NCBI GenBank assembly: GCA_020052615.1
Contig: JAGVOT010000017.1
Coordinates: forward strand, 62,001-126,000
Length of the DNA stretch: 64,000 nt
DNA from: Nitrospirota bacterium
GTDB taxonomy: Bacteria; Nitrospirota; UBA9217
Reading direction: 5' to 3'
Shown here: positions 1 through 64,000 of the stretch, one piece after another
Layout of the letters: every line of letters starts with the position of its first letter
Numbering within the stretch: the first letter of the stretch is position 1
The notes under the pieces: generated by a model
The model's input: only the letters and a program-made list of their open reading frames with translations
Told to the model about the DNA's origin: nothing
Databases searched by the model: none
Made by a program: the position numbers and the translations under genes

Positions 1-463
1 CGAGCAGCGGCCCGACGGTGCCCGTGGTGCCGAGAAACGCGAGGTAGCGCTCCATGTAGCTGACCTCGTCCTGGATCGTGATCTGGAGCGATCGCTCGAT
101 CTCTTCGACGATCATGGCCCGGTCCGCTTCGGCCACTTTGCCGTCGGAAAGGGACTTGGTGATGGCCCCGATCTCCTTCTGGCCTTCCAGGAACAGCGTC
201 GCCACGGGGCTGAATTTCATCTGTTTCGCGCTGGCAAGCAATTCTTCGGCGTTCTTGGTCTTCCGAAAAACCTGGAGGAAAGCGAGGGATTCCTTTTCCG
301 CCTTTCGCAGGTACTGGAACTTGAGCAAGATCATGGCCCAGGAAATAATGGAGAAGCACAGGAGGATCCCCATGACCACCTTGCCCATCCATCCCGCTTC
401 CCAGAACAGCCCGACGATCCCCGGCGCCATGCCGGGTGTAGCAGCTACTGCCAGTGCGAACAT
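1..463 (-). CDS. tolQ: TolQ/ExbB/MotA-family proton channel subunit, partial
   Basis: This is the N-terminal ~154 residues of a TolQ-type inner-membrane protein; the rest lies beyond the window edge. The ATG at 463..461 sits behind an AGGAGG at 471-476. The translation starts MFALAVAATPGM, has a hydrophobic helix around residues 25-45 followed by LKFQYLRKAEKE, and near the edge reads LAFLGTTGTVGPLL. That last motif is typical of TolQ (LG..G...GLLGTV). The family pairs with TolR to form a proton-driven motor that energises TolA and outer-membrane constriction. The motif favours TolQ over ExbB. No tolR is visible because transcription runs off the window. Confidence 0.85.
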   Translation of the reverse strand, partial: MFALAVAATPGMAPGIVGLFWEAGWMGKVVMGILLCFSIISWAMILLKFQYLRKAEKESLAFLQVFRKTKNAEELLASAKQMKFSPVATLFLEGQKEIGAITKSLSDGKVAEADRAMIVEEIERSLQITIQDEVSYMERYLAFLGTTGTVGPLL

Positions 464-531
464 TAGGTAACCTCCTGGTCAATGCAGACAAATATGCAGA
501 TATGGATAAATGATGGGATCGAAAAATCCGT

Positions 532-606
532 CTCACGCAAAGCCACGAAGCCGCAAAGAAAACAACGGCATCTTTCTAAAAACCTGCTTCGTGTCTTCGT
601 GCAAGA
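532..606. repeat. Periodic inverted element, GCAAAG/CACGAAG type
   Basis: The gap between tolQ and the moeA fusion holds two arms of short GC-rich units. The left arm (532-558) has units like CACGCAAAG, CCACGAAG and CCGCAAAG. The right arm (587-606) reads CTTCGTGTCTTCGTGCAAG, roughly the reverse complement. It belongs to the periodic intergenic family seen across this window. Confidence 0.55.
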
Positions 607-630
607 TAAGAATTCTTTACGGCCATCGTT

Positions 631-2562
631 TCAGAGCGTCGCTATGACGGACCCCATCTCCGAAACGTCATACCCGCCCATCTTCACGATCTGCTCACGG
701 AACTCGCGGTCCTCCCGGACGATATGGAGCAGCGCCTGGAGCATGGGCGTATCGAAATATTCCGCCACAATGGCCAGATCGTACCGTTCCTGCGCCACCG
801 GCACGAAATCGAGGCCCAGTGCCCGGGCCGCGGACAGCACCGCAAGACCCGTGTCCGCGGCGCCGGAGACCACCGCGGCGGCCACGGCCATGTGCGTGAA
901 TTCTTCGTGATGATACCCTTTTACGCTGTTCGGGTCAATTCCTAATCGTTTCAGGTAGAGGTCCGTCAGGAGTCTCGTGCCCGCCCCCGCCTGGCGGTTC
1001 ACGAACACCACGTCGGGCCGCCGCAGGTCCTCGAAGCCCCTTATGGTCTTCGGGTTGCCCGACCGTACGATGAAGCCCTGTGTCCGATACACGAGGTTCA
1101 CGAGGATGACCTTTATTCCCGGCAGATGTTTCTTGATATAACTGACATTGTACTCGCCGGTGACCTCATCGAGCAGGTGGGTCCCCGCCAGGTGCGCTTC
1201 GCCGCGCTTGAGCGCCAAAAGGCCGCCCATGCTGCCCACATGGGCCGAGGAGAGCGAAAGCTCGGGGTGTTTTTTCTTGAGGAAGTTGCCGAGCACATCG
1301 AGGGCATTGTCGTGGGAGCCGATGCAGACAACGGTATGCGCTATCTCCTGGGACTGCCGCAGCAATTCTACCGGCACGATCTGTCCACCCGCAATGCCTT
1401 CGCTCTCGGCCGGAACGCGAATGATCCCGTCGGCCCGGACCAGCGACATGAGCGCTCCCGCGCCGCGCGTCACGGGAGTGGCGATGAGATTGCCCGACAC
1501 GCTCCCGAGCTTTACACGAACGAATTCTTCCTGCCCGAGGCTCGATGCCACTTGCCGGGAGAGCTTCGCCGGGATCGTATCGGCAGGCGGAACGGACCTC
1601 CCCTGGAATGCGAACAAGAGAGGCTTCACGAAAAGATTGAAAGTAAGCGCTGCCGATACGGGATACCCGGGGATGCCGATGACCGGCTTGCCCTGCACGA
1701 CGGCGAGGATGACCGGCTTGCCCGGCTTGATGTTGACGCCGTGAACGAACACTCTGCCCACTTCAGCGAGAACGTGCGCGGTGAAATCCTCCCTGCCCGC
1801 GGAAGAACCCGCGTTGATGACCACGAGGTCGTTTTCCACTACAGCATCGAGGATCGTCCGCTTGAGGAGCGCCGCGTCATCCTTCACGATCTTTTTCCTG
1901 CCCGCCGCCGCGCCGTATTCCGTCGCCATGGCCGAAAGCATGGTGGAGTTGAAGTCGATGATATCGCCCCGCCTGAGGTCGCGCCCCGGCTCGACCAGCT
2001 CGGTGCCCGTCGGAATGATGGCGATGCCCGGTCGTTTTCTCACCATGACCGTGCTGTGGCCGCTAGCCAGCATGGCCGCCATGTCGACGGGCCTGATGAC
2101 ATGGTTCTCGGAGATGATGAGCTCCGTGGCAACGATGTCCTCGCCCACGAGCCTCACGTGCTGCCACGGCGTGGCTGCCTTCAATATCTCGATCTCGCCC
2201 TCCGAGACCTTCTCCACGTCCTCGATCATGATCACGGCATCGAAGCCGTCGGGCAGGGGATCGCCCGTGTCCACGGCAACCGCCTGCGACGGGACCTCGA
2301 GCCGCTTGGGCCTCGTCTCCGCCGCACCGAAGGTATCGATGAACTTCACCGTGTAGCCGTCCATGGCGGCTGAGTGATAGAAGGGAGACGATATCTTCGC
2401 GATGACCGCTTCGGACGTTACCCGGCCGAGGGCATCGGCGATCGCAATGCGCTCCCCGGCCAAAGGGGTGCCGATGTTCGCGGCCTTGAGAGCCTCATTA
2501 TAAATATGAAGCGCTTCGGCGAGGGGTGTATTGGAGAGGTATTTTTTCCGCTTGAAGGGCAT
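631..2562 (-). CDS. MoeA (molybdopterin molybdenumtransferase) fused to a periplasmic-binding/LysR-substrate-like domain
   Basis: The 643-residue protein has two parts. Residues ~15-405 are a complete MoeA, which inserts molybdate into adenylylated molybdopterin in the cytoplasm; motifs include SAAMDGYTV, GDPLPDGFDAV, the substrate-site PTGTELV, INAGSSAGREDF and the PGKPV/GIPGYPVSA region. Residues ~410-643 are a PBP-like domain (starts VVCIGSHDNALD, contains NRQAGAGTRLL) resembling the ModE-independent molybdate/tungstate-sensing or LysR effector domain. This fusion architecture is known in anaerobes. It is not a transporter component, because there is no signal peptide. The gene lies just upstream of nothing else on this strand before tolQ, and follows a methyltransferase and a second moeA. 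Confidence 0.9.
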   Translation of the reverse strand: MPFKRKKYLSNTPLAEALHIYNEALKAANIGTPLAGERIAIADALGRVTSEAVIAKISSPFYHSAAMDGYTVKFIDTFGAAETRPKRLEVPSQAVAVDTGDPLPDGFDAVIMIEDVEKVSEGEIEILKAATPWQHVRLVGEDIVATELIISENHVIRPVDMAAMLASGHSTVMVRKRPGIAIIPTGTELVEPGRDLRRGDIIDFNSTMLSAMATEYGAAAGRKKIVKDDAALLKRTILDAVVENDLVVINAGSSAGREDFTAHVLAEVGRVFVHGVNIKPGKPVILAVVQGKPVIGIPGYPVSAALTFNLFVKPLLFAFQGRSVPPADTIPAKLSRQVASSLGQEEFVRVKLGSVSGNLIATPVTRGAGALMSLVRADGIIRVPAESEGIAGGQIVPVELLRQSQEIAHTVVCIGSHDNALDVLGNFLKKKHPELSLSSAHVGSMGGLLALKRGEAHLAGTHLLDEVTGEYNVSYIKKHLPGIKVILVNLVYRTQGFIVRSGNPKTIRGFEDLRRPDVVFVNRQAGAGTRLLTDLYLKRLGIDPNSVKGYHHEEFTHMAVAAAVVSGAADTGLAVLSAARALGLDFVPVAQERYDLAIVAEYFDTPMLQALLHIVREDREFREQIVKMGGYDVSEMGSVIATL

Positions 2563-2684
2563 ATCGTTTGTATTCCAGTCTTGACCAAAACCTTGTCTCT
2601 CTCAACTCGTTAGCCCTGGCAAATTATTTTCATCAAAATAGTAATATCCCCGGAGTTTGCTGAGAACAACTAAACCAGAATCGC

Positions 2685-3269
2685 TCATGGCTGAGCCTTC
2701 CCCAACACGGCCGACCGGCTCATCCCTACCTTGGGACCATCGTTCACCGCGAAACCGGCGGCCTTCGCATAGCCCAGGATCTCGTCGAACCGCTTCTGCG
2801 TCACATGCATCCGCGGTTCGGCGTAGAGCATCTTTCCGCCCGGCTTCAGGACGACCGCGGCCTGGCCGAAGAACCGGGGAATGTCCTTCACCTCATGGAC
2901 CATCCAGAAGGCGATCATGAAGTCCACCTGTTCGGGGATATTGATATCATCCGGCATCGCCAGGACCGTCGTGATCCGATCCGTCATTCCCGCCAGCGAA
3001 GCACGCCGCCGCAGGTACCCGAGCATCTTTTCCTGCAGGTCGGCGGAGAAGACCTTGCCGGCCGGGCCCACCAGTGCCGCCATCGCCACGGAGAAATACC
3101 CCATGCCGCACCCGATGTCCGCCACGGTCATGCCTTCCTTAACATATGGACCAAGCAGTGCCTGCGGATCATGCAGGAAACGCCGCAGGGGATTGTCAAA
3201 TGTCCACGCAAGCCACCAGGGGCAGACATGCTCATCGCGGGCCAGCAATTTGTCTAAAATACCTGACAT
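2685..3269 (-). CDS. Class I SAM-dependent methyltransferase
   Basis: About 194 residues. The chosen start is the ATG at 3269 (MSGILDKL), preceded by GGAGG; one codon upstream is a TTG that is less likely. The SAM-binding motif I is VADIGCGMGYFSV (about residues 50-62), followed by the post-I acidic segment VFSADLQEKM, motif IV DFMIAFWMVHEV and post-IV LKPGGKMLYAEP. This is a UbiE/Methyltransf_11-like fold. The N-terminal CPWWLAWTFDNPLRR is typical of small methyltransferases of anaerobes whose substrate is unknown. It sits between two moeA genes, so a link to Mo/W cofactor or metalloid methylation is possible but not shown. Confidence 0.8.
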   Translation of the reverse strand: MSGILDKLLARDEHVCPWWLAWTFDNPLRRFLHDPQALLGPYVKEGMTVADIGCGMGYFSVAMAALVGPAGKVFSADLQEKMLGYLRRRASLAGMTDRITTVLAMPDDINIPEQVDFMIAFWMVHEVKDIPRFFGQAAVVLKPGGKMLYAEPRMHVTQKRFDEILGYAKAAGFAVNDGPKVGMSRSAVLGKAQP

Positions 3270-3385
3270 CAACGTACCTCCGTTACCACGAAGCTCATGA
3301 AGGAAATCATTACCTGCAGGGGCAACCCTCTGTAGTTAGCCCTGAACAGGGCGGCCACGCAGGGCCGCCCCTACAACATCCATTC

Positions 3386-4672
3386 TCAGAACAGCCTTAC
3401 TTCCACGTCCTCGCCCGCCTCGATGCCGATCGTGTTCACCGGCACGACAACGGTCCCGACTGCCTTCACGAGCGTACTGATGAGCCCTGATGCGCCGAAA
3501 ACGGGCCGGGCCCAGAGCCCATCATCCCGCTTTTCAAGAACAACGCGCACATGGTCCTCCCGTCCTGGCGAGGAGACGATGCTCCTGGCGAGCTTAGCCC
3601 TGACCGTGCGGTACAGCGAGACGCCTTCGAGCGCGGGGTCGGGTACAGCGCCGGTGAACCGGCTGAGGACCGGTCTTACGAATTGTTCGAAACAGACGGA
3701 CACGGCCGCCTGGTGTCCGGGGAGGCCGAAGACGGGGATGAGCGCTCCGGATCTTTTCCTTCCGACCACGCCGATAATGAGCGGCTTTCCGGGCTTGAGG
3801 GAAACACCGTGGACCAGCACTCCCGGAGGGCCGAGGTCATTGATGACCCGTGCCGTGAAATCAGCCGTGCCGACTGAGCTTCCCCCGGTAAAGAGGATGA
3901 TATGGCAATCCGATACAGCATCCTCCAGGACCTTGCGAAGCCGGTCGTAGTCGTCCGGGATAATGCCTTTCTTCACGGCGATCCCGCCTGCCTGCGAGAT
4001 CAATCCTTCGAGATTGTAGGAATTGCTGTCCCGTATCTGGCCCGGTCCGGGGACCGTATCGGCCGGAACGATCTCATTGCCCGTTGAGATGATGGCCACC
4101 CGCGGCTTGACGAATACCGATATGCCGGTGACCCCCATGCCGGCGAGCGCCGCCATGTCCTGCGGCCGGACCACGTGGCCTTTGGCGAACACGGCGTCGC
4201 CCTTCCTCATGTCTTCGCCGGTCTTGCTGACGTTCTCCTGCGGCGCGACCGCCTTCACGACCTCAATGCTGCTATCATCAACGGGCTGGGTCTGCTCGAA
4301 CATCACCACCGCGTCGGCGCCTTCGGGCAGCGCGCCGCCCGTCGCGATCTTCATCGCTTCACCCTTGCTGATGCCGCGCAACGGCATGACGCCCATCGGA
4401 ATGTCGCCGGCCACGGTGAGCATGGCAGGCCGCGTTTCGGCAGCGCCGAACGTATCGGCGCTTCGGACCGCGTATCCGTCCATGGTGGACCGGTCGAAGG
4501 CGGGCTGATCGGAGGGTGAATCGATCGTTTTCGCAAGGACGCGGCCGAGGGAATCGCTGATGGAAAGGTCTTCTGCGGGGAGGGAGGGAATGACGAGATG
4601 GCCGTCCAGGACCTTGAGCGCTTCTTCGCGGGAAACGACCCCGCTCCGGCCGAGCATGTCTTTGACAGTCAT
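3386..4672 (-). CDS. moeA: Molybdopterin molybdenumtransferase MoeA
   Basis: A full-length stand-alone MoeA (~428 residues). The start at 4672 (MTVKDMLG) is preferred over an in-frame start 10 codons upstream because GAGG precedes it and homologues begin with a similar VKDMLxRS...SREEAL segment. Visible motifs are DRSTMDGYAVRS, GALPEGADAVVM, ISTGNEIV, FTGGSSVGTADF, SLKPGKPL and GLPGHQAAV. It catalyses the last step of molybdenum cofactor assembly (Mo insertion into MPT-AMP). It is the second MoeA in the window; the other, 0.8 kb away, carries an extra binding domain. Two MoeA paralogues often separate Mo and W use, which is inference here. Confidence 0.93.
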   Translation of the reverse strand: MTVKDMLGRSGVVSREEALKVLDGHLVIPSLPAEDLSISDSLGRVLAKTIDSPSDQPAFDRSTMDGYAVRSADTFGAAETRPAMLTVAGDIPMGVMPLRGISKGEAMKIATGGALPEGADAVVMFEQTQPVDDSSIEVVKAVAPQENVSKTGEDMRKGDAVFAKGHVVRPQDMAALAGMGVTGISVFVKPRVAIISTGNEIVPADTVPGPGQIRDSNSYNLEGLISQAGGIAVKKGIIPDDYDRLRKVLEDAVSDCHIILFTGGSSVGTADFTARVINDLGPPGVLVHGVSLKPGKPLIIGVVGRKRSGALIPVFGLPGHQAAVSVCFEQFVRPVLSRFTGAVPDPALEGVSLYRTVRAKLARSIVSSPGREDHVRVVLEKRDDGLWARPVFGASGLISTLVKAVGTVVVPVNTIGIEAGEDVEVRLF

Positions 4673-4697
4673 GAGAACCTCAAAAAGCGGAGAATCC

Positions 4698-5040
4698 ACC
4701 ACGGAGACACGGAGTCACGGAGAAATGACAAGAAAACATCAAGGTCGGGATCAGAAGGAAAAAACCGGTAAAAAGATTCTAGCCTTTTTTGTACCTTCAT
4801 TCCTAACCCGGACAAGCCGGAACTAAAAGCAAAATCTAAAGGCATCTCTCGCAAAGCTCGCAAAGAACGCCAAGAAAAGCAGGCGAGGTTATTGTTTTGA
4901 AATAAAAGGCTAAAGCTTTGGACTTTCTTTGCGAACTTTGCGTGCTTTGCGAGAAATATTATTGCCGTTTTGAGTAGATTTTGATTCGCAACTTACTAAA
5001 TGTTCGTTGCCGTCCTCCGTGTCTCCGTGCCTCCGTGGTC
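4698..5040. repeat. Nested periodic inverted element filling the moeA-trxB gap
   Basis: Two nested pairs of arms. The outer left arm (4698-4724) is three units ending in CACGGAG; the outer right arm (5013-5040) is its near-perfect reverse complement, with CTCCGTG units. Inside are GCAAAG-type arms at 4846-4872 and 4924-4955. Between outer and inner left arms lies a conserved core with CCGGACAAGCCGG (4808-4820), shared with copies near 6010 and 33345. No coding sequence is visible in the gap. Confidence 0.75.
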
Positions 5041-5056
5041 GATTAGATTTTGCGCG

Positions 5057-5989
5057 CTACTTCCCTGCTGCCTTCGACTTGATCCTGCGGATCACCGCCG
5101 CCGAACGCATGCCGGCCACGGCGCCTTCCCCCGCGGCGGTAACGATCTGCATGCCGCCGCAGGTGCAGTCCCCGGCGGCGAACACGCCGTCGAGGTTCAT
5201 CTTCTGGTTGCGGTCAGTCAGGAGGCAGCCGCGGTCATCCGCCTGGCCGCCGGAATTGACGATGAGGTCGTTGATGGGCGTGGAACCCAGGGCGATGAAC
5301 ACCCCCTCGAGCGGCAGGACCTGCTCGGCCCCGTCCGTCGAGATCTTCAGGCCGGTGACGAGCTCGTCGCCCACGACCTGCTTCACCTCCGAGACCGGCA
5401 GCATCTCGATGTTCGCCTTCGCCTTGAGGCGGGCCATCACGGAATCGACGATCTCCGGTTTTTTGTGGGGGATGAGCGTCACCTTTGAGGCGAGCTCCGC
5501 GAGATGCAGCGCCTCGTCGGCAGCCTCGTTGTCGGCTCCGACCACGGCGACCGTCCGGCCTTTGAAGAAGTTCCCGTCGCACGTGGCGCAGTAGGACACG
5601 CCCTTGCCCAGGAACTCGCGGGCGCCGGGCACCTTCAGTTTCTTGCGCGCCACGCCCACCGCGATGATCACCACATGCCCTTCATAGACCTCGTCCCGGG
5701 TCTTTACCCGCTTGGTCTCGCCCTTCAGGTCCATCTCCATGACCTCGACAGGATACACGATCTCGGCGCCGAACTTCTCTGCCTGCTTCTGCATGACGGC
5801 GGTCAGGTCGAACCCGCTGATCTCCTCGTAGCCGGGATAATTCTCGATCTCGGCGATCTTTGCGGTGTATCCGCCGGGAAATTCCTTTTCCAGGATGACG
5901 CACTTTTGCCCCGCCCTGCCCAGATAGAGTGCGGCCGTCAGGCCCGCCGGGCCCGAACCGATGACGATCGCGTCGTAGACCTTTGCCAT
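5057..5989 (-). CDS. trxB: Thioredoxin reductase-like FAD/NAD(P) flavoprotein
   Basis: A 310-residue protein started at 5989 (MAKVYDAIVIG), where AGGAGGG precedes the ATG; an upstream in-frame extension has no support. The FAD-binding Rossmann motif GSGPAGL is at residues 11-17, the redox pair CATC at 134-137 in YCATCDGNFF, the second dinucleotide motif VVGADNEAADEAL follows, and the C-terminal FAD motif reads GVFAAGDC. Length and order match class II TrxR, which passes electrons from NAD(P)H to thioredoxin in the cytoplasm. The GADNEA motif differs from the canonical GGGxxA, as in some ferredoxin- or F420-using relatives, so donor specificity is uncertain. Confidence 0.88.
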   Translation of the reverse strand: MAKVYDAIVIGSGPAGLTAALYLGRAGQKCVILEKEFPGGYTAKIAEIENYPGYEEISGFDLTAVMQKQAEKFGAEIVYPVEVMEMDLKGETKRVKTRDEVYEGHVVIIAVGVARKKLKVPGAREFLGKGVSYCATCDGNFFKGRTVAVVGADNEAADEALHLAELASKVTLIPHKKPEIVDSVMARLKAKANIEMLPVSEVKQVVGDELVTGLKISTDGAEQVLPLEGVFIALGSTPINDLIVNSGGQADDRGCLLTDRNQKMNLDGVFAAGDCTCGGMQIVTAAGEGAVAGMRSAAVIRRIKSKAAGK

Positions 5990-6002
5990 GCTGATTCCCT
6001 CC

Positions 6003-6044
6003 TGAACCGGACAAGCCGGGACCAACGGCGTCTCTCGCGGAGCA
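6003..6044. repeat. Copy of the CCGGCTTGTCCGG intergenic core
   Basis: Upstream of trxB the strand reads AACCGGACAAGCCGGGACC and then GGCGTCTCTCGCGGAG. On the minus strand this matches the cores at 4797-4856 and 33298-33362 (GCGAGAGA, GCC, GTYCCGG, TTGTCCGGGT, AGGA in order). It marks another member of the dispersed intergenic family, here with a GCGGAG-type arm. Confidence 0.55.
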
Positions 6045-6151
6045 CGCGGAGTACGCAGCGTTAAATTTTTGAGAAATATTGATTCTTAACTGACCGATAA
6101 GTAATTCTTGTTCATTGTATCCAAGTGCCCGTACCAAGTCAACAAGGAGGG

Positions 6152-6190
6152 ACAAAAAAAGAGGGCATGCCCCGTCGGAACACGCCCCCT
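6152..6190 (-). terminator. Rho-independent terminator of the OB-fold gene
   Basis: On the minus strand, a GC-rich stem of about 14 pairs with several G-U wobbles (AGGGGGCG side against CATGCCCTC side) is followed directly by CTTTTTTTG. It lies 25 bases past the stop codon at 6217. Confidence 0.8.
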
Positions 6191-6216
6191 GACACTTTCC
6201 TGACCTGTAATGAGGA

Positions 6217-6993
6217 CTATTTCTGTACCGTGGCTTCCTCGATGATCGCTTTATAAAGATAGCCGGCGCCGAAGTCCCTGTCCTTGGCAAAGGTGCCCGT
6301 GATCGTGACGATATCGCCCACGGCCGGTATATCCTGCGAGGTCGCGACGATGTTGTGGGTGCCCTTCTGCTGGTCACCGCTGCCGTCCTGGAGATGGACC
6401 CAATTCCTTTTCATGATCCCCTGGGATACCTTCACGACCTTTCCTTTCACGACCACCGTCTTTTTGTTGAGCGCCGATCGCTTCGCATAGACCTCCGCGA
6501 CCGTATACGCATTGGGGCCGGCGGCTTTCCCCACCTTGACGGCCTTGTCCTTCGCGGCGACCTGTGCCTTGCTGCCGGTGGCGCCCTGCGTCGGGCCGCT
6601 TGTTGCAGGATGGCCTGCCGGCACTGCGCCGGCCTTCACTGCCCCGGTGGAGAAAATGATGCTGTCGAAGGTCCGACCCAGCGATTTGCTCGTGAAATTC
6701 GTCATGACATTTCCGGGCTGAAAGGCCATCTGCGATCCAACGTCGATCTTCGTCTGCGACACCGCAACCCAGGTCTTCTTTCCGTTCTTTTCGAGGCAAA
6801 CATAGGTATATCCGCCGGCATCCATGGTCTCGACGACCTTGCCCGATGGCACTGCATTGGGATCATCCTTCTCGGCCTTGATCGATGGTGTTTTCGCAGC
6901 CGGCGACAGGGCCGACTTCTCGGGCGACGCGTACGCGATGCCGTTGACGATCATCATGATCAGCGCAATAATCGAAATTCCCGATCTTTTCAT
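6217..6993 (-). CDS. Secreted OB-fold (NrfJ-like) protein
   Basis: A 258-residue exported protein. The ATG at 6993 follows AAGGAG and opens a signal peptide (MKRSGISIIALIMM...AYA, cleavage near residue 22). Residues ~48-120 contain GGYTYVCLEKNGKKTW, which resembles NrfJ-type proteins found next to periplasmic nitrite reductases. A low-complexity Ala/Gly/Lys linker leads to a C-terminal OB-fold (about 175-258) with VVKGKVVKVSQG, WVHLQDGSG and PAVGDIVTITG. Such domains bind nucleic acid or small ligands, but here the protein should be periplasmic. Its partner is unknown. It ends with a clear terminator and appears monocistronic. Confidence 0.72.
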   Translation of the reverse strand: MKRSGISIIALIMMIVNGIAYASPEKSALSPAAKTPSIKAEKDDPNAVPSGKVVETMDAGGYTYVCLEKNGKKTWVAVSQTKIDVGSQMAFQPGNVMTNFTSKSLGRTFDSIIFSTGAVKAGAVPAGHPATSGPTQGATGSKAQVAAKDKAVKVGKAAGPNAYTVAEVYAKRSALNKKTVVVKGKVVKVSQGIMKRNWVHLQDGSGDQQKGTHNIVATSQDIPAVGDIVTITGTFAKDRDFGAGYLYKAIIEEATVQK

Positions 6994-7189
6994 GCTTGGA
7001 GCTCCTTCATAATAGTATATTTGATGCCGGTAGACAGGCCCAACCCGCCGGCACGGCACACTGTACCCCTTTTCCTGAAAATTGGCAAGCGCCGTCTTGC
7101 CGCGTGTCTTGCCGCGTGTATCCGGGCAGGGAAAGCATGACGAACGGCAACAGGGGATACCGTCCAACAGGGAACGCCGAAACCTCATC

Positions 7190-7260
7190 TGCCGCAAAGA
7201 GGCACAAAACGCGCGGAGAAGGCCGTTCTTATTTGCGTCTCGTGGGTTTTTTGCGGCAAA
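7190..7260. repeat. Periodic inverted arms, GCCGCAAAG type
   Basis: In the gap 6994-7295, units TGCCGCAAAG, AGGCACAAAAC and GCGCGG (7190-7216) face TTGCGTCTCG and TTTTTTGCGGCAAA (7235-7260). This is the same style of element as at 33188 and 4846. No gene is seen in the gap. Confidence 0.5.
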
Positions 7261-7295
7261 TATTAATTTGAGGTACAACTGACTTGAGGGCTTTT

Positions 7296-7979
7296 TTACA
7301 GAGGACTTTTCTGGAGGACCGACGCCTCGATGCCGTTCTCGAAGAGCTCGAGGGTCCGGGCGATGGACTCGAAGTGGAGCTTGTGCAAATGGTCCCGGTC
7401 CAGGGTGTGCTTCCGTTTCTTGTTCAGGAGCGAGAGGAAGACAACGCTCTTGTAGATGCGCTTGTTCGTCTTGTAGGAGAACAGGAAGCGATCGAGGGAA
7501 CTGGACATGAACTGGTCGTTCCGCTTCTGGACCGCCCTGCTGAAGGTGACGGACTGGACCCAGTAGGTCTTCTTGATCATGCTGTCCGCCTTCAGCTCCG
7601 CCCAGGTATGCTCCATGTTCTTCATGTCCTCGGTCAGGATCTCGTGGGCCACGGTATCGGCGGCCAGATGGCTCAGGTAGCCGTAGGCGAAGGCTTTCTC
7701 GGCGTCCAGTTCCGCGGAATGCAAGAGCCGGAGCCCAACGTCCCAGCTGTGCGAGCACTTGTCGTCGGAGAGGTACTTCTTCCCGATGATGCTGTCGGCC
7801 ATGAGGTTCCCATAGAGGAAATCCTGGCGGTATTTCTTGATGAGGGCGTAGATGCCTGCGGGGATCAGGGGGCCGTAGGAGAAGATCTCGTTACCCAGGT
7901 ACATATGGGTCAACGGACCCCAAGCGAAGGAGAACGAAGGCACAAGGATAAGGCCAAGGATCAAAAGAACAAAATACAT
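7296..7979 (-). CDS. Zinc-dependent phospholipase C-like exported protein
   Basis: A 227-residue protein with an N-terminal signal peptide (MYFVLLILGLILVPSFSFA) followed at once by WGPLTH, the mature N-terminus typical of the zinc-dependent phospholipase C family, whose N-terminal Trp and His ligate zinc. Further His/Asp ligand candidates are in the segment around DKCSHSWD and in GYLSHLAADTVAHEIL. The family hydrolyses phospholipids, but many members in environmental bacteria have no tested substrate. The start has only a weak ribosome site. The protein should act in the periplasm or outside the cell. Confidence 0.75.
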   Translation of the reverse strand: MYFVLLILGLILVPSFSFAWGPLTHMYLGNEIFSYGPLIPAGIYALIKKYRQDFLYGNLMADSIIGKKYLSDDKCSHSWDVGLRLLHSAELDAEKAFAYGYLSHLAADTVAHEILTEDMKNMEHTWAELKADSMIKKTYWVQSVTFSRAVQKRNDQFMSSSLDRFLFSYKTNKRIYKSVVFLSLLNKKRKHTLDRDHLHKLHFESIARTLELFENGIEASVLQKSPL

Positions 7980-8084
7980 GATGAGGACACGCTTTCAGTA
8001 TGAAAAGTATGAGTACGAATGAAATCTGCCGGCCGGAAACCGCCGGGCAATGGGTACATGCTAACTCCCGGGGCCAGGGCCGTC

Positions 8085-8140
8085 AATAGAAAAAATGACC
8101 GCCGGACGCGGTAATATTCACTGCCTGGCGCGTCCGGTGG
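8085..8140 (-). terminator. Hairpin plus T-run on the minus strand
   Basis: A 12-base stem (8099-8110 with 8129-8140, GCCGGACGCG against CGCGTCCGG, one G-T pair) is followed on the minus strand, after five bases, by TTTTTT. It could end the lipoprotein transcript from 8315 or act as a leader terminator for the gene at 7979. The gap 7980-8314 holds no gene. Confidence 0.5.
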
Positions 8141-8314
8141 GCCTTATGTGGCACAAACCTCAAGACTGTCAACAATTTATTGGAACGAAAAACTCCAAGT
8201 ATTTATCCTTCTTGACTTGAATGGCTGGCACTATTGTATCATTATCATTAATTCTAATTCTCATTCCCGGTAACTGTACACTGAAGCACTCTGACGGCAT
8301 TTCAAATTCGATGC

Positions 8315-8812
8315 TCACGCTGTATTTAAAGGTGCGTCAATCAAAAGAAGCGGTGAGATAAAATTTTCTCTATGGGGCATTTTTTCTGTGCCACCTGCCA
8401 TCTCATCGTCAATGCCGCATGGCGGGGATGTTTTGCCTTTGAAGCATTTTGATGACGCAATTTTGAGGTTAGATACCGCCCCGCCCTCACATAAATTGAG
8501 AGCAAAAGAGTAATCCGCAAATCTAACCGTTTTCCCCTGGGGGACGGCAAATTCCATAAAAAGAGCCAATTTATTGGATTTTGTAACAGCCGCACCGTCA
8601 ACAAAGTGAATGGGCTTACCGACACTTATTCTTATCTCGACTCCATCGTAAGCGTATTTAATAATCTGCGGCGGCCCGCTCGTACCGCCGCACGCATTTT
8701 TTTCAATCTTGCCACCATCACTAATGGGCTGATAATAATCGTGCATCCAAAAGGGCAAACACCCGTTTAGCACCGAGAGAGAAACAGCAATGAATAGTAA
8801 TTTATTTTTCAT
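8315..8812 (-). CDS. Putative lipoprotein of unknown function
   Basis: A 165-residue ORF with a lipoprotein signal (MKNKLLFIAVSLSVLNGC, lipobox LNGC, Cys18). The mature part contains several Cys residues (NACGGTSGPP, CEGGAV, SSKCFKG, PPCGID) and no domain that I recognise. Base composition is visibly more AT-rich than its neighbours and the ribosome site is weak, which suggests recent acquisition. The family is not identified. It probably stands alone between a CDF transporter and the phospholipase-like gene. Confidence 0.6.
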   Translation of the reverse strand: MKNKLLFIAVSLSVLNGCLPFWMHDYYQPISDGGKIEKNACGGTSGPPQIIKYAYDGVEIRISVGKPIHFVDGAAVTKSNKLALFMEFAVPQGKTVRFADYSFALNLCEGGAVSNLKIASSKCFKGKTSPPCGIDDEMAGGTEKMPHRENFISPLLLIDAPLNTA

Positions 8813-8857
8813 AGTTAGACCTGATTATCATCGAGAATCATAGAGCCCTGACAAGAT

Positions 8858-9757
8858 TCACAGTCTGATGAGGTCCTCATGCTCTTCTTCGTGAGGATTG
8901 ATATGGATCATCACGTCCCCGATGTTCGGGAAGCCCTCGAAGATGCGCTTCTTGACCTCCGTGGCTATGGTGTGCGACCGCCGGACGGTCATCTCCGGGT
9001 CCATGTCGAGCTTCATGTCCACGATGAGATACTGGCCGGAGCGGCGGCAGCGGATCTCGTGGACATGCTCCACCCCCTCCACTTTCTCTGCCATCTTCAC
9101 GATGTCATCGACGCACGGATCGGCCAGCCTGCCGTCCATCAGCTCATGGGCCGCGCCCATGAAGGTCTCGTAGCCGATGTGGAAGATGAATAAGGAAGTG
9201 AGCCCCGCGGCGATGGGGTCCATGATCGTCAGGCCGAAGAACGCCCCGGTCACACCGATCAGCGTGCTGACGGAGGTGATGGCGTCCTTGCGATGGTCCT
9301 TGGCGGCGGCGAGGATGGCGGGGCTGCCGAGCTTCCTGCCGATGACGACGGAGTACCGGTAGAGGGCCTCCTTGATGATGATCGTAAGAAAGGCAGCCGC
9401 GACCGCGACGTTCCCCGGCACCTCATAGGCCCCGTCGATGATGCTATGCACGGCCCTGAAGAGGATCCATCCGCCGGTCCCGAAGATGACCAGGGCCACA
9501 ATGATCGCCGCGAGGCTCTCTGCTTTGCCGTGGCCGTAGGGGTGCGCCTCGTCGTAGGGCCGGCTGCCGATGCGCAGGGCGATCATGCTCGCAAGGATGG
9601 CGATGAAATCCGCGGCGCTCTCCATGCCGTCGGCAAAGACCGCCTCGGACCTTCCGAAATGGCCGGCAAGCAGTTTCATGGTCATAAGCCCTGCGTTCAC
9701 CCAGAAGCCGATCCGGATGACCCTGCCGGCACTGCCGAACCGTTCAAGACGATCCAC
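8858..9757 (-). CDS. Cation diffusion facilitator (CDF) family transporter
   Basis: A 299-residue protein beginning at a GTG (9757) behind a GAGGGG. It has the usual six transmembrane helices in residues 12-200. The paired metal-site signatures are present: DGMESAADF in helix II and DHRKDAITS in helix V. A cytoplasmic ferredoxin-like domain with CVDDIVKMAEKVEGVEHVHE follows. The family exports Zn, Fe, Mn, Co or Ni by proton exchange across the inner membrane. The C-terminal NPHEEEHEDLIRL is acidic and His-rich. Aspartates at both site positions, rather than His/Asp, leave the metal open; Fe or Mn is possible. Confidence 0.9.
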   Translation of the reverse strand: MDRLERFGSAGRVIRIGFWVNAGLMTMKLLAGHFGRSEAVFADGMESAADFIAILASMIALRIGSRPYDEAHPYGHGKAESLAAIIVALVIFGTGGWILFRAVHSIIDGAYEVPGNVAVAAAFLTIIIKEALYRYSVVIGRKLGSPAILAAAKDHRKDAITSVSTLIGVTGAFFGLTIMDPIAAGLTSLFIFHIGYETFMGAAHELMDGRLADPCVDDIVKMAEKVEGVEHVHEIRCRRSGQYLIVDMKLDMDPEMTVRRSHTIATEVKKRIFEGFPNIGDVMIHINPHEEEHEDLIRL

Positions 9758-9771
9758 AAAACCCCCTCTTC

Positions 9772-9815
9772 TTTACACCTGACACGGGGACGCGGTGACA
9801 CGGGGACAGGGAGAA
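9772..9815. repeat. Periodic CACGGGGACGCGG units
   Basis: The gap before the CDF gene holds repeated units of the form GACACGGGGA and CGCGGTGACACGGGGACAGG. The same style occurs at 31376-31467, 40250-40280 and 54575-54605 in the opposite orientation. Confidence 0.5.
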
Positions 9816-9849
9816 AAAGCCTGAATCCATTACCCATGACCCTCGATCA

Positions 9850-10224
9850 CTACTCTTCGAACTTCTTCGCCCGAAGCCGTTTCTTCTCGCCGGTCTTCTT
9901 CTTGGTCTCGAGGATCTTTTCCTTGAGCCGGAACGGGCGGGGGCGCTTTCGTCTGCGATCCTTTTCCCTCGCCTGTTTCCGCTCCTGCTTCACCTGGAGG
10001 GCAGCTTCCGCGATCTTCTGTGCGAGAAGCCCGAGGGCGGCAATGCGGTTCATAGCCTGGGAGCGTTCCTGCTGACATTTCACCTCGATCCCCGTGGGAA
10101 GGTGCTTAAGATAAACGCAGGTGGATGTCTTGTTGACGTTCTGCCCGCCCTTTCCAGCGGAACGGATGAACTTCTCGATAATGTCTTCCTTGCGGAGCCC
10201 CAAGTCGCGGATGCGATCCGACAT
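9850..10224 (-). CDS. Peptide chain release factor-like (RF-1 domain) protein
   Basis: A ~124-residue protein. I favour the start at 10224 (MSDRIRDLG), with GGAAGG upstream; in-frame starts at 10263 and 10353 have no ribosome site and extend beyond family length. It carries the GGQ peptidyl-tRNA hydrolysis motif in RSAGKGGQNVNKT and the following TCVYLKHLPTGIEVKCQQERSQ, then a long, very basic C-terminal tail (KRPRPFRLKEKILETKKK) as in ArfB and mitochondrial ICT1/C12orf65. It lacks the codon-recognition domains of RF1/RF2. It probably rescues stalled ribosomes, with the tail entering the mRNA channel. Confidence 0.85.
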   Translation of the reverse strand: MSDRIRDLGLRKEDIIEKFIRSAGKGGQNVNKTSTCVYLKHLPTGIEVKCQQERSQAMNRIAALGLLAQKIAEAALQVKQERKQAREKDRRRKRPRPFRLKEKILETKKKTGEKKRLRAKKFEE

Positions 10225-10507
10225 GCTTTCCGACGGCCTTCCCTGCTGTCCTGAGCGCTGCATGCAGTGATTGTACTCAATTACCCCTGTCTTGACAAGC
10301 AGAGAAAGGTTTCGTTCCGCGTCGGATGCCGGTGATGAGCCCATTACAAACACGTTCGCGGTCGATTCCGGAAAGCAAAAGTTGCGGCCACCATTGTAAT
10401 TTATCTAATTTTGTGCTATATCTGGTGTCTGATCGCGTCTTTTGTTGCATCCTAAAACAAGCGGAGCGGTCCTGTTCTGCGAACGGCGCACGGGAGAGGA
10501 GATTTTC

Positions 10508-11119
10508 ATGGAGATCGATCTGAAGGATCCTAAAGTACAGGCGTATATCAACCAATACATCGACCAGCGCATCATCGGCGCGTCGCGCCAGCTTTATGAC
10601 TCACTGACCAAGCAGATCAGGGCCGTCGACGAGAAGGTCCAGCAGGTGGATAAGAAGGCGGCCAAGAACCGCGTCGCCATCATCGCCTCCAAGGGGACCC
10701 TCGATATGGCATACCCCCCGCTTCTCCTGGCCACGACCGCCCGGAGCATGGGCATCGAATCTTCGATCTTTTTCACCCTCTATGGAGTGGAGATCCTCAA
10801 GAAGAACGCCAGGCTGAAGGTAGCGCCCCTGGCAAACCCGGCCATGCCTATGCCGGTGCCCAACCTCATCGGCGCCATGCCCGGCATGACCGCCATGGCC
10901 TCGATGATGATGAAGGGCATGTTCAAGAAGCAGTCCGTGCCGCCCATCAGGGAGCTCATGGACATGGCCCGGGAATCAGGCGTGAAGCTCGTCTGCTGCC
11001 AGATGACCGTGGACGTCCTCGGAGTGAAGAAGAAGAACCTCATTGACGGCATTGAGTTCGGAGGGCTCGCTACGTTCATCGAGTACGGCATGGGATCGAC
11101 CATCAATCTCTTTGTCTAG
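10508..11119 (+). CDS. DsrE/DsrF/DrsH-like family protein
   Basis: A 203-residue protein; the ATG at 10508 (MEIDLKDPKV) is chosen because GAGGAG precedes it, though the frame extends upstream. The N-terminal part (QAYINQYIDQR...IRAVDEKVQQVDKK) is helical. The DsrE fold follows with RVAIIASKGTLDMAYPPLLLA and a hydrophobic Met/Pro-rich middle. The C-terminal segment is VKLVCCQMTVDVLGVKKKNL, with two adjacent Cys of which one aligns with the persulfide-carrying Cys of the DsrE2/DsrE3 group. Such proteins relay sulfane sulfur in the cytoplasm or at the membrane. It lies outside the main sulfur cluster, 4 kb away, on the other strand, upstream of a hypothetical gene. Confidence 0.85.
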   Translation: MEIDLKDPKVQAYINQYIDQRIIGASRQLYDSLTKQIRAVDEKVQQVDKKAAKNRVAIIASKGTLDMAYPPLLLATTARSMGIESSIFFTLYGVEILKKNARLKVAPLANPAMPMPVPNLIGAMPGMTAMASMMMKGMFKKQSVPPIRELMDMARESGVKLVCCQMTVDVLGVKKKNLIDGIEFGGLATFIEYGMGSTINLFV

Positions 11120-11166
11120 CAGCCCTGCTATGACCGTCCGAACAACGCAAAGGAGTATTTGAGGCG

Positions 11167-11595
11167 ATGGCTACGGGTACCCCGATTCTTACCGATAAAG
11201 GCCGGGAAGCAGTAAAAAATCCCCAGGCAGGCCTCACGGCGCGCTGCAGGAGCGTCCTCGTGCAGATCGACGGGACACGATCGCTCGATGAGGTCCGGAC
11301 CAGCCTTCGCGGCCTCGACGGCCTGGAAGAGGCCATCAAGAAACTCACGGACGAAGGGTATATAAAGCTTGCCCAGGACTGCCGGGACATCATCAAGGAC
11401 GCCGCCGTCAAGATCCTCGGAGCCAAGTCCCCCACGATCAACCGCAAGATCGATGAGCTTCACGCCAAGTACGGAGACGGCTGCTGGACCCACCTGGACG
11501 AGTTGGAAAAGGCGGCCCGCCTCTTTTACGGAGCGGACCTCGCCGACAGCCTGAAACAGGAGTTTGTCCGGATCCTGAAAATGCACGGCAAATAA
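11167..11595 (+). CDS. Conserved-looking hypothetical protein
   Basis: A 142-residue soluble protein with no signal peptide or membrane segment. AAAGGAG and GAGG precede the start. It begins MATGTPILTDKGREAVKN and has a winged-helix-like stretch (SLDEVRTSLRGLDGLEEAIKKLTDEGYIKL), then a helical C-terminus with KYGDGCWTHLDELEKAARLFYG. It follows the DsrE-like gene by 47 bases and precedes pilT by 143, so it is probably co-transcribed with the former. I do not recognise a defined family; similar start segments occur in proteins accompanying pilus or response-regulator genes of related bacteria. Confidence 0.65.
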   Translation: MATGTPILTDKGREAVKNPQAGLTARCRSVLVQIDGTRSLDEVRTSLRGLDGLEEAIKKLTDEGYIKLAQDCRDIIKDAAVKILGAKSPTINRKIDELHAKYGDGCWTHLDELEKAARLFYGADLADSLKQEFVRILKMHGK

Positions 11596-11738
11596 GCCAT
11601 CATCCAAATTCCACACGGCCTGCCTTCCTGCAACATCCGCTGGTCCCGTCATGCTGCTCCTCGATAGTACTGGAAATAACGAAGCAAATGTGCTAGATTT
11701 TTGCTACCTATCCCCAAATAAATCCTCAGGAAGGCCCC

Positions 11739-13205
11739 ATGGCACAACTCGACAAGCTCATCGACAAACTTCAGCTGAACCAGGAGATCCTCCTCGACTC
11801 CGGCAAAACGCCCATGCTGAAGACCGACGCCGGGACGAAGCCGATGCTCAACCAGCAGTTATCGGCCCAACAGCTGATCCCGCTCATCCAGGAGATCGCC
11901 CCGGCAGGCAACAGAGCCGCCATTGCCCAGCGAAAACAGTCACGGTTCGAATACACTTTCGGTGGAAAGACCGTCGTGGTCCTGTACGCCCCCGACGGCG
12001 ATCAGGTATCGGCAAAGATCGCCATCCCCGGCTACGAAGAAGATTCGGCCGCGCCGGCACCTGCAGGCGCGCCAAAGCCCGGAGCCGCCACCGGCGCCCC
12101 ATCGGGCGCCGAGCCCGAGATCAACGTCCTGCTCCGGAAGATGTTCCAGATGGGTGCGTCAGACCTCCATATCACGTCCAACCACAAACCGCTTATCCGG
12201 CTGCATGGCGATATGCAGGAGCTGTCCGACCAGCCGGTCATCACCCAGGACCGCATGCAGACGCTCCTGGGGGCCATCATGCCGCCGCACAACGCCGCCC
12301 AGTACGAGGATACCCACGACACGGACTTCGCCCACGAGATCGCGAACCTTGCCCGTTTCCGCGTAAACACCTTCATGGACCGTTTCGGCATGGGGGCGGT
12401 CTTCCGGACGATCCCCATGGAGATCGTGACCGCCGAGAAGCTGGGGCTTTCCAAGGAGATCCTCGACCTCTGCTTCCTCTCCAAGGGTCTCGTCCTCGTC
12501 ACGGGCCCCACGGGGTCCGGCAAATCCACCACCCTCTGCGCCCTGGTGGACTACATCAACCGGCACCGGAAGGACCATATCATCACCATCGAGGACCCCA
12601 TCGAGTTCGTGCACCAGAAAAAGAACTGCCTCATCAATCAGCGCGAAGTGCACGTCCACACCAAGTCGTTCTCGAACGCCCTCCGTGCGGCGCTCCGGGA
12701 GGACCCCGACATCGTCCTCGTGGGCGAGATGCGGGACCTCGAGACGATCGCCATCGCCATCGAGACGGCCGAGACGGGACACCTCGTGTTCGGCACCCTC
12801 CACACGACCACCGCCGCATCCACCGTCGACCGCATCATCGACCAGTTCCCGGCGGACCGGCAGTCGCAGATCCGGACCATGCTGGCAAGCTCTCTGAAGG
12901 GCGTGATCTCCCAGACGCTCTGCAAGAAGAACGGCGGGGGCCGGGTTGCCGCCATAGAATTCCTCTTCGTGAACAGCGCCGTTTCGAACCTCATCCGCGA
13001 GGGAAAGATCTACCAGATCCCCTCCGTCATGCAGACCGCCAAGCAGCAGGGCATGGTGCTTCTGAACGAGGCCCTGTTCAAGTACGTCGTCGACAAGGTG
13101 GTCGCGCCCGAGGAGGCCTACGTCAAGGCCATCGACAAGCAGGGCTTCGTCACCATGCTGAAGTCGAAGGGCATCACGATCAACCTGACGGGATTGGGCG
13201 ATTAA
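11739..13205 (+). CDS. PilT/PilU-type twitching motility ATPase with an extra N-terminal domain
   Basis: A 488-residue secretion ATPase. The core (about 128-488) has the PilT N-domain beginning LLRKMFQMGASDLHITS, Walker A GPTGSGKST near residue 256, the Asp box, Walker B ALREDPDIVLVGEMRD, the His box TLHTTTAASTVDRIID and a PilT C-terminal arm. PilT-family hexamers power pilus retraction on the cytoplasmic face. The first ~120 residues are additional: MLKTDAGTKPMLNQQLSAQQ and RFEYTFGGKTVVVLY look like a second, degenerate copy of the N-domain joined by an Ala/Pro linker. The gene is 13 bases upstream of a small partner. No other pilus genes are in the window. Confidence 0.9.
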   Translation: MAQLDKLIDKLQLNQEILLDSGKTPMLKTDAGTKPMLNQQLSAQQLIPLIQEIAPAGNRAAIAQRKQSRFEYTFGGKTVVVLYAPDGDQVSAKIAIPGYEEDSAAPAPAGAPKPGAATGAPSGAEPEINVLLRKMFQMGASDLHITSNHKPLIRLHGDMQELSDQPVITQDRMQTLLGAIMPPHNAAQYEDTHDTDFAHEIANLARFRVNTFMDRFGMGAVFRTIPMEIVTAEKLGLSKEILDLCFLSKGLVLVTGPTGSGKSTTLCALVDYINRHRKDHIITIEDPIEFVHQKKNCLINQREVHVHTKSFSNALRAALREDPDIVLVGEMRDLETIAIAIETAETGHLVFGTLHTTTAASTVDRIIDQFPADRQSQIRTMLASSLKGVISQTLCKKNGGGRVAAIEFLFVNSAVSNLIREGKIYQIPSVMQTAKQQGMVLLNEALFKYVVDKVVAPEEAYVKAIDKQGFVTMLKSKGITINLTGLGD

Positions 13206-13218
13206 GGAAGGAGCGGCC

Positions 13219-13683
13219 ATGGCAGAACGCAGCGAGTTCGCCGTACCCAAGGAAAAGCAGCTGGTCACCGTGTATCTCCTCGGCGGCGACACGATTGAGG
13301 GGAACATCTTCCTGGAGTACAATCCCGACGCGCGGACGCTTCACCAGAAGATGATGGCGTTCCTGGAGAACCAGACAGATTTTTTTCCCCTGTCCAGCGG
13401 AAGCATGCCGGAATTCATCAGCAAGAGCGCCATCCGTATGGTCGAAGTGCACTATCCCGAGGATGAGGCCGCTTTCGAGATCATGCATGTCGAGCTGGTC
13501 ACGGTCATCTTCCGCGACGGCACCCAGGTGAGCGGCGACCTCCTGGCCGACGTTCCCGAGCAGCGGAAACGGCTGTCCGACTGTCTGAACCTCACGGGCA
13601 GGTTCCTCTGCACGCGGGCCTACGGCAAGGTCTGCTACATCAGCAAGCAGGCCATCCTGAAGGTGATCACTGCGGGGAAATGA
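13219..13683 (+). CDS. Small protein paired with the PilT-like ATPase; internal beta-repeat
   Basis: A 154-residue cytoplasmic protein, 13 bases after the ATPase and sharing its terminator, with GGAGCGGCC before the ATG. Two similar beta segments are visible: LVTVYLLGGDTIEGNIF (about 14-30) and LVTVIFRDGTQVSGDLL (about 94-110), suggesting a duplicated SH3/Sm-like barrel strand pair. Between them lie FLENQTDFFPL and the KSAIRMVEVHYPED segment. The family is of unknown function; proteins of this type often accompany PilT-like genes. A role in ATPase regulation or localisation is inference from position only. Confidence 0.7.
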   Translation: MAERSEFAVPKEKQLVTVYLLGGDTIEGNIFLEYNPDARTLHQKMMAFLENQTDFFPLSSGSMPEFISKSAIRMVEVHYPEDEAAFEIMHVELVTVIFRDGTQVSGDLLADVPEQRKRLSDCLNLTGRFLCTRAYGKVCYISKQAILKVITAGK

Positions 13684-13717
13684 TCCAGCGGCCGTCGTAC
13701 GACCAATGAAAGAACAG

Positions 13718-13755
13718 AAAGGGCTTGCCTGGTTTTCAGGCAAGCCCTTTTGTTT
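13718..13755 (+). terminator. Strong rho-independent terminator
   Basis: A perfect 14-base stem (13718-13731 with 13737-13750, AAAGGGCTTGCCTG) with a five-base loop, followed by TTTTGTTT. It ends the pilT-partner transcript. Confidence 0.93.
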
Positions 13756-13963
13756 CCCGGCGAGGTTCGTGACATCGTGACGAGACGATCTTCACCCGCA
13801 GGACGGCATTCCCCTGAAACGATCGGAGAGGACCCGTTGCGCGTGATCCTGCCTGTCTGGACACATTCGGTTGGTTACGCTATACTGAATCAGACTGAGA
13901 CTAACAGCTTGGACCCGGGAGCGAGCGCATTCCCCGGGACATACTGCGAGGACCTTCAACGCT

Positions 13964-14560
13964 ATGAATATCATGAGCCTGCTGAATGATTTCCTGCTGA
14001 GCTTCATTCCCATCATGATCGCGCTCGATGCACCGGCAACCCTTCCGATCTTCATGGCCATGACCGAAGGGATGAAAAAGCATGAGCGCCGTGCCATCGT
14101 ACGACAGTCCATCGTAACGGCATTCCTGGTAACCATCGGTTTCGTCTTCCTGGGCCGTGCCGTCTTTCGGGCGCTCGACATCCTCGTGGAGGACTTCATG
14201 ATCGCCGGCGGGACGCTCCTGCTCATCATCGCCATTCTGGACATCGTACGGGCGGGCGAAAAGAAAACGGTCATCTCACCGACCTTCGGCGTCGTTCCCT
14301 TCGGAACGCCGCTCATTGCAGGCCCCGCCACCCTCACGACCACGCTGGTGCTCGTGGGAAGCTACGGCTACGCGCCGGTCATCCTCTCGCTCATCGTAAA
14401 CATCCTGCTCGCCTGGCTCATCTTCGCCCAGGCGGACCGCATCATAAAGTTCATCGGCATCGGCGGCTCGCGCGCCTTTGCCAAGGTCATGGCGCTGTTC
14501 CTCGCGGCCATTGCCGTCAAGATGATCCGGAGCGGGCTGATCAAGCTCATCGAGGGATAG
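13964..14560 (+). CDS. MarC family integral membrane protein
   Basis: A 198-residue protein with six predicted membrane helices. MarC/UPF0056 signatures include FIPIMIALDAPATLPIFMA at the N-terminus, the central AGGTLLLIIAILDI, VVPFGTPLIAGPATLTT and IGIGGSRAFAKVMALFLAAIAVKM at the C-terminus. A TATACT sequence at about 13880 could be its -10 element. The family was once linked to multiple antibiotic resistance, but its function is unproven; a role as a small-molecule or amino-acid exporter is suspected. A second start three codons later (MSLL) is possible. It is followed by a DUF202 gene 9 bases downstream, so they form an operon. Confidence 0.9.
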   Translation: MNIMSLLNDFLLSFIPIMIALDAPATLPIFMAMTEGMKKHERRAIVRQSIVTAFLVTIGFVFLGRAVFRALDILVEDFMIAGGTLLLIIAILDIVRAGEKKTVISPTFGVVPFGTPLIAGPATLTTTLVLVGSYGYAPVILSLIVNILLAWLIFAQADRIIKFIGIGGSRAFAKVMALFLAAIAVKMIRSGLIKLIEG

Positions 14561-14569
14561 GGAGCGGCA

Positions 14570-14968
14570 ATGGCGGAAACAGGGACGGGCAGACCGCTCG
14601 CAAAGGTCAGGAACCGCCGGGTCCACATGGCGAACGAGCGAACGTTCCTGGCGTGGGTCCGGACGAGCATCTCGATCATGGCCTTCGGCTTCGTGGTGGA
14701 AAAGTTTTCGCTCTTCGTGAAGCAGTTTGCCTACTATCTGGGGAAGGAAGCCTCGCCCCCTCCAGCGGGATATTCCGCAGTGTTCGGCGTGATCCTCGTG
14801 GGCCTCGGTGCGGCCATCGGCGTCCTTTCGTTCTTCCGGTACAAGACCGTCGAGCGCCAGATCGACGAGGATACCTACGTGCCCTCCAGGGTCCTGAGCG
14901 TGCTGCTCACCCTGTCGCTGCTCGCCATAGGCGCTTTCCTTGTCCTCTATCTCGTTCACAGCCTGTAA
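14570..14968 (+). CDS. YidH/DUF202 family membrane protein
   Basis: A 132-residue inner-membrane protein with GGAGCGG before the ATG. The DUF202 signature is the cytoplasmic segment MANERTFLAWVRTSISIMAFG leading into helix 1 (residues ~20-45). Helix 2 (VFGVILVGLGAAIGVLSFF) and helix 3 (VLLTLSLLAIGAFLVLYLV) follow, with the RYKTVERQID loop typical of the family. Function is unknown; in several bacteria DUF202 proteins support membrane stress resistance or polyphosphate synthesis. It is translationally close to MarC, suggesting joint expression. Confidence 0.88.
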   Translation: MAETGTGRPLAKVRNRRVHMANERTFLAWVRTSISIMAFGFVVEKFSLFVKQFAYYLGKEASPPPAGYSAVFGVILVGLGAAIGVLSFFRYKTVERQIDEDTYVPSRVLSVLLTLSLLAIGAFLVLYLVHSL

Positions 14969-15262
14969 GGCCATCGGAAAGCAATGCTCTCCCGTTGTCG
15001 TACAGACCCGGCAGAAAGCACGAGGGCGACCACTCCTTTTCCGGGGGAAATGAAGCGTGCTGCAGCAAGCTGACGGGGTAGCCGGTTCATGTTACTTTCC
15101 CCTCCCTGCGATGGGAGGGAACGAAGGAGAGGATGAAGTATCGGCCGCTCATGCCCATCATCCACACCTAACCTCGCCCCATCCAGGGGGAGGAACGCGC
15201 ACAACAAGGGTGCGGGGAATTGTAAATTCGACGATACGACCTGTCCCGGCTTAAGGAGAACC
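14969..15262. other. Convergent intergenic gap with a short hairpin
   Basis: This lies between convergent gene ends. A small inverted repeat CCCTCCC/GGGAGGG sits at about 15100-15120 and a similar GGGGGAGG stretch at about 15187-15194. No coding sequence or clear terminator for either side is visible. Confidence 0.5.
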
Positions 15263-16453
15263 CTACGGCCAGTTGCTGGATCCGTGCTTCATTTTGTACA
15301 GGAAGTATTTTTCAAACCCGACCTTCATCCATCTCGCCCATACGGCTTTCTTGGTATAGGAACTCTGTCTCGGCGGGAGGACCGGATAGGCCTTCATCAG
15401 GGCGGCTGTATTCCCCATGTCCATAAGACAGACAACGCCGAGATCATCAGCGACAGGCGGTGTCTTCCCGGTAACGTCCGACGCAATGGTTGCAGCGGCG
15501 ATCTTCGCCATTTTCACGGTCATGAACCCGGTCTTGGGCACGCCCGTCGGCACCGGCGTCGCCTCGGGTGGCGCAATGGCCATCGCCACGCCGATCGCAA
15601 AGATATTCTTATGCTTGGGGTGACGGTAGTTCTTGTCCACCGGGATGAATCCCCGGGGATTCCCGAGCGGCGCAACGGCAGGCACCCCCTTGAACGGCGG
15701 AGCGATCATGGCGAGTTTGAATGGTATCTTATTGCCATCCTTCAGCCGTATCTCTCCGGGAGCAACTTCCTGAATGGCCTGGCTCACCAGCGGCTTGATG
15801 TCCCGCTCGGCGAACTCATGTTCCATGAACGTCTTCGAGGCGCCAAGTCCGCCGACGCCCATATGGCCGAGGTAGGGTTCTGAGGTAAGATACAGAATCG
15901 GAATCTTGTGGCGCATCTTCCGCCGGCGAAGCTCGCTATCTATTTCGAAAGCAAGCTCATAGGACGGGCCGAAGCAGCTCACCATCTGCGAAGAGCCAAG
16001 AACGATGGGACCGGGATTCTCAAGAACGCTCTTCCACGTCGCTCCCGTTTTTACCGCGTGGTCGAGCGTGAAGGTGCAGGCCGTATATCCCTTGTCCGGT
16101 CCGAGGCCGGGGATCTCATCAAAGGCAAGATGCGGTCCGGTTGATATGACGAGAAAGTCATAAGGGAGCTCTTTCCCTTTTGACGTGATGACCTTCGATG
16201 AGTCGGCATCTACCTGTTTCGCGGCCTCATGGACGAAATCAATTCCCTTCGGCTTAAGAATTTCAATTACCTTGAGCGTAATGTCCTCCGGTTTGCGCCA
16301 ACCCATGATGAGCCAGGGAAGCGACGGCAGAAACACGAACCGGTCGTCATCGCTCACCACGGTCACATCCGCTTGCTTGCCGAGCAGCCGCTTAATTTCA
16401 AAGGCCGCCGTCAATCCCCCGAACGATCCTCCTAAAACAACGATCTTTGCCAT
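15263..16453 (-). CDS. Sulfide:quinone oxidoreductase-like flavoprotein
   Basis: A 396-residue FAD protein with GGAGGATAAT before the ATG. The N-terminal FAD site reads VVLGGSFGGLTAA. Three Cys lie where sulfide:quinone reductases have their redox trio: Cys126 (TACTF), Cys160 (SCFGPSYE) and Cys342 (VCLMDMG). The C-terminal FAD/quinone segment FAIGVAMAI and a membrane-associating amphipathic tail (RWMKVGFEKYFLYKMKHG) complete the pattern. The enzyme oxidises sulfide to polysulfide and passes electrons to quinone at the membrane. It is the last gene of the sulfur cluster, and its product would feed persulfide to the DsrE/TusBC proteins. A sulfur-handling relative with another substrate cannot be excluded. 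Confidence 0.85.
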   Translation of the reverse strand: MAKIVVLGGSFGGLTAAFEIKRLLGKQADVTVVSDDDRFVFLPSLPWLIMGWRKPEDITLKVIEILKPKGIDFVHEAAKQVDADSSKVITSKGKELPYDFLVISTGPHLAFDEIPGLGPDKGYTACTFTLDHAVKTGATWKSVLENPGPIVLGSSQMVSCFGPSYELAFEIDSELRRRKMRHKIPILYLTSEPYLGHMGVGGLGASKTFMEHEFAERDIKPLVSQAIQEVAPGEIRLKDGNKIPFKLAMIAPPFKGVPAVAPLGNPRGFIPVDKNYRHPKHKNIFAIGVAMAIAPPEATPVPTGVPKTGFMTVKMAKIAAATIASDVTGKTPPVADDLGVVCLMDMGNTAALMKAYPVLPPRQSSYTKKAVWARWMKVGFEKYFLYKMKHGSSNWP

Positions 16454-16507
16454 ATTATCCTCCCCAGGATTTAATCGTCACCGCGTTTCTAACTTCTAAT
16501 CGCCATT

Positions 16508-16789
16508 CTAGAACATCCCTGTCACTTTTTTTCCGCTGGTTATCATGTCTGTCAATTTATCGTAGTCGATGGTTTTTACCCGGTCATCCATCTCGGAATC
16601 CTTGAGACCCCGAAGCCTCTTATCGTCGTCGAGTACATACACTGCGCCCGGCACGGTCCCCAGCCGCTCTTTCTGGGCAAAATAGACGCCGTTCTGCAGA
16701 AGAACAAGATCGGCCCCGCTTTCCTTCGCGAGGGTCAAGCCGAGCGCTCCATCTGTAGTATCGGGTGCGCTTTTTATCATCACCAGCAT
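16508..16789 (-). CDS. TusB/DsrH-like sulfur-relay protein
   Basis: A 93-residue soluble protein beginning MLVMIKSAPDTTDGALGL, with GAGGAGG before the ATG. The size, the VLLQNGVYFAQKE segment and VYVLDDDKRLRGL match the DsrH/TusB family. No Cys is present, so it lacks the Cys seen in some DsrH proteins and may act as a structural subunit of a DsrEFH/TusBCD-like hexamer. It lies 10 bases downstream of the TusC-like gene. A complex with the DsrE and TusC neighbours is inferred from the fixed gene set in other bacteria. Confidence 0.82.
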   Translation of the reverse strand: MLVMIKSAPDTTDGALGLTLAKESGADLVLLQNGVYFAQKERLGTVPGAVYVLDDDKRLRGLKDSEMDDRVKTIDYDKLTDMITSGKKVTGMF

Positions 16790-16799
16790 GGCGTCCTCC

Positions 16800-17153
16800 T
16801 CAGAATATCATTGTCGTTGTCGCTTCTTTCACCAGCCCCGCAATCTCCATGCTGCCGACTATCTTTACGTTTTCAACAAGATCATTCGACGCGACTCGCT
16901 GCGCCTTGAGCGAAGCAACGTCGGCGTAAACCGCTACGCCCATCTCCAGGCAGTCCTTGAGAGTGCCCTCAAGATTAGTGAACCCGGTCCCCGTGTCGTC
17001 CTGTCCTTTTTTTGCAAGCAGCACCCCTCCGTCCACGAGGATCAGATCAACGCTCATCTCGAACGACGCCGCGCCGAGCGCGTGACGGACCGCCTCGGCG
17101 GCATTGATATCACCGTAGGGAGATCTCTTCAAGATCATCGCAACAGCAGCCAT
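16800..17153 (-). CDS. TusC/DsrF-like sulfur-relay protein
   Basis: A 117-residue protein with CAGGAGG before the ATG. Family traits are the start AVAMILKRSPYGDINAAEAVRHALGA, the middle strand VDLILVDGGVLLAKKG, and LEGTLKDCLEMGVAVYAD. The single Cys in LKDCLEM matches the position conserved in several DsrF-like proteins. The C-terminal VGSMEIAGLVKEATTTMIF forms the last strand and helix of the DsrE fold. Located between the Sec-DsrE gene (49 bases upstream) and TusB. Predicted subunit of a heterohexameric sulfur carrier. Confidence 0.83.
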   Translation of the reverse strand: MAAVAMILKRSPYGDINAAEAVRHALGAASFEMSVDLILVDGGVLLAKKGQDDTGTGFTNLEGTLKDCLEMGVAVYADVASLKAQRVASNDLVENVKIVGSMEIAGLVKEATTTMIF

Positions 17154-17201
17154 ATTTACCTCCTGTATAATTCATTCCGCAATCCGAAATCCGCAATTCC
17201 C

Positions 17202-17558
17202 TCACGCCCCGATATTGAGCCAGACATCGGTCTCGCCCATGGTTGCGAACAATCCTTTAAGGGAGCCGACTTCCGTATTTGCAAGATAATCGTCTTTCGC
17301 TGCACGGCGAAAGTTGAGGCAACCGCCTCAGAGATATACCTTCAGCCCTTTTTGTATCAGCCGGGCGAACTCCTCTTCAGCGTTCAGGATGCCTTTCGCC
17401 TTCTGTTTGGTCAGAAAGCAGTAGACGCCGTCTGCTGATGCGATCAGGTTGACGGTGTGGCCTTTGCTCAGGGCTGATTCAGCGATGCGGGAACTCGTCA
17501 GCGTGTTCTCGTACGAATACGGCGATGTGGACAGATACAGTGTAACGGTTTTCGGCAT
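17202..17558 (-). CDS. Selenocysteine-containing DsrE/TusD-like protein (in-frame UGA at codon 77)
   Basis: The frame opens at ATG 17558 (MPKTVTLYLSTSPYSYENTL, GGAGGAGG upstream) and meets TGA at 17330-17328. It continues in the same frame for 41 codons to a second TGA at 17204-17202, giving 118 residues. Upstream of the UGA are QKGLKVYL; downstream are GGCLNFRRAAKDDY and then EVGSLKGLFATMGETDVWL, all standard for the DsrE fold. Homologues have Cys-Gly-x-Cys exactly here, so the residue order is Sec-Gly-Gly-Cys. A SECIS-like hairpin follows. Without recoding the protein would lose its last strand, helix and active site. It sits between a cytochrome and tusC in the sulfur cluster. A plain nonsense mutation is the alternative. 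Confidence 0.85.
17294..17330 (-). promoter_or_regulatory. SECIS-like element of the DsrE-like gene
   Basis: After the UGA (17330-17328) come 14 bases and a perfect 7-base stem, CTTTCGC with GCGAAAG, enclosing loop CGTGCA that starts 21 bases after the UGA and contains GU. The UGA itself also begins a perfect 6-base hairpin (TGAGGC, GGTT, GCCTCA). Bacterial SelB recognises a hairpin at this distance inside the coding sequence. Confidence 0.72.
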
Positions 17559-17583
17559 AGGGTCCTCCTCCCTGCCCCCGGCC

Positions 17584-18735
17584 TCATTGCTGCGGGCCAA
17601 GGGGAATTTGTTCATGATATATCGGATAGGCGATCGGCTCGACATTGTCGTAGCCTATCTTCTTCCGCCGTGCTTCATCAAGAAGATGGTATCGCACGGT
17701 CACATCTATGGCGGCAGGTGCGCCGGGACCGCGCTTGTTCAAGGGGACCTTGAACTCTCTCGGCTGCAAGTACGGCAACCGCGTGTCCCGGAGATCAATG
17801 ATGAACGGTCTCCAGAGGATGTACCTTTTCATCGCATACACCTTTTCCTTCAACACCTCCCCGTCCGGCCCCAGGAGTTTCAACTCGAGGGTCAGATGCC
17901 GGTCCGGGGTGCCGGTCGGCAGATAGTGGGCCGCCCCCACATTCGTCAGCGTGATGACTAGCCCGTTATCCTCCAATCGATGGTCGACCCGCAGCGATTC
18001 CTTCACGCGCCCCGGCTCATGGCCGCCATGGAACAGATGCCGTCCCCCTTGCCGCACCGGCGTCCCGTCGGCTGCCGGCCGCATGACTGGCGGCATATGG
18101 CAGGATACGCAGTCTATCGTCTGTTTACCTTTTTCTATCTCCGCGACGGTGCCGCAGGGCGGGATCGTGTAGAACGTGTCCCATCGTTTTCCCGCTACTA
18201 CATGGCAACGCAGACAGGGTTTGATCCCTTTCGCCATTCCGGGATCATACTCCACCGGATGGGGGGCCCTGTTTGTCAGGAAGGGACCGACGATCCTGCC
18301 GTTCCGAATATGGCAGACCGCGCAGGTCACGCCTTCATCCCGGAGCGCGGCATCGAACGCCGGATTCGGCGCAAGGATGGGGTCGAATTTATCGCGGTCC
18401 CTGAATCCCAGCACGAGGTCCTGCTGCTGGTTCACCAGCGGCGTATGGCAATTGAGGCAGATCTGCAGGGAGCCGTCGTATTTGAAATCGACCTGGAAGT
18501 ACGGGTCGGTCCACGCCCGTGCGTGCATGCTGCCGGCCCACTCGCTGTAGATCTCCCGATGGCACGTCCCGCAGTCCTTTGCGCTGAGCGACGCGAGGCC
18601 GCGAGGCGTCTCGACCTGCATCGGTCTTTCAAACCGCTCGTCGATAACAAAGATGTTCAGGGGCCGCAAGAGCCGCCAGAGCAGGAACAGGACGATCAGC
18701 GCCGAAATGATCAACCATGCCGTTTTTTTTGCCAT
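17584..18735 (-). CDS. Membrane-anchored five-haem cytochrome c
   Basis: A 383-residue protein with an N-terminal anchor helix (WLIISALIVLFLLWRLL, residues 7-23) placing the rest in the periplasm. Five CxxCH haem sites are at about Cys55, 93, 138, 174 and 209 (CGTCH, CLNCH, CAVCH, CLRCH, CVSCH). Residues ~240-383 form a haem-free beta domain with VTNVGAAHYLPTGTPDR and LDEARRKKIGYD, as in cytochrome c554-type and other multihaem electron-transfer proteins. It lies between TauE and the DsrE-like gene, so it may exchange electrons with sulfur oxyanions or with the SQR-like flavoprotein. The exact enzyme, if any, is not identifiable. Confidence 0.88.
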   Translation of the reverse strand: MAKKTAWLIISALIVLFLLWRLLRPLNIFVIDERFERPMQVETPRGLASLSAKDCGTCHREIYSEWAGSMHARAWTDPYFQVDFKYDGSLQICLNCHTPLVNQQQDLVLGFRDRDKFDPILAPNPAFDAALRDEGVTCAVCHIRNGRIVGPFLTNRAPHPVEYDPGMAKGIKPCLRCHVVAGKRWDTFYTIPPCGTVAEIEKGKQTIDCVSCHMPPVMRPAADGTPVRQGGRHLFHGGHEPGRVKESLRVDHRLEDNGLVITLTNVGAAHYLPTGTPDRHLTLELKLLGPDGEVLKEKVYAMKRYILWRPFIIDLRDTRLPYLQPREFKVPLNKRGPGAPAAIDVTVRYHLLDEARRKKIGYDNVEPIAYPIYHEQIPLGPQQ

Positions 18736-18791
18736 CAGCCGCTCCGCCGCCGGACCGCGCCGCGAGTGCGCTTCCGTTCAGAATTTCAGGA

Positions 18792-19580
18792 TTATCGGCC
18801 GGTCAGTATCTGATACCACATCCTGATGCCCGTGATCGCAATGATGACCGCTATGCCGATCCGAAGGTATTTCGTGTTCACCTTCTTGCTCATCATTCCG
18901 CCGAACTGCGCGCCGGGGACCGTGCCAGCGACGAGCGCGATCGCGGCCGGCCAAATGATCTGGCCGGTGGCCGTCTTTCCGATCGTGCCGGTGACCGCTC
19001 CAAGGAAGACGATCCCGAGGGTGCTGCCGATGACGATGCGCGTCGGGATGTTCAGGAGGTAGATCATCACGGGGATATAGATGAACGCGCCCGGCGCTCC
19101 CACCATGCCCCCAAACATTCCGATGACGATACTGACGGCCGCGGCGAGAGGCTTGTTGTACATGAGATCATCGGGCGCGATGTCCCGGCCCCGTTCGCGC
19201 TTCGGGATAAACATCGCCACCGCGGCGATAACCGCAAGCGTGGCAAAAATGGCGAGCAGCAGGGAACTTTTTGTGTACTGCGAGTAAAAGGAGCCTGCGA
19301 GATTACCGAGGGCGTTGCACAGACCCATGGTGAGAAGAAGGGATCTGCTCACGAACCTGTTCTTGTGATGGACGATGACGCCCGTGAGAGACGCAGACAG
19401 TACCTGGACCATGCTGACCGCGGCCACCTGCTTCATGTCGAACTGCCCCACGCCGAGCAGCGGCGGGACGTAGAGAAGCAGCGGTATCATGAAGATGGCG
19501 CCGCCAAGGCCCAGAAGACCCGAAAGGAATCCGCCGCCGAGGCCCAGCACAACGAGCGTTCCCAGGAGTGCTAGATCCAT
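18792..19580 (-). CDS. TauE/SafE family sulfur-compound permease
   Basis: A 262-residue membrane protein with about eight helices. It starts at 19580 directly after the stop of the Sec-thioredoxin gene (TGACATG), with GAAGGGGG as ribosome site. Signatures include GFLSGLLGLGGAIFMIPLLL near the N-terminus and the repeated half-motif GMFGGMVGAPGAFIYIPVMI after the centre, as in the DUF81/TauE/SafE family. The family carries sulfite, sulfoacetate or other sulfur anions; here the neighbours (thioredoxin fold, DsrE, SQR) support a sulfur substrate. Direction of transport is unknown. Confidence 0.9.
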   Translation of the reverse strand: MDLALLGTLVVLGLGGGFLSGLLGLGGAIFMIPLLLYVPPLLGVGQFDMKQVAAVSMVQVLSASLTGVIVHHKNRFVSRSLLLTMGLCNALGNLAGSFYSQYTKSSLLLAIFATLAVIAAVAMFIPKRERGRDIAPDDLMYNKPLAAAVSIVIGMFGGMVGAPGAFIYIPVMIYLLNIPTRIVIGSTLGIVFLGAVTGTIGKTATGQIIWPAAIALVAGTVPGAQFGGMMSKKVNTKYLRIGIAVIIAITGIRMWYQILTGR

Positions 19581-19581
19581 G

Positions 19582-19851
19582 TCATGCCCCCTTCAGAGTG
19601 CCTTCGTTCAGTATTGCAGCCTTAAGCGCTTCATAAGTGACGATATCGTTTTTTACAATGAGCTTGCTGTTCACCAGGACGGAGGGACAAGGCAGCGGGT
19701 CATGTTCTTCGGCGTACCGAGGCGAGGTCTTCTTGATCACGACGATCTGCGCGCCGAACTCTTTCTCCGCCCGACCGGCGGCTTCCCTGTTCAGTGCTCA
19801 GCGTTTCCCCAGGGGATCGTTGACATACAACGTTATGACGTGTTTGTTCAT
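19582..19851 (-). CDS. Selenocysteine-containing thioredoxin-fold mini-protein (in-frame UGA at codon 18)
   Basis: The ATG at 19851 immediately follows the ArsR stop (TAAATG) with GAGGAG eight bases upstream. The frame reads MNKHVITLYVNDPLGKR, then TGA (19800-19798), and continues for 71 codons to a TGA at 19584. After the UGA come ALNREAAGRAEKEFGAQ, a beta strand IVVIKK and LPCPSVLVNSKLIV, where Cys55-Pro56 is the cis-Pro loop of thioredoxin folds. Related mini-thioredoxins have CxxC where this has Gly-Lys-Arg-Sec, so only the second redox residue remains, as Sec18. A hairpin with loop GGTCG follows. The gene is missed by ordinary ORF calling. Perfect spacing to both neighbours argues against a pseudogene. 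Confidence 0.83.
19767..19800 (-). promoter_or_regulatory. SECIS-like element of the thioredoxin-fold gene
   Basis: Sixteen bases after the UGA (19800-19798) a perfect 5-base stem CCGCC/GGCGG encloses loop GGTCG. The loop starts 21 bases after the UGA and resembles the GGUCU loop of the E. coli fdhF SECIS. Confidence 0.72.
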
Positions 19852-20193
19852 TTACCGTCTCCTCTCGCCGGGATAGGTGCCCCGCTTTGTCACCGGACAG
19901 CATGCCGGCGCGGGAATGTCCTCTTCATATTCTTTTTTCAACAGCTCCAGCAGGTCAGGAATGAGCGGCTCCTTGAGAAAATAGCACTTGAGGCGGCCAT
20001 CGACGAAAAAATCGATGATGCTGTGCGAGCGCAGCAGTTTGAGATGCTGCGACACGTTCGGCTGGCTGATGTCGAGGGACTCCTCGAAATCGCTCACGCA
20101 CTTGACCCCCTGCACGAGTTCTTCCAGGATCCTGATCCGGGCGGGATGAGCGATCACTTTTAAGAGCTCTAACCTTGCGTTCGTCGCGATCAT
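19852..20193 (-). CDS. ArsR-family transcriptional regulator
   Basis: A 113-residue winged-helix repressor. The start at 20193 (MIATNARLELLKVIAHPARI) is chosen for the AGGAGG upstream; a longer frame from 20223 lacks one. The recognition helix region is SLDISQPNVSQHLKLLRSHS. Cys residues are at 32 (GVKCVSD), 70 (LKCYFL) and 98-99 (PACCPV). Metal-sensing ArsR proteins use Cys at about 32-34, whereas sulfide/persulfide sensors such as SqrR use a distant Cys pair, so a thiol-based sensor is plausible. It is the first gene of the sulfur/selenium cluster and overlaps its promoter region, implying autoregulation. Confidence 0.88.
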   Translation of the reverse strand: MIATNARLELLKVIAHPARIRILEELVQGVKCVSDFEESLDISQPNVSQHLKLLRSHSIIDFFVDGRLKCYFLKEPLIPDLLELLKKEYEEDIPAPACCPVTKRGTYPGERRR

Positions 20194-20202
20194 GTTGAAT
20201 GG

Positions 20203-20252
20203 CCTCCTGTAAAATATATGCAAACATTACTATGCTTTAATTCATTTGTCAA
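20203..20252 (-). promoter_or_regulatory. Promoter and leader of the ArsR-sulfur cluster
   Basis: On the minus strand TTGACA (20252-20247) is followed after 17 bases by TAATGT (20229-20224), and then by TTTGCA and TATTTTACAGGAGG. The last block is shared with the leader of the rhodanese gene (46930-46951). An operator for the ArsR protein is likely between -35 and the ribosome site. Confidence 0.6.
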
Positions 20253-20358
20253 TATACATTCCGTTTCGCCTCAAACGATATAAATTTCAAGGTCTATTTC
20301 CTGGCCGGTGAAGAGGCCATTCGCTGTTTCGCACCGCCCGGTAGGTTCCTAAAATAGA

Positions 20359-20388
20359 TTGACTTTACCATTATAAAATGTGAATATT
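20359..20388 (+). promoter_or_regulatory. Divergent promoter for the PhnD-like gene
   Basis: TTGACT at 20359-20364, 17-18 bases, then GAATATT. The stretch ATTATAAAATGTGAATA between and around the boxes resembles ATTATAATATGTGTTAATA in the rhodanese promoter, so the same regulator may bind. Confidence 0.45.
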
Positions 20389-20435
20389 ACGTACTTTCCT
20401 GTCTTCATTTCCCCGACGGGGCAAGGAGGTACCCT

Positions 20436-21329
20436 ATGAGTTTACGAAGGCTTATCATCCTTTTCCTGGCCTCCATGCTTTTCGTCCCGACCGGGGCGAT
20501 CCCCCGGTCTTCGCAGCAGAAGATATTCATCGGCCTCATCCCGGAAATGAACATCTTCAGGCAGAAGCAGCGATTCAAGCTGCTCGGCGACTACCTGTCG
20601 AAGAAGACCGGCATCCCGGTGGAGTTCACGATCCTGAGCCGGTATGGGAACATCCTCGAGAGCTTCACGTCGGAAAAGATGGACGGAGCGTTCTTCGGGT
20701 CCTTCACCGGCGCACTGGCGATCAGGAAGCTCGGGGTGGTCCCCCTTGCCCGGCCCGTAAACCTCGATTATACATCGACCTACCAGGGCTACCTGTTCGT
20801 GCGAAAGGACAGCGGCATCAGGTCCGCTGCCGACATGAAAGGAAAGAAGATGGCCTTCGTGGAAAAGGCCACAACGGCAGGCTATGTCTTTCCCCTGGCC
20901 TATCTGCGGGAGAACGGGATCACCGATATTGGTTCCTATTTCGGAGAACAGTTCTTTACGGGAAGCCATGACGCCGCTGTCTTTGCAGTGCTTAACAAGA
21001 AGGCCGACATCGGGGCAGCCAAGCACAGCATCTATGACCGCGCGCGCAAGGAAGACCCGCGGGTGGACCGGGAACTTGTCATCCTCGCCAAATCCCCCCC
21101 CGTCCCCTCGAACGGCCTCTGCGTCAGGAAGGACCTGGGGGCAGACGTCAGGAAAAAGCTGAAAGACGCCCTGCTGAGCCTGAAAAATGAGCCCGAGGGA
21201 AAGCGGGTCCTTGAACAATTCGGGGCGATCATGTTCATCGAGACGACCGCTCAGGATTACCGGCCCGTGTTCGACATGGCGAAAGAGGCAGGCATCGACA
21301 TGCGGCGCTACAACTATCGAAATGAATAG
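20436..21329 (+). CDS. PhnD-like substrate-binding protein
   Basis: A 297-residue exported protein (signal MSLRRLIILFLASMLFVPTGA) behind AAGGAGG. The PhnD/SsuA/transferrin-like fold shows in FIGLIPEMNIFRQKQRFKLLGDYL, DGAFFGSFTGALA, KKMAFVEKATTAGYVFP, and the hinge segment AVFAVLNKKADIGAAKHSIYD. Such proteins bind phosphonate, phosphite, or other oxyanions in the periplasm. No permease or ATPase gene follows; instead the next gene is a haem-containing GGDEF/EAL sensor, 33 bases downstream. Binding-protein/sensor pairs of this kind sense a ligand rather than import it. Selenium or sulfur oxyanions are possible ligands, by neighbourhood only. Confidence 0.85.
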   Translation: MSLRRLIILFLASMLFVPTGAIPRSSQQKIFIGLIPEMNIFRQKQRFKLLGDYLSKKTGIPVEFTILSRYGNILESFTSEKMDGAFFGSFTGALAIRKLGVVPLARPVNLDYTSTYQGYLFVRKDSGIRSAADMKGKKMAFVEKATTAGYVFPLAYLRENGITDIGSYFGEQFFTGSHDAAVFAVLNKKADIGAAKHSIYDRARKEDPRVDRELVILAKSPPVPSNGLCVRKDLGADVRKKLKDALLSLKNEPEGKRVLEQFGAIMFIETTAQDYRPVFDMAKEAGIDMRRYNYRNE

Positions 21330-21362
21330 CAGCCTGGTCTCCCTGGAGGCGCGAAAGACCTT

Positions 21363-23858
21363 ATGAAGCGCAAGATCATCCTGTCACTGCTCGTTCTCTT
21401 CTTTATTTCAGCTTCCGGAGCGGTGTTGTCGGCATATTACATCACCAGCACCAGCGGGACGCTGAACAGGATCGTCAAGCTCCACCAGATCGAAGACCTG
21501 CGCCAGCATCTCATCATTTCCATCCAGACCGTCCAATCCGACCTCTATACCGTCCATACCATGCTCGGCCGCAGGGTGGACGCCATTGTCGACAATGTGT
21601 CCACCCTTGATGATGTGGCCGCACGATGCGTTGGCTGCCACCATGAGCCGGCCATCGCCAACAATATCGACGAGATACAGAAACTCGTTCACGCTTATGA
21701 AGACGCCCTCAGCTACTACATAACCGCTTCGGCGAACCGGAAGCGGATCGAAAAGCTCCAACACGATGCGGCGGCCATCGGGAACGATATCCTTAAAAAG
21801 ACCGAAACAATGACCAGCGAAGCGAGCAGGAAACTCACGGCAACAACCACGAAGGCCATGAAGCATGTGAGAGACGCGCGGCTCATCCTGTTCTTAACCA
21901 TGGGCATCACCCTCGCGCTCGGCGCCGTCGTCGCCGTGAAGCTGACCCGTTCGATAACGGGACCGATCGACAATCTCGTGCTGGCGACCCGCGCCATTGC
22001 CGGCGGGGAACTCGGCCATACGATCGACCAAACGGACAAGACCGAGTTCGGTGAGTTTGCCTCCCACTTCAACGCAATGAGCCTCGCCCTGAAGGAGAAT
22101 TACGAGGAACTCGTCCGGGAAATAACGGAACGCAGGCAGACGGAGGAAGCGCTCAGGGAAAGTGAAGAACGGTATGCCCTGGCCGCGCAGGGCGCCAACG
22201 ACGGCCTCTGGGACTGGAACATCCGGAACAATACGGTCTACTATTCCTTCCGCTGGAAATCCATGCTCGGCTTCGACGATGCCGGTATCGGCAGCACCCT
22301 GGAAGAATGGCTGTCGCGGGTCCACCCCGACGATCGCGAGCAGGTGGAGGCAAAGCTTTCCGCCCACATCAACAGCCAGAGCCCTCAGTTCGAGTGTGAG
22401 CACCGCATCCAGCATAAGGACGGGTCCTACCGATGGATGCTCAACCGCGGGCTGGCGGTGCGTGATGCACACGGAAAGGCCTACCGCATGGCGGGTTCCC
22501 AGACCGACATCACCGGCAGGAAGAATGCCGAAGCACAGCTTGTCCACGACGCCTTCCACGACGCGCTCACGGGCCTGCCCAATCGCGCCCTGTTCATGGA
22601 CCGCCTCGAGCACGTCATTGCCAGCGCCAAGCGCCATCCCCGGTATCTCTATGGGGTCCTGTTCCTGGACCTCGACCGTTTCAAGGTGATCAACGACAGC
22701 CTGGGGCACGGCGCCGGCGACAAGCTGCTCATTGAGGTCGGTCAGCGGCTCAAATCCTGCCTCCGCCCGGGCGATACCGTCGCGCGTCTTGGCGGGGACG
22801 AGTTCGCGATCCTGCTGGAGGACATCGACGATGCGGCGGACGCCGAAGAGATCACCCAGCGCATCGAGCAGGTCCTTGCTCCGCACTATGCCATTCAGGG
22901 CAGCGAGATCATCACGACCCAGAGCATCGGCATCGCGCTGAGATCGGACCGTTACGAATGGCCGGAGCAGATCCTGCGCGACGCCGACATCGCCATGTAC
23001 GAGGCGAAGTCCAAGGGGAGGTCGCGCCATGAGTTCTTCGATACGAAAATGCACGCAAGCATCATCGACCGCCTCCAGCTCGAATCCGACCTGAGGATCG
23101 CGGTCGAACATCAGTCGGGTTTCCTCCTGCACTATCAGCCGATCATGGACCTGAAAAGCCAGCGCCTTATCGGTTTCGAGGCCCTCGTCCGGTGGAAGCA
23201 CGCCACCCGGGGCCTGATCTATCCGCTCGATTTCATTTCTCTCGCTGAAGAGACGGGTCTGATCTTCCCGCTCAGCAACTGGATCATCCGGGAGTCCTGC
23301 ATCCAGATCGGCGCGTGGCAGAAAAAATATCCCGGGAACCCGGAGCTCCGCATGAGCGTGAACATCTCAAGCAAGCTGCTCCTGCAGCCCGGATTTGCCG
23401 AATCCATCCAGACAATGCTGCTCGAGCAGGCCCTGGATCCCGGCAGCCTCGCCATCGAGATCACGGAAAGTGTGATCATGGAGCACCCGGACAGGGCGGT
23501 GGAGACCATGGCGAAGCTTCAGAAGATGGGGGTCCACATCCACATCGACGATTTCGGGACCGGCTATTCCTCGCTCAGCTATTTGCACAGCTTCCCCGTC
23601 AACGCGCTTAAGATCGACAGGTCCTTTATCGCCAAAATGTCGGCGAACAGCGACAATCAGGAGATCATCAAGACCATCATCGCGCTGGCCCAGAACCTGA
23701 AGCTGGAGGTGATCGCCGAGGGCCTGGAGCAGGACCATCAGCTGTCTGCGATCAAGGGGCTGGAGTGCGGCTTTGGCCAGGGATTCCTCTTCTCCAAGCC
23801 ACTTCCCCCCGAGGCACTTGAGAGCTGGATCCTTTCGGGGAACAGCTTCCCTGTCTGA
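21363..23858 (+). CDS. Haem-binding sensor GGDEF-EAL protein
   Basis: An 831-residue membrane sensor. After an N-terminal helix (residues ~5-28) the periplasmic domain contains a c-type haem motif CVGCH at about 89-93. A second helix (~178-200) leads to a HAMP domain, then a PAS fold (about 260-385), a GGDEF domain with RLGGDEFAI near 475 and an EAL domain with FEALVRWK near 605. Other EAL signatures are DDFGTGYSSLSYL and AEGLE. It can therefore make or break cyclic di-GMP according to periplasmic redox or ligand state; both motifs are intact. It is likely co-transcribed with the PhnD-like gene. Confidence 0.92.
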   Translation: MKRKIILSLLVLFFISASGAVLSAYYITSTSGTLNRIVKLHQIEDLRQHLIISIQTVQSDLYTVHTMLGRRVDAIVDNVSTLDDVAARCVGCHHEPAIANNIDEIQKLVHAYEDALSYYITASANRKRIEKLQHDAAAIGNDILKKTETMTSEASRKLTATTTKAMKHVRDARLILFLTMGITLALGAVVAVKLTRSITGPIDNLVLATRAIAGGELGHTIDQTDKTEFGEFASHFNAMSLALKENYEELVREITERRQTEEALRESEERYALAAQGANDGLWDWNIRNNTVYYSFRWKSMLGFDDAGIGSTLEEWLSRVHPDDREQVEAKLSAHINSQSPQFECEHRIQHKDGSYRWMLNRGLAVRDAHGKAYRMAGSQTDITGRKNAEAQLVHDAFHDALTGLPNRALFMDRLEHVIASAKRHPRYLYGVLFLDLDRFKVINDSLGHGAGDKLLIEVGQRLKSCLRPGDTVARLGGDEFAILLEDIDDAADAEEITQRIEQVLAPHYAIQGSEIITTQSIGIALRSDRYEWPEQILRDADIAMYEAKSKGRSRHEFFDTKMHASIIDRLQLESDLRIAVEHQSGFLLHYQPIMDLKSQRLIGFEALVRWKHATRGLIYPLDFISLAEETGLIFPLSNWIIRESCIQIGAWQKKYPGNPELRMSVNISSKLLLQPGFAESIQTMLLEQALDPGSLAIEITESVIMEHPDRAVETMAKLQKMGVHIHIDDFGTGYSSLSYLHSFPVNALKIDRSFIAKMSANSDNQEIIKTIIALAQNLKLEVIAEGLEQDHQLSAIKGLECGFGQGFLFSKPLPPEALESWILSGNSFPV

Positions 23859-24040
23859 CCCTCACCTGTACCCCTCCTGCCATCATCCCGTCCAGACGTT
23901 CTTCGATTGCCGCGAACTCAAACTGACCATAGCCACAAAAAGGCCCAAAAAGCGCAAGAACAACAAATTCTTTCCGAGCATTTTTGCGGCAAAGCGGATC
24001 TTGAGAGAGCAGGCAAAAGAGGAGGGATGCAGAGACGCCG

Positions 24041-24760
24041 TTAGCGGGGATTGGCCGAAGCCGCGGATATATCGATATTCTCCTGAATATAGGTCTGGAT
24101 CAGCGCCTGATCATCCGGGGATATGGTGACGAACTTCATTCCCATGCCCGGGTCCCTGGCGGGGCCTTCGCCGAATGCATAGCTGTAGAGGACCTGGGCC
24201 TCGACCTTGATGATCTTTTTATTGAGAACAAAGCTGACCATAAGTTTCGCCCCTGTCGGCCGGGGGTGAAGTGTTTTGACGAACATGCCCTTGCTGGAGA
24301 GAACGGTCACGAACTCGGCGCCGGTGCCGCTGCCGTCGATCGAGCCCTTGATGTATGTGGGGATCCGGACATTTTTCCGCGGCGTCGGCTCGATGGCTTC
24401 CTGGACGGCCCGGTACAGGCTCTCGGCATTGACGGGCTTCTTGAGGTAGAGGACGCACCCCGCCTCGTTGCACCGGTCCTGCACTTTGATATCGGGGAGC
24501 GAGGTCTGGACGATCACCGGCATCTTCCCAAGGGAGGGTTCCTTCTTGATGCGAGCCAGCAGGTCATAACCATGCATCCCCGGTAGCCCGAGCTCCATGA
24601 TGATCAGGGAAGGCACGGCGATCGAAATGAACTCAAGGGCCTCTTCCGCGGTCTTTACGGTCGTAACGCTATAGCCGAAGTTCTGGAGGATCATCCCCGC
24701 CTGGAACGAGTCCCTGGTGTTGTTGTCCACGACCAGGACGAATTTTTTCTTCACTGCCAC
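24041..24760 (-). CDS. Degenerate response-regulator receiver fused to PilZ
   Basis: A 239-residue cytoplasmic protein starting at a GTG (24760) behind GGAAGGG. Residues 1-125 form a receiver fold, but the phospho-acceptor Asp is Glu56 (LIIMELGLPG) and the acidic pair reads Asp12-Asn13. The conserved Lys in YLKKPVN is kept. Glu at this place often mimics the phosphorylated state. Residues ~130-235 are a PilZ-like domain (RKNVRIPTYIKG, KGMFVKT, GMGMKFV), which binds cyclic di-GMP, though its RxxxR motif is imperfect. Output is probably protein-protein contact controlling motility or surface traits. It stands alone. Confidence 0.85.
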   Translation of the reverse strand: MAVKKKFVLVVDNNTRDSFQAGMILQNFGYSVTTVKTAEEALEFISIAVPSLIIMELGLPGMHGYDLLARIKKEPSLGKMPVIVQTSLPDIKVQDRCNEAGCVLYLKKPVNAESLYRAVQEAIEPTPRKNVRIPTYIKGSIDGSGTGAEFVTVLSSKGMFVKTLHPRPTGAKLMVSFVLNKKIIKVEAQVLYSYAFGEGPARDPGMGMKFVTISPDDQALIQTYIQENIDISAASANPR

Positions 24761-24950
24761 CCCTTCCTTTCTTTCAACCTTCTGTCTGCCTGTTCCCTTT
24801 AATATGGCTGTAAAGGCAATGATGCGAAACTACGATTGGCGCTGCAAAGACCAAAGACCTTCATAGGGATTTCAGCGAAAATGGTCCGACGCGGCTTACC
24901 ATCATGAGCGTATCGAATGATCTGCGTTGCATTCCTTACCATAAGATCCA

Positions 24951-26597
24951 TCACCGGCTGATGCTGATCCTGTCGCCTTCGTTGATCCCCGACCCCGCAG
25001 CCGTCTCTATCACCCAGCGGACCGGCGACCCGGAAGGATACACATCGGCCCGCGAAGGCCGGCAGTCCCGATAGATCCGTGACACAATACCGTCGGACGC
25101 GACATACATGATATCAAGGGGATAGGGCACGCTTCCCATCCAGAAGGTTACCGTCTGAGGGTCCTCATAGGAAAAGAGCGCAGCTTCATCGGCTTCCAGC
25201 TTCCGGAACCCCTGCAGGCCCTGGCGTTGTTTCTCATAACTGTCGCAGAGCAGCACGACCCGATAGACGCGCGCACCACGGCGCGGATCGGCGGAAGTGA
25301 CCGTAATGGTCATTGGCTTCACCGATCGCGCCACCGGAGCCGGTTCAGCCCCCCGGGCGATCTTCACGTTGACGACCAGCACCAGTATCCCGGCGGCGAT
25401 CGTGATGATCGTGATGAGGGCGCCCACGCGAAAATACTCCAGGAACCCGATCTCGACCTGTTTCCTCGCCTGCTGCACGACGATCAGGTTCGCTACGGAG
25501 CCGATGAGCGTGAAGTTGCCGGCGAGGGTGCTGCTCATGGCAAGCGCGAGCCACGCTATCCGGTCGCCGCCCAGTGATTCGACAAAGGGCTTCAGCAGCA
25601 TGACCGCCGGAACATTGCTGACCACATTGGAAAGAACGGCCGAGACGACCGACAGTCCCGCGATCCTGCCCGCGGGAGACAAAGCGGACAGATCGCCTGC
25701 CTTCCCGATCACGGCCCCGGCAAGTCCCGACACCTCGACGCCGTGCATGACGATAAAAAGCCCCGAAAAGAACAGGAGGAGCGTCCAGTCGACCCCCTCA
25801 AGGACCCGCTCCGTGCGCACTCCGCCGACAAGCATCAGGAGCACAGCACCGGCTATCGCGGTCAGGGAGTACGGATGCCCCAGCGAAAAGGCCGCCAAAA
25901 CGCCGGCGCAGACCGTCAGGGACTTTATCAGCAGCGGCTTGTTCATCTCATAGTGCGGCATCGCAAGTCTTCCGCCGAAGGGCACATCCACGATGTCCCT
26001 CCGATAGGCGAAGCGGATGACCAAGACGCTGACGGCCAGCCCGATGATCGTCACCGGGAACAACGCTCCGAGGAACGACAAATAGGGTATCTGGGAGTAG
26101 ATGCCGATGAGCATGTTCTGGGGATTGCCGGTGACCGTCATGGCGCCGCCGATGTTCGAAGCCGTCGCAAGCGCCAGAAGATAGGGCAGGGGATTCACCG
26201 CAAGCTGGGCCGTCATCGCCAGGATGATGGGAGTATAGAGCAGGCAGATGGTATCGTTCACGAACAGCGCCGAAAGGATGCCCGACGAGACCGTGACGAA
26301 GACCAGCAGCTGGAACGGCGTTTTCGACAGCGACAGGATGCGGTCTGCCATAAGCTCGAAGAACCCTGCGATACGGAGGTAGACCGTTATGATCATCATC
26401 CCGAGGAGCAGCAGGAGGGTGTGCAGGTCGATGGCGGCGAAGGCCTGGTCGAGGGTGAGCACCCCCGTGACGATCATGAGCACGCCGCCCACCAGCGCGC
26501 CGGCGGGCCGGTCGATGTGGATGCGCGGGATCTGACGGAGGCCGATGAAGAGATAGGTGATGAGGAAGATACCAAGCGCGGTGATCATGAGCGGCAC
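24951..26597 (-). CDS. SLC13/ArsB-like ion transporter fused to a C-terminal DUF192 domain
   Basis: A 548-residue protein starting at GTG 26597 or ATG 26588; no strong ribosome site distinguishes them. Residues 1-~415 have about eleven helices of the CitMHS/ArsB/NhaD superfamily, including NDTICLLYTPIIL, TASNIGGAMTVTGNPQN and a second half-motif SVANLIVVQQARK. Residues ~425-548 form a DUF192 domain (VLLCDSYEKQRQGLQG, SYEDPQTVTFWMGSVPYPLDIMYV), normally a stand-alone small exported protein. A fusion of the two is unusual. The transporter probably moves an anion or arsenite-like species, and the DUF192 part should lie in the periplasm. Confidence 0.85.
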   Translation of the reverse strand: MPLMITALGIFLITYLFIGLRQIPRIHIDRPAGALVGGVLMIVTGVLTLDQAFAAIDLHTLLLLLGMMIITVYLRIAGFFELMADRILSLSKTPFQLLVFVTVSSGILSALFVNDTICLLYTPIILAMTAQLAVNPLPYLLALATASNIGGAMTVTGNPQNMLIGIYSQIPYLSFLGALFPVTIIGLAVSVLVIRFAYRRDIVDVPFGGRLAMPHYEMNKPLLIKSLTVCAGVLAAFSLGHPYSLTAIAGAVLLMLVGGVRTERVLEGVDWTLLLFFSGLFIVMHGVEVSGLAGAVIGKAGDLSALSPAGRIAGLSVVSAVLSNVVSNVPAVMLLKPFVESLGGDRIAWLALAMSSTLAGNFTLIGSVANLIVVQQARKQVEIGFLEYFRVGALITIITIAAGILVLVVNVKIARGAEPAPVARSVKPMTITVTSADPRRGARVYRVVLLCDSYEKQRQGLQGFRKLEADEAALFSYEDPQTVTFWMGSVPYPLDIMYVASDGIVSRIYRDCRPSRADVYPSGSPVRWVIETAAGSGINEGDRISISR

Positions 26598-26715
26598 TGT
26601 AGCACAGAAAGGCCGGACATTTCAAGGTCGTCGTACCGAGGCGTCGCGCAGGAGTACTTGCTTCTGGATTCACAAGTCCGCATAGGCCGTCACAGCAAGT
26701 CTCTCTCTGCCACTC

Positions 26716-26875
26716 TTTGTCACCTTTCTTGCTTGCCCAAGAAAGGTAACCGAAAGAAAGGCACCCAGCGAAAATCCTTTACGGCATGCTCGGTCGTCCT
26801 CGGTACATTTCGGAAACTCGCCCTGCGGGCTCAGACAGTCCGAAATGTTTAACCCTCGTCCTCGGTCGCATGCCT
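26716..26875. repeat. Nested palindromic intergenic element
   Basis: Two large inverted repeats. ACCTTTCTTG/CAAGAAAGGT pair around 26722-26749, followed by CCGAAAGAAAGGCACCC. ACATTTCGGA/TCCGAAATGT pair at 26806-26815 and 26840-26849, with GCCC/GGGC inside and GGCATGC/GCATGCC at the flanks (26784 and 26869). Sequences of this style recur in many proteobacterial intergenic regions. The whole gap 26598-27193 has no recognisable gene. Confidence 0.6.
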
Positions 26876-27193
26876 AGATTTTCGCACGGGACTGCAAAGT
26901 CACTAGAGTCTGGAAGCGAGGCTTAAAGTCTTTGACGTACCCCAGCGCCGGGTGGCCTGGTGCGAAGACTGTGCGTATGCATGCCCGACTAGGCGCAGCA
27001 CAACAACCGACTCGAAAGCAGCGCGTCCGCAGGAGAAGCGCTGCAGGGAAAGGGACAAAGAAGAGAGGAACATGAAAATCATTCTGCATGCTTAGCACAG
27101 CGAGCCACCGGGTTTTACCCAAAAGGAACAGGCAGTTTAGACACTTGGATTTACTGGGAGGCAGAGCGATCTGTTCTCGGTGACAAAATGATA

Positions 27194-27892
27194 CTACCGC
27201 AGAAGGGCGGAAAAATAGGGCGTGATCTTCTCAAGCATGCTGTCCGCCGCCAGGGGGACCATTTTGGCAAAGGCGTCCAGGTTCACGAGGGCGTTCACGT
27301 TGACGTCGGTCTTTGCCCCGCCGAGCAGCCGGTCGACAAAGTCCCTGTTCACCTGCGAGATCTGCGCGTAGATCCTGGTCAGGCCGTCAAGGTTCCACTC
27401 CGCTGTCTTGCCCGCCTGCTGCCGGAGGTACTGCGCCACGAGATACATGGAGACCATGCGGAAGATCGTCTCCTCCAGGCTGGCGAAGGGCAGATGAAAA
27501 CGCACCATGGGCTTGAGCTGTTCCATGACGGGACAGCCGCTCGTTGTCATGATGATCCCGAGGAGGGGGCTCAGTCCCATCTGGACCGTCGTGTCCTTGG
27601 AGTACGTGCGTTCGTCGGTGACCACGACCACGCTCACCCGGTCATGGGAGATGAGATCGCTGAACTTCTCGACGACCCTTGAAAAGTTCGCGGCGATCGG
27701 GCAACGGGGATGGGCGCCCTCATCGAGCGGGCAGTTCGCGCACTGATGATACCGCAGCAATGTCCATTCGGGCTGGTCAGCACGGTCATCGGGATCGAGC
27801 GCAAGGGTCCCCTTGTCCAGGCGGAGGTCGAATCGGAGGACCGAACCGTCGTCGAACGTGTAAGCGTACGCGATCTTGTAATAGTTCGTCAT
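27194..27892 (-). CDS. DUF6901-like protein with a CxxC/C cluster
   Basis: A 232-residue cytoplasmic protein. I start it at 27892 (MTNYYKIAYAYTFDDGS), since the upstream extension has low-complexity, non-family sequence; the ribosome site is weak. It contains a putative metal or redox site YHQCANCPLDEGAHPRCP (three Cys and a His at about 47-65), then ISHDRVSVVVVTDERTYSK, MGLSPLLGIIMTTSGCPVM and a helical C-terminus (SQVNRDFVDRLLGG). The pattern matches a conserved family of unknown function found in delta-proteobacteria and relatives. It is divergent from the phospholipase-A2-like gene. Confidence 0.7.
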   Translation of the reverse strand: MTNYYKIAYAYTFDDGSVLRFDLRLDKGTLALDPDDRADQPEWTLLRYHQCANCPLDEGAHPRCPIAANFSRVVEKFSDLISHDRVSVVVVTDERTYSKDTTVQMGLSPLLGIIMTTSGCPVMEQLKPMVRFHLPFASLEETIFRMVSMYLVAQYLRQQAGKTAEWNLDGLTRIYAQISQVNRDFVDRLLGGAKTDVNVNALVNLDAFAKMVPLAADSMLEKITPYFSALLR

Positions 27893-28068
27893 CACGGCGT
27901 CGAAGGGCCTCTGGTCATCCTGCGGTGCAAAAAACGCCGCTCCGAAGAAGAACAGCGTTGTGCGGCGACCGGGGAATAGTGTACCATAGCCGGCGGCCAT
28001 CCGTCCAGCATAACAGCTGCAAGTCCGGCGATTGCAGACCGCGGGAATTTCGTCTATACTGACGCTGC

Positions 28069-28581
28069 ATGAAGACAATGGATCGAACGATCAGCAGCAC
28101 TGTCACCATCTCGCTTTGGATCACGGCCATGCTCGCCTGCTGCACTACGGCATGGGCGGCTGGTCTGAATGACTTCACGAGCGACGGATGCAGCCTGTTC
28201 CCCGATGGGACCGTCAGCGACCGGGCAAAATGGTGCTCATGCTGCCTGCGGCATGATATCGCCTACTGGCGCGGGGGCACCGAGGATGAGCGCAGAAAGG
28301 CCGACGAGATGCTTCGGACGTGCGTGCTCGAGCGCACCGGCGACAAGGCGCTTGCCGAAACGATGTACCTCGGCGTCCGCGCAGGAGGCCATCCGGTATT
28401 CCCCGCCTGGTATCGCTGGGGATATGGCTGGCCCTACGGCCGGGGATATCGACCGCTGAACGCCGGGGAACGGGAATCGGTCCGCACAAAGCTGACGGAC
28501 TATGAAAAGGACCATCCCGGGGGATACTGCGGTGAGACGCATCTCCCTTCGGAAATAATCGATCGAGGTAAAGGGAAATGA
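28069..28581 (+). CDS. Secreted phospholipase A2-like protein
   Basis: A 170-residue exported protein with a signal peptide ending in CCTTAWA (residue ~30). The mature chain has DGCSLFPDGT and the PLA2 catalytic pattern CSCCLRHDIAYW, in which the His-Asp pair matches the active-site dyad of prokaryotic PLA2-like proteins. A Trp/Tyr/Gly-rich segment (PAWYRWGYGWPYGRGY) follows. Prokaryotic members hydrolyse phospholipids or have lost activity. The stop overlaps the start of a phosphatase gene by four bases (ATGA), so the two are translationally coupled. A shorter start at 28078 is possible. Confidence 0.75.
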   Translation: MKTMDRTISSTVTISLWITAMLACCTTAWAAGLNDFTSDGCSLFPDGTVSDRAKWCSCCLRHDIAYWRGGTEDERRKADEMLRTCVLERTGDKALAETMYLGVRAGGHPVFPAWYRWGYGWPYGRGYRPLNAGERESVRTKLTDYEKDHPGGYCGETHLPSEIIDRGKGK

Positions 28582-29150
28582 TCAGATCATTGGGACGGCG
28601 GCTGCTTCTGCTCTTCATTCTCGGTTTGGCGGCAGCACCCGCTCTGGCCGGCCAGCCTGGACGTCCTGCTGAGTGGGCCACGCCGGCCCCCTCGGCCGAA
28701 CTCAAGAACTTCTTCCGGCTCGACGAGAAGGTCTACCGTTCCGCCCAGCCGAACCGCAAGGGATTCGAGGAATTGAAGCGGCTCGGCATCAGGAACGTGC
28801 TGAGCTTCCGCGACCATCACGCAGATGACCGCTACGCGAAGGGCCTGGGTCTTTCGCTCTACCGCGTGAAGATGGAGGCGGGCGGGATCAGCGACGAGCA
28901 GGTGGTCGAGTCCCTTCGGATCATCAGGACGGCGAAAGGCCCCATCGTGATCCACTGCTGGCACGGCGCCGACCGCACCGGCCTCATCAGCGCCATGTAC
29001 CGCATCCTGCACCAGAACTGGTCAAAGGAGGAGGCCATCGAGGAGCTGATGAAGGGCGGTTACGGGTATCACGCGCTCTACCGGAACATTCCGGAGTACA
29101 TCCGGAAGGTGGACATCGAGGCCGTCAGGCAGCGCGTCGTTGCCCCCTGA
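28578..29150 (+). CDS. Exported dual-specificity/tyrosine phosphatase
   Basis: A 190-residue protein with a signal peptide (LLLLFILGLAAAPALA) and the Cys-phosphatase P-loop HCWHGADRTG (His-Cys-x5-Arg) at about residues 122-131. The preceding acidic loop is LSFRDHHADDRYAKG, and VYRSAQPNRKGFEELKRLGI is the N-terminal motif of the DSP/Siw14-like group that acts on inositol pyrophosphates or phosphotyrosine. Export suggests a periplasmic phosphatase. Coupled to the PLA2-like gene, it may belong to a lipid or phosphate scavenging pair. Confidence 0.85.
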   Translation: MIRSLGRRLLLLFILGLAAAPALAGQPGRPAEWATPAPSAELKNFFRLDEKVYRSAQPNRKGFEELKRLGIRNVLSFRDHHADDRYAKGLGLSLYRVKMEAGGISDEQVVESLRIIRTAKGPIVIHCWHGADRTGLISAMYRILHQNWSKEEAIEELMKGGYGYHALYRNIPEYIRKVDIEAVRQRVVAP

Positions 29151-29221
29151 CGGTCAAAAAATAGCTGCAAGGCGGTTGAAGCTCCCTGCAGTCCCGCCCC
29201 GGCGGCAGAGGGAATCTTCGA

Positions 29222-30046
29222 TCAACTCCCTGTCGGCGTAGTCCCCATTGTGTAGAGCACGCCGACATCGAGCCAGATGCCTTTCCCGGTCCTGAGCGCG
29301 TCGACCTCCTCGAGATGGTCGCGTTTGAACCGTTTCTGGTCCTGTTCCGGGAGCTGCGCCACCAGTCTTCGGTATCCCGCGTTCCAGACGATGTCCCACC
29401 ATTCCTCAGCACTCGCAAGATGGTAGCCCACGTTCCTCTTTTCGACGCGGACATCACCCAATCCTGCTGTTTCGAAGAGCTGCCGGCATCCTTCTTCATT
29501 TGATATCCGCTTCCAGGCCTGGGGTGGATTTTGCACACCATGGACCGCAAGCCTGTCGATGAACAGGTCCTTGAGCGGATGAAAGTAATCCTCCTGGAAG
29601 TTTGAGATCATCACCCTGCCGCCCGGTTTGACCATGGATGCGATGTGCGCAAGCTGTGTTTCCATGTCAATGACGAAGAAGATGCCGAATGCGCAGACAG
29701 CCGCATCGAAGGACCCCGGGGGGAAGCGAAGGTGCTGCATGTCCCCTTCATGGAACTCCACGTTCCTGATCCCGAGGGATCCCGCTTTCCGGCGCGCCTG
29801 GTCGAGCATTCCGGTCGAGAAGTCCACGGCTGTCACACGGCCCCCGGGAAGCGCCCTCGCAACAGCCACGGACGCGTGTCCGGTCCCGCAGGCTACGTCG
29901 AGCACATGCTCGTCGCCCTTCAGGCCGAGCAGCGCAGCCATGTTGCCCGCGCTCTCGGGAAAGAACCTGAGCGCCCTGCCGTCATAGCCGTTGGATACGG
30001 TGTCGAACGTCTGCTTTAATGCCGCCTTTAGCTGCTGCTGGTCCAT
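29222..30046 (-). CDS. Class I SAM-dependent methyltransferase (Methyltransf_11)
   Basis: A 274-residue protein; the start at 30046 (MDQQQLKAALKQTFDTVS) has AAGGAGGGGG ahead and is preferred over a 69-codon upstream extension that overlaps the next gene. Motif I is HVLDVACGTGHASVAVA, motif II TAVDFSTGM, and motif IV FDAAVCAFGIFFV. The substrate is not evident. Its pattern matches UbiE-like or small-molecule methyltransferases. It is probably co-transcribed after the aminotransferase, 47 bases upstream. Confidence 0.82.
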   Translation of the reverse strand: MDQQQLKAALKQTFDTVSNGYDGRALRFFPESAGNMAALLGLKGDEHVLDVACGTGHASVAVARALPGGRVTAVDFSTGMLDQARRKAGSLGIRNVEFHEGDMQHLRFPPGSFDAAVCAFGIFFVIDMETQLAHIASMVKPGGRVMISNFQEDYFHPLKDLFIDRLAVHGVQNPPQAWKRISNEEGCRQLFETAGLGDVRVEKRNVGYHLASAEEWWDIVWNAGYRRLVAQLPEQDQKRFKRDHLEEVDALRTGKGIWLDVGVLYTMGTTPTGS

Positions 30047-30093
30047 TTCCCCCTCCTTGTGTTTACGCGGTTCGTACTCCCCGTGAGACCGCC

Positions 30094-31266
30094 TCAGAGC
30101 CCGCACACCTTCAGGGACTTGCCGATCCTCTGCATGCCTTCTTCGATGTCCGGTTCTGCCGCATTCGTGAAATTGAGCCGCAGGGTGTTCTTTCCCGACC
30201 CGTCGGGGAAGAACTCCGTTCCCGGCACGAAGGCCACGTTCCGCGTAATGCATTCTTTCAGAAGTGCGCCGGTATCCGCATCGTCGGGCAGCCGCACCCA
30301 GAAAAACATCCCGCCGCCGGGCTTGGTCCAGGAAGCTGATCCCGGAAGATGCCGCTCAAGGGCCCTGAGCATGGCGTCTCTTCGTCCCCGGTACGTTTTT
30401 ATGACCAGATCGATGTGATTCTGATACAGCCCGCTTTCCAGATACTCGTTCACGATATACTGGCCGAAGGTGTTGGTCTGGAGGTCCGTGCCCTGTTTTG
30501 CGATCACGAGCTTTTTCAGCAGTTCCGCGTCACCCGCCGCATAGGCCACGCGGAAGCCGGGCGCGATCGTCTTGGAGAAGGAGCTCAGGTACACGACATT
30601 CCTGCCTTCGGCCAGCTCAAAGAGCGACGGCAGGCCCTCGCCCTCGAACCTGAGCGCGCCGTACGGATCGTCCTCGACAAGAACGACATCGTGGTCGCGC
30701 ACCAGCTTTGCCAGTTCCTTTCTCCGTTCCAGGGGATAAGAAAGACCTGTCGGGTTCTGGAAGTTCGGCATCACATACACGAACCGCGGTTTCTGACGCG
30801 CGAGATGCTTCCTGAGCGATGCAAGATCGATTCCGCCGCTGTCGGACGCGATTGCCGTCACCTTCGCCTGAAAGAGCTGGAACGACTGAAGCGCGCCGAG
30901 ATAGGTGGGATTCTCGGTGAACACCGGGGAACCCTTGTCGATAAACACCTTGGACAGCAGGTCCAGCGCCTGCTGCGATCCCTGGGTGATGATGACGTTC
31001 TCCGCGGACAGCCGGGTCCTGCCAGGATCGAGCATGGCAGCGATCTTCTCCCGGAGCGGCGCTATCCCCTCGGTCACGGAGTACTGCAGCGCAGCGGGAC
31101 CGTTCTTCCGCAGAACGGCGTCCGCGCATGCCGCGATCTCCTTTACGGGAAACAGCTCCGGCGCGGGCAGACCGCCGGCAAAGGAGATCATCCCCGGCCG
31201 CGACATCAGCTTCAGGATGTCCCGGATCGCGGAGTTTTTTATCGTCCCCATTCTCTCGGCGTACAT
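30094..31266 (-). CDS. PLP-dependent aminotransferase (2-aminoadipate/MocR-like class I)
   Basis: A 390-residue enzyme with AAGGAGA before the ATG. Features are the N-terminal ISFAGGLPAPELFP, VIITQGSQQALDL, YVMPNFQNPTGL, the DDPYG motif, and the PLP-Lys in SSFSKTIAPGFRVAY. It matches LysN/2-aminoadipate or aromatic/valine transaminases; the substrate cannot be fixed from sequence. It lies upstream of the methyltransferase. No DNA-binding domain precedes it, so it is not a MocR regulator. Confidence 0.88.
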   Translation of the reverse strand: MYAERMGTIKNSAIRDILKLMSRPGMISFAGGLPAPELFPVKEIAACADAVLRKNGPAALQYSVTEGIAPLREKIAAMLDPGRTRLSAENVIITQGSQQALDLLSKVFIDKGSPVFTENPTYLGALQSFQLFQAKVTAIASDSGGIDLASLRKHLARQKPRFVYVMPNFQNPTGLSYPLERRKELAKLVRDHDVVLVEDDPYGALRFEGEGLPSLFELAEGRNVVYLSSFSKTIAPGFRVAYAAGDAELLKKLVIAKQGTDLQTNTFGQYIVNEYLESGLYQNHIDLVIKTYRGRRDAMLRALERHLPGSASWTKPGGGMFFWVRLPDDADTGALLKECITRNVAFVPGTEFFPDGSGKNTLRLNFTNAAEPDIEEGMQRIGKSLKVCGL

Positions 31267-31375
31267 GATTGCTCTCCTTTCTCCTCGAAGTTCATCTCAC
31301 ACCCGACTCTTCAGATCGCGCCCTTTCACCGCCGCCTTGCTCCCCTTTCTATCCTTCCATTCCGCACTCCGCACT

Positions 31376-31467
31376 TGATTTTCCCCTTGTCCCCTTGTCT
31401 CCCCGGCACCGTATCTCCGCGTCAGTATTACCCCTTGTCCCCTTGTCCCCGCGTCCCCGCGTCCGCC
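31376..31467. repeat. Periodic CCCCTTGTC / CCCCGCGTC units
   Basis: The gap between the EamA transporter and the aminotransferase holds runs of CCCCTTGTC and CCGCGTC units, including adjacent copies, and at 31360-31375 a CCGCACTCCGCACTT block. It is the complement of the CACGGGGAC units near 9780. The composition of the last codons of the EamA gene is also affected. Confidence 0.55.
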
Positions 31468-32391
31468 TCACCCCGCGTCTCCGCGGCCGCCTCTTTGTCC
31501 CAGAACCACCAGCACCACGCCCGCAAGGATGATCCCCATGGCCCAGACCTCCAGCATGCCGATCCTCTCGCCGCCGAGCCAGAGCCCGAGCAGGAGCGCC
31601 AAGACCGGGTTCACGTAGGCATAGCTCGTTGCCAGAGCGGGCCGCACCCTGCCGAGGAGATAGATGTACGCGGTGAACCCGATAAGCGAGCCGACGATAC
31701 CGAGATAGGCAACCGCCGCAAGAGACCGCAGCGACGGCATGGCCGTGACCCGCTCGCCCATGGCGAAACCCACGATCAGCACGATGGCTCCGCCGGCGAT
31801 CATCTGGGTCGCGCCGGCCATCATGCCCCTGGGAAGGGGCACCTGCCGGCTCCAGGCGGAGCCGAAGGCCCAGGACAGGGCGGCCAGCATCAGGAGGAAT
31901 GCGCTGAGCGGATTTGCCCGCAGATCACCGCCCAGGTTCAAAAGCACGATCCCGCTGAACCCGATGGAAAGACCGAGCCACTCGATCCAATTGGGCCGGT
32001 GCTTCCAGATGGCCGCGAACAGCACGGTCCAAAGCGGCGTGGTCGCGATCACGAGCGCGGCAAGACCGGAAGACACCCGCTGCTGCGCATAGGCCACGCC
32101 GGCGCTCCCGCCCAGCATCAGGAACATGCCGATCACCGCCGACCACAACCACTCCCGGAGGCTCGGCCGTACCGCTCCGCGCGATTGCAGCCAGGCGTAA
32201 ACGATCAGCCCGAAGAGGAAGAATCGCATGCCCATCATGAACAGGGGCGGCAGGCTTTCGAGGGCGAACTTGATCGCCAGGTACGTGGAGCTCCAGGAGA
32301 GGTAGACCGCGACCAGCGCAGCGATCACGCCTGATGCCCGCGTCTCCTGCGGCACAGCGCAGCCGCTCTCCTCTTCGTTGTTCGAGATCAT
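31468..32391 (-). CDS. EamA/DMT-family transporter
   Basis: A 307-residue membrane protein of ten helices with two EamA repeats. It starts at 32391 overlapping the PPOX stop (ATGA). Visible features are SWSSTYLAIKFALESLPPLF, YAQQRVSSGLAALVIATTPLW and PVLALLLGLWLGGERIGM. The family exports amino acids, drugs or metabolites. The extreme C-terminus runs into the periodic intergenic element, so the last ~10 residues (GQRGGRGDAG) may be non-native. Coupled to a PPOX-family gene. Confidence 0.88.
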   Translation of the reverse strand: MISNNEEESGCAVPQETRASGVIAALVAVYLSWSSTYLAIKFALESLPPLFMMGMRFFLFGLIVYAWLQSRGAVRPSLREWLWSAVIGMFLMLGGSAGVAYAQQRVSSGLAALVIATTPLWTVLFAAIWKHRPNWIEWLGLSIGFSGIVLLNLGGDLRANPLSAFLLMLAALSWAFGSAWSRQVPLPRGMMAGATQMIAGGAIVLIVGFAMGERVTAMPSLRSLAAVAYLGIVGSLIGFTAYIYLLGRVRPALATSYAYVNPVLALLLGLWLGGERIGMLEVWAMGIILAGVVLVVLGQRGGRGDAG

Positions 32392-32942
32392 CCTTCATCT
32401 CCCTGCATTTCCATCGGCAGTGGCTTTCCGGCCTGAAGGCCTGCGAGCACATTATCGCGCAGTACGCCTGTGCCCAGGTCCTCTTTGCCGGTCATTGTTT
32501 CGATATCGATCCGCACCACCGCCGTTATCGCGAGCTTGGCGTCGAGAAATTCGCCGTATCCTCCCCCGGGCTGGTACTTTCTCATGAGTTCCGAAAGCGC
32601 CTTTCTCCGTTCGACCTTGTCATGAACAAGAGCGGCCTTGCCGTAGATAATGACGCTTTGATAAAGATACGATGCATTGCAGGGATCCTCCTGACTTCCC
32701 TTCACGTATGCGATCGGGAGGTCCACTTCAAAACAGACCCTGCTGTCCCGCAGGATGTCGTCGATCTTCTCGCCTTCCTTCGCTGAATGAAAATAGAGCG
32801 CGTGGTCGGCACACGCGAAGTTCAGGGGTTTGATCCGGGGATACCCGTCCTTACCTTTGGTCCCGAGGCGGCCCACGGTCGCGCTCCTGAGCAGGTTGTC
32901 TATGACGTTCTGTTCGATGATCTCTTTCTTGTGTCGTCGCAT
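32388..32942 (-). CDS. Pyridoxamine 5'-phosphate oxidase (PPOX)-family flavoprotein
   Basis: A 184-residue protein started at 32942 (MRRHKKEIIEQN), with GAGGAG upstream. The split-barrel FMN fold shows in ATVGRLGTKGKDGYPRIKPLNF and ALYFHSAKEGEKIDD, with VCFEVDLPIAY. This PPOX group (NimA/HugZ-like) includes nitroimidazole reductases and F420- or FMN-dependent reductases. Its start lies just downstream of a strong terminator, which may serve as a leader attenuator. It is translationally coupled to the EamA gene. Confidence 0.83.
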   Translation of the reverse strand: MRRHKKEIIEQNVIDNLLRSATVGRLGTKGKDGYPRIKPLNFACADHALYFHSAKEGEKIDDILRDSRVCFEVDLPIAYVKGSQEDPCNASYLYQSVIIYGKAALVHDKVERRKALSELMRKYQPGGGYGEFLDAKLAITAVVRIDIETMTGKEDLGTGVLRDNVLAGLQAGKPLPMEMQGDEG

Positions 32943-32961
32943 ATACTCTCCTCGCGGAAGA

Positions 32962-32997
32962 ATAAAAAAGGCCACGGAATCTGTTTTCCGTGGCCTT
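32962..32997 (-). terminator. Terminator in the PPOX leader
   Basis: A perfect 12-base stem AAGGCCACGGAA/TTCCGTGGCCTT (32968-32979 with 32986-32997) is followed, on the minus strand, by TTTTTTATT. It sits 20 bases upstream of the PPOX start codon, so it could be an attenuator, or terminate the gene at 33367. Confidence 0.85.
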
Positions 32998-33187
32998 GGG
33001 GTGCTTTTGTTCTATTTATGCGATGAAAAAGCTAATAGAATCCCCCTCCAGCCACGGTGGATGCGTGCCATGCTGCCTTGCGAATAGCCAGAAGAGTGAC
33101 CGTGGAGGAGGTGAACATGAAGGGAATATAGACAAAGTTACCGCCCCTGTCAAGGGCTTTCTCTTTCATGATGCAGAATATAAGTTT

Positions 33188-33362
33188 TCTCGCAAAGCCG
33201 CAAAGGACGCAAAGGAAATCTTAAAAGCCTGGTTTTACAACCAAGGAATATGGCTTTCTTTGCGTCTTTGCGGCTCGCTTAGAAGCGCCTACTTTTGGTT
33301 GCGAGAGATGCCTTTACATTTTGTTTCTGCTTTTGGTTCCGAATTGTCCGGGTCAGGTATTT
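33188..33362. repeat. Periodic GCAAAG arms plus CCGG core copy
   Basis: Left arm (33188-33217: TCGCAAAGCCGCAAAGGACG) and right arm (33255-33277: TTTCTTTGCGTCTTTGCGGC) are inverted. A 28-base block at 33274-33301 (begins CTCGCTTAGAAGCG) recurs exactly at 42023-42050. It is followed by GCGAGAGATGCCTTTA and GTCCGGGTCAGGTA, a copy of the core near 4800. Confidence 0.7.
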
Positions 33363-33366
33363 TAGA

Positions 33367-33789
33367 TCAGAACTCGATCACCGGGATCTCGCTCTCCCGC
33401 ATGTTCTGCTCGATCGTCCAGAAGCGCGCCTTCCCGTGGGACAGGCGAAGGAGAACAAAGCTCGGATCGTCCGCCCTGTCCTTGAAGGGTTTGAGGTAGT
33501 CCCGTTCGTTCACGAGCTGCTGCTTCTTCTCCAGGTCGTCGACGATCTCGACCGTCCCGGCGATCCGGAGCGTCTTCCGGAAGTCCGGGGAGCAGTGGCA
33601 GAGCTCGACCTTCGGATTCTTCCTGAGCTGGGAATAGACGCTCTTCATCGTCCCGGTGGTGAAATAGATGCACCCGTCGTCGAACTGGATCGCCAGGAAT
33701 CCCCGCACCCGCGGCTGGTCCCCGTCCATCGTCGCGATGAAGCACGCGGGATTCTCCCGCACGAACGCCAAAACATCCTCTTTAGACAT
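33367..33789 (-). CDS. PPOX-family (pyridoxamine 5'-phosphate oxidase-like) protein
   Basis: A 140-residue single-domain protein with GGAGGGG before the ATG. The split-barrel motif starts ACFIATMDGDQPRVRGF, then CIYFTTGTMKSVYSQLRKNP, VELCHCSPDF and RIAGTVEIVDD. Such proteins bind FMN or F420 and reduce small molecules, often in anaerobes. The family is broad; no substrate is indicated. It is separated from the second PPOX gene by a repeat element and terminator. Confidence 0.85.
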   Translation of the reverse strand: MSKEDVLAFVRENPACFIATMDGDQPRVRGFLAIQFDDGCIYFTTGTMKSVYSQLRKNPKVELCHCSPDFRKTLRIAGTVEIVDDLEKKQQLVNERDYLKPFKDRADDPSFVLLRLSHGKARFWTIEQNMRESEIPVIEF

Positions 33790-34099
33790 ACGCCCCTCCT
33801 GTCCCCTCTTTTTCGCCGTATCATAGAACAGGGACCGAAGGCGCGTCTATCAAAGGACACTCATTGTTTTTTGAGATCCGACCATTCCGGCGTGCCGGTG
33901 CCTGATCCTGCGTGAGAGTATAGAAGAGATCGACGGCCTTGACATCGCCCGTTTGGGGGAGGACCGGATATTTTTAGAGCGCGGCAGATCGAACGGAGAG
34001 CTTACAGAAGCGGCAATCTACAGAAGGACAGTCCCATAGTTCTTTTTTAATCGGAGTTGGGATCGACGTATTCTGACGTTCAGACTGCACGGCTGCAGA
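33790..34099. other. Gap without a confident gene
   Basis: A plus-strand frame from about 33842 to 34039 reads like protein after a TGA at 33872 (ESIEEIDGLDIARLGED), but no start codon precedes it. It may be a decayed gene. Nothing else is seen. Confidence 0.4.
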
Positions 34100-34438
34100 C
34101 TATTCCTCGACACAATTCCCGCAGCGTGTGGTCGTCGGATCAACGGAAAGCGTACGAGCATCAAGTTCTTCTTCGCAGACAAAGCACCTGCCGTACTCAC
34201 CGGCCTCTACCCGGCGCAAAGCCCCGTCGATCTTCTGGAGTTTACGCTTCCGCTGCCGGGGGCCTTCCTCGGCTATTTGCTGGGCATGCATGGCATCCCT
34301 GCGGGAAAGGCAGCCCATCCCGGCTTGTTCAAGCTCCACCGGCTGAATCGCGTCTTTCGAAGACTCCTCAAGATCCAGAAGCTCCGCTCGAAGTCTCAAC
34401 AGCTTTTGCCTGCATTGCTCGATATCTGATCCAGCCAT
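34100..34438 (-). CDS. TraR/DksA-family zinc-finger protein
   Basis: A 112-residue protein with a coiled-coil N-terminal half (QCRQKLLRLRAELLDLEESSK) and a C-terminal C4 zinc finger with CFVCEEEL and CGNC. The region GALRRVEAGEYGRCFVCEEEL is the hallmark of the family. It binds the secondary channel of RNA polymerase and modulates transcription, often with ppGpp. At 112 residues it is shorter than classical DksA (~150), as in other DksA paralogues. The acidic tip residues are not clearly conserved, so activity may differ. Confidence 0.88.
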   Translation of the reverse strand: MAGSDIEQCRQKLLRLRAELLDLEESSKDAIQPVELEQAGMGCLSRRDAMHAQQIAEEGPRQRKRKLQKIDGALRRVEAGEYGRCFVCEEELDARTLSVDPTTTRCGNCVEE

Positions 34439-34493
34439 TAGCGTATACTACCACTTATTAGCGGTCTCACTATAGTTTTTACTTTCTGCTGAC

Positions 34494-34530
34494 CGTCATC
34501 CCCGAATGCCCCTATCGGGGATCCAGACGC
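34494..34530. repeat. ATCCCCGA-hairpin intergenic repeat
   Basis: ATCCCCGA (34499-34506) pairs with TCGGGGAT (34515-34522) across an eight-base loop, inside the stretch CGTCATCCCCGAATGCC and GGGGATCCAGACG. This is the widely seen proteobacterial 'TCATCCCCGAATG' intergenic motif. Confidence 0.6.
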
Positions 34531-34589
34531 CGTCCCCGTGAAACTTGTCCTCGAAAGTCGTGATCGGATACGGGGAATAGGGGGTACGA

Positions 34590-35084
34590 TTATCTTGGTT
34601 TCCGCATAAACTTAACTATCAAACCGATGCTCCAGAGCAGTGAGAAAACGGCGTATATCATAATGTTTGCTATGGGATGATCCAGGGCGCTGGCTTCGCC
34701 GAGATGGACCCTGAAGGCTTGATGCGTCATCTCGAGCAGCAGCAGGAGCGTTGCCGAGCCGAACCACAGGAATTGCCGAGACAGGAAATCGATGGTCTCC
34801 TCCTTGCGCTCCGGCGACAGCCAGTAATCCTTGTTCAGCAGATTGATCATGCCGGCGGGCATCTTTCTCACAATGAGTCCGATGCCCGGGAACAGGACCG
34901 CTATGAAAGCCACCACAACGAGACAGGTCATCACGAAAGATCCCTTGCTGGACCATGCGTCAGGCTGACCCGAGGCCCCGAAGTGAGAGGCAACGCGGTC
35001 AGGCAGAAGGGGGTAATAATAGGCCGCGTGCCCCAGGCAGAGCAGGAGGAGAATCGTAAATACCATAAGGGATATTTTGCGCAT
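34590..35084 (-). CDS. DUF1648-containing membrane protein
   Basis: A 164-residue protein with four hydrophobic helices. The DUF1648 signature PLLPDRVASHFGASGQPDAW (about 25-44) follows the first helix. A central loop KDYWLSPERKEETIDFL precedes helices 3 and 4. Functions are unknown; the family occurs near signalling and lipid genes. It is the last of a three-gene minus-strand group with the scramblase-like and DUF1189 genes, 21 bases after the former. Confidence 0.8.
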   Translation of the reverse strand: MRKISLMVFTILLLLCLGHAAYYYPLLPDRVASHFGASGQPDAWSSKGSFVMTCLVVVAFIAVLFPGIGLIVRKMPAGMINLLNKDYWLSPERKEETIDFLSRQFLWFGSATLLLLLEMTHQAFRVHLGEASALDHPIANIMIYAVFSLLWSIGLIVKFMRKPR

Positions 35085-35105
35085 AGGCTGCCGCGGCTTG
35101 CCAGA

Positions 35106-35696
35106 TCACGCCTCTTTATATATCGTGTCCACGGCCAGGCCCGCAGCGAGCAGCAAGGTGGCCTGCGCCGGCGTCGCGTCATGGTTCAGGGCGATGACAT
35201 AGTTGTCGGCAGAGGTGAAGAGCTCCTTCCCGATGCCGGCCCATTTCTTCGTGATGGTCCCGAGCTCGCGCTCCGCTTTGTTCAACAGGCGGAAGTTCCA
35301 GCCCTTCCAGTCCCCCTTCACGAAGGCCACTTCGTTGTCGGAAGCGTCGAAAACGTAGAATGCCCCGCCGATCGAGAGCACCTTGCTCTGCAGCCTGCCG
35401 ATGACCGTTCCGCGGCTGTCGCAGATATTCACGCGGGCCCGGAGCAGCGAGACCCCCCGCTGGATCGAGAAGAGCAGCTTGCGCTCGTCTTCGTGATCGT
35501 TTCCCTCATAGACAAAGACCTTCGTGGGCAAAAGCCGTTTGTTCACCAGAAATCGCAGCACATGGACAAGGGCGCCCGGCTTCTCCCTCGCGATCCCCAG
35601 CTGTTTCTGCGTCTCCGGATCGAGGATGTCGTAGGTGTCGGACAGCTTCAGGAACCCGACATGTTCACGGATAAAGAACGTTTTTCTACTCAGCAT
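35106..35696 (-). CDS. Phospholipid scramblase-related/LURP-one-like protein
   Basis: A 196-residue protein with AAAGGAGAG before the ATG. The tubby-like beta-barrel shows in the series DTYDILDPETQKQLGIA, VYEGNDHEDERKLLFSIQ, VNICDSRGTVIGRLQSK, FYVFDASDNEVAFVKGDWKG and ERELGTITKKWAG. A hydrophobic C-terminal helix (AQATLLLAAGLAVDT) is typical. Bacterial members are of unknown function and may bind lipids at the membrane. Grouped with two membrane proteins. Confidence 0.82.
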   Translation of the reverse strand: MLSRKTFFIREHVGFLKLSDTYDILDPETQKQLGIAREKPGALVHVLRFLVNKRLLPTKVFVYEGNDHEDERKLLFSIQRGVSLLRARVNICDSRGTVIGRLQSKVLSIGGAFYVFDASDNEVAFVKGDWKGWNFRLLNKAERELGTITKKWAGIGKELFTSADNYVIALNHDATPAQATLLLAAGLAVDTIYKEA

Positions 35697-35734
35697 GGTG
35701 TACTCTCCTTTTTTGTCCGTCTGGACCTATTTTA

Positions 35735-36538
35735 TTAATATACGCTCGTGCTTGGCTTTTCCGGAGTGATATCCTGACGGGAAGCGGAATATACTGCAAA
35801 GTACAGGTAGCCCATCGCTGCCAGGAAATAGACCAGACCATGGAATGGGATCTTGATGCCGATCATGTCGAAGACCGTGCTTGCGATGATCACCGGGGTG
35901 ATTGCCATGACGGAAAGGCGAAGCAGCGTCTCATAAGGCCTGTCCGTCTTGTACATGCGGTCGAAGAGGATCCCTATCGCGGCATAGATCAGCACCTGCA
36001 CGACCCTGAACGCAAAAGACCCGAGGACCGCAAAGGGGAAAGAGACGATTGCTATGTATGTGCGCAATATTGCCAGCCAGCCGGTCACCGTCTCCTGGTC
36101 CAGAACGAAGGCTTCTATGTCCTGCAAGCTGTAGTTCCTGGTCTCAATTTGATTCTTCTTGTATATCACCTCGGTCTTAGTCAGGAGCACCCGGGCAGCG
36201 GTCCCCTCAAGCGAAACGGTCTTGCCGGTCGTATCGATCACCGCGATGATCTTACCGCTGTCGGGGTCGGTGATCTCGTAGGGCTGCGCAACATCGACGG
36301 ACGCTTCGCCCTTGACGATCGTGATCGTCGGGAGCTGTTCGATGAGGGCCGGGGCGTCATTCTCGGCATAATCGCCGAAGGAAACATGGAGCTGAACAAT
36401 GCCGGGGATCCAGCAGATCGTCAAAAGCAGAAGCAGGTAGGCGAATCCGGTGCCCTTCCAATGCCTGTCCACATCACGGTAGAAATCCTGCGAGAAGAAT
36501 GACATGTACGGCGCGTGGAACATTCCATATTGTTTCAT
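35735..36538 (-). CDS. DUF1189 family membrane protein
   Basis: A 267-residue protein. The start at 36538 (MKQYGMFHAPYMSFFSQDF) has GGAGG 11 bases ahead; a 48-codon upstream extension lacks family sequence. It has an N-terminal amphipathic stretch and helix (FAYLLLLLTICWIPGI), a periplasmic loop with DPDSGKIIAVIDTTGKTVSL, and four further helices. The DUF1189 pattern (loop beta-domain between helices 1 and 2) fits. Function unknown. First gene of the three-gene group. Confidence 0.75.
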   Translation of the reverse strand: MKQYGMFHAPYMSFFSQDFYRDVDRHWKGTGFAYLLLLLTICWIPGIVQLHVSFGDYAENDAPALIEQLPTITIVKGEASVDVAQPYEITDPDSGKIIAVIDTTGKTVSLEGTAARVLLTKTEVIYKKNQIETRNYSLQDIEAFVLDQETVTGWLAILRTYIAIVSFPFAVLGSFAFRVVQVLIYAAIGILFDRMYKTDRPYETLLRLSVMAITPVIIASTVFDMIGIKIPFHGLVYFLAAMGYLYFAVYSASRQDITPEKPSTSVY

Positions 36539-36617
36539 GATGCTGTGTTCCTCCATTTTGCTGTCGACGAAAGCAGATCGTACTGGAGCATTAGATTTAG
36601 CGGGTTTCAAAACCATC

Positions 36618-37001
36618 TTAGCGACCCGTCCAACCTGAAGTGACTTTCTTGCCAACGCCGCCTTGGACCTCGAACCAATCATCTGGAGGAAAAGTCATCA
36701 CATATATCAGTCTGAATGATTGAGGTTTAAGGCTCTTTTCATTATTCTCATTTCCTGGAATTGGAGTAGTAATGTACAGTTTTCGACCCTTTCTTAACCT
36801 TCCGTTTTCACCTTCCCAATTTTCAAGCACCAAAGGACAAGAACCATTAGCATTGCATAGATTATTGATAAGGACCGCGGTTTGGAGCATCTCTTTTTTT
36901 CCACCAAAATAGAATTCGACAAAGCCATGCCCTATAAAAAGGTACAATGTTAAAAGGATAGAACTAATAATCAAAGTGTTCACTACGGTTTTCATTTTCA
37001 T
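36618..37001 (-). CDS. Small single-helix protein, unknown
   Basis: A 127-residue AT-rich ORF; start at 37001 (MKMKTVVNTLIISSI) is supported by GAGAAGGA upstream. One N-terminal helix (IISSILLTLYLFIGHGFV) and a soluble C-terminal part with two Cys (NNLCNANGSC), a possible disulfide, and a basic C-terminus. The layout (pilin-like start and short globular domain with a disulfide) recalls minor pseudopilins, but no prepilin cleavage motif is seen. Composition differs from neighbours. The family is not recognised. Confidence 0.55.
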   Translation of the reverse strand: MKMKTVVNTLIISSILLTLYLFIGHGFVEFYFGGKKEMLQTAVLINNLCNANGSCPLVLENWEGENGRLRKGRKLYITTPIPGNENNEKSLKPQSFRLIYVMTFPPDDWFEVQGGVGKKVTSGWTGR

Positions 37002-37263
37002 AATATCCTTCTCCATGTCTAAGGAACATAACAATATATTGACTATAAGGAAGCGGTTTATGATATTACAAACCTGACTTGCTCACATGGGTTCGTAATA
37101 ATATATGCTTTTCCAATTTGGTGCCTTTGATTTTACCGTACTCGTTTTGTGCGCTATAGGGTCCTCTGCCGACTATTGTGTACGTTTTTGTAGACTTTAA
37201 CGGGATAACAGTCGCAAGTCAAGCGACATCATGGAATAACTTAGGCCAGCAGCCTTCAGCAAC

Positions 37264-38172
37264 CTACTCCCTTGCCCGCTTGCTACTGTTCGTCATCCCC
37301 TTCCGGAATTCCCTCGGCGTCATCCGGTACTGCTTCTGAAAGCACGCGGACAGATAGGACGGGCTTCCGAACCCGCACTCCAAAGCGATGTCGGAGATGG
37401 AAACGTCTCCTGCGAGGAGCAGCTTCTTTGCCCGCTCCAGGCGGATGCCCTGCACATACTCCATCGGCGACCTTCCAAGTTCTTTCCGGAAAACTCTCGC
37501 AAAGTGCGACGGCGACAGGTGCGCGATCTCCGCGAGGGTCTCCACCGTGACCTTGTCGCCAAGATGGCCGTGGAGATGCTCGATCACGCGGTTCACCTCC
37601 ACCCGATCCGCCAGCCGGTCCTTCGGCACGGGCGTGCGCAAAAGCGAGCGGATCAGGCTGTGGCAGATCTCGACGCCCAGGGCACTGCGCACTGCCTCGC
37701 TGCCCGGCCTGGTCCCATCCGCCTCTATCATGAACCGTTTGAGCGACGGCAGAAGGTCCGCACTTGGGGTAAAGAACTCGTACTGGAACTTAGGCGGTTT
37801 CTCTCGGGAATAGGACCGGTACTGCTCTTCGAAGAATCCCGGCTCGATCATGATGCAGATGTAGCGGGGTGGGGCGTCCGTAGGCAGTTCCTGGTGCGGA
37901 ATGCCCGGAGAGAGCGCGGAGACCGTTCCATGCGTCCCGACAATGGTCCTGTTGTCCATGCGGACAGAGGTCCGGTCGTCGAAGTTCAGGACGAACATGT
38001 AGGAGGGATGGGTATGCTCGGGTGTGAGGGCGTAGAAGCAGGCGCCGCCAACAGGCATGAACAGCGCGATCTTGTCTGCCACAAAACAGTCCACGTACCG
38101 AAGCTGTTCTTTCGTGACGGCGCCCACGAGCTTGCGGATGTTTTGAATGTTCTGGCTGTCCTTAGCCGACAT
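37264..38172 (-). CDS. AraC-family transcriptional regulator
   Basis: A ~302-residue regulator. The start at 38172 (MSAKDSQNIQNIRKLVGA) is one of several; none has a strong ribosome site. Residues ~30-150 form a cupin-like sensor domain (HTHPSYMFVLNFDD, GTVSALSPGIPHQELP). The C-terminal ~100 residues hold both helix-turn-helix motifs: VETLAEIAHLSPSHFARVF and ISDIALECGFGSPSYLSACF. Ligand and targets are unknown. No co-directed target gene is adjacent; hicBA follows upstream. Confidence 0.88.
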   Translation of the reverse strand: MSAKDSQNIQNIRKLVGAVTKEQLRYVDCFVADKIALFMPVGGACFYALTPEHTHPSYMFVLNFDDRTSVRMDNRTIVGTHGTVSALSPGIPHQELPTDAPPRYICIMIEPGFFEEQYRSYSREKPPKFQYEFFTPSADLLPSLKRFMIEADGTRPGSEAVRSALGVEICHSLIRSLLRTPVPKDRLADRVEVNRVIEHLHGHLGDKVTVETLAEIAHLSPSHFARVFRKELGRSPMEYVQGIRLERAKKLLLAGDVSISDIALECGFGSPSYLSACFQKQYRMTPREFRKGMTNSSKRARE

Positions 38173-38257
38173 GCGGCGATTATTGCATAAATGGAAGGTG
38201 ATTACAAATGAAGAGAGGAGATTCGCACGTAACGACGATCTCACGTATCAAACAACG

Positions 38258-38485
38258 TTAATCGGTAAGCGACGCTAAGAAAGCCTCGATAGTCATGCCG
38301 GTTCGCGCTATGAGGCTGCGAAGGGTGCCGCGTGCTACGGTGGGATGATTTGGAACGGAGAGCGTTGCGATGTGCCCCGGCTTCGTGAGGATTATGTGGC
38401 TGCCGTGCTGGCGGGACACTTCCCACCCGAGTTTCTCGAACGCTTTAACAACTTCTCGAGGCCGAAGGATCGGGATAGCCGGCAT
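38258..38485 (-). CDS. hicA: HicA-family toxin (mRNA interferase)
   Basis: A 75-residue dsRBD-fold protein with catalytic His in RQHGSHIILTKPGH and the LIARTGMTIEAFLASL C-terminal helix. It matches HicA/YcfA toxins, which cleave mRNA. Its start overlaps the stop of the hicB gene by one base (TAATG), giving the antitoxin-first order. No promoter is evident between them. Both genes look intact, so this is probably an active toxin-antitoxin pair. Confidence 0.88.
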   Translation of the reverse strand: MPAIPILRPREVVKAFEKLGWEVSRQHGSHIILTKPGHIATLSVPNHPTVARGTLRSLIARTGMTIEAFLASLTD

Positions 38486-38691
38486 TACACGAGGACCTCG
38501 ATCTGGCGGGTTGTCACGGTCAACGGCATCCCCTTTTCCGCCCGCACTTCAAGACACTCTTTTATCGCATCCTGGATGTTCTTCTCCGCCTCCTGCTCGG
38601 TCGCCCCCTGGCTTACACAGCCGGGGATGGCTGGACACTCGGCAATATACATCCCGTCTTCATCCTGCGATATCGTTATGGTGAACTTCAT
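38485..38691 (-). CDS. hicB: HicB-family antitoxin, short form
   Basis: A 68-residue protein with AAGGAGG before the ATG and the HicB RNase-H-like pattern MYIAECPAIPGCVSQGATE followed by a helix EKNIQDAIKECLEV. The C-terminal DNA-binding part present in longer HicB proteins is missing, so it may act only by binding toxin, with autoregulation uncertain. It precedes hicA in a coupled pair. Confidence 0.88.
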   Translation of the reverse strand: MKFTITISQDEDGMYIAECPAIPGCVSQGATEQEAEKNIQDAIKECLEVRAEKGMPLTVTTRQIEVLV

Positions 38692-38832
38692 GCGACGGCA
38701 CCTCCTTTATCGCTCATCACTTGGCTCATAGTAACCGAATCCATTATTAAAATCAATTATCCTGTACGATCTTTATATCCTTCTCGTCAATCCGTACACT
38801 CCCCTGAAGAGGCGTTTTCCCGAAAAACGCAG

Positions 38833-38865
38833 CAAAAGGCCGCTGTCATCGCTGACAGCGGCCTT
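38833..38865 (-). terminator. Terminator of the S1 gene
   Basis: A perfect 13-base stem AAGGCCGCTGTCA/TGACAGCGGCCTT (38836-38848 with 38853-38865), followed on the minus strand by TTTTGC. It lies 20 bases after the S1 stop. Confidence 0.85.
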
Positions 38866-38884
38866 GTGATCGTACACCGTAAAG

Positions 38885-40099
38885 CTACTTGTTCTCGTTC
38901 TGCTTCATCTTCGCCTTCAGCAGTTCCCCGAAGGACCCGAGGTTCTGCGGCGCCGCGGTTGCCTGCTGCTTGTATTCCTTGATCGTCGCGGCTTCCTCTT
39001 CCTCGGCGCGCCTGATCTCGGCCAGGGCGAGCGAGATCTTTCTCTGGCTGCGGTCGACCGCCTCGATCTGCACCTCGACGGACTGACCTTCCTTCAATAC
39101 CTCGCGGGGATGGCTGAGCCTCCTGCCGGCGCCGAGCTTCGAAATATGAATCAGACCGTCCAGCCCCTCCTTCATCGTTACGAACGCGCCGAAGGGTGCC
39201 AGCCGGGAGACGGTGCCGGTGTGATAGGAACCCACGGGAAAGCTGTCCGCGGCGGCATCCCAGGGATCGGGCAGAGCATCCTTCAGGCTGAAGGAGAAGC
39301 GGTTCTGCTCCCAGTCCAGCTTCTTGATGATGACCTCGACGGTCTGGCCCGGCGAGAGGACATCGCTGACCTTCTCGGTTCTGCTCCAGGCGATCTCCGA
39401 CACCGGCAGGAGCCCTTCCAGGCCGCCGATGTCAACGAAGGCCCCGAATTTCTGGATGGAGGTCACTTTCCCCGTTATCTTCATCCCCTCCTTCAGGGAT
39501 TCCCTGAGGGCAGACATCTTGTTCTGCCGCTCATCCTCCAGGATCGCCTTCCGCGAGAGGACGATGTTCCGGCCGTCCTCGCCGTACTCGATGATAGTGA
39601 AGGACAGGGACCTGCCGATGTAATCGGCCTGCTGCTCCTCCCGCCGGATCCCCATTTGGGAAAAGGGGCAGAAGGCGCGCACGGTGCCGCCGATCTTGAT
39701 CTCGAACCCGCCCTTCATTTCCTTTACGACCGTGCCCTCCACGGGAATGCGGTTGTTCCATGCATCCTCGAGCTGAGCCTGCTTCCCCGGGCCGGAGCCG
39801 ATCTTCGTGGTGAAATGCATCTCGTTGTTCGCCGATGACTGGAAATAAGCGCGGACCGTATCACCCTCCTTGACGGTCAGGTTCCCGGACTCGTCGGCAA
39901 GCTCCTTCCGGTCCAGATAGCCCTCGCCCTTGCCGCCCAGGTCGAGGAATATCCATTCGGCCGTGATCTTCACGATCATCGCCTCGATCATCTGGCCGGG
40001 CTCAAGACGGCCCGGCTTTTTGCTGATGCTCTTCTCGAACATCTCGGCAAAGTTCTCTTCGTCGGACCCTGCAGTTACTGGCTGGTCGTTGGTATCCAT
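38885..40099 (-). CDS. rpsA: Ribosomal protein S1-like (four S1 domains)
   Basis: A 404-residue protein, shorter than E. coli S1 (557; six domains). Four OB/S1 repeats are seen: about 35-100 (MIVKITAEWIFLDLGGKGEGYL), 118-185 (GTVVKEMKGGFEIKIGG), 205-275 (GKVTSIQKFGAFVDIGGLEGL) and 290-360 (GTVSRLAPFGAFVTMKEGLDG). AAAGGGA precedes the ATG. S1 recruits mRNA to the 30S subunit; short forms are common outside Gammaproteobacteria. It precedes rimO on the same strand, separated by a repeat element, so a translation-linked block. Confidence 0.88.
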   Translation of the reverse strand: MDTNDQPVTAGSDEENFAEMFEKSISKKPGRLEPGQMIEAMIVKITAEWIFLDLGGKGEGYLDRKELADESGNLTVKEGDTVRAYFQSSANNEMHFTTKIGSGPGKQAQLEDAWNNRIPVEGTVVKEMKGGFEIKIGGTVRAFCPFSQMGIRREEQQADYIGRSLSFTIIEYGEDGRNIVLSRKAILEDERQNKMSALRESLKEGMKITGKVTSIQKFGAFVDIGGLEGLLPVSEIAWSRTEKVSDVLSPGQTVEVIIKKLDWEQNRFSFSLKDALPDPWDAAADSFPVGSYHTGTVSRLAPFGAFVTMKEGLDGLIHISKLGAGRRLSHPREVLKEGQSVEVQIEAVDRSQRKISLALAEIRRAEEEEAATIKEYKQQATAAPQNLGSFGELLKAKMKQNENK

Positions 40100-40129
40100 A
40101 ATGTCCCTTTCAATATAATTTCAATTATT

Positions 40130-40226
40130 CAACCACGGATGAACACGGATACACACGGATAAATCAATAAAAGAGACTGTTCTTGACAGATCCATCATCT
40201 GCGTCCATCTGTGTTTATCTGTGGTT
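40130..40226. repeat. Periodic CACGGAT inverted element
   Basis: Left arm 40130-40164 has ACCACGGATG, AACACGGATA and CACACGGATA units; right arm 40196-40226 is the complement (CATCTGCGTC, CATCTGTG, TTATCTGTGGTTA). The loop is about 30 bases. A CCCCGCGTCCCCGTGTC block follows at 40262-40278. Confidence 0.7.
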
Positions 40227-40245
40227 ACTTGCTCCTTTGAACTTT

Positions 40246-41601
40246 TCACCGTGTCACCTTGTCCCCGCGTCCCCGTGTCAGGATTTTTGAGGCTGTCCCC
40301 GCGAGATCATACTCCATGGCATCGGTGATCGTAACCTCCACGAACTCCCCGGGCAGCGCCTCGGTCTCGGACAGGTATACGACGCCGTCGATCTCAGGCG
40401 CCTGGGACTGCGTCCTGCCGAACAGGACATCATCTTCCATACCATCCACGAGCACAGTCCTGGTCGTGCCGACGAGCGCCCTGTTCTTCTTGAGCGATAT
40501 CTTCGCCTGGGCCTTCATGATCAGGTCGAGCCGTTCCCGGGCTGTCTCGGCCGGGACCTGTTTCAGCAGCAGCGCGGCAGGCGTCCCTTCCTCGGGAGAA
40601 TAGGTGAACACCCCGAGGTGTTCGAACTCAGCTTCACGGACGAAGGCCAACAGCCGCTTGAAGGCCGCGTCGGTCTCGCCGGGAAAGCCTGTGATCAACG
40701 ATGTCCTGAGCGCGATCCCCGGCACCCGCTTCCGAAGCTTCTCGATGGTGCGCCTGATGTCCCGCGAGGCCCCCCTGCGGTTCATGGCCGCAAGAACGGC
40801 ATCGTCGATATGCTGGACCGGGATATCGAGATACTTGCAGACCTTTGCTTCCTCCGCCATGACCGCCATGAGCCCGTCGCTGATACGTCCGGGGTACGCG
40901 TACATCAGCCGGACCCAGGCAATGCCGCGGACCCGTGTCAGCCTTCTCAGGAGCACGGGCAGGTCGGTCTTGCCGTCGCGGTATCCCGTCGAGTCCTGGG
41001 CAAGGAGAACGAGCTCCTTCGCACCGTCGTCCGCAAGGCTCCTGGCCTCCTCGATGATAGATGCAGAAGGCCTGCTGGCGAAGTTCCCCCGGATGATCGG
41101 AATGGCGCAGTAGGAGCAGCGGTTGCTGCAGCCTTCGGCGATCTTGAGATACCGGTAGTGGCGCGGCGTCGTGCTCACCCGCGGGAGGCCGAAGACCAGC
41201 TTCGGCGCGGAGACCTGCATAACCGGCGCTCCGCCGCCCAGGGCGCGGTCACAGATCTCGCCGATGCGGGAGATCTCCGCCGTGCCGATGATGGCGTCGG
41301 CCTCAGGAAGCTCCTTCCGCAATTCGTCGCTGTAGCGCTGCGCGAGGCAGCCGGCAACGACGAGGGCTCGGCACTTCCCGCCCTTTTTCATCTTCGCGGC
41401 GTCTAGGATCGCCTCGATGGATTCATCCTTCGCGGACTCGATGAATCCGCACGTGTTCACCACGATGACATCGGCCTCGGTCTGGTCGGATGTGACCTCG
41501 AAGCCGGAATCGGAAAGTACCCCGAGCATCTGCTCCGCATCGACCTGGTTCTTGGGACATCCCAGGCTGATCATGCCTATTTTATACGGTTTTTTTCTCA
41601 C
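40246..41601 (-). CDS. rimO: Ribosomal protein S12 methylthiotransferase RimO
   Basis: A 451-residue radical-SAM enzyme starting at GTG 41601. Domain order is UPF0004 (LGCPKNQVDAEQM, NTCGFIESAKDESI with three cluster Cys), radical SAM CSYCAIP (about 153-159) and a C-terminal TRAM domain (TRTVLVDGMEDDVLFGRTQ). It adds a methylthio group to Asp89 of S12 using two 4Fe-4S clusters. LGCPKNQVDAEQM and CSYCAIP separate it from MiaB. Co-located with ribosomal genes, consistent with the role. Confidence 0.93.
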   Translation of the reverse strand: MRKKPYKIGMISLGCPKNQVDAEQMLGVLSDSGFEVTSDQTEADVIVVNTCGFIESAKDESIEAILDAAKMKKGGKCRALVVAGCLAQRYSDELRKELPEADAIIGTAEISRIGEICDRALGGGAPVMQVSAPKLVFGLPRVSTTPRHYRYLKIAEGCSNRCSYCAIPIIRGNFASRPSASIIEEARSLADDGAKELVLLAQDSTGYRDGKTDLPVLLRRLTRVRGIAWVRLMYAYPGRISDGLMAVMAEEAKVCKYLDIPVQHIDDAVLAAMNRRGASRDIRRTIEKLRKRVPGIALRTSLITGFPGETDAAFKRLLAFVREAEFEHLGVFTYSPEEGTPAALLLKQVPAETARERLDLIMKAQAKISLKKNRALVGTTRTVLVDGMEDDVLFGRTQSQAPEIDGVVYLSETEALPGEFVEVTITDAMEYDLAGTASKILTRGRGDKVTR

Positions 41602-41739
41602 GCCTTTGGACCTGTGGTTGTGCTGCGAGCAGGCAGGGTATCATCTGGCAGTTGTGATCACCGCAACCACGACACTCTCGAATACGGTACACTATACCAC
41701 GGAGGGCCTCAGCGGACAATGCAAATCCCCTAGAATCCT

Positions 41740-42022
41740 CCGGACATCGCGAGAAAACCATCCATCTTCTCATTGGTTCCCGCAGCCGTTTCGACAGGGT
41801 CCTGGTAATGGCCCAGAGCAATTTGTATCCCAGCTCACGGTCCATGATCAGGATCTTGTCGAGCTCGGTCTTATTGATGGAAGCAGCGCTGCATCGCTGT
41901 TGGCGATTGCATGGGCCGACCGGGGAAAGTTGTCGATGAGCGCCATCTCGCCGAAGCAGTCCCCCGGCTTCAGGACCGCCAGGGCCTCTTCGCCGATGTG
42001 CGCGATGTGCTTCCTCGGCGAC
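41740..42022 (-). pseudogene. Remnant of a cyclic nucleotide-binding (Crp-like) domain gene
   Basis: On the minus strand, [36 protein letters not shown] and NSDAALLP read in one frame, after which the frame shifts by one near 41875-41885 and continues [19 protein letters not shown] and LWAITRTLSKRLRE. These are the phosphate-binding cassette ([18 protein letters not shown]) and following helices of a cNMP-binding domain. The 5' end is missing exactly where a 28-base dispersed repeat begins at 42023. The gene is therefore truncated and frameshifted. Confidence 0.8.
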
Positions 42023-42050
42023 CTCGCTTAGAAGCGCCTACTTTTGGTTG
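42023..42050. repeat. Exact second copy of a 28-base repeat
   Basis: The 28 bases beginning CTCGCTTAGAAGCG and ending TTTTGGTTG are identical to 33274-33301. The copy abuts the truncated cNMP gene. Confidence 0.8.
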
Positions 42051-42064
42051 TGAAAAACTGATCT

Positions 42065-42430
42065 TTATCGATGGGTCCGGTCCATCTCGAACGCGTTCCG
42101 GATAAGCTCCACCTTTTCTCCGCTGATGGCAATCACATCGAACCGGCAGGGCATCTGGTGGAGCTTTTTGAACTTCAGGTAGCCCAGCGCGGCCTTGACC
42201 ATGCGCTCCTGCTTCCGCGGGGTCACCGCCAGTTCGGGCGCTCCATAGGCATCGGTCGTCCGGGTCTTTACCTCCACGAACACCACCGTGCCGTTGTCCA
42301 GGGCGATCACGTCGATCTCGCCATAGGGAGCCGTGTAGTTTCGCTCCAGGACGACGTAGCCCTGTTCGATAAGATACTTCGCCGCGCGGTCCTCACCGGA
42401 CCTTCCGAGGATCTTCCGGAGCAGGCTCAC
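42065..42430 (-). CDS. yraN: YraN/UPF0102 family endonuclease-like protein
   Basis: A 121-residue protein starting at GTG 42430, overlapping the rnhB stop by four bases. The Holliday-junction-resolvase-like fold shows in GEDRAAKYLIEQGYVVLERNY and the catalytic GEIDVIALDNGTVVFVEVKTR (Asp, Glu-x-Lys). Function is not established in most bacteria. Its place after rnhB is conserved in many genomes. Confidence 0.9.
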   Translation of the reverse strand: MSLLRKILGRSGEDRAAKYLIEQGYVVLERNYTAPYGEIDVIALDNGTVVFVEVKTRTTDAYGAPELAVTPRKQERMVKAALGYLKFKKLHQMPCRFDVIAISGEKVELIRNAFEMDRTHR

Positions 42431-43116
42431 CGCGGCCGTTCCTGCAGCATTCCCGCGACAGGTTGAAAACTCTTTCGGTGGACATCGCAGGGACCGTGCC
42501 GCAGGAGCAGTTCCAGATGTTCCTTCGTGCCGTATCCCTTGTGCTTTGGGAAATTATACTGCGGATACCGTTCATGGAGTTCCCGCATGAGCCGGTCGCG
42601 CGTTACCTTGGCAAGGATCGAGGCGGCTGCGATGGAGTGGCTGAGACAGTCGCCCTTGACGATCGGCCGTTGGGGAATGGATACGCGCGGGAGGGTGAAA
42701 TTGCCGTCGATCAGCAGGTGGTCCGGCAGCGGGGAGATGCATTCGAGCGCCCGCTCCATTGCAATGATGGAGGCCTCGAGGATATTGACCTCGTCGATCG
42801 TGCGTTCATCGACGATGCCGATGCCGTAGGCAGCGGAGGCGGCAATGATCTCATCGTACAGCCGCTCCCGCCTTCCCTCGGCCACCTGCTTCGAATCCGT
42901 GACCCCGGGGATAAGGAGTCCTTCAGGAAAAACGACCGCGGCAGCCACGACCGGCCCTGCCAGCGGTCCTCTGCCTGCCTCATCCAGACCCGCGACCCGG
43001 CAAGCTCCGTCCTGATAAGCGCTCCGCTCAAAAAAAAGGAGGTCACATGCACCCGAAGGCAATCCCGCCCTGCCGGCTGCTTTGACATCACGCGGAAGGG
43101 AGCCTTGACGGGGCAT
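42427..43116 (-). CDS. rnhB: Ribonuclease HII
   Basis: A 229-residue enzyme. The catalytic DEAGRGPLAGPVVAAAV gives Asp and Glu; the third and fourth acids lie in LLIDGNF and KVTRDRLM. SKQVAEGRRERLYDEI and HSIAAASILAKVTRD are further signatures. It removes ribonucleotides from RNA-DNA hybrids in the cytoplasm. About 30 extra residues precede the fold compared with shorter homologues; a later start is possible. It lies after rplS in the typical translation/processing cluster. Confidence 0.92.
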   Translation of the reverse strand: MPRQGSLPRDVKAAGRAGLPSGACDLLFFERSAYQDGACRVAGLDEAGRGPLAGPVVAAAVVFPEGLLIPGVTDSKQVAEGRRERLYDEIIAASAAYGIGIVDERTIDEVNILEASIIAMERALECISPLPDHLLIDGNFTLPRVSIPQRPIVKGDCLSHSIAAASILAKVTRDRLMRELHERYPQYNFPKHKGYGTKEHLELLLRHGPCDVHRKSFQPVAGMLQERPR

Positions 43117-43129
43117 AAGGACCTCGGTC

Positions 43130-43200
43130 TGAATTCAATTAGACGTTCAACGTTGAATGTTCCGGGAGGACACCCTGATCATTGAACCTTAACCTTGCAT
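43130..43200. repeat. Periodic TTCAACGTTGAA units
   Basis: The rplS-rnhB gap contains TTAGACGTTCAACGTTGAA, TGTTCCGGGAGG and ATTGAACCTTAACCTTG, a degenerate set of TTGAAC-type units. It is another family of the intergenic elements. Confidence 0.5.
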
Positions 43201-43209
43201 GCGATCTTC

Positions 43210-43608
43210 TTACTTCGCAGGTTCGGCAGACTGATCGGGACCAGCCACGGAAGCCAGGGAGCGTTCCTTCTCTTTGATCCTGGCCGCTTTACCGCGCAGT
43301 TCGCGGAGATAGTACAGCTTGGCCCTGCGGATCTTGCCTTCCTTCGCGATCTCGATCTTGTCGATCATGGGCGAATGGACCGGGAAAAGACGCTCCACGC
43401 CGACGCCGTAGGAAAGCTTCCGCACCCGGACGACCTCGCGCGATCCCGCTCCCTGGCGTCCGATCACCACGCCCTCGAAGATCTGGATCCTTTCCTTGTC
43501 GCCTTCAACGACCTTCGCGTGGACCTTGATCGTGTCGCCCACCCGGAAGGCCGGTATCCCCTGCTTCAGCTGGGGCTTCTCGATAGCGTTCAGAATGATA
43601 TTGCTCAT
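43210..43608 (-). CDS. rplS: 50S ribosomal protein L19
   Basis: A 132-residue protein; start at 43608 ([18 protein letters not shown]) with AAGGAGG upstream. The family pattern [34 protein letters not shown] and [20 protein letters not shown] is complete. The tail ([12 protein letters not shown]) extends past the usual ~115 residues. It sits at the 30S-50S interface. Gene order trmD-rplS-rnhB is standard. Confidence 0.95.
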
Positions 43609-43639
43609 GGCAAACCTCCTTAAGATCAGCAAAACATAT

Positions 43640-43709
43640 GGTAAAGTGTAAAGTGCAAATTGCAAATCAGAACTATACTGTCTCAGGCATGCAATTTACA
43701 ATTTGAAAT
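43640..43709. repeat. Periodic GCAAATT/AATTTGC units
   Basis: The rplS-trmD gap has AAGTGTAAAGTGCAAATTGC on the left and GCAATTTACAATTTGAAATT on the right, loosely inverted. No gene or clear terminator is seen. Confidence 0.5.
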
Positions 43710-44465
43710 TTATAAATTCAAATCCTTTTTCAGCTCCTCGATGATCTTCCTGTCCTCGTCGGTCAGGTCCGCGGTCTCTAATAGATCAGGCCTCTTGATG
43801 AGCGTGGCCCGAAGGGACTGGCGGCGGCGCCATTTTCCGATGGCGTCGTGGTTCCCCGAGAGCAAAACTTCGGGCACCTTCATGCCCCGGTACTCGGCCG
43901 GACGGGTATAGTGCGGATGGTCCAGCAATCCGTCGCCGAAGGAATCCCGGTAGGCCGACTCTTCGTCTCCCAGTACGCCGGGAATCAGCCTCGCCGCGGC
44001 GTCGATCACTACCAGCGCCGCGAGCTCACCGCCGGTCAGCACATAATCGCCCAGGGAAAGCTCTTCGTCAACGTCCGCGTCTTTTACGCGTTCGTCTATG
44101 GCCTCATAGTGTCCGCAGAGCAGAACGATCCGTCGTGATTCCCGGGAAAGCCTTTCCGCATACCGCTGATCGAACAACCTGCCTTGCGGAGAAAGCAGGA
44201 TGGTCAGTGTTTTCTCGCCGGGATGTGCGGCTTTCACCGCTTCAACGGCCTTCATGATGGGCTCGGGTTTCAGCACCATCCCGGCCTCGCCGCCGTAAGG
44301 GCTGTCGTCGGCTGTCCGGTGTTTATCCTCGGTGTAATCCCTGATGTTCCACAACCGCACGGCCAAGAGACCCTTCTCCTGGGCGCGCTTCAGTATGCTT
44401 TCACCGAGCGGCCCGGCGAGGATCCCCGGAAACAGGGTGAGCACTTCGAACGTTAGCTTTGCCAT
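43710..44465 (-). CDS. trmD: tRNA (guanine37-N1)-methyltransferase
   Basis: A 251-residue SPOUT methyltransferase: MAKLTFEVLTLFPGILAGPL start, HRTADDSPYGGEAGMVLKPE, LLCGHYEAIDERV and SLGDYVLTGGELAALVVIDA trefoil-knot motifs, and the C-terminal WRRRQSLRATLIKRPDLL. It methylates G37 of tRNAs to prevent frameshifting. It is adjacent to rimM (one-base gap) in the standard order. Confidence 0.96.
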   Translation of the reverse strand: MAKLTFEVLTLFPGILAGPLGESILKRAQEKGLLAVRLWNIRDYTEDKHRTADDSPYGGEAGMVLKPEPIMKAVEAVKAAHPGEKTLTILLSPQGRLFDQRYAERLSRESRRIVLLCGHYEAIDERVKDADVDEELSLGDYVLTGGELAALVVIDAAARLIPGVLGDEESAYRDSFGDGLLDHPHYTRPAEYRGMKVPEVLLSGNHDAIGKWRRRQSLRATLIKRPDLLETADLTDEDRKIIEELKKDLNL

Positions 44466-44466
44466 T

Positions 44467-44970
44467 TCAATCCAGCAGACCTTCCGTCACATGAATGACC
44501 ATGCGCTTTGCGGTGCGGTCGATCTGGCGGACAACTTCGCGCGTGGCAGGAAGATAGATCTCTTTCCTGCCCGCTTTCAGCACGTATACATCATTGCTGC
44601 CCGTTTCGAAGATGTCGATGATCGTGCCGAGTTTTTCCCCGGCTTCCGATTCGACCTCCATGCCGATGAGTTCGAACCAGTAGTACTGCCCCTCGGGCAG
44701 CGGGACCGCCTCTTCCCGGGGAACCTGCACCAGCCAGCCGTTCAGCTCGCGTGCCTTCTCGGGAGTGTCATAGCCCTTGAGCAGAAGCACCGGTTCGCCG
44801 TTCATATATCTGACCGATGTTACGGCGCACGCCTTTTCCTCTCCGCGGGGAGAGGTAAGGTAGACCCGTCGCAGGTCCTTGAACCGCTCCGGATGGTCCG
44901 TCATAGGTTCGATCTTGATCTCCCCCTTGACGCCAAAGGTCTTCCGTGCCTTGCCGATGGTGATGAGCAT
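44467..44970 (-). CDS. rimM: Ribosome maturation factor RimM
   Basis: A 167-residue protein with the N-terminal beta-barrel (TIGKARKTFGVKGEIKIEPM) and C-terminal PRC barrel (EGQYYWFELIGMEVESEAG, GSNDVYVLKAGRKEIYLPA). It assists 30S head maturation. It lies between rpsP and trmD; the KH-domain gene (khpA) often present between rpsP and rimM is absent here, leaving only 68 bases. Confidence 0.95.
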   Translation of the reverse strand: MLITIGKARKTFGVKGEIKIEPMTDHPERFKDLRRVYLTSPRGEEKACAVTSVRYMNGEPVLLLKGYDTPEKARELNGWLVQVPREEAVPLPEGQYYWFELIGMEVESEAGEKLGTIIDIFETGSNDVYVLKAGRKEIYLPATREVVRQIDRTAKRMVIHVTEGLLD

Positions 44971-45038
44971 CTTGCCAAAAGCGTGCAGACACGTCGGCGG
45001 CTCGACCGAACTCGCCGAAGTCCTGCCAGTTGGACAGC

Positions 45039-45302
45039 CTACTTCGACGCGGCGAACTGCTTCATGATCCCCACCTTGGAGAGCAGGGACTTCACCGTAT
45101 CGGTCGGGACAGCGCCCTTCTTCAGCCAGTCGAGGGTCTTTTCCTGGTTCACGATCACCGGAGCGGCCTTCTTGAGCGGATCGTAGGTACCGATCATCTC
45201 GATGAAACGACCATCGCGCGGAGAGCGGGAATCAGCGATCACCACCCGGTAGAACGGCTTCTTGTGGGTGCCCATCCTCTTAAGTCTGATCTTCACTGCC
45301 AT
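45039..45302 (-). CDS. rpsP: 30S ribosomal protein S16
   Basis: An 87-residue protein: [20 protein letters not shown] start, [21 protein letters not shown] and a C-terminal [17 protein letters not shown]. Typical in length and order, following ffh. The first gene of the rpsP-rimM-trmD-rplS group. Confidence 0.96.
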
Positions 45303-45337
45303 GTTCTCACCTCTTTCTGAAAATTACGTCATTTTTA

Positions 45338-45388
45338 CCGCGGAGACCGCCGAGATCGCTGAGTTGTTCGCTGCGACCTCTGCGGTGA
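45338..45388. repeat. Periodic CCGCGGAGACCG units
   Basis: The ffh-rpsP gap contains ACCGCGGAGACCGCCGAGAT and GCTGAG, facing GCTGCGACCTCTGCGGTG. It is another inverted periodic element. Confidence 0.55.
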
Positions 45389-45401
45389 ATACAGTTCTTT
45401 G

Positions 45402-46736
45402 CTAGAACGGCATGCGGCCGCCCAGCATCCGGCCCATGTTCTTCATTTTTCCGCCCTTCATCGCCTTCATCATCTTGCGCATCTCGGCGAACTGCTTCAG
45501 GAGCCTGTTCACGTCCTGCACCTGGGTGCCGCTGCCTTTCGCGATGCGTGCCCGGCGGCTGCCGCTGATGATCGTATAATCCCTGCGCTCACGGAAGGTC
45601 ATGGAACTGATGATGGCGTCCACCTTTGTCAGCTCCTTGTCGTTCACGTCGGCGTCGGGAAGCTTCATCTTGCTCATCCCGGGGATCATGCCCATGATCG
45701 ACCCGAGGCCGCCCATCTTCTTCACCTGCTTGAGCTGGCCCCGGAAGTCCTCGAGGTCGAACTCGTTCTTCTTCAGCTTCTTGGCGAGCTTTTCGGCCTC
45801 TTCCGCGTTGACCGTTTCCTGCGCCTTTTCGATGAGCGACATCACGTCGCCCATGCCGAGGATGCGCGAGGCCATGCGGTCCGGGAAGAACGGCTCCAGG
45901 GCGTCCAACTTCTCGCCCATGCCCGTGAACTTGACCGGCTTGCCGGTTACAGCTTTTACCGACAGGGCAGCGCCGCCGCGAGCGTCGCCGTCAAGCTTGG
46001 TAAGGACAACGCCGTCGAAACCGATCTCGCGATTGAACGCCTCGGCGATGTTCACGGCCTCCTGGCCTGTCATGGCGTCTGCCACGAACAGGACCTCCTG
46101 AGGCTTCACCCCGGCCTTGATCTGCCGGAGCTCTTCCATGAGCAGCTCGTCGATCTGGAGCCGCCCGGCCGTGTCAAGGATCACCACATCATAGAGCGAC
46201 CGCTCTGCCCAGGCCTTCGCGTCCCTGCAGATGGCAACAGGGTCGCGCGACTCCGAGGCGAACGCGTCGACGCCCACCTGCCGGGCGAGGGTCTTCAACT
46301 GTTCGATGGCCGCCGGCCGCCGGGTATCCGCGGGAACGAGAAGGACCTTTCTGCCGTCCTTCTTGAAGTTCTTCGCCAGCTTGCCCGCCGTGGTTGTCTT
46401 GCCGGAGCCCTGCAGGCCCACCATCATGATGACCGTGGGCGGATTCGGCGACAGATGCAGCTTCGACTGCTTGCCGCCCAGCAGCCCGACCAGTTCATCG
46501 TGAACGACCTTGATCACCTGCTGGCCCGGCGTGAGACTGGTCAGGATATCCTGACCGACAGCACGCTCCTGGACCTTGCCGATGAACTCCTTGACGACCT
46601 TGAAGTTGACGTCCGCTTCGAGGAGCGCCAGGCGAACTTCGCGCAAAGCTTCCTTGACGTCGTCTTCCTTCAGGACGCCCCTGCCGCGAAGCTTCTTGAA
46701 AACGCTCTCTAATTTACCTGTTAAGGCATCAAACAT
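45402..46736 (-). CDS. ffh: Signal recognition particle protein Ffh
   Basis: A 444-residue protein; start at 46736 (MFDALTGKLESVFKKLRG) chosen over a 19-codon extension. N-domain, then G-domain motifs GLQGSGKTTTAGKLA (G1), DTRRPAAIEQLK, VILDTAGRLQ (G3) and LTKLDGDARGG (G4), followed by the Met-rich M-domain with MGGLGSIMGMIPGMSKMKLP and SGSRRARIAKGSGT. It binds signal peptides and 4.5S RNA and docks with FtsY. It leads the rpsP cluster. Confidence 0.96.
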   Translation of the reverse strand: MFDALTGKLESVFKKLRGRGVLKEDDVKEALREVRLALLEADVNFKVVKEFIGKVQERAVGQDILTSLTPGQQVIKVVHDELVGLLGGKQSKLHLSPNPPTVIMMVGLQGSGKTTTAGKLAKNFKKDGRKVLLVPADTRRPAAIEQLKTLARQVGVDAFASESRDPVAICRDAKAWAERSLYDVVILDTAGRLQIDELLMEELRQIKAGVKPQEVLFVADAMTGQEAVNIAEAFNREIGFDGVVLTKLDGDARGGAALSVKAVTGKPVKFTGMGEKLDALEPFFPDRMASRILGMGDVMSLIEKAQETVNAEEAEKLAKKLKKNEFDLEDFRGQLKQVKKMGGLGSIMGMIPGMSKMKLPDADVNDKELTKVDAIISSMTFRERRDYTIISGSRRARIAKGSGTQVQDVNRLLKQFAEMRKMMKAMKGGKMKNMGRMLGGRMPF

Positions 46737-46888
46737 GGGAACCTGCGTTTGGCAAAGAATATGAATAATAGAAGAAAAGCCCATTATTGTCAAGGATTAT
46801 CTCGACGGGAAGAACAGTTTCCCACGGCGCGCGAGCCGTTTTGGCACGATGATCGGGCATCAGTTTCGTGATTTAGTTGCAAAATATA

Positions 46889-46951
46889 TTGACTAATATT
46901 AAACTTACAATTATAATATGTGTTAATAATTGCAACATATTTTACAGGAGG
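46889..46951 (+). promoter_or_regulatory. Promoter and operator-like leader of the rhodanese gene
   Basis: A near-consensus promoter: TTGACT (46889-46894), 17 bases, TATAAT (46912-46917). An inverted repeat AATATGT/ACATATT (46915-46921 with 46935-46941) covers the start site, followed by TATTTTACAGGAGG. The last block and the TTGCA before it also occur upstream of the arsR gene. The AGGAGG at 46946 has no start codon at the right distance, and the leader is ~200 bases long. Confidence 0.75.
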
Positions 46952-47127
46952 TTGCCAAAGCTCGAATTTTAGTTCGTCCAAAGCCGCTGATTTTTGGTCA
47001 CTTAAGCTCCTAGTCCCACCATGGAGCTTCGTTCCTCAGGGTTGAACTGACTTATTCTAATCGCTCGCTCCTGGATTTACGATACAAAATCTGCCTTCAA
47101 TAGGCACAGCATAAGGAGGAAAGCTCT

Positions 47128-48540
47128 ATGTTGCGAAAATGCATCAGCACCTTTTCATTCGCAGCGGCACTGATGATCGGATCATTCGCCGGTCAGGCCG
47201 CGGCGCAGGAAAAGGCCGCAGCGCCGGCACAGCCGCCGACCAAGCCCTCAGTGGCCAAGGTCTGCGGGAACTGCCACCAGCCCCAACCCGGTAATCTCCG
47301 GGGAAATTTCGACAGCGTAGCGTACAAGACCAAATCGATCCAGGTCAAGATCGATGAGGCAACGGAGATACTGCGGTTCGACGACAATCTCAAGATCATG
47401 AACGTCCAGGCCCCGGCCGACAACCCGGACCAGCCGCTCTACGGCCTCAAGAAGGGCAAAGAGGTCCGCATCGAGTTCACGGAGAAGGACGGCAAGAAGT
47501 TCGCCACCCTTATATCGGCCAAGACGACCATCAAGGTCGCGCCCGAGAAGCAGGTCAAGACCGAGGACGTGGAGAAGCTCGTTGCCCAGGGACCGAAGAA
47601 GGGCAAGTATATGCTCATCGACGCCCGGCCGCTCCCCCGATTCCAGGAGGGATCCATCCCCACGGCCATCAACATCCCCTTCCCTGCTTTCGAAAAGATG
47701 AAGGACAAGCTTCCGGCCGATAAGGCATCGCTGATCGTCTACTACTGCGCAGGTGTTACCTGAGCGATGAGCCCTGACTCCGCCCGGCGGGCGGAAAAGC
47801 TTGGATACACCAATGTGAAGGTTTACGTGGACGGCACACCGGAGTGGGTGAAGCGCAACCACCTCGTGCTGTCAACGCAGTTCCTGAAGGAAGCATGGAT
47901 CGACAAGGATATCCCGCATGTGCTGGTGGATGTGCGGCCGGCAGCAGAATCTGAAAAGGGATTCATCAAGGGCGCTGTCACGGTCCCCGCTGCAGGGATC
48001 GAGAAGGCGATCGCCAGGTTCCCGCCCAAGGACAAGAAAGCGCCGATCATGATCTACGACCAGAAGGGCGGTGCTGACGCGGTGAAGGCTGCAAAAGCGC
48101 TCATTGCCGCAGGCTACGCTCCCGTGGACATCGTCTCCGGCGGTTTCGATGCGTGGAAGGCAGCGGGCTTCCCGGTCCAGACAGGCATGCTCGCAGAGAA
48201 CATCGTGTACGTGCCCAAGCCGCGGCCCGGTGAGATTGCCATCGAGGAGTTCGCCAAGATCGCCAAGGCAACGCCGCCGGACACGCTGATCCTCGATGTG
48301 CGGAACCGCGACGAAGGCAACGCCGGCATGATCAAAGGCGCGAAGCTGGTGCCCGACGAAGAGATCCTGGACCGGTTCGCCGAGATCCCGAAGGACAAGA
48401 AGATCGTGGCCCACTGCTCAACGGGAGTCCGCGCCGAGATGGCCTACCACAAGCTGAAGGAGAAGGGCTACACCGTCCAGTTCCTGAACGCCAAGGTGGA
48501 CATCAACGACAAGGGCGAGTTCAAGCTCGAAAAGCCGTAA
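47128..48540 (+). CDS. Selenocysteine-containing secreted triple-rhodanese protein (in-frame UGA at codon 212)
   Basis: From ATG 47128 (AAGGAGG upstream) the frame runs 211 codons to TGA 47761-47763, then continues in frame to 48540: 470 residues if UGA is read as Sec. Signal peptide to ~28; a c-haem-like motif CGNCH at 46-50; a small beta domain to ~140. Then come three rhodanese domains. Domain 1 has LIVYYCAGVT-Sec-AMSPDSARRAEKLGY: Cys207 and Sec212 match a C-x4-C pattern in homologues. Domain 2 (about 240-340) has YDQKGGADAV and no Cys. Domain 3 has active Cys430 in AHCSTGVRAE. The stop falls inside domain 1, so a truncated product would be non-functional. A terminator follows at 48565. 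Confidence 0.83.
47761..47795 (+). promoter_or_regulatory. SECIS-like element of the rhodanese gene
   Basis: After the UGA and 15 bases, TCCGCCC (47779-47785) pairs perfectly with GGGCGGA (47789-47795). With the last pair open the loop CGGCG begins 21 bases after the UGA, as in the two other genes. Confidence 0.7.
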
Positions 48541-48564
48541 GCTCAACCGCCGCGCCGACCAGAA

Positions 48565-48598
48565 AGCCCCGGAGGCATATCCTCCGGGGCTTTTTTTA
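48565..48598 (+). terminator. Rho-independent terminator of the rhodanese gene
   Basis: An 11-base stem AGCCCCGGAGG/CCTCCGGGGCT (48565-48575 with 48581-48591) with loop CATAT, then TTTTTTT. It lies 25 bases after the final stop, confirming that transcription is expected to reach the end of the read-through frame. Confidence 0.94.
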
Positions 48599-48624
48599 TG
48601 CGTGAGCGAACCGCGGGGACAGGA

Positions 48625-49623
48625 TCAACGCCCGGGACCGGGACCGCCTGCCTTCCCGGCGAGCGGCAGCGTGAAGGTGAACACGCTTCCCTTGCCACGT
48701 TCGCTCGTTGCCCAGATCCTGCCGCCGTGGTATTCCACGATCTGTCGCGAAATGGCAAGCCCGAGCCCCGTACCGTCGATCGAACTGGTAAGCTGGTCTC
48801 CCGAACGGTGGAACTTTTCGAAGATCTGATCGATATCCTCGGGAGCGATCCCAGAACCGGTGTCCGAGATAGCCACGACGATCCGCCCCCCGGGGCCCGG
48901 CTCATGGCGCGCAGTGATATGGACCAAGCCTCCAGCCGGGGAGAATTTGATGGCGTTGGTGAGGATGTTGGTCACGACCTGGATCAATCGGTCCGCGTCA
49001 CCGTAAAATGCGGGGAGCGGCAACTCGATATCCTTGGTCAGTCGGATCCTGCTGTTCTCGAAGAGCGGTCCGATGCTCGCGAGGGAGGCCCGGATGATCT
49101 CCTCGATGTGAAGCGGTTCCGTGCGCCACCTCATCGAACCCGCCTCTATCCTTGCAAGGTCCAGCAGGTCAGCTATCAGGCGGGTAAGCCGGTTAGCCTC
49201 GATATTAATGGTGCCCAAGAGCTTTGCTTTCTGCTGGTCGGGCATGCTGGTCTTCATCAGCAGCAGTTCGACAAAGGCCTTGATGGTCGTAAGCGGAGTG
49301 CGCAATTCATGGGAGACAACGGAAACGAGGTCCGACTTCATCTTGTCCATCGACTGCAGCTTCCGGTTCGCCTCCTGCAGCTGCTCATTGATCCTTTGCA
49401 GCTCGGTGGCCTGCTTGATAAAATAGATGACGATTGTTGCGACGATCAGCGGGACCACCAGGGCATCGACCATGCCGATGATCAGGGTCTCCCGTGAAAC
49501 ACCGCCCCACCAGAGTTTTCCCTGTACGATGCTCAAGACCGCCGTGATCAGCTCCGAGAAGATGACGGATATCCAGATATAGTGCCAGGGGCTTATGCGC
49601 TTCAGTTTATCGAGAATGTCCAT
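48625..49623 (-). CDS. Membrane sensor histidine kinase
   Basis: A 332-residue kinase with two N-terminal membrane helices (residues ~14-33 and ~50-70), a short coiled coil (INEQLQEANRKLQSMDKMKS), the HisKA box SHELRTPLT with His at about 105, and a HATPase_c domain with N-box TNAIKFSP, G1 DTGSGI, F-box FEKFHR and G2 GTGLGLAIS. It has no obvious periplasmic sensor domain. No response-regulator gene is adjacent. The operon context is convergent with the rhodanese gene; sharing a signal with it is only possible. Confidence 0.92.
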   Translation of the reverse strand: MDILDKLKRISPWHYIWISVIFSELITAVLSIVQGKLWWGGVSRETLIIGMVDALVVPLIVATIVIYFIKQATELQRINEQLQEANRKLQSMDKMKSDLVSVVSHELRTPLTTIKAFVELLLMKTSMPDQQKAKLLGTINIEANRLTRLIADLLDLARIEAGSMRWRTEPLHIEEIIRASLASIGPLFENSRIRLTKDIELPLPAFYGDADRLIQVVTNILTNAIKFSPAGGLVHITARHEPGPGGRIVVAISDTGSGIAPEDIDQIFEKFHRSGDQLTSSIDGTGLGLAISRQIVEYHGGRIWATSERGKGSVFTFTLPLAGKAGGPGPGR

Positions 49624-49760
49624 GCGTATGCCGTAAGCAATGATAAGGACCGGCTGGAAGTCGACTTCAGATTATCTTAGCACAATTCTGTAATCGGTCC
49701 ATGGGAAATTGTCTGGAAGAAAAGGTTGAGACATCCTGAGCGACAGAGCGAGAGGGATCG

Positions 49761-50768
49761 CTACAGGGGAAAATGGCATGCCACCTGGTGGCCGCCTGCG
49801 ATCTCGCGGAGCACGGGCTCCGAGGCGGCGCTGGTGCAGATGTCGGGGCGCCCTTTAGATTCGAACACAGGACAGCGCGGCGCGAACCGGCATCCTTCGA
49901 GCGGCCGTTCGAAGTCGAATACGCCCCATCGTCCCGCCTGCACACTTGTCGCCTTTTTTCCCGCCTCCCTGCTCTGCTTCTCGACCAGCGATGACCACAG
50001 GATATGGGTATAGGGATGGCTGGCCTTGTTCGCGATCCGGCCGGACAGCCCCATCTCCACGATCTTCCCCAGATACATCACCGCCACCTTGTGGCTCACC
50101 AGCTCGACGACGCGAAGGTCATGGGAAATGAACAGGAAGGAAAGGCCGAGCTGTTTCTGGAGGTCCCGGAGCAGGTTCACGACCTGCGCCTGAATCGACA
50201 CATCAAGGGCGCTTGTGGGTTCGTCGGCGACGAGGAACTGGGCTCCCACGGAAAGCACCCGCGCAACACCGACCCGCCGCTTCTCCCCGCCCGACAGCTC
50301 GTGAGGGAAGTTCGAAAGCTTGCTCCTTTTTAGATTGACCTGCTCCAGCAGCTCGGCGATCCGCTTGTCCACATCGGCGTCGGTCAGTTCATGATGGACC
50401 GTGATGGCTTCGTTCAAGATCTCCCTGATGCGCATCTTGGGGTTCAGCGCGGCGTCAAGGTCCTGGAAGATCATCTGCATCTTCCCCCGGAGCTTCCGGA
50501 GCTCACCCGTGTCGAGGGCCGTGATGTCGGTGCCGTCGAAGATGATCCTGCCCGACGTGGGTTTCTCAAGCCGAAGGATGGTCCTGCCGATCGTGGTCTT
50601 GCCGCACCCCGACTCGCCGACGAGGCCGACTGTCTCGTTCTCCTTGAGATAGAAGCTCACTCCGTCCACTGCCGGGATGGAGCGGTGAGGCTCCCCGAAG
50701 GATAACAGGCCCTTCCGGTGGGCGAAGTGCTTTTTGAGATCGATGACTTCAAGTATGGTCTTGGACAT
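49761..50768 (-). CDS. Oligopeptide/dipeptide ABC transporter ATPase (OppF/DppF type)
   Basis: A 335-residue ATPase with Walker A GESGCGKTT, the signature LSGGEKRRVGVARVL, Walker B FLVADEPTSALD, and the C-terminal oligo_HPY segment CRFAPRCPVFESKGRP with Cys pattern, which may bind an iron-sulfur cluster. It pairs with OppD (50941) to energise the permease OppBC. It is the last gene of the transporter, after a repeat element. Confidence 0.92.
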   Translation of the reverse strand: MSKTILEVIDLKKHFAHRKGLLSFGEPHRSIPAVDGVSFYLKENETVGLVGESGCGKTTIGRTILRLEKPTSGRIIFDGTDITALDTGELRKLRGKMQMIFQDLDAALNPKMRIREILNEAITVHHELTDADVDKRIAELLEQVNLKRSKLSNFPHELSGGEKRRVGVARVLSVGAQFLVADEPTSALDVSIQAQVVNLLRDLQKQLGLSFLFISHDLRVVELVSHKVAVMYLGKIVEMGLSGRIANKASHPYTHILWSSLVEKQSREAGKKATSVQAGRWGVFDFERPLEGCRFAPRCPVFESKGRPDICTSAASEPVLREIAGGHQVACHFPL

Positions 50769-50781
50769 AAGCTCTCAAATC

Positions 50782-50928
50782 AACCACGGAGACACGGAGT
50801 CACGGAGAACTTCTCAAGAAAAAGAACAAGATCACCATTACATCTTGAACTCATTTCTCGAAGAAGCGATCCATAATACCTGCACCAACATTCTTGCCTT
50901 TCTCCGTGTCTCCGTGCCTCCGTGGTAG
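50782..50928. repeat. Periodic CACGGAG inverted pair, arms identical to those at 4698/5013
   Basis: Left arm 50782-50808 and right arm 50900-50928 match the outer arms of the element at 4698-5040 almost base for base (25 bases each side), though the inner sequence differs. The arms consist of three units ending in CACGGAG and their complement, within the oppD-oppF gap. Confidence 0.8.
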
Positions 50929-50940
50929 GAATGTTTTGAC

Positions 50941-52038
50941 TTAATCGAAGTACAGCCAGCACCGCGCCTTATGCCCGGGGCTGATATCCCGCAGGTCCGG
51001 CTCCTGGCGCTCGCATTTCTCTTTGATCTTGTCCGTCACGCGGTTGCACCGGCCGTAGAACCTGCACCCCGCCGGGATGTTGATGGTATCCAGGACGTCG
51101 CCCTCGATGGCCTGAAGGTTGCCCTTGCCCTTGATGTTCTCGGAGCTCGGAATGGAGATGAGCAGCGCCGCGGTGTAGGGGTGCTTGAGGTCCTCGTTTT
51201 TCGCAAGGATGGCCTTGGCCGGGCCGGTCTCCACCACCGTGCCGCCGTACATGACCGCGACAGTATCGGACAGCCGCGATATGATGCTGATGTCGTGGCT
51301 GATCAGCATGGTCGTGATGCCGAGCTCAGCCTTGAGCTCCGCCAGCAGATCCACGATCTTGGACTGGATCGTTGCATCGAGGCCCGTCGTCGGCTCGTCG
51401 GCGATCAGGAGGGACGGCTCGCAGGAGAGCGCCATGGCGATCATGGCACGCTGGCACATGCCGCCCGAGAGGCCGTAGGGGTGGTTGTCGAAGCGGAGAC
51501 GCGGGGTGTCGATCTTCACCCGGTCGAGCCATTCGAGCGCCCGTTCCTTCGCCGCCTGCTCGCTTTTGTGCTCTGTATGGAGCTGGATGGCCTCGGTGAT
51601 CTGCCTCCCCACGGTCATGAAGGGATTCATGGACTGCTTCGGGTTCTGGAAGATCATGGATATCTCCTTACCTCGAAGATTGGACATGCGGTGCTCGGAC
51701 AGCTCCTGCCAGCCGTCCTCATCCTTCTGCACGGCCATGACCTTCCCGTCCATCATCGTAAGCTTCACGAAATCGCCGATATCCTGTAAAAGGTTCTTCT
51801 GGACCCGGTCGGACTTGAACCCGATCCTGCCGGTGATGACGCCGGGGCCGGCGGAGAGAAGACCCATGACCGACAGCGCCGTGATGCTCTTGCCGCTGCC
51901 GCTCTCGCCCACCACGCCAAGCGTCTCGCCCTTGCCGATCTCGAGGTTCACGTTGTCCACGGAGCGGATAAAGGCCTGCTTGCTCTTTGAGTAGAAGTAG
52001 GTCCTGAGGTCCTCGATCTTGAGAAGCGGCGCGGTCAT
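50941..52038 (-). CDS. Oligopeptide/dipeptide ABC transporter ATPase (OppD/DppD type)
   Basis: A 365-residue ATPase. The start at 52038 (MTAPLLKIEDLRTYFYSK) overlaps the OppC stop (ATGA) with GAGGA upstream; the longer frame is not used. Walker A GESGSGKSI, signature LSGGMCQRAMIAMAL, Walker B LLIADEPTTGLD, and oligo_HPY CRFYGRCNRVTDK. An insertion (about 85-130, KLTMMDGKVMAVQKDEDGW) between Walker A and signature is longer than usual. Confidence 0.92.
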   Translation of the reverse strand: MTAPLLKIEDLRTYFYSKSKQAFIRSVDNVNLEIGKGETLGVVGESGSGKSITALSVMGLLSAGPGVITGRIGFKSDRVQKNLLQDIGDFVKLTMMDGKVMAVQKDEDGWQELSEHRMSNLRGKEISMIFQNPKQSMNPFMTVGRQITEAIQLHTEHKSEQAAKERALEWLDRVKIDTPRLRFDNHPYGLSGGMCQRAMIAMALSCEPSLLIADEPTTGLDATIQSKIVDLLAELKAELGITTMLISHDISIISRLSDTVAVMYGGTVVETGPAKAILAKNEDLKHPYTAALLISIPSSENIKGKGNLQAIEGDVLDTINIPAGCRFYGRCNRVTDKIKEKCERQEPDLRDISPGHKARCWLYFD

Positions 52039-52928
52039 TTGTTCCTCTTCCCTTCCAATATATTGTTCAGTCCGTCGCCGAGGAGATGGAACCCGAGGAT
52101 CGTGAACAGGATGGCAAGCGACGGCGCGGTAGACGGCCAGAACTGGCCCTTCATGAAATAGTTCGATCCTGCCTGGACCATGTTCCCCCACGACGGCGTG
52201 GGTTCCTGCACGCCGAAGCCGAGGTAGGAGAGCGACGTCTCCATCAATATCGCTTCGCCCATGCCGAGCGTCGCCTGGATGATGAGGATAGACCGGCAGT
52301 TGTGCCAGAGGATGTGCTTCAGGATGATGGTCCTGGTCGGCAAGCCGAGCGCGATGTCCGCCTCGATGAAATTCTTTTGCTTAAGGAACAGGATCTTTCC
52401 TTTGATATGCGATGCGACAGCCGGCACGTTCGTAATGCCCACGACGATCATGATGTAATAGATGTCCGGCTTGAATGCCGCGATCACGAGCAGGATGAGC
52501 ACGAGCCGCGGGAAAGAATCGACGAGATTAGTGAAATAGGTAATACCCGTATCGAACCGTCCACCCCGGTAGCCGGCCAATACACCGAGCACCGTGCCGA
52601 AAAAGAGCGCGATGAAAATGGCCAGAAGCCCCGGCAGGAAATAGGCCTGGATGCCCACGATCAGACGGGACAGCATATCCCTGCCCATGAAGTCAGTTCC
52701 GAACAGATGCTTGCCCGTGAACGGTCCGGCCATCATCAGTTCCAGGTCGATGTCCTCCGGATCGAACGGCAGGAAGTTGAAAGCGCCGAAAATATAGGAC
52801 ACCACGACAAGCGTCACGATCAGCAGGCCATAGCTGACGTAGACGATATCGATCGCGTCCGCCTTCTTCCAGAACGGCAGGTCCGAGAACTCGCCGATCT
52901 CTCCGGATATTTGGGTGTAGGATTTCAT
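52035..52928 (-). CDS. Oligopeptide/dipeptide ABC transporter permease (OppC/DppC type)
   Basis: A 297-residue permease with about six helices. Signatures include HLFGTDFMGRDMLSRLIVG, the EAA-like loop ADIALGLPTRTIILKHILWHN and SLSYLGFGVQEPTPSWGNM. It forms the translocation channel with OppB. It starts at 52928; a small AT-rich gene flanked by periodic arms separates it from oppB. Confidence 0.92.
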   Translation of the reverse strand: MKSYTQISGEIGEFSDLPFWKKADAIDIVYVSYGLLIVTLVVVSYIFGAFNFLPFDPEDIDLELMMAGPFTGKHLFGTDFMGRDMLSRLIVGIQAYFLPGLLAIFIALFFGTVLGVLAGYRGGRFDTGITYFTNLVDSFPRLVLILLVIAAFKPDIYYIMIVVGITNVPAVASHIKGKILFLKQKNFIEADIALGLPTRTIILKHILWHNCRSILIIQATLGMGEAILMETSLSYLGFGVQEPTPSWGNMVQAGSNYFMKGQFWPSTAPSLAILFTILGFHLLGDGLNNILEGKRNK

Positions 52929-52975
52929 AAAGCACTATTAACAACGGATGAACACGGTTTGAACCTAACTGCTTT

Positions 52976-53460
52976 CACCGCGAAGGCGCGAAGGACGCGA
53001 GGAAAGTCTGTTACTATTTGATTATGAATATTTTTCTTGTCTGAAGGTCAATCTCATATCTTTCTTTACGCTCATTCACAACAACAAGTCGATCTTTCTT
53101 TATCGCCAAAGAGGTAATAAAAATATCCTGAACATCCTGCTCAAGTTGTGGATCATAGTCTATCTTATAAACTTGTATCTCCCAGAGCTTTTTGTTTGTT
53201 TTTCGATCCCAGGCCTCAACGTAACCGCGGCGCACTTCTTTATTAATGATTTTGAAATGTGGGGCAATATATTTAACATTTTTATAAATAACCGGCTCAA
53301 CATCCTTTGGCGCCACTCTCTTCGCTTCAGCATTAAAACCCATCGTCGAAAGAATGATACCTATCAACATTGACACTGAAAATGTAAAAGCAGTTTTGGC
53401 TGACCTAATCAATTATTTGTCCCCTTTTGAATTCCTCGCGCTCTTTGCGCCTTCGCGGTT
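52976..53460. repeat. Inverted periodic arms flanking a small gene (TIR-like)
   Basis: The left arm (52976-53005) reads CACCGCGAAGGCGCGAAGG then ACGCGAGGAA; the right arm (53431-53460) is its reverse complement with three or four mismatches over about 29 bases. Between them lies only the gene 53014-53412. The arrangement looks like terminal inverted repeats around a cargo gene, although no target-site duplication is evident. Confidence 0.65.
53014..53412 (-). CDS. Small exported protein, unknown; inserted in the opp operon
   Basis: A 132-residue AT-rich ORF with a signal peptide (MIRSAKTAFTFSVSMLIG to AEA, about residue 29) and a beta-rich mature part: VEPVIYKNVKYIAPHFKII, VEAWDRKTNKKLWEIQVYK and RLVVVNERKERYEID. 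The DRKTNKKLWEIQV pattern resembles one blade of a PQQ/WD-like propeller, so it may be a fragment or single-blade protein. Composition contrasts with oppB and oppC. No family assigned. Confidence 0.55.
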   Translation of the reverse strand: MIRSAKTAFTFSVSMLIGIILSTMGFNAEAKRVAPKDVEPVIYKNVKYIAPHFKIINKEVRRGYVEAWDRKTNKKLWEIQVYKIDYDPQLEQDVQDIFITSLAIKKDRLVVVNERKERYEIDLQTRKIFIIK

Positions 53461-53508
53461 CCAAAGCATGTTTTTATAATTCCGCACTTCGCACTCCGCA
53501 CTATTGCA

Positions 53509-54468
53509 CTATTCTTTAGATGCCCTCGGATTCACCGCCACGTACACCACGCTCTGGAACAGGCTGCCCAGCCGCACGAGGACTGCGGCGAGGATGGCGA
53601 TGCCCATGATGACCGGGAAGTCGCGGTCCTGCGCCGCCTGCCATGCCATCCTGCCCATGCCCGGCCAGTTGAACACCTGCTCGACGATGACCGCGCCGCC
53701 GAGGATGAAGGGGATCTTTGCAGCAACGATCTCGGTCACCGGGATGAGCAGCCCTTCCTTGAAGGCATGGGCCATGACCGATGCTCCCTTTGCGCGGGCC
53801 GTGCGGATATAGTCCTCGCCGAGCACCCTGGCCATCTCCTCGCGGAGCGACCGGATGACCTCGCTGATGGTCCCGTTCCCGATGCCGAGCACGATGATGG
53901 GGAGGAGAGCATAGAGCCATTTCTTCCCGCCCGTCGCGAAGCCGAAAGCCATGGGAAACAGTCCGAGCTTATGGGTGAAAAAATAGATGACAATGTATCC
54001 CAGCCAGAAGACCGGCAGGGCCGAAATGATGTAGGAACCGATAGTGAAGGGCCAGGTGAGGCGGGTCATGCCGTGCCTGGCCGAATGGAGCGCGATGGGA
54101 ACTGCGATGACAAGCGTAATAATAAGAGAACCCAGGGTAAGGACAAGCGTGTTGAGACCCACGCGCAGGACCTCTCCGAGGACCGGCAGGCCCGTACGGA
54201 TGGACGTGCCGAAGTCGCCCATGAGCATATTGCCGAGCCACGAGAGGTATTGCCCATACCAGGTCTTCTGGACGCCCATGGCCTCGCGGATGCCCGCGCG
54301 AGCCGATTCGGTCGGCATCTGGCCTTCGAGCAGGACGCTGAACGGGTCGCCCGGAGAAAGATACAGGATGATAAACACGACAAAGCTCACGCCGAGGAGC
54401 AGCAGGCCTGTGATGGCCAGCTCCCGGGCAAGCACCAGCGCTATAGGCCGAATGGAGGCGAGCTTCAT
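53509..54468 (-). CDS. Oligopeptide/dipeptide ABC transporter permease (OppB/DppB type)
   Basis: A 319-residue permease with about six helices. Typical features are VSFVVFIILYLSPGDPFSV in the first helix region, QYLSWLGNMLMGDFGTSIRT and the EAA loop EDYIRTARAKGASVMAHAFK. It pairs with OppC. It follows oppA and precedes the AT-rich insertion. Confidence 0.92.
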   Translation of the reverse strand: MKLASIRPIALVLARELAITGLLLLGVSFVVFIILYLSPGDPFSVLLEGQMPTESARAGIREAMGVQKTWYGQYLSWLGNMLMGDFGTSIRTGLPVLGEVLRVGLNTLVLTLGSLIITLVIAVPIALHSARHGMTRLTWPFTIGSYIISALPVFWLGYIVIYFFTHKLGLFPMAFGFATGGKKWLYALLPIIVLGIGNGTISEVIRSLREEMARVLGEDYIRTARAKGASVMAHAFKEGLLIPVTEIVAAKIPFILGGAVIVEQVFNWPGMGRMAWQAAQDRDFPVIMGIAILAAVLVRLGSLFQSVVYVAVNPRASKE

Positions 54469-54484
54469 AGATTAAAAAAAGATC

Positions 54485-54560
54485 TGCCACAGAGAACACA
54501 GAGGTCACAGAGTAAAGGCCTTCTCAATTCTTTCTGTGAGTCCTCGTGATCTCTGTGGCT
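54485..54560. repeat. Periodic CACAGAG inverted element
   Basis: GCCACAGAG, AACACAGAG and GTCACAGAG (54485-54513) face TCTGTGAGTCCTCGTGATC and TCTGTGGCT (54532-54560). A CGTGTCTCCCCGTCCCCGCG block follows (54578-54604). Confidence 0.7.
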
Positions 54561-54612
54561 AAGTGGTTTTGTCTTCCCCGTGTCTCCCCGTCCCCGCGTC
54601 ACCGCGTCGGCT

Positions 54613-56226
54613 CTATTTCTGGTCCTTCGCCTCCATGAACCACTCATCAGCAAAGGAAAAGAACTTGTAGGGATGGATCGCGACGCGCCGGACCTTGTCC
54701 CGGTAGGCCGCGTAGTTCGTGAGCGTCCAGAGGAACGTGTAGGGATTCTCCTCGGCCAGCATGGCGTGCAGCTTCCGGTTGATCGTGCGCCGTTTTTCGT
54801 GGTCCAGCGTGAGCTTGCTCTCGTTGATCAGGCCGTCCACCTCGGGGTTGGCGTACCCGCCGAAATTGTTCTTCCACGGGCCGATCTCGCCGGAATGGAA
54901 GAGCGACGAGATGTCCGCCGAGTCGTCGAAGACCCACGACGCGAAGATGATGTCAAAGTCGTGCTCAAGAAACACTTCCTCCTTCCAGGCCTGCCACTCC
55001 TTGAACTCCACCTTGATGTCGGCGCCGATGTTCTTGAGGTAGTTCTTGAAGGCCAGCACCACGCGCTTCACGGCCTCGCTCTCCTTCTCGATGGGGACCT
55101 TGAGCGAGAGCGTGAGCTTCTTGCCGTCCTTCTCCATGAACCCGTCGGCCCCTCTCGTGAATCCCGCCTCCTGCAGGAGGGAGATCGCCTTCGGTGCGTC
55201 AAAGGCCGCCGGCTGGACATCGAGGTTGTATGCCCAGCTGCCGGGCGCGAAGGGCCCGGAGATGATGGTGCCCTGGCCGTTGAAGAACGAGTCGAGCATT
55301 TCCTGCCGGTTCACCGCCAGGGTAAACGCTTTACGCACGCGTTTGTCGGCGAGGAGGGGATTCCGGACGTTGTAGCCGAAGAAGGAGTACGACAGCGCGT
55401 TATAGGGCTTCAGCACGAACCGCTTGTCACCCTGGATCTCGGGGATGTCCCGCGGATTCACCAGCACGATCATGTCGATGGCGTTGAACATCAGCGCCTG
55501 GGTCATGATGTTCTGGTCCGCGAAGGGCTTCGCCGCGAACTGGTTGAGGTGAGGCCTTCCCTTGAAGTAGTTGTCATTGGCGGCAAGAATGATCTCCCGC
55601 TCGGGCGTCACGGCCTTGAACATATACGGCCCGGTCCCGATGGGGTGCTGCACGAAGCGGTCGTCCCGCGTCAGGTACTGCTGGTTCGCCGGACCGTGCT
55701 TCGGGATGATCTTGAAACTGAACTTGGCCAGGGCGTTCAGGACGGGCCGTTTGAGCGTGAACCGCACGGTGGCGTCGTCCACCTTCTCCACCTTATCGAT
55801 GAACTCATACCGGACCTTGAGGGGAGTGATGGTCTTGGGGTGCATCATGATCGTGTAAGTGAAGACCACGTCGTCGGCGGTAAAAGGCTTTGGGGCCTCT
55901 CCCTCCAGCGGATGCCAGGTCACGTCCTTCCGGAGAAAGAAGGTGTAGGTCCGGCCGTCCCTGGAGGCCTCCCACTTCTCGGCAAGCTCGGGTACAAGCT
56001 CCTGCTTCTCATTGATGCCCACGAGTCCGTTGAAGATGAGCTCGGTGATGCGAAGCGAGATCATCTCGTTGCTCGTGATGGGGTCGAGCGTGGCCGGCCG
56101 GCCGTATTCCCCGTAGCTCAGGGAACCGCCGTCGGGCTTGCCATCCTTCTTGGGCGCAGCCCCTGCGGGAGCCGCCAGCACTGCCGCGATCGCGATAATC
56201 ATCAGAACCATCGATATACGTTTCAT
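54613..56226 (-). CDS. Peptide/nickel-type ABC substrate-binding protein (SBP_bac_5)
   Basis: A 537-residue exported binding protein; GAGGAGG precedes the ATG and a signal peptide covers ~24 residues. Family features are YGRPATLDPITSNEMISLRI, WHPLEGEAPKPFTADDVVFT, the cluster DRFVQHPIGTGPYMFK, and DYFKGRPHLNQ. The group binds oligopeptides, dipeptides, haem or Ni chelates in the periplasm. It is the first gene of the transporter proper, downstream of TPR and TolB-like genes. Confidence 0.9.
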   Translation of the reverse strand: MKRISMVLMIIAIAAVLAAPAGAAPKKDGKPDGGSLSYGEYGRPATLDPITSNEMISLRITELIFNGLVGINEKQELVPELAEKWEASRDGRTYTFFLRKDVTWHPLEGEAPKPFTADDVVFTYTIMMHPKTITPLKVRYEFIDKVEKVDDATVRFTLKRPVLNALAKFSFKIIPKHGPANQQYLTRDDRFVQHPIGTGPYMFKAVTPEREIILAANDNYFKGRPHLNQFAAKPFADQNIMTQALMFNAIDMIVLVNPRDIPEIQGDKRFVLKPYNALSYSFFGYNVRNPLLADKRVRKAFTLAVNRQEMLDSFFNGQGTIISGPFAPGSWAYNLDVQPAAFDAPKAISLLQEAGFTRGADGFMEKDGKKLTLSLKVPIEKESEAVKRVVLAFKNYLKNIGADIKVEFKEWQAWKEEVFLEHDFDIIFASWVFDDSADISSLFHSGEIGPWKNNFGGYANPEVDGLINESKLTLDHEKRRTINRKLHAMLAEENPYTFLWTLTNYAAYRDKVRRVAIHPYKFFSFADEWFMEAKDQK

Positions 56227-56244
56227 GTTCCCTCCTCAAAGAAG

Positions 56245-56325
56245 TGCGGAATTCGGAGTGTCGAGTGCGAAGTAAAAACCAAAGTGCTGATGCCGTCCTT
56301 CCGCACTTCGCACTCCGCACTGCTG
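56245..56325. repeat. Periodic TGCGGA/CCGCACT element
   Basis: AAGTGCGGAATTCGGAGTG, TCGAGTGCGAAG (56245-56273) face CTTCCGCACTTCGCACTCCG (56297-56318). The same CCGCACT units occur at 53480-53510 and 31360-31375. Confidence 0.65.
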
Positions 56326-57807
56326 TTAGTTGATCTTCACGTCCCCGGCGCTCTTGTGTTCCATGGAATAGATGCCCTGAAGCGCCTCCTGGATCTGACG
56401 CACCTGGGGAAATTGCTTGCTCATCTCAAAGTATATCTCCAGTGCCTCGGAAAACTTCTTCGTCCGGTAGTAGGCCTCGGACAGGCCTACCAGCATCAGC
56501 GGATCATTGGACTCGATCTTGTTCTTGTTCCCCTTGTCCCGTCCGGCCTCAAGGTACGTCACGGCCTTGCCCAGGTCCTTCCTTCCGAGAGAATATCTGC
56601 CCAGACCGACGTTCAATATGGCGAAGCGCCTCCCGTCGCCGCTCTCCACCGCCGCGGCAGACGTCTGGGCGACGCGGGGGCAATCGATCCTGAGCCTGCT
56701 GCAGGTGACCAGAATATCGGACAGAAGCTCCGGGTCGCCGGGCTGTCTCCGGATCAGGTCGTCCCACACGCCGATGGCCTCGGACGGTTTTCCCTTCTTG
56801 TGCTGGATGGCGCCCTGGCGCACCATGGCCCTGTTCCTGTATTGCGGCGGCATCTGTGCCGAGGCGAGGAAAGCGGCCGTTGCCTTCGCGGCCTGGTCCG
56901 CGTTTCCCGCAAGGAGGTGGGCCTCGCCGAGATAGTAACTGGCGAATCCCTTGAGCTGCTGGTCCGCTGACGCCTTTTCGAGAGCGGCAAGGCTTGCCTG
57001 GAGATAAAACACCGAAAGGTTCGAAAGCAGCTGCACATCGTAGAAGGAAAGCACCTTGCTCTTGCCGATGGCGTCACGGTAGGAATAGGATTTCAGGTCG
57101 GCCCGCGAAAGCAGGTCGAAGCCTTTGTCCGGAATTGCCGCTTGCCCATACACGCCGATGCAGTTCTTGACGGCCATAAGCGAAAAGGCCTTGCCGCTCT
57201 TTCTGGTGTCCCTCAGCGCTTCATCGCACAGCCGAACGGGGTCCTTGTCCCGAAGTCCGGCCCGGCTGTACGCGGCGGCGAGTTCGGTTTTGACATCGAG
57301 ATCGTTGCTGTTGATGCCGCGCCAGAGTTCCTGCGCCTTCTGTTGGTCTCCGTCCAGGTTCGCCGCCGTGCCCAGCCCGATCTTCGCAATTGCCTTGTAT
57401 TTAGCATCGTCTCCCGAGGCAAGGAACCTCTCGAGCGTCGACGCTGCCGCTTCGATCTTCCCGCCCTCAAGAAGGGCAAGACCCAGATACAGGTCACTGA
57501 AGCGGCTCCTGCCCGCGCCGCGCTGCGCTGAAATCCGCCTGAGATAATCGGGATTCACGGATGCTGACATCCGGGCAAGTTCGCGATGCAGTTCGGCATT
57601 CCTGAGGTAGATCATGCCGAGCGTAAGTTGAGCCGATGGCTGATTGCTCCGGCCAAGCGACGGCAGCGCGGCACGGAGGTCGCGGCCGGCATCCTCATAC
57701 CGGTGCTTCTCATAGGCCTTCATAGCCTTCTGGACCGGATCATCGGCGGCAGGGACCGGGGTCGCGATGAGACACATGGACCCTAGCAGGTACAGGGCCG
57801 TTCGCAC
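56326..57807 (-). CDS. TPR-repeat exported protein
   Basis: About 493 residues. I place the start at a GTG (57807, VRTALYLLGSMCLIATP...A) because the longer ATG frame runs through a periodic intergenic repeat and into the previous gene. A signal peptide is followed by a chain of TPR-like helices: VQKAMKAYEKHRYEDAGRDL, LTLGMIYLRNAELHRELA, TLERFLASGDDAKYKAIAKI and KLSEAYYRTKKFSEALEIYF-like repeats to the end. It is likely a periplasmic scaffold. Gene order suggests it works with the TolB-like and PEGA lipoproteins. Confidence 0.75.
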   Translation of the reverse strand: MRTALYLLGSMCLIATPVPAADDPVQKAMKAYEKHRYEDAGRDLRAALPSLGRSNQPSAQLTLGMIYLRNAELHRELARMSASVNPDYLRRISAQRGAGRSRFSDLYLGLALLEGGKIEAAASTLERFLASGDDAKYKAIAKIGLGTAANLDGDQQKAQELWRGINSNDLDVKTELAAAYSRAGLRDKDPVRLCDEALRDTRKSGKAFSLMAVKNCIGVYGQAAIPDKGFDLLSRADLKSYSYRDAIGKSKVLSFYDVQLLSNLSVFYLQASLAALEKASADQQLKGFASYYLGEAHLLAGNADQAAKATAAFLASAQMPPQYRNRAMVRQGAIQHKKGKPSEAIGVWDDLIRRQPGDPELLSDILVTCSRLRIDCPRVAQTSAAAVESGDGRRFAILNVGLGRYSLGRKDLGKAVTYLEAGRDKGNKNKIESNDPLMLVGLSEAYYRTKKFSEALEIYFEMSKQFPQVRQIQEALQGIYSMEHKSAGDVKIN

Positions 57808-57854
57808 GGCTACGTTGATAATCCGCAATTCACATTCCACAATCCGCAATAGAG

Positions 57855-59063
57855 TCACTCCTTCATCCGTGCCACGAAGATCTGGTCCCACTGGTCGACC
57901 TGCGCGCGGAACGCAATGGTTCCGTCGGCGGCACAGGCCACGTCGTGGTTCATCTTGGTCTCGGTTCTCAGAAGCCTTCCGGTCTTGTCGGCGATGTTCA
58001 CCACATAGATCGGATGGTACTCCTGCCGGTCGTTCTTCACATACACGATGCGGCTGCTGTCCGGCATCCAGGCGGGGCCGCGCTCCACGTCGGGCACAAC
58101 ATCGACGGCAACGGCCTTCGCCGCAAGACCGTCACCCGCCACCGGGTCCGAGCCATCCGCCGCCACTACCAGGATCGACCAGATCCGCGGATCACCTGCC
58201 GGGTTGGCGTTCGAGTAGAAGGCAACTTTCTTGCCATCGGGCGACCATACCGGTCGAATGTCGTCATGCTCCCAGGCGGTCAGCGCCTTGATCGATTCCG
58301 TCGGTCTGGCGACATCGCTGATGACCGCGATGTCATGGTTCTCGTTGTTGCCGTGCATGAACGCGATCCGCTTCCCCTCGGGCGACCATTGGGGGTACAG
58401 GTATTCCTTTCCGCCCCGGGTCAACCGGGTGAGGGCACGGGTGACCCTGTCGATGAGATACAGGTCGCCCTTGCCTGAACGGCCCGATACGAACACCACG
58501 GCGTTGCCCAATGGCGACCAGTCGGGCTGACCATCTTTTTCCTTGTGCTCCGTGAGCCGCGCGACCTCTTTGCCGCCCATATCTCCCGCATAGAGGTCGT
58601 AGTTCCCTTCTCCGCCGTTGCTCATGAACACGAAGCGGTCCTCCCGGGGCGACCAGGAGATGCCCGCATTGTAGCTGATGTCCTCGACCACGCCGGGGAA
58701 GAAAAACTTTGTCTCGCCGGCCGCGGCGCGCAGGTGGTAAAGCGTCTGGAATATCAATCCGTCCGCGAGGGCGATGTGGACCTCCTTCTTGTCGCCGATG
58801 CTCCGCTCGAAGGAGAGGAACATGCCCGACCGGGACCACAGGGGGTTGCCGTCGTTCCTGCCGAGTCCGGCCGGCGTAAAGGGACGAACGAAGAGCGGCT
58901 CGACCGTCTCGGTCTTTTTCTCCTGCCCTGCAGTAACCGCCGGCGTCGTCGGAAGGGACGGCGGCGTTTCCTCGGCTCCAGCGATACCCGAACCCGCGAT
59001 CAGCGCGGTGAGACACCACCCCGCGACCCGGCTGCTGCTCCTCCCTGTTAATGCAAAGAACAC
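57855..59063 (-). CDS. TolB-like beta-propeller protein
   Basis: A 402-residue exported protein beginning at GTG 59063 with AGGAG upstream. After the signal peptide come PD40 blades with the repeating W-S/P-x-G/E-x-R-I/F pattern: GNPLWSRSGMFLSF, ISWSPREDRFVFMSN, PDWSPLGNAVVFVSG, PQWSPEGKRIAFMHG, PVWSPDGKKVAFYSN and PAWMPDSSRIVYVKN. Six blades fit. Periplasmic propellers of this type bind proteins or glycans, as in TolB-Pal. It lies 9 bases downstream of the 857-residue lipoprotein. Confidence 0.88.
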   Translation of the reverse strand: MFFALTGRSSSRVAGWCLTALIAGSGIAGAEETPPSLPTTPAVTAGQEKKTETVEPLFVRPFTPAGLGRNDGNPLWSRSGMFLSFERSIGDKKEVHIALADGLIFQTLYHLRAAAGETKFFFPGVVEDISYNAGISWSPREDRFVFMSNGGEGNYDLYAGDMGGKEVARLTEHKEKDGQPDWSPLGNAVVFVSGRSGKGDLYLIDRVTRALTRLTRGGKEYLYPQWSPEGKRIAFMHGNNENHDIAVISDVARPTESIKALTAWEHDDIRPVWSPDGKKVAFYSNANPAGDPRIWSILVVAADGSDPVAGDGLAAKAVAVDVVPDVERGPAWMPDSSRIVYVKNDRQEYHPIYVVNIADKTGRLLRTETKMNHDVACAADGTIAFRAQVDQWDQIFVARMKE

Positions 59064-59072
59064 GATGAGCTC

Positions 59073-61646
59073 CTACATCTTGCTCTTGATCTGGTCCCAG
59101 TACTTCAGGCCTGCCTCGCGGCTCTCTTCATAGGCGGCATTCCCTTCGAGCTTCTGCGGGAAGAAATCGAAATATTCGCGCCATGCCTGGTTCGCATCGT
59201 TCTGCATCGTGGCTTTCAGCGTGATCAGATAGAGCTTGTGGAACGAGAGCGCCGTGTAGTAGTACGTATCGTGTACCGCCTCGTCATAGCGCATCGTCGG
59301 GAAGAATCGCGTGTTCTGCCTGGCCCGCTGGAGGTTCTGGATGGCCTTGGCGAAGTTCTGGGCCGCTGCCTCCTTGTCCTTTGCTACGAGCGCGTTCCCT
59401 TTTTCATAGTACGCATGGCCCAGGTTGGTGAAGGCCACGGAGAACTGTTTGTAGACCAGCTGCTCGTTCTCAGGAAGGGAAAGCACGTTCTCGAACTCAA
59501 GGATGGCTGCGTCGTAGTCGTTCTTGTCGTCCAGGTAGATCTGTGCGAGCCGGTGATGGGTCTCGGAATAGTCCCGGTGGTCTTTCTCCGTGCTCCGATA
59601 CGCGGTAATGGCTCCGTCAATGTCGCCCCGCTGTTCGGCACGCTCGCCGATTCTCAGAAAATCCTTGTGGAGAACAATGCTCCTGGCGCCGGTGCGATCC
59701 TCGATCTTGGAAGCGAACTCGACCACCTCTTCCCAATCGCGGTAATCGCCTCCCACGGAGACCTTGACCGTGTGGAACCCGAGGGCCACGGGTTTGCCGT
59801 CGGTGATGGGTGTCCGGCCGATCTTCTCTCCGTCCACGGAGACATCGGCCGCGGAAGGCTGTGAGTCGACCCTGAACATCGCATTGTTGACGGTCAGGGA
59901 ATATTCCTTCACGTCCCGGTTCTTCTCGACCCGCATCTTGTCGCTCACCTGTTGATAGCCGTGGCGGTAGAGCACCAGATCATATTTTTTTCCAAGCCTG
60001 ACAGACACCTCGGCCTTTCCGTCGGACCCGGTGGTGCTGACCCACTCTTCGTTCAGGTAGATGTTCACGCCGGCAAGAGGGGACACCTCGGGCGGCAGCC
60101 CTCCCTTGGCGAAGACGATGACCGAGTTCTTTTCCTGCCCCTCGTCGTCGCGGATGACGAGGCGGACCACCCGGTCCCCAAGGGCGACCTTCTCTCCCTT
60201 CTTCATGTCCTCCACTTCGGTGAGCGAGGAGCTGTCCTCGGACTTCCTGACCTTGAGCCTGCCGATCTCGCGATAGCCCGAGACCCGACCGGTCTCGTCC
60301 ACGCGCGGCGTCATGAGCCCGAACTCCATGCCCTTGGAGATCTTATATCCCGACTTGCCGAGATTGATGCGGGGCCGGTCGTTCTCGCTGTCAATGACGG
60401 TCCCTTCGAAGGGGAACTTTGCCAGCACGGCAGAGGCGATGTCCTTCGTCACGCCGGAGATACCTCCTTCGCTCCTGGCCCGGGCCAGCTGGCTGTGGAT
60501 GAGCTTCCCGGCAGAAGAATAGAACTTGGTCTCGATCAGGAACCCCTGATCATCCTTCGCGACACTTCCCAGCACGATCATGTCCACGGTCTTTTTGAGC
60601 GGCGTCTCGCGCCATCCCTTTGTCGTGATCTTGTCAATGCCCAATCTCGTCCTCTTCATCTCCGCCTGCAGTGTTTTGGACGGCACTTCTTTGAAGCAAC
60701 TGTACTTGAACAACTGGCCGACCAAGGCCTCCTCGGTCTGGGCGAGAACAGCCTTCAGGTCAACGTTGGGCGTATTGCCCACGAAGCGGTAGATGCCGGT
60801 GCGGATCGACTTGGCTGTCGTGGGATAGAAATAGCGCTGGACCGCCATCTCGCCTTCGAGGGAGAGCGTGGTCTTCCAGGCAGAGGGAATGTAGCCCGGC
60901 GCCGACAGGGTGAGCGCGACTTTCTTGCCCGGTTCGCCGTCATAGCTCCAGGTAACGATCCCTTTGGCATCGGTCTTGCCGACCGTTTGTTTGTTGATCG
61001 TGACCGAAATGCCCGGTATGCCTCCTGATTGACCGTACTCCTCGGTAAGTGCCGTTACGGTCACGGTCACCCGCTTCGAGAGCTCCGCCTCGAGCCGCTG
61101 TCCCGGCTCAAGCCCGCCGCTCCGCTTCCAGGTCGCATAACCGGACTTCGTCACGGCAAGCTCGATGCCTTCCTTCGGAAGGGCCTGATACTCATAGATG
61201 AACTCGCCGTCGGCGCCGGTCTTGCCGACCTCCTTGCCCCCGGCCTTGACCAAGGCATCTGCGACGGGAGCCGTCTTTTCCTTGACAGCGATCGTGACAT
61301 ACCGCGCAGCGGGAAGCTCTGCGTCAAAGGAGTACAATTCAACGGCGCCGTCCTTGGGAAGCTTCATCAGGAAGGTGGTCTTCCAGGGGTTGATCCGGTA
61401 CCCCGGCATCTCCTTGGTGACGATGACCGTCACCTCGGCGCCGGGTTTCTTGGTGAGGGTCTTCGTGAAGGCGCCATCTGCCCCTGTCAGCCCCTCCTCA
61501 ACGCCGTCGACCGTGATCTTGGCCTGTGCTGCGGGCAGGCCATCGATCTTCGCCTTGACCGCCAGATTCATTTTCTCGCCGGCACAGCCTGAGAACAGGA
61601 ATGATGCGGCCATGACCAGGATGAGAACGAAAGCGCGCTTTACCAT
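59073..61646 (-). CDS. Large multidomain lipoprotein with carboxypeptidase-regulatory-like, PEGA-like and TPR parts
   Basis: An 857-residue lipoprotein (lipobox LFSGC, Cys21) with GAGGAGG before the ATG. Residues ~30-270 hold three beta-sandwich repeats with the pattern GLTGADGAFTKTL / GKTGADGEFIYEY / GKTDAKGIVTWSY and YRINPWKTT, YATWKRS, YIPSAWKTT. Residues ~285-430 resemble a CsgG/LpoB-like domain (RFVGNTPNVDLKAVLAQTEE). A further sandwich follows at about 530-600, a PEGA-like segment DSQPSAADVSVDGEKIGRTP (~640) and TPR helices to the C-terminus. It should anchor in a membrane and bind cell-wall or surface polymers. It is the centre of the operon. Confidence 0.8.
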   Translation of the reverse strand: MVKRAFVLILVMAASFLFSGCAGEKMNLAVKAKIDGLPAAQAKITVDGVEEGLTGADGAFTKTLTKKPGAEVTVIVTKEMPGYRINPWKTTFLMKLPKDGAVELYSFDAELPAARYVTIAVKEKTAPVADALVKAGGKEVGKTGADGEFIYEYQALPKEGIELAVTKSGYATWKRSGGLEPGQRLEAELSKRVTVTVTALTEEYGQSGGIPGISVTINKQTVGKTDAKGIVTWSYDGEPGKKVALTLSAPGYIPSAWKTTLSLEGEMAVQRYFYPTTAKSIRTGIYRFVGNTPNVDLKAVLAQTEEALVGQLFKYSCFKEVPSKTLQAEMKRTRLGIDKITTKGWRETPLKKTVDMIVLGSVAKDDQGFLIETKFYSSAGKLIHSQLARARSEGGISGVTKDIASAVLAKFPFEGTVIDSENDRPRINLGKSGYKISKGMEFGLMTPRVDETGRVSGYREIGRLKVRKSEDSSSLTEVEDMKKGEKVALGDRVVRLVIRDDEGQEKNSVIVFAKGGLPPEVSPLAGVNIYLNEEWVSTTGSDGKAEVSVRLGKKYDLVLYRHGYQQVSDKMRVEKNRDVKEYSLTVNNAMFRVDSQPSAADVSVDGEKIGRTPITDGKPVALGFHTVKVSVGGDYRDWEEVVEFASKIEDRTGARSIVLHKDFLRIGERAEQRGDIDGAITAYRSTEKDHRDYSETHHRLAQIYLDDKNDYDAAILEFENVLSLPENEQLVYKQFSVAFTNLGHAYYEKGNALVAKDKEAAAQNFAKAIQNLQRARQNTRFFPTMRYDEAVHDTYYYTALSFHKLYLITLKATMQNDANQAWREYFDFFPQKLEGNAAYEESREAGLKYWDQIKSKM

Positions 61647-61755
61647 GGGAAGCCTCCTCTGAGTACACTAGTGCAAATTGCAGACCGTAAACGTTTCGCC
61701 GCATTTCCAACGGGCGATTCTTCATTTTGAGGTTTGATATCCGCGGAACGCGGCA

Positions 61756-62205
61756 TTACATCGTCGGCGGCTGAATGTTCACTTCGCCGGGATTCACGAT
61801 CTTGTCCTCGTCGGACCGGGACCCCTCGATGGACTTCCGTTTGCCCTCGGCGATCTTCTTCAGTTTGAACTCCACCTTTTTCCCGCCGAACTTGGTGATC
61901 TCCACGGTCTGGGTATCGGTCTGATATCCGATCCTGCTCGCCTCGACCTTGTACATCCCGGGCGTGAGCTTTCCTTTTTCGGATTCATACTTTCCCTCGG
62001 CATTCACGGTCACGGCATGAGAGGCCTGCTCAAGGGTGGACGTCGTGTTGATCATGTTAATGACCGTGCCTTCCGGGCTTTCTTTCGCGGGAGCGATGGG
62101 CTGCATATTGGGGTCCATGAGCTGGAGCGTACCGTAGATCTTCGGTGAGCACGCGAGCAGCATGAACAGGCAGAGTATGAGCAAAACGGTCCTTGTGGTG
62201 CGCAT
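61756..62205 (-). CDS. Small lipoprotein with carboxypeptidase-regulatory-like fold
   Basis: A 149-residue lipoprotein; start at 62205 (MRTTRTVLLILCLFMLLAC, lipobox LLAC) with GAGGAGG upstream. The mature domain contains AVTVNAEGKYESEKGKLTPG and YKVEASRIGYQTDTQTVEI, a short carboxypeptidase-regulatory-like beta sandwich, and a charged C-terminus with KLKKIAEGKRKSIEG. It precedes the larger lipoprotein by 109 bases and may share its promoter and function. Confidence 0.75.
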   Translation of the reverse strand: MRTTRTVLLILCLFMLLACSPKIYGTLQLMDPNMQPIAPAKESPEGTVINMINTTSTLEQASHAVTVNAEGKYESEKGKLTPGMYKVEASRIGYQTDTQTVEITKFGGKKVEFKLKKIAEGKRKSIEGSRSDEDKIVNPGEVNIQPPTM

Positions 62206-62255
62206 GGTCAAAGTCCTCCTCGATGAAGCAATTTGTGAATCGTCGAATAACGGGT

Positions 62256-62319
62256 GGAAAAAACAGAAAGCCGCCAAAGCGTATATCCCACGAATTGCAA
62301 GATACTGACTTTGGCGGCT
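62256..62319 (-). terminator. Terminator-like hairpin
   Basis: AGCCGCCAAAG (62269-62279) pairs with CTTTGGCGGCT (62309-62319) across 29 bases, and on the minus strand is followed by TTCTGTTTTTT. It probably ends the receiver-GGDEF transcript before the lipoprotein operon starts. Confidence 0.65.
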
Positions 62320-62512
62320 CGACCGGCGTATACAACGGGCTTGCGGATGCTAGCGCCGTTCTAGGTAGCCTCGAAGCTCTGCGTCCCCGGATTTCTCCAG
62401 GTTTGCTCTGAGCAAAGTTCTTTGAATATGGCCTTCAACGGCTGAAGGTGGAGATACTGTAACATGAGTCCGCCCCGCTTGTCAATATCAGGGAGGAACC
62501 TGCCGACAGGCG

Positions 62513-63385
62513 TCACCCGGCGCCTCCTCCAGCCTTCCTGCGCAGCTTCTCTTCGTACATCCGCGCGTCGGCCTGGCGGATCAGATCGTCCAGGGTGACC
62601 GGTCTGGCCGGATCGAAGACCGTGAGGCCCACGCTCACTGCGAGACGGAATGATCCGTCCCGCCGGGCGTTGTACTCGACCAGGCGCTTTTCAAGGCGGT
62701 TCCGCACGGTATCGATGCCCGCGTCCGGCGTGTTGCCCAGGATCACCGCGAACTCATCCCCGCCCATGCGGGCAATGATGTCCGAGTCGCGGAAGGTCTC
62801 TACGAAGATCCTGGCTGCGTCCGACAGGGCGCGGTCGCCGGCGACATGACCGAAGGTGTCGTTGATGGTCTTGAGATCGTCGAGGTCGGCGAAGAACAGC
62901 ACCATGCGCTCACCATTCCTTCGCGCCTGTTTCATCTGCTGCTGGGCAAAGGCGAAGAATCCCCGCCGGTTCGAGAGTCCGGTAAGTTCGTCGGTGATCG
63001 AGAGCTCGCGCAGGTGGTCCTGCAGCTTGGCGTGCTTGATCCGAACAAGCAGTTCCTGGACCGTGAACGGCTTTTTGATGAAATCCGCGGCACCCGCGCG
63101 TATGGCCTCGTCGTAGGAAAATTCCTCGACGAAACCGGTCATGACGATGGCGGTTAGCGCCGGATGGATGCGCTTCGCCCTGCTTACCAGTTCAAGCCCC
63201 CGAATGCCCGGCATCACGATGTCCGTGAGCAGCACTTCGGCGGGCATCCGCTCGAGGGCATCCAGGGCGTCCTGGCCGCGCGTGAATGCCTCGCAGGTGT
63301 AGCCCTCCAGGCTGAGCGACTGCCGCAGGATGTCCAGGATGGACACATCGTCGTCCACGATCATGACAAAGGTTTTTGTATTCAT
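62513..63385 (-). CDS. Response regulator with GGDEF output (diguanylate cyclase)
   Basis: A 290-residue protein; start at 63385 (MNTKTFVMIVDDDVSILDIL) with GGAGG upstream. The receiver has the acidic pair DDD, phospho-acceptor in LLTDIVMPGIRG (about Asp51) and the Lys in FIKKPF. The GGDEF domain holds RMGGDEFAV, intact for cyclic di-GMP synthesis; no RxxD inhibitory site is obvious upstream of it. No kinase gene is adjacent. Confidence 0.93.
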   Translation of the reverse strand: MNTKTFVMIVDDDVSILDILRQSLSLEGYTCEAFTRGQDALDALERMPAEVLLTDIVMPGIRGLELVSRAKRIHPALTAIVMTGFVEEFSYDEAIRAGAADFIKKPFTVQELLVRIKHAKLQDHLRELSITDELTGLSNRRGFFAFAQQQMKQARRNGERMVLFFADLDDLKTINDTFGHVAGDRALSDAARIFVETFRDSDIIARMGGDEFAVILGNTPDAGIDTVRNRLEKRLVEYNARRDGSFRLAVSVGLTVFDPARPVTLDDLIRQADARMYEEKLRRKAGGGAG

Positions 63386-63476
63386 CGTAAGTACCTCCGG
63401 CGCTCCCGACATGCGGTCTGATCGGTCATTGTAGCATGTTCAGGTCCGCCGGCGCATGAAACGTCATCTCTCCGGT

Positions 63477-63722
63477 TCAGCCTTGCGGGCTGCCGTCACG
63501 TCCCGAAGAGGACCTTTTTCTCCGCAAGGACGCGAAAGCGTTCAGAAACGCCATTGCGGCAACGAACAGGAAGAAACAGCCGGCTGTCGTGAACAGCAGG
63601 CCTGCGATGCCCCTGCCCGCGTCCGGCGCGGCGTCCATCCCGGCCAGAAGCCATCCCAGTGCGCCGATGATGCAGCCCGCAGCCAGCCCCACCGCGGGAC
63701 GTCGTGATACGATATCTGCCAT
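63477..63722 (-). CDS. Small two-helix membrane protein
   Basis: An 81-residue ORF with helices at about residues 9-28 (VGLAAGCIIGALGWLLAG) and 38-62 (GIAGLLFTTAGCFFLFVAAM) and a basic Ser-rich tail. GAGAAGTGGG precedes the ATG. No family recognised; coding-like composition supports it. Confidence 0.5.
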   Translation of the reverse strand: MADIVSRRPAVGLAAGCIIGALGWLLAGMDAAPDAGRGIAGLLFTTAGCFFLFVAAMAFLNAFASLRRKRSSSGRDGSPQG

Positions 63723-63875
63723 ATTCCCACTTCTCTCCCGAGAACTCGCGAACGCTCTCAGCGGCGTCCAGTATGCCCGTGTCCGGTCTCCCGATCCAGC
63801 AGGGAAGTGCGCATGGGACCTGAAATCACCTGCCCGGCAGGAGGCGGTCCTTGACGGGAAGAACGGCGAACCCCG

Positions 63876-64000
63876 TCAAGACCTGATGAAGACCGCCTTG
63901 CGGACGTGCTGCGATCCCAGCAGTTCACCGAGGATTGCCGTGGCAAGGCTTCCCACCGTTGTTCTCGCTGCGGGGCCGATCGCGAGATCAGGCCCCAACT
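63876..64000 (-). CDS. Possible 3' end of a gene running off the window
   Basis: One frame is open from the edge to TGA at 63878-63876, reading GPDLAIGPAARTTVGSLATA then ILGELLGSQHVRKAVFIRS. It looks coding, but no family is assigned. A 9-base inverted repeat CTTGACGGG/CCCGTCAAG (63850-63879) overlaps the stop. Confidence 0.35.
   Translation of the reverse strand, partial: LGPDLAIGPAARTTVGSLATAILGELLGSQHVRKAVFIRS

Follow-up and report, generated by a model that had tools for sequence, protein, structure and literature searches.

Genes and features of the locus

The window, by which we mean the whole 64,000-nucleotide stretch of Nitrospirota contig JAGVOT010000017.1 that was analyzed, contains a dsrE-like gene that is interrupted by an in-frame UGA and is accompanied on the same strand by genes for an ArsR-family regulator, two further small proteins of the DsrE and DsrH type, and a sulfide:quinone oxidoreductase (SQR) (Table 1). 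Read from the ATG at 17558, the dsrE(Sec) frame proceeds as MPKTVTLYLSTSPYSYEN...KGLKVYL to the TGA at codon 77, resumes as GGCLNFRRAAKDDYLANTEVGSLKGLFATMGETDVWLNIGA, and ends at a second TGA (17204–17202). As the initial annotation had pointed out, simple ORF calling truncates this gene before its active site: the plain ORF list cuts it at codon 76.

Table 1. Features of the dsrE(Sec) operon in the window, with the evidence for each
Feature	Position	Strand	Evidence or remarks
dsrE-like selenoprotein gene	17202..17558	-	118 aa with Sec77; terminal TGA included
In-frame UGA, codon 77, predicted Sec of the U-G-G-C motif	17328..17330	-	homologue comparison
Predicted bacterial SECIS hairpin, 7-bp stem, loop CGUGCA	17294..17313	-	fold, covariation, synonymous constraint
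dsrF/tusC-like subunit	16800..17153	-	Pfam DsrE; TIGR03010 41.2 bits, cut-off 94
dsrH/tusB-like subunit, no Cys	16508..16789	-	Pfam DsrH E 3.7e-10; TIGR03011 41.9 bits, cut-off 49.2
Sulfide:quinone oxidoreductase (SQR), Cys126, Cys160, Cys342	15263..16453	-	PDB 3hyv, E 2.4e-98
Multihaem c-type cytochrome, inserted in operon	17584..18735	-	Pfam cytochrome matches
TauE/SafE family permease, inserted in operon	18792..19580	-	Pfam E 1.7e-43
TsoC-like selenoprotein gene, 89 aa, NDPLGKR-Sec motif	19582..19851	-	NF045708 35.7 bits, cut-off 45
In-frame UGA, codon 18 of TsoC-like gene	19798..19800	-	homologue comparison
SECIS-like hairpin of TsoC-like gene, CCGCC-GGUCG-GGCGG	19767..19781	-	fold z -2.67
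ArsR-family regulator, Cys32, 70, 98, 99 (BigR/TsoR-like)	19852..20193	-	HTH_5 E 4.2e-11

The Pfam DsrE domain spans the UGA (residues 5–111, E 4.4e-15, 56.3 bits against a gathering score of 22.7 bits), confirming the earlier claim of an in-frame UGA inside a DsrE-family frame, and the AlphaFold model of the complete protein (pLDDT 83.6) is nearest in fold to YchN and DsrEFH. Alignment with PDB sequences places Sec77 in the column of the cysteine in the CKTC motif of Escherichia coli YchN. Pentatricopeptide matches that also appeared in the PDB search were discarded as low-complexity artefacts. The UGA was originally described as replacing the active-site cysteine to give Sec-Gly-Gly-Cys, and this is borne out by four relatives that have a cysteine (CGTC) at this column; the accompanying description of CGxC as the family motif is not, since no such motif is canonical for DsrE, the nearest Cys homologues having CGTC, the DsrE of the dsr cluster in the same genome CEAC, and YchN CKTC.

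Conservation of the in-frame UGA

Scanning genome contigs identified fifteen named records with dsrE(Sec) homologues, all from Nitrospirota. Across 395 surveyed Nitrospirota genomes, 92 encode a DsrE with an in-frame TGA and four the Cys form, the latter all belonging to one family (f3) and carrying the motif CGTC. At the level of distinct homologues, 45 of 49 have TGA at the motif column and four have TGC or TGT. The Sec motif occurs as UGGC, UTGC, or UGAC, and Cys80 of the UxxC motif is invariant. In a tree of Sec and Cys forms, the four Cys rows are interspersed with the Sec rows, but the branches that bear them are open and the branch to the outgroup is too long to orient the Sec-to-Cys change. 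A scan of viral contigs found no relatives, and a tblastn search of plasmids returned only distant DsrE proteins.

For one genome taken by itself, the simplest reading of an in-frame stop would be a sequencing error, a pseudogene, or an ordinary stop codon, with the two halves being pieces of a gene that has died or simply ends at the stop. However, the internal codon is TGA in 45 of 45 Sec homologues, whereas their terminal stops vary (28 TAG, 10 TGA, 7 TAA), which argues that the internal TGA is held by selection. The frame is preserved downstream of the UGA in at least 45 distinct relatives, and pN/pS is equally low on both sides of it (0.16 before, 0.17 after), so that constraint persists past the TGA. 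The window's genome moreover carries the entire operon twice, and the dsrE of the other copy (contig C36) also has the TGA; as the codon is common to this copy and to independently assembled genomes, a misread cysteine codon, which had been raised earlier as a possible objection, does not account for it. Together with the conserved and covarying hairpin described below, the conservation of the TGA against varying terminal stops leads us to rule out error, pseudogene, and ordinary stop.

A frame that is open if TGA encodes a residue would likewise be expected if UGA were reassigned genome-wide or read through by a near-cognate tRNA, but dsrE(Sec) itself terminates in TGA, its homologues terminate with TGA, TAA, or TAG, the internal UGA aligns with cysteine, and the genomes encode Sec machinery; on the terminal-stop variation and the conservation among homologues, we reject this explanation too as highly improbable.

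A SECIS element downstream of the UGA

The hairpin CUUUCGC-[CGUGCA]-GCGAAAG begins 14 nt past the UGA and has a fold z-score of about -2.5 relative to shuffled sequence, while the terminal TGA of the same gene is followed by no comparable structure (z +0.6). Across 21 sequences, 95% of the pair cells are standard pairs, as opposed to 42–61% when the partner strand is slid, and both sides have changed in three of the seven pairs. Codons 82–87, which encode the hairpin, are the six-codon window of lowest synonymous diversity in dsrE(Sec). In the UTGC lineage a hairpin is retained with other letters in it; none is present in the four Cys homologues. The perfect 7-base hairpin at SECIS distance noted in the initial annotation is therefore real, covaries in relatives, and is missing from the Cys homologues. 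The properties expected of a bacterial SECIS element (a hairpin downstream of the UGA, a G in its apical loop, and maintenance by selection) are all found in dsrE(Sec), and by these sequence properties we assign the hairpin as its SECIS.

Selenocysteine machinery

The search for selA, selB, selC, and selD that had been proposed as a check was performed on the window's genome (G000; 4.0 Mb, 98% complete) and detected selA and selB adjacent to each other on contig C96, a selD that has an in-frame TGA of its own, and two different tRNA-Sec genes with UCA anticodons (C50:31653–31747 and C130:47997–48087). Neither tRNA-Sec gene adjoins selAB. Among the 395 genomes, selA is present in 85 of the 92 with a TGA-containing DsrE and in 90 of the 303 others (odds ratio 29, p 3e-28, a value that overstates independence because the genomes are partly related). 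The seven TGA-DsrE genomes in which selA was not detected have selB or tRNA-Sec above the family cut-off, so that at least one Sec-machinery gene is present in all 92. As judged from the comparative sequence data, the window gene encodes a genuine selenoprotein into which selenocysteine is inserted at UGA-77. None of the three observations that the initial annotation had named as refuting its claim was made.

Neighbouring genes

The order arsR–dsrE(Sec)–dsrF–dsrH–SQR, on one strand, is kept in most of 33 loci from many families, and dsrF directly follows dsrE(Sec) in every operon sampled. The permease and cytochrome genes between arsR and dsrE were found in the window and in a congener (L019). 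None of the three small subunits reaches its TusBCD equivalog cut-off (TIGR03010/03011/03012), Sec-DsrE scoring 15.5 bits on the TusD model, for which the cut-off is 89. The SQR product is homologous to solved SQRs, matching those of Aquifex and Acidithiobacillus with E 1e-94 or better, and its three cysteines are kept in nearly all intact homologues.

The ArsR-family protein scores 49.6 bits with BigR (NF040642) and 38.7 bits with TsoR (NF045707), both under the respective cut-off. All four of its cysteines are present in 28 of 28 homologues, and two of them, Cys32 and Cys98, are 66 residues apart, as are Cys50 and Cys116 of the sulfane-sulfur sensor sHdrR (PMC12423496). The regulator thus has the cysteine spacing of sulfane-sulfur-sensing ArsR proteins of the SqrR/BigR type, but not an equivalog score.

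Downstream of SQR, 12–18 of 28 loci contain genes for an MMPL-family exporter, a DsrE2-like protein, and a LolA-like protein (e.g., L067 3624–1324; L100 9244–9669 and 12027–12824); no such genes were found around the copy in the window. Elsewhere in the window, a c-di-GMP-I riboswitch was detected at 62417–62310 on the minus strand (51 bits).

The window's genome also contains, on contig C33, a separate cluster of dsrAB, a DsrD-like gene (its 18.6 bits fall short of the cut-off), dsrC, dsrMK(J-like), and another DsrEFH, which is of the Cys type and whose DsrE carries the CEAC motif; members of this cluster without a family match were identified by eye from their translations. As a Cys-type DsrEFH is already present there, the Sec operon is distinct from the dsr set, and Sec-DsrEFH need not feed DsrAB. 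The cluster (locus L069, C33:36000–46000) is a mixed reductive/oxidative dsr gene set.

Relationship to known systems

DsrE-like selenoproteins with a UxxC motif have been reported from the Sargasso Sea (2005; PMC1088965) and from Desulfovibrio vulgaris (2006; PMC1794560), and were still listed as uncharacterized in a 2026 review (PMC13188914). The window protein shares with this family (PF02635) the Pfam DsrE domain, the UxxC motif (here UGGC), and a bacterial SECIS element; the likeness to the D. vulgaris reference (WP_014524487.1) is drawn from the family description. In the surveys, however, the family consists of a handful of sequences with no function, none of which has been placed in a DsrEFH–SQR operon. 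The selenoprotein finding is real, and DsrE-like UxxC selenoproteins as such are already known. No published description of a Sec-DsrEFH or of an arsR–dsrE(Sec)–dsrF–dsrH–SQR operon was found in the literature searched, which excludes most subscription papers; the terms ‘selenocysteine’ and ‘DsrEFH’ occurred together only in a Sulfobacillus paper, with a single mention of each.

Like DsrEFH type I of Allochromatium vinosum and TusBCD of E. coli, the window set comprises three small proteins with DsrE and DsrH folds that are encoded side by side, matches 2hy5 and 2d1p in fold, and has the active residue of DsrE at the same position. Unlike these systems, it adjoins SQR rather than dsrAB, and it differs from the A. 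vinosum complex in having Sec in place of Cys78, an additional cysteine at +3, and a DsrH without Cys20. DsrEFH type II, described from cable bacteria (ISME J 2026), is a divergent form in dsrAB-containing organisms that is common in Nitrospirota, in which its subtype 1 is mainly found; its relay residue, Cys67, is conserved as cysteine in 99.3% of sequences, it sits with tusA and yeeE, and selenium appears nowhere in the text of that paper (PMC13293266). Type II and the window set are both divergent forms of DsrEFH in organisms that have dsrAB, and they have in common a single relay residue in DsrE, which is Cys67 in the former and would be Sec in the latter. In clustering of the window-type loci, the only analysis that bears on this point, neither tusA nor yeeE/yedE was among the recurrent neighbours. 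The best match to Sec-DsrE, in both fold and sequence, is E. coli YchN (1jx7), which differs in lacking Sec, in lying outside any SQR operon, and in having no assigned function.

A proposed role in sulfur relay

We consider it likely that the selenoprotein DsrE serves as the catalytic subunit of a DsrEFH-like relay complex that is supplied with sulfane sulfur by SQR and is under ArsR control. According to this model, SelB, guided by the hairpin, would insert Sec at UGA-77, and the resulting subunit would assemble into a sulfurtransferase with partners encoded by the next two genes. Sec77 would occupy the position of the sulfur-carrying cysteine of DsrE and YchN, with Cys80 as the likely resolving thiol. 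SQR would oxidize sulfide at the quinone pool, yielding persulfide or polysulfide, and Sec-DsrEFH would take up this sulfane sulfur as a Sec-bound persulfide, to be handed on, with DsrC of the dsr cluster as a candidate acceptor, or else released as sulfide by closure of a Sec77–Cys80 bond. The operon would be controlled by ArsR as a regulator of the sulfane-sulfur-sensing type. In A. vinosum, sulfur is carried by Cys78 of DsrE and transferred to DsrC (PMC3397948), and Sec77 should by analogy be the carrier of SQR-derived sulfane sulfur. The DsrF, DsrH, SQR, and ArsR neighbourhood strengthens the suggestion in the initial annotation that Sec alters the chemistry of sulfur relay, which is a plausible one. 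Counting against the model are the DsrH of the window, which has no counterpart of the Cys20 required by A. vinosum in vivo, the TusBCD scores of all three subunits, which stay under the cut-offs, and the other DsrEFH within the dsr cluster.

The UxxC motif would suit not only a carrier but also a thiol/selenol reductase, and Sec77 and Cys80 might instead form a redox pair whose task is the reduction of persulfides or polysulfides to H2S, for detoxification or sulfur reduction. Selenol/thiol oxidoreductases typically have U-x-x-C, Cys80 never varies, and the ArsR, TauE, and TsoC-like neighbours suggest reactive-sulfur or chalcogen stress. However, a reductase does not follow from the motif by itself, as CxxC is also found in the Cys homologues and in the DsrE of the dsr cluster (CEAC); furthermore, the fold of DsrE is one of sulfur transfer, and DsrF, DsrH, and SQR are constant company. 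Because dsrE(Sec) always occurs with dsrF and dsrH, we prefer relay to reduction and regard the redox pair as the less likely reading, to which the UxxC motif nevertheless lends some weight.

It is considerably less probable that the operon handles selenium, with Sec-DsrE carrying or reducing selenium species in the manner of YedF, and TauE and ArsR dealing with selenite or metalloids. The motif region is weakly similar to the selenium-metabolism protein YedF, and the ArsR resembles metalloregulators, TsoR included, but the YedF score is far under the cut-off, and the partner that varies least is a genuine SQR, complete with sulfide-active cysteines. The earlier idea that Sec favours selenium reduction thus found no support in this analysis.

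A second selenoprotein and implications for genomic surveys

Directly after arsR lies a gene, absent from the initial annotation of dsrE(Sec), that encodes a predicted second selenoprotein. Its TGA is kept in relatives that lie beside Sec-DsrE and is replaced by cysteine (NDPMGRRC) in distant homologues, and a similar hairpin follows the UGA in most of the Sec homologues. Since its score is below the NCBIfam cut-off, we regard it as a divergent relative of TsoC. The Tso operon is described as a three-selenoprotein operon (Haft and Tolstoy 2025, as cited in PMC13188914); the resemblance consists of a TsoC-like selenoprotein beside a TsoR/BigR-like ArsR, whereas here both genes fall below the family cut-offs and are accompanied by Sec-DsrE, DsrF, DsrH, and SQR.

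For 20 years, DsrE-like UxxC selenoproteins have been catalogued with no function attached to them. The near-constant DsrF/DsrH/SQR operon offers a concrete, testable role and suggests that, in a sulfur-relay complex, selenium takes the position that carries the sulfur. More tentatively, and with somewhat less than even confidence, we propose that a Sec-for-Cys carrier may be phylum-wide in a DsrEFH-type relay that holds SQR-derived sulfur as a selenium-bound persulfide, and that the TsoC-like selenoprotein may act in the same pathway, both being invisible to Cys-based surveys. The presence of DsrEFH in a genome is now taken to mark sulfide oxidation or disproportionation, and as gene callers end the Sec form immediately ahead of its active residue, surveys of DsrEFH would undercount Nitrospirota.

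Two relatives differ in their TsoC-like genes. In genome G008 (L070, 7738–7562; the same in L037), the first 55 or so residues of the TsoC-like frame are followed by sequence scrambled as if by a frameshift, and the adjacent Sec-DsrE is intact. Locus L103 has two different adjoining TsoC-like selenoprotein frames (7677–7441 and 8108–7857) upstream of Sec-DsrE.

Follow-up and report, generated by a model that had tools for sequence, protein, structure and literature searches.

The window, the whole stretch of 64,000 nucleotides from a Nitrospirota bacterium that was analysed, carries on its minus strand a short gene, here given the working name tsoC2, within a set of genes of sulfur-transfer type (Table 1). 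The original prediction had placed an 89-codon gene between those for an ArsR regulator and a TauE permease without giving its strand; gene and neighbours are borne out, on the minus strand, where translation from 19851 to 19582 gives MNKHVITLYVNDPLGKR-U-ALNREAAGRAEKEFGAQIVVIKKTSPRYAEEHDPLPCPSVLVNSKLIVKNDIVTYEALKAAILNEGTLKGA followed by a stop. The exact fit described for this interval also holds: the ArsR stop codon abuts the tsoC2 start (TAA-ATG, gap of 0), and one base separates the tsoC2 stop from the TauE start (TGA-C-ATG, gap of 1). A GAGGAG motif is present 7 bases 5' of the tsoC2 ATG, and Gly15, the motif PCPSVLVN at residues 54–61 and Cys55 within it lie where they had been assigned. 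The plus-strand reading of 19582–19851 is an overlapping open reading frame without family evidence and is unsupported. A Pfam search with the TsoC2 protein matched no family.

Table 1. The tsoC2 gene, its sequence elements and the neighbouring genes in the window
Feature	Position	Strand	Remark
ArsR/SmtB-family regulator	19852..20193	minus	Cys32, Cys70, C-terminal CCP; matches TsoR (NF045707) weakly
tsoC2, predicted 89-codon thioredoxin-fold selenoprotein gene	19582..19851	minus	stop TGA 19582-19584
UGA codon 18, read as selenocysteine	19798..19800	minus	Cys instead in homologues of family f4
SECIS hairpin, 5 bp stem CCGCC/GGCGG, loop GGUCG	19767..19781	minus	covaries in homologues
Invariant Cys55 codon, just 5' of predicted cis-Pro (Pro56)	19687..19689	minus	alignment
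TauE/SafE family permease	18792..19580	minus	
Multihaem c-type cytochrome	17584..18735	minus	
DsrE-like sulfur carrier, second predicted operon selenoprotein, Sec at residue 77	17202..17558	minus	UGA conserved
UGA of DsrE-like gene (KGLKVYL-U-GGC)	17328..17330	minus	
TusC/DsrF-like protein	16800..17153	minus	
TusB/DsrH-like protein	16508..16789	minus	
SQR-like pyridine nucleotide-disulfide oxidoreductase	15263..16453	minus	

Homologous loci share the gene order ArsR–TsoC2–TauE–[rhodanese]–DsrE–TusC–TusB–SQR-like–DsrE2-like–MMPL/RND–LolA-like, parts of which are absent in some genomes, and this sulfur operon synteny holds across several Nitrospirota families. The multihaem cytochrome of the window occupies the place that a rhodanese takes in other loci. 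Among the ArsR homologues Cys32 and Cys70 are kept, and the C-terminal CCP is found in nearly all. Three tsoC2 members (L053, L086 and L087) lie outside the operon, so TsoC2 may also act without DsrE or Tus proteins. In two Nitrospirota, L095 (7225–8193) and L096, selD and another TauE gene come after the tsoC2–tauE pair, which may point to a connection with selenium supply.

Homologues of TsoC2 were drawn from relatives, phylum genomes and GTDB contigs. A single-sequence scan of the genome contigs returned no relatives; an alignment-based search then recovered them, and a profile search of the phylum gave matches in 47 of 396 genomes, a count that includes TsoC. Column 18 is occupied by UGA in 24 of 31 distinct homologues, these 24 being intact, and by Cys in the other seven, the Cys-bearing homologues for which the original prediction had suggested a search. 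UGA is the sole stop codon seen at this position. The UGA forms come from Nitrospirota families f1, f11, f21, f26 and f37 and from one Desulfobacterales genome, while all seven Cys forms belong to one other Nitrospirota family, f4; three of these (L050, L051 and L097) share the ArsR/TauE setting. On the 3' side of the UGA, pN/pS was 0.05–0.58 in the pairs inspected, with a median of 0.41 over all Sec pairs that is inflated by saturated synonymous sites; the region appears to be under purifying selection. An unconserved stop and a random pattern beyond it had been named in advance as telling against a selenoprotein; what was found is a conserved UGA/Cys column followed by sequence with pN/pS below 1. 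One genome (G008:C86, loci L035/L088) holds a second TsoC2 copy whose frame is lost after residue 60, through decay or assembly error; the genome also has an intact copy at another place.

The core of the hairpin, 5 bp long, begins 17 bases past the end of the UGA codon; with the UGA numbered 1–3, columns 20–24 pair with columns 30–34. Pairing is observed in 99.2% of cells of the Sec-form alignment, against 18–55% in slid controls, and the covariation score was reached by 0 of 500 shuffles. The compensatory changes sit at two wobble positions in the Sec forms: pair 21–33 joins the third positions of two codons and is C-G, U-A, A-U or U-G in 23 of 24 rows. In a separate shuffle test of this pair, 0 of 100,000 shuffles were as good, a figure that is not a strict probability since the rows are related. 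The hairpin of the window itself folds with z = -2.57 (2 of 200 shuffles as good). Among the Cys forms, pairs 20–34 and 21–33 are each kept in 4 of 7 and pair 24–30 in 2 of 7, the hairpin being decayed in these forms. A longer stem with base pairs 18–36 and 19–35 was dropped, as those pairs are unconserved. The loop, GGUCG at 19776–19772, is present as originally described, but its likeness to the fdhF loop does not lie in the conserved part, only the G at the second position being nearly invariant across the family.

The source genome also encodes the machinery for selenocysteine. Profile matches over the cut-offs were obtained for selA (613 bits), selB (384 bits) and selD (362 bits), along with two tRNA-Sec genes, both called by ARAGORN too. 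The two tRNA-Sec genes differ from each other (G000:C50:31653-31747, 64 bits, and G000:C130:47997-48087, 53 bits), and the second is located some 1.1 kb past rhodanese genes that include one with an internal UGA. The selD gene (G000:C59:21410-22333, L055) itself contains one UGA and is a selenoprotein candidate; a canonical TsoC (26256-26495) lies 4 kb downstream on the same contig. The alignment of UGA with Cys at a single column, the covarying hairpin, the constraint beyond the UGA and the presence of this machinery strongly support, at the level of sequence, a reading of tsoC2 as a selenoprotein gene. SelB and tRNA-Sec almost certainly decode UGA-18, aided by the hairpin.

Structure prediction of the read-through protein, a check proposed in advance, returned a thioredoxin fold (pLDDT 86.4, pTM 0.76), and a Foldseek search against the PDB placed thioredoxins as the top matches, the mini-thioredoxin MTH895 among them. 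The model suggests a minimal thioredoxin fold (beta-alpha-beta, beta-beta-alpha) with a cis-Pro loop and Sec at the position of the second Cys; its helix starts at residue 16, which places residue 18 in the first helical turn. The MTH895/ArsE mini-thioredoxins (TIGR00412; PDB 1ilo) share this fold, with a structural match of TM 0.58/0.65. In a sequence search of the PDB, MTH895 was the sole sensible match, although an insignificant one (E 0.97), and the sequence match of L026 to the MTH895/ArsE family is insignificant too (0.025). In that weak alignment the UGA stands, as had been proposed, at the second Cys of the CxxC motif, with Gly at the first; TsoC2 thus differs from MTH895/ArsE in having Gly for the first Cys, Sec for the second and an added Cys before cis-Pro. 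The active site reads GKRU, without the CxxC of classical thioredoxins. The added residue, Cys55, is invariant in the TsoC2 members aligned. We know of no described protein with a redox pair of the Sec18–Cys55 type across the cleft between active site and cis-Pro loop.

A small thioredoxin-like selenoprotein with a GxxU site is already held in NCBIfam: TsoC (NF045708), the NEPxGxxU motif selenoprotein, which has the same length as TsoC2. The original prediction had considered a Sec-only site to be mechanistically unusual, with Cys55 as the nearest candidate to resolve it; the Cys beside cis-Pro stands, being invariant, while the site itself has a precedent in TsoC. TsoC2 of the window matches NF045708 over nearly its full length at 35.6 bits (6.6e-9), under the curated cut-off of 45 bits, and the other members scanned score 30–41 bits, all likewise below it. 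A true TsoC is encoded separately in the source genome (G000:C59:26256, 71.8 bits by NF045708). The motif, NEPxGxxU in TsoC, is N-D/E-P-x-G-K-R-U in the TsoC2 clade—NDPLGKRU in the window and NEPMGKRU in some members—and the Cys before cis-Pro that is invariant in TsoC2 is missing from the TsoC rows. TsoC2 and TsoC split at 99/97 in a tree whose details are unsure, given one very long TsoC branch and unsettled bootstrap. By its scores and the tree, TsoC2 is a sister clade to TsoC, a selenoprotein already known, and falls below the cut-off of that family.

The review PMC13188914, citing Haft and Tolstoy 2025, describes Tso, short for three selenoprotein operon. In Desulfobacterales GWB2_56_26 (L046/G396) the gene order is tsoA–tsoB–tsoC–tsoC2, with TsoA at 215 bits and TsoB at 1002 bits, both over the cut-off, and this order ties TsoC2 to the Tso system. 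Other matches in the class of this genome, at 28–37 bits against 127, were at TsoC level or weaker and were not taken as further TsoC2. It is only at this locus that tsoA and tsoB adjoin tsoC2: many matches in the TsoB profile search were partial, covering separate domains, and the sole TsoB was that of G396, while the genome of the window gave no TsoA and no full TsoB by profile search. Two Nitrospirota (L049 and L093) carry tsoC2 and tsoC within one operon. TsoC2 is a new clade beside a recently named family and not a new kind of system, and the description of Tso by Haft and Tolstoy (2025) may already mention it.

The DsrE-like gene of the tsoC2 operon appears to encode a selenoprotein as well, one absent from the original prediction. 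With read-through of its UGA, the Pfam DsrE match climbs from 34.5 bits (profile positions 3–76) to 56.4 bits (3–111) and spans almost the whole domain, and the UGA is kept in 14 of 14 loci with this DsrE, most of them with a predicted hairpin at equal distance. The Sec presumably stands at the catalytic Cys of TusD/DsrE. No solved-structure match was found for this protein. An UxxC DsrE-like selenoprotein has already been catalogued (PMC13188914); TsoC2, unlike it, is not a DsrE. With the TusC-like and TusB-like genes, the Sec-DsrE gene gives tsoC2 adjoining counterparts of the DsrEFH/TusBCD sulfur-relay complexes. At four loci beside tsoC2 (L048, L054, L090 and L094) the rhodanese has a UGA in its presumed active-site loop (VVI-U-MFDKRS). 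Counting the UGAs of tsoC2 and DsrE, the operon holds two predicted selenoproteins in the window and, with this rhodanese, three in other genomes. These four rhodaneses carry an N-terminal signal-like stretch, and the L048 copy falls under all NCBIfam cut-offs. Elsewhere in the window, on the plus strand, a triple-rhodanese protein (47128-48540) has an in-frame UGA (47761-47763; YYCAGVTUAMS) with a hairpin downstream, and is a probable third selenoprotein. The literature examined yielded no description of both operon selenoproteins together with ArsR, TauE and an SQR-like protein, and the operon of the TsoC2 clade with Sec-DsrE (ArsR–TsoC2–TauE–[Sec-rhodanese]–DsrE–TusC–TusB–SQR-like) appears new to us.

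On balance, the operon probably serves a selenium-assisted relay or detoxification of cytoplasmic sulfane sulfur, a function suggested by its gene content, in which TsoC2 would most likely act as a selenol redox partner. Sec18, lying in the first turn of the helix, should face the cis-Pro loop that bears Cys55. Acting as nucleophile, its selenol would attack the persulfide or disulfide of a partner protein, and Cys55 could then resolve the resulting Se–S bond or selenopersulfide across the cis-Pro cleft. Judging from gene neighbourhood only, the likely partners are the Sec-containing DsrE, the TusC/TusB-like proteins and, where present, the Sec-rhodanese; sulfane sulfur carried on these proteins would be the substrate, and the SQR-like flavoprotein its source or sink. 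ArsR, through its conserved Cys residues, would sense sulfur species that are reactive (or metalloids). The permease TauE, whose family has diverse substrates, would export a sulfur anion. More tentatively, and with rather less likelihood, a selenium-based relay may run through Nitrospirota, in which TsoC2, DsrE and sometimes rhodanese and TsoC each place Sec at a putative sulfur-handling residue, selenopersulfides carry the sulfur and Sec18 and Cys55 form a redox pair.

As the main alternative, the same genes could serve metalloid or selenium homeostasis, with ArsR sensing As(III) or a similar soft species, Sec18 and Cys55 reducing or binding the metalloid and TauE exporting the product. The cysteines of the neighbouring ArsR and its weak TsoR match fit such a role, as does the weak match of TsoC-clade proteins to the MTH895/ArsE thioredoxin family; for selenium, selD follows tsoC2–tauE in L095/L096 and lies 4 kb from canonical TsoC in the source genome. 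Nevertheless, no arsenic gene was recognised adjoining tsoC2 in the window, and the most widely conserved partners—DsrE/TusC/TusB, the SQR-like protein and rhodanese—belong to families of sulfur-transfer type, so that operon content favours sulfur handling and this alternative is unlikely. A general thiol peroxidase or protein disulfide reductase, without special ties to sulfur transfer, would suit a thioredoxin fold with a single selenol and the few members that stand alone, but is quite improbable given that tsoC2 keeps its sulfur-gene neighbours across several families and has a GxxU site lacking the CxxC of general reductases. That UGA-18 is a true stop, a sequencing error or another residue, with a decaying frame downstream, is scarcely credible given the UGA/Cys column, the covarying hairpin, the constraint and the Sec machinery, and a second UGA 72 codons downstream serves tsoC2 as its ordinary stop.

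With TsoC2, the selenoprotein catalogue gains a well-supported clade. The curated model now in use does not catch it, so these genes would probably be broken up or passed over at the UGA in automatic annotation. The interest of TsoC2 lies in its invariant extra Cys and in its multi-selenoprotein sulfur operon. Across Nitrospirota, one operon keeps together at least two selenoproteins of sulfur-transfer type, and the question of why sulfur trafficking would need selenium thereby becomes directly testable.

Follow-up and report, generated by a model that had tools for sequence, protein, structure and literature searches.

The DNA analysed here (hereafter the window, a stretch of 64,000 nucleotides from a Nitrospirota bacterium) contains two apparent open reading frames, 47128-47763 and 47767-48540, and the question raised by this locus is whether they represent two genes, or a single gene in which a UGA codon is read as selenocysteine (Sec). 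An earlier note on the window had proposed one frame split by UGA at codon 212, and this was confirmed: the frame from 47128 to 48540 is interrupted once, by the TGA at 47761-47763, within the loop YYC-AGVT-[UGA]-AMSPDSA. Judged from sequence, the two apparent genes are a single gene for a predicted selenoprotein (Table 1), and the comparisons described below render its selenoprotein nature virtually certain. The description of the product as a triple rhodanese was likewise upheld, as PF00581 matches the window protein in three stretches (158.9 bits against a gathering cut-off of 22.2, E 5.2e-47). The standard code breaks such a gene into two open reading frames, whereby a residue of the active site is dropped.

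Table 1. Features of the predicted selenoprotein gene and its flanks (window positions)
Feature	Position	Strand	Basis
Predicted selenoprotein gene, very probably exported triple rhodanese, 470 aa, Sec at 212	47128..48540	+	frame reading, profile and homologue searches
Shine-Dalgarno-like AAGGAGG, 8 nt upstream of ATG 47128	47113..47119	+	read in sequence
Signal peptide, Sec type, likely cleavage AAA/QE	47128..47205	+	read by eye
CGNCH, a CxxCH haem-c-type motif, residues 46-50	47263..47277	+	motif count in homologues
Beta-rich domain, residues about 56-131, without Pfam match	47293..47520	+	AF2 model, Pfam scan
Rhodanese domain 1, bearing the C207-x4-U212 loop	47551..47862	+	Pfam, NCBIfam, AF2 model, BH2092 comparison
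C207 codon, place of the canonical rhodanese cysteine	47746..47748	+	sequence and homologue alignment
UGA codon 212, read as selenocysteine (predicted)	47761..47763	+	frame and homologue comparison
SECIS-type hairpin, 6 bp, 5-nt loop, 15 nt past the UGA	47779..47795	+	folding and covariation
Rhodanese domain 2, loop without cysteine in the window protein	47914..48165	+	Pfam and alignment
Rhodanese domain 3, canonical loop HCSTGVRAE (C430)	48271..48474	+	Pfam, NCBIfam, alignment
Intrinsic terminator, 13-bp inverted repeat (48563-48593) and T run	48563..48597	+	by reading; absent from consensus-scan list

A near-full-length homologue was found in 25 of 148 genomes, the genome of the window (G000) included, and 23 of these 25 are interrupted by one TGA, which is in frame and falls on the corresponding residue of the loop, the exceptions being L026 (YCVGGCSS) and L031 (YCRNNRW). 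The contigs of named genomes were also scanned, with 80 loci kept; the 10 long homologues among them comprised six with TGA and four with TGC or TGT, and the loops of the latter (YC-AGVT-C, YC-SGPT-C, YC-AGPT-C and YC-QGVT-C) hold their second cysteine at exactly the place of Sec. After the Geomonas family (48 genomes) had been searched as well, the homologues numbered 53; left out of this set were second copies in G026, G117 and G147, together with L045 and L046, two of the six with TGA, which are probably the same records as L010 (G002:C288) and L012 (G011:C174). These two Nitrospirae metagenome-assembled records are the nearest named ones to the window protein (L045 at 89%, L046 at 77% over the C-terminal part). 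The aligned site of the 53 homologues reads TGA in 37, cysteine in 13 (10 TGC and 3 TGT) and neither in 3, with TAA and TAG in none. UGA thereby occupies the site of a homologous cysteine, as is characteristic of selenoproteins, and both the C-x4-C loop that the earlier note had ascribed to homologues and the alignment at codon 212 that it put forward as a check are accounted for by this count. As far as sequences that share ancestry can tell, such a distribution at one site is not a matter of chance. The tree of these sequences requires at least three changes between Sec and Cys, the three rows with neither residue being uncounted and no shuffle control applied, and all pair and codon counts given here tally sequences rather than events. 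One member of the family, L170, is a partial match (114-467), and the alignments used were A1 (24 of 25 sequences, L025 being left out as it has an X), A2 (20) and A4 (33). In a collection of plasmids, 23 records matched, none of them over 80% of the query. Three homologues, L150, L153 and L162, show one further stop within the matched stretch, and more distant second long rhodanese copies with a TGA in the loop (SYCRGGTUGMS) were seen in two genomes (L204 in G026 and L205 in G117).

The same alignment bears on two readings in which the UGA is not decoded. Were it a genuine stop, with a second protein initiated at ATG 47767, the position of this ATG two codons past the UGA would be in keeping; that codon, however, is ATG in just 11 of the 37 Sec forms; in 24 of the others it is CTN or TTT, and 2 have TTG. 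Moreover, no ribosome site was seen ahead of ATG 47767, an independent one having been named in the earlier note as an observation that would speak for two proteins; the split would also sever a rhodanese domain within its loop, and the frame of the Cys forms L145, L146, L148 and L149 runs through without any stop there. A restart after the UGA, considered highly improbable, was rejected because the second codon beyond it is not conserved. Even less credence is given to a pseudogene or a sequencing error at codon 212, for which nothing but the stop speaks: an identical TGA is found in 37 homologues (from Nitrospirae, Geomonas and others), TAA or TAG is never seen at this place, and each of 23 examined Sec sequences has exactly one in-frame TGA. 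This reading was rejected on the ground that the TGA is shared by homologues. The Sec assignment can be made family-wide, including the named isolates Geomonas paludis and G. azotofigens.

A hairpin following the UGA, as the earlier note had described, was substantiated by covariation in 23 homologues and by the contrast with the Cys forms, while its energy in the window sequence on its own is not unusual (z -0.40). The hairpin analyses drew on those 23 of the 25 near-full-length sequences that have the UGA (20 of them in one step), and the stem is common to all: 97.8% of 138 cells are paired, versus 43-59% for slid versions, and RNAalifold recovers it unaided. Compensatory changes on both sides were observed at four of the six pairs; the most exchanged pair, which connects two third codon positions, is UA in 11 sequences, CG in 7 and UG in 5, and the stem of L032 is preserved as TTTACC/GGTAAA. 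Across the larger set, five or six of the six pairs can form in the 37 Sec forms, against one to five in the 13 Cys forms, and the mean minimum free energy of the stem is -11.2 versus -4.2 kcal/mol. A SECIS after the UGA is thereby indicated comparatively, its single-sequence energy being not significant, and the hairpin would serve as the element with which SelB and tRNA-Sec decode UGA 212 as Sec.

The machinery for such decoding was searched for in the same genomes. On contig C96 of G000, selA (612.8 bits) adjoins selB (384.4 bits), both over cut-off, and two tRNA-Sec genes with TCA anticodons were reported by ARAGORN (L043:3997-4091 on C130 and L042:250-348 on C50). The selD gene (L208, C59) also exceeds its cut-off and has a TGA in the active site CG-U-AAKIGP, whereby SelD of this genome is itself a predicted selenoprotein. 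Hence selA, selB, selC and selD are all present, as expected for a selenoprotein-producing organism. With the tRNA-Sec model, 5 of 14 control genomes also scored over the cut-off, and for this reason the tRNA-Sec point is carried by the ARAGORN anticodons. Over the genomes searched, matches above cut-off were obtained for selB in 27 of 30, tRNA-Sec in 29 of 30 and selA in 31 of 34; in G006, a Sec-form genome of 74% completeness, selA was without a match and nothing scored over the selB cut-off, though tRNA-Sec is present. As most Cys-form genomes also have selA, the machinery does not separate the Sec from the Cys forms. Taken together, all sequence tests that were run speak for an exported triple rhodanese with Sec at its codon 212. 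An exported double rhodanese of the loop type C-x4-C is followed, about 1 kb further downstream, by the tRNA-Sec gene on C130.

With regard to the location of the product, the signal peptide and the CGNCH motif were both recognised by eye, in line with the earlier note, and export is regarded as very likely; the route is probably the Sec translocon, the signal having no twin arginine on inspection. By way of CGNCH, this protein (exported as judged by eye) possesses the CxxCH motif of c-type cytochromes, its haem binding being putative, and among the 53 homologues CxxCH was counted in 42, CX4CH in 5 and neither in 6. Domain 2, lacking the loop cysteine in the window protein, is probably structural. 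The terminator that had been placed beyond the second half of the gene stands partly, in that an inverted repeat and a T run can be read there, while the consensus-scan list does not contain it. In the homologue of G004 (L014), a lipobox-like GC is found in place of the cleavage site of the window protein, and the domain 2 loop does contain a cysteine in certain homologues (L017 and L022 among them).

What, then, would Sec 212 do? The earlier note had located Sec in the first catalytic loop; the loop was correct, but the canonical catalytic cysteine is C207, and Sec replaces the second cysteine five residues on. C207 aligns with the canonical rhodanese cysteine and is retained in Sec and Cys forms alike. 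The C-x4-C loop also occurs in the solved rhodanese BH2092 and in the exported double rhodanese of G000 (YCNGVKCGKS). In the AlphaFold model (AF2, mean pLDDT 85), for which Cys was substituted for Sec in the input, the C207-U212 loop lies between the strand 202-206 and the helix 214-224, and a Foldseek search of the PDB did no more than confirm rhodanese folds. Given that C207 is canonical and conserved, that Sec replaces the second loop cysteine and that the loop of domain 3 is kept, it is proposed that a persulfide on C207 is resolved by Sec 212. Sulfane sulfur would be accepted by C207 of domain 1, the donor being thiosulfate, polysulfide or a comparable compound, and the resulting persulfide would then be attacked by Sec 212 to give a C207-S-Se-U212 bridge with release of sulfide, or alternatively the sulfur would be handed to C430 of domain 3. 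The bridge might be re-reduced by periplasmic electrons, supplied by the putative haem c of the protein itself and/or by multihaem cytochromes like those found beside some homologues. An exported Sec rhodanese of this kind, with a C207 persulfide resolved by Sec 212 and reduction by a periplasmic electron supply, is considered the likely identity of 47128-48540.

The role of Sec within it as a redox or resolving partner, and not as persulfide carrier, is favoured to a lesser extent. Alternatively, domain 1 could carry its sulfur primarily on Sec (Se-S), C207 only assisting, which would make the protein a faster sulfurtransferase and not a reductase: Sec and C207 share one loop, five residues apart, and a 2026 review (PMC13188914) catalogues the protein TsoB as UxxxxU, with Sec at both places. 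Nonetheless, the canonical cysteine position is that of C207, which is conserved in Sec and Cys forms, and the swapping of Sec and Cys at the second position resembles that of redox pairs, so the carrier role is deemed unlikely and the resolving role of Sec is retained here.

Sec rhodaneses as a kind are already catalogued in that review, which lists five forms, namely UxxS, UxxG, CxU, UxxG and UxxxxU (PMC13188914). With form 1 (UxxS, WP_010941598.1, PMC13188914), compared by motif, the window protein shares PF00581 and U-x-x-S, the latter (UAMS, 212-215) being situated in a PF00581 domain. The loop spacing is the same as that of TsoB (NF045694, form 5), a rhodanese/DsbD fusion-like protein whose residues 45-154 align to 142-245 of the window protein; the latter differs in its cysteine at the first position, and no DsbD part was found in it. 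Membership of TsoB was rejected on the score (76.4 bits against a cut-off of 805) and on that first cysteine. The rhodanese LYCAU (NF041203, form 3) similarly has Sec beside the catalytic cysteine, its motif being CxU as opposed to C-x4-U here, and was dismissed at 76.0 bits against a cut-off of 115. ExtH (NF040901), the rhodanese of the Geobacter selenite/tellurite operon, is also exported and of similar size, and in G184 a homologue of the window gene directly precedes extH; the ExtH of L186 scores 404.4 bits with this model, but the window protein is not listed at E<=0.01, and membership was rejected. The NCBIfam scan gave no model over its cut-off for the window protein, and among the papers listed by searches of open-access literature, none was seen on this exported three-domain family of Sec rhodaneses. 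The loop C-x4-U-x2-S is wider than the triple-rhodanese family, since single-domain rhodaneses (L003, L035 and L264-L268) carry it. L003 (G000 C131:74817-75158) is an exported single-domain C-x4-U rhodanese with IYCRGVGUTLS, similar ones being present in G001, G005, G129 and G112, and L268 (G004 C66) has FYCKGPKUTKS.

The gene neighbourhoods were examined for the possible partners of the rhodanese. In the window's own family, the gene is found beside opposite-strand genes that we take to be ffh, rpsP, rimM, trmD and rplS, and no multihaem or Mo gene lies within reach of it, for which reason the functional assignment rests on distant relatives. Neighbours were counted at 51 loci (36 Sec, 12 Cys and 3 neither), the loop pattern having passed over L128 (Sec), L140 (C-x3-C), and L207 and L192 (neither); haem frames were counted from stop to stop with TGA read through, and many flanks end at contig ends, so that the absence of a neighbour is weak evidence. 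Among the 12 Cys loci, 9 have a frame with at least three CxxCH no more than 8 kb away, and 7 have a PhsA-like Mo enzyme no more than 9 kb away; the corresponding numbers for the 36 Sec loci are 10 and 2, and the Mo enzyme is likewise near 1 of the 3 loci with neither residue. Three of the Mo enzymes were scanned, PhsA being the nearest NCBIfam model, under its cut-off. A PhsA search of G000 gave nine matches, none over this cut-off, which is a strict one (0 of 14 control genomes passed). An 8-haem cytochrome is directly downstream in all 4 loci of genus g35, which belongs to the same phylum as the window and is, by our guess, Thermodesulfovibrio; a homologous 9-haem protein occupies this place in 4 of 9 Geomonas-type loci. 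The two share 33% identity (E 5e-116), and the remaining copies were checked too. That a sulfur-handling Sec protein is exported, and that some relatives of it have multihaem cytochromes as neighbours, suggests that selenium would be used in periplasmic sulfur/selenium redox chemistry; a link to sulfur or selenium respiration in the periplasm is held to be evenly poised. The homologue L168/L192 of G181, a neighbour of Cys forms in the tree, no longer has either of the domain 1 loop residues (VFYGADSFSFE), yet Mo enzyme genes still adjoin it; to go by that loss, the C-x4-C/U loop is dispensable in this lineage. Two long Mo-enzyme-like frames of G000, L213 (C76) and L214 (C111), match the PhsA model weakly and have one TGA each in an open frame; they are possible further selenoproteins.

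The neighbourhoods also provide for a different task, in which selenite, tellurite or another chalcogen oxyanion would be reduced in the manner of the ext operon, the rhodanese being a selenium-handling partner. The ext genes form a selenite/tellurite operon of Geobacter (PMC5877670 and PMC6148476), and deletion of extI is reported to impair the reduction of both oxyanions (PMC6148476). A Cys-form homologue lies about 2.3 kb from extI in G184 and G187, and in G184 it immediately precedes extH, extI and extKL, which all score over cut-off (NF040901, NF040900 and NF040886). As against this, extI is near 2 of the 51 loci only, both of them Cys forms, and the ExtH model NF040901 does not pick up the window protein at E<=0.01. 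An oxyanion-reducing task is rated improbable, and the resolution of a C207 persulfide by Sec 212 is kept as the preferred reading. A different rhodanese-like protein is also reported for 10 of 18 extHIJKL regions (PMC6148476), and it may belong to the family of the window protein.

Last of all, the octahaem cytochrome that is the neighbour of the rhodanese in other genomes was newly found to have a TGA in place of a conserved cysteine. The G000 homologue (C43 10362-12125, minus strand) reads GPNN-[TGA]-GPSFAD, with the TGA at 8551-8553 of L216 (complement), where its relatives have GPHN-C-GPSFAD. This TGA is present in G147 and, within the window's family, from which 14 genomes were sampled, in 11 (G000-G004, G006-G008 and G010-G012); of the other three, G005 has TGT, the match in G009 ends before the site and G013 is without an octahaem match. 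A hairpin whose loop is GGTC (in G147 it is shifted and has GTC) is common to the 12 Sec octahaems; 90.5% of 84 cells are paired against 27-55% when slid, the fourth pair being broken in 4 of 12. Folding z values were -1.58 and -3.01 for two Sec copies, and +1.81 and +0.48 for two Cys copies (L256 and L261), which do not show the hairpin. The partner octahaem thus seems to be a second selenoprotein of the window's family, and constitutes an independent, checkable prediction.

Of the 25 genomes with a long rhodanese, 22 gave an octahaem match at E<=0.001 (any match being counted), as did 32 of the 123 in which it is missing (Fisher p 8e-9, ancestry ignored); in G008 and G012 the Sec octahaem is present but the long rhodanese is not. 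It is conceivable, though doubtful, that the exported C-x4-U rhodanese and the GPxN-[C/U]-G octahaem, both of which swap Sec and Cys, form one extracytoplasmic electron path by which sulfane sulfur (or selenium) bound to protein would be reduced, that is, a persulfide reductase fed by haem and not by NAD(P)H. The review also lists TIGR04315, a tetrathionate reductase family octahaem cytochrome selenoprotein (PMC13188914), which resembles the partner here in being an octahaem c-type cytochrome with Sec; this identity was rejected, as L216, L137 and L183 are not listed by the model at E<=0.1. A search of the PDB with the partner cytochrome gave no match at E<=0.01. Pfam assigned Cytochrome_C7 and Cytochrom_c3_2 to the octahaem, which in L137 and L183 displays a weakly NrfH-like N-terminus; a weak likeness to ExtN was also noted, all of these likenesses to NrfH and ExtN being under cut-off. 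Several genomes of the window's family also contain second, more distant octahaem copies, that of G010 having Cys.
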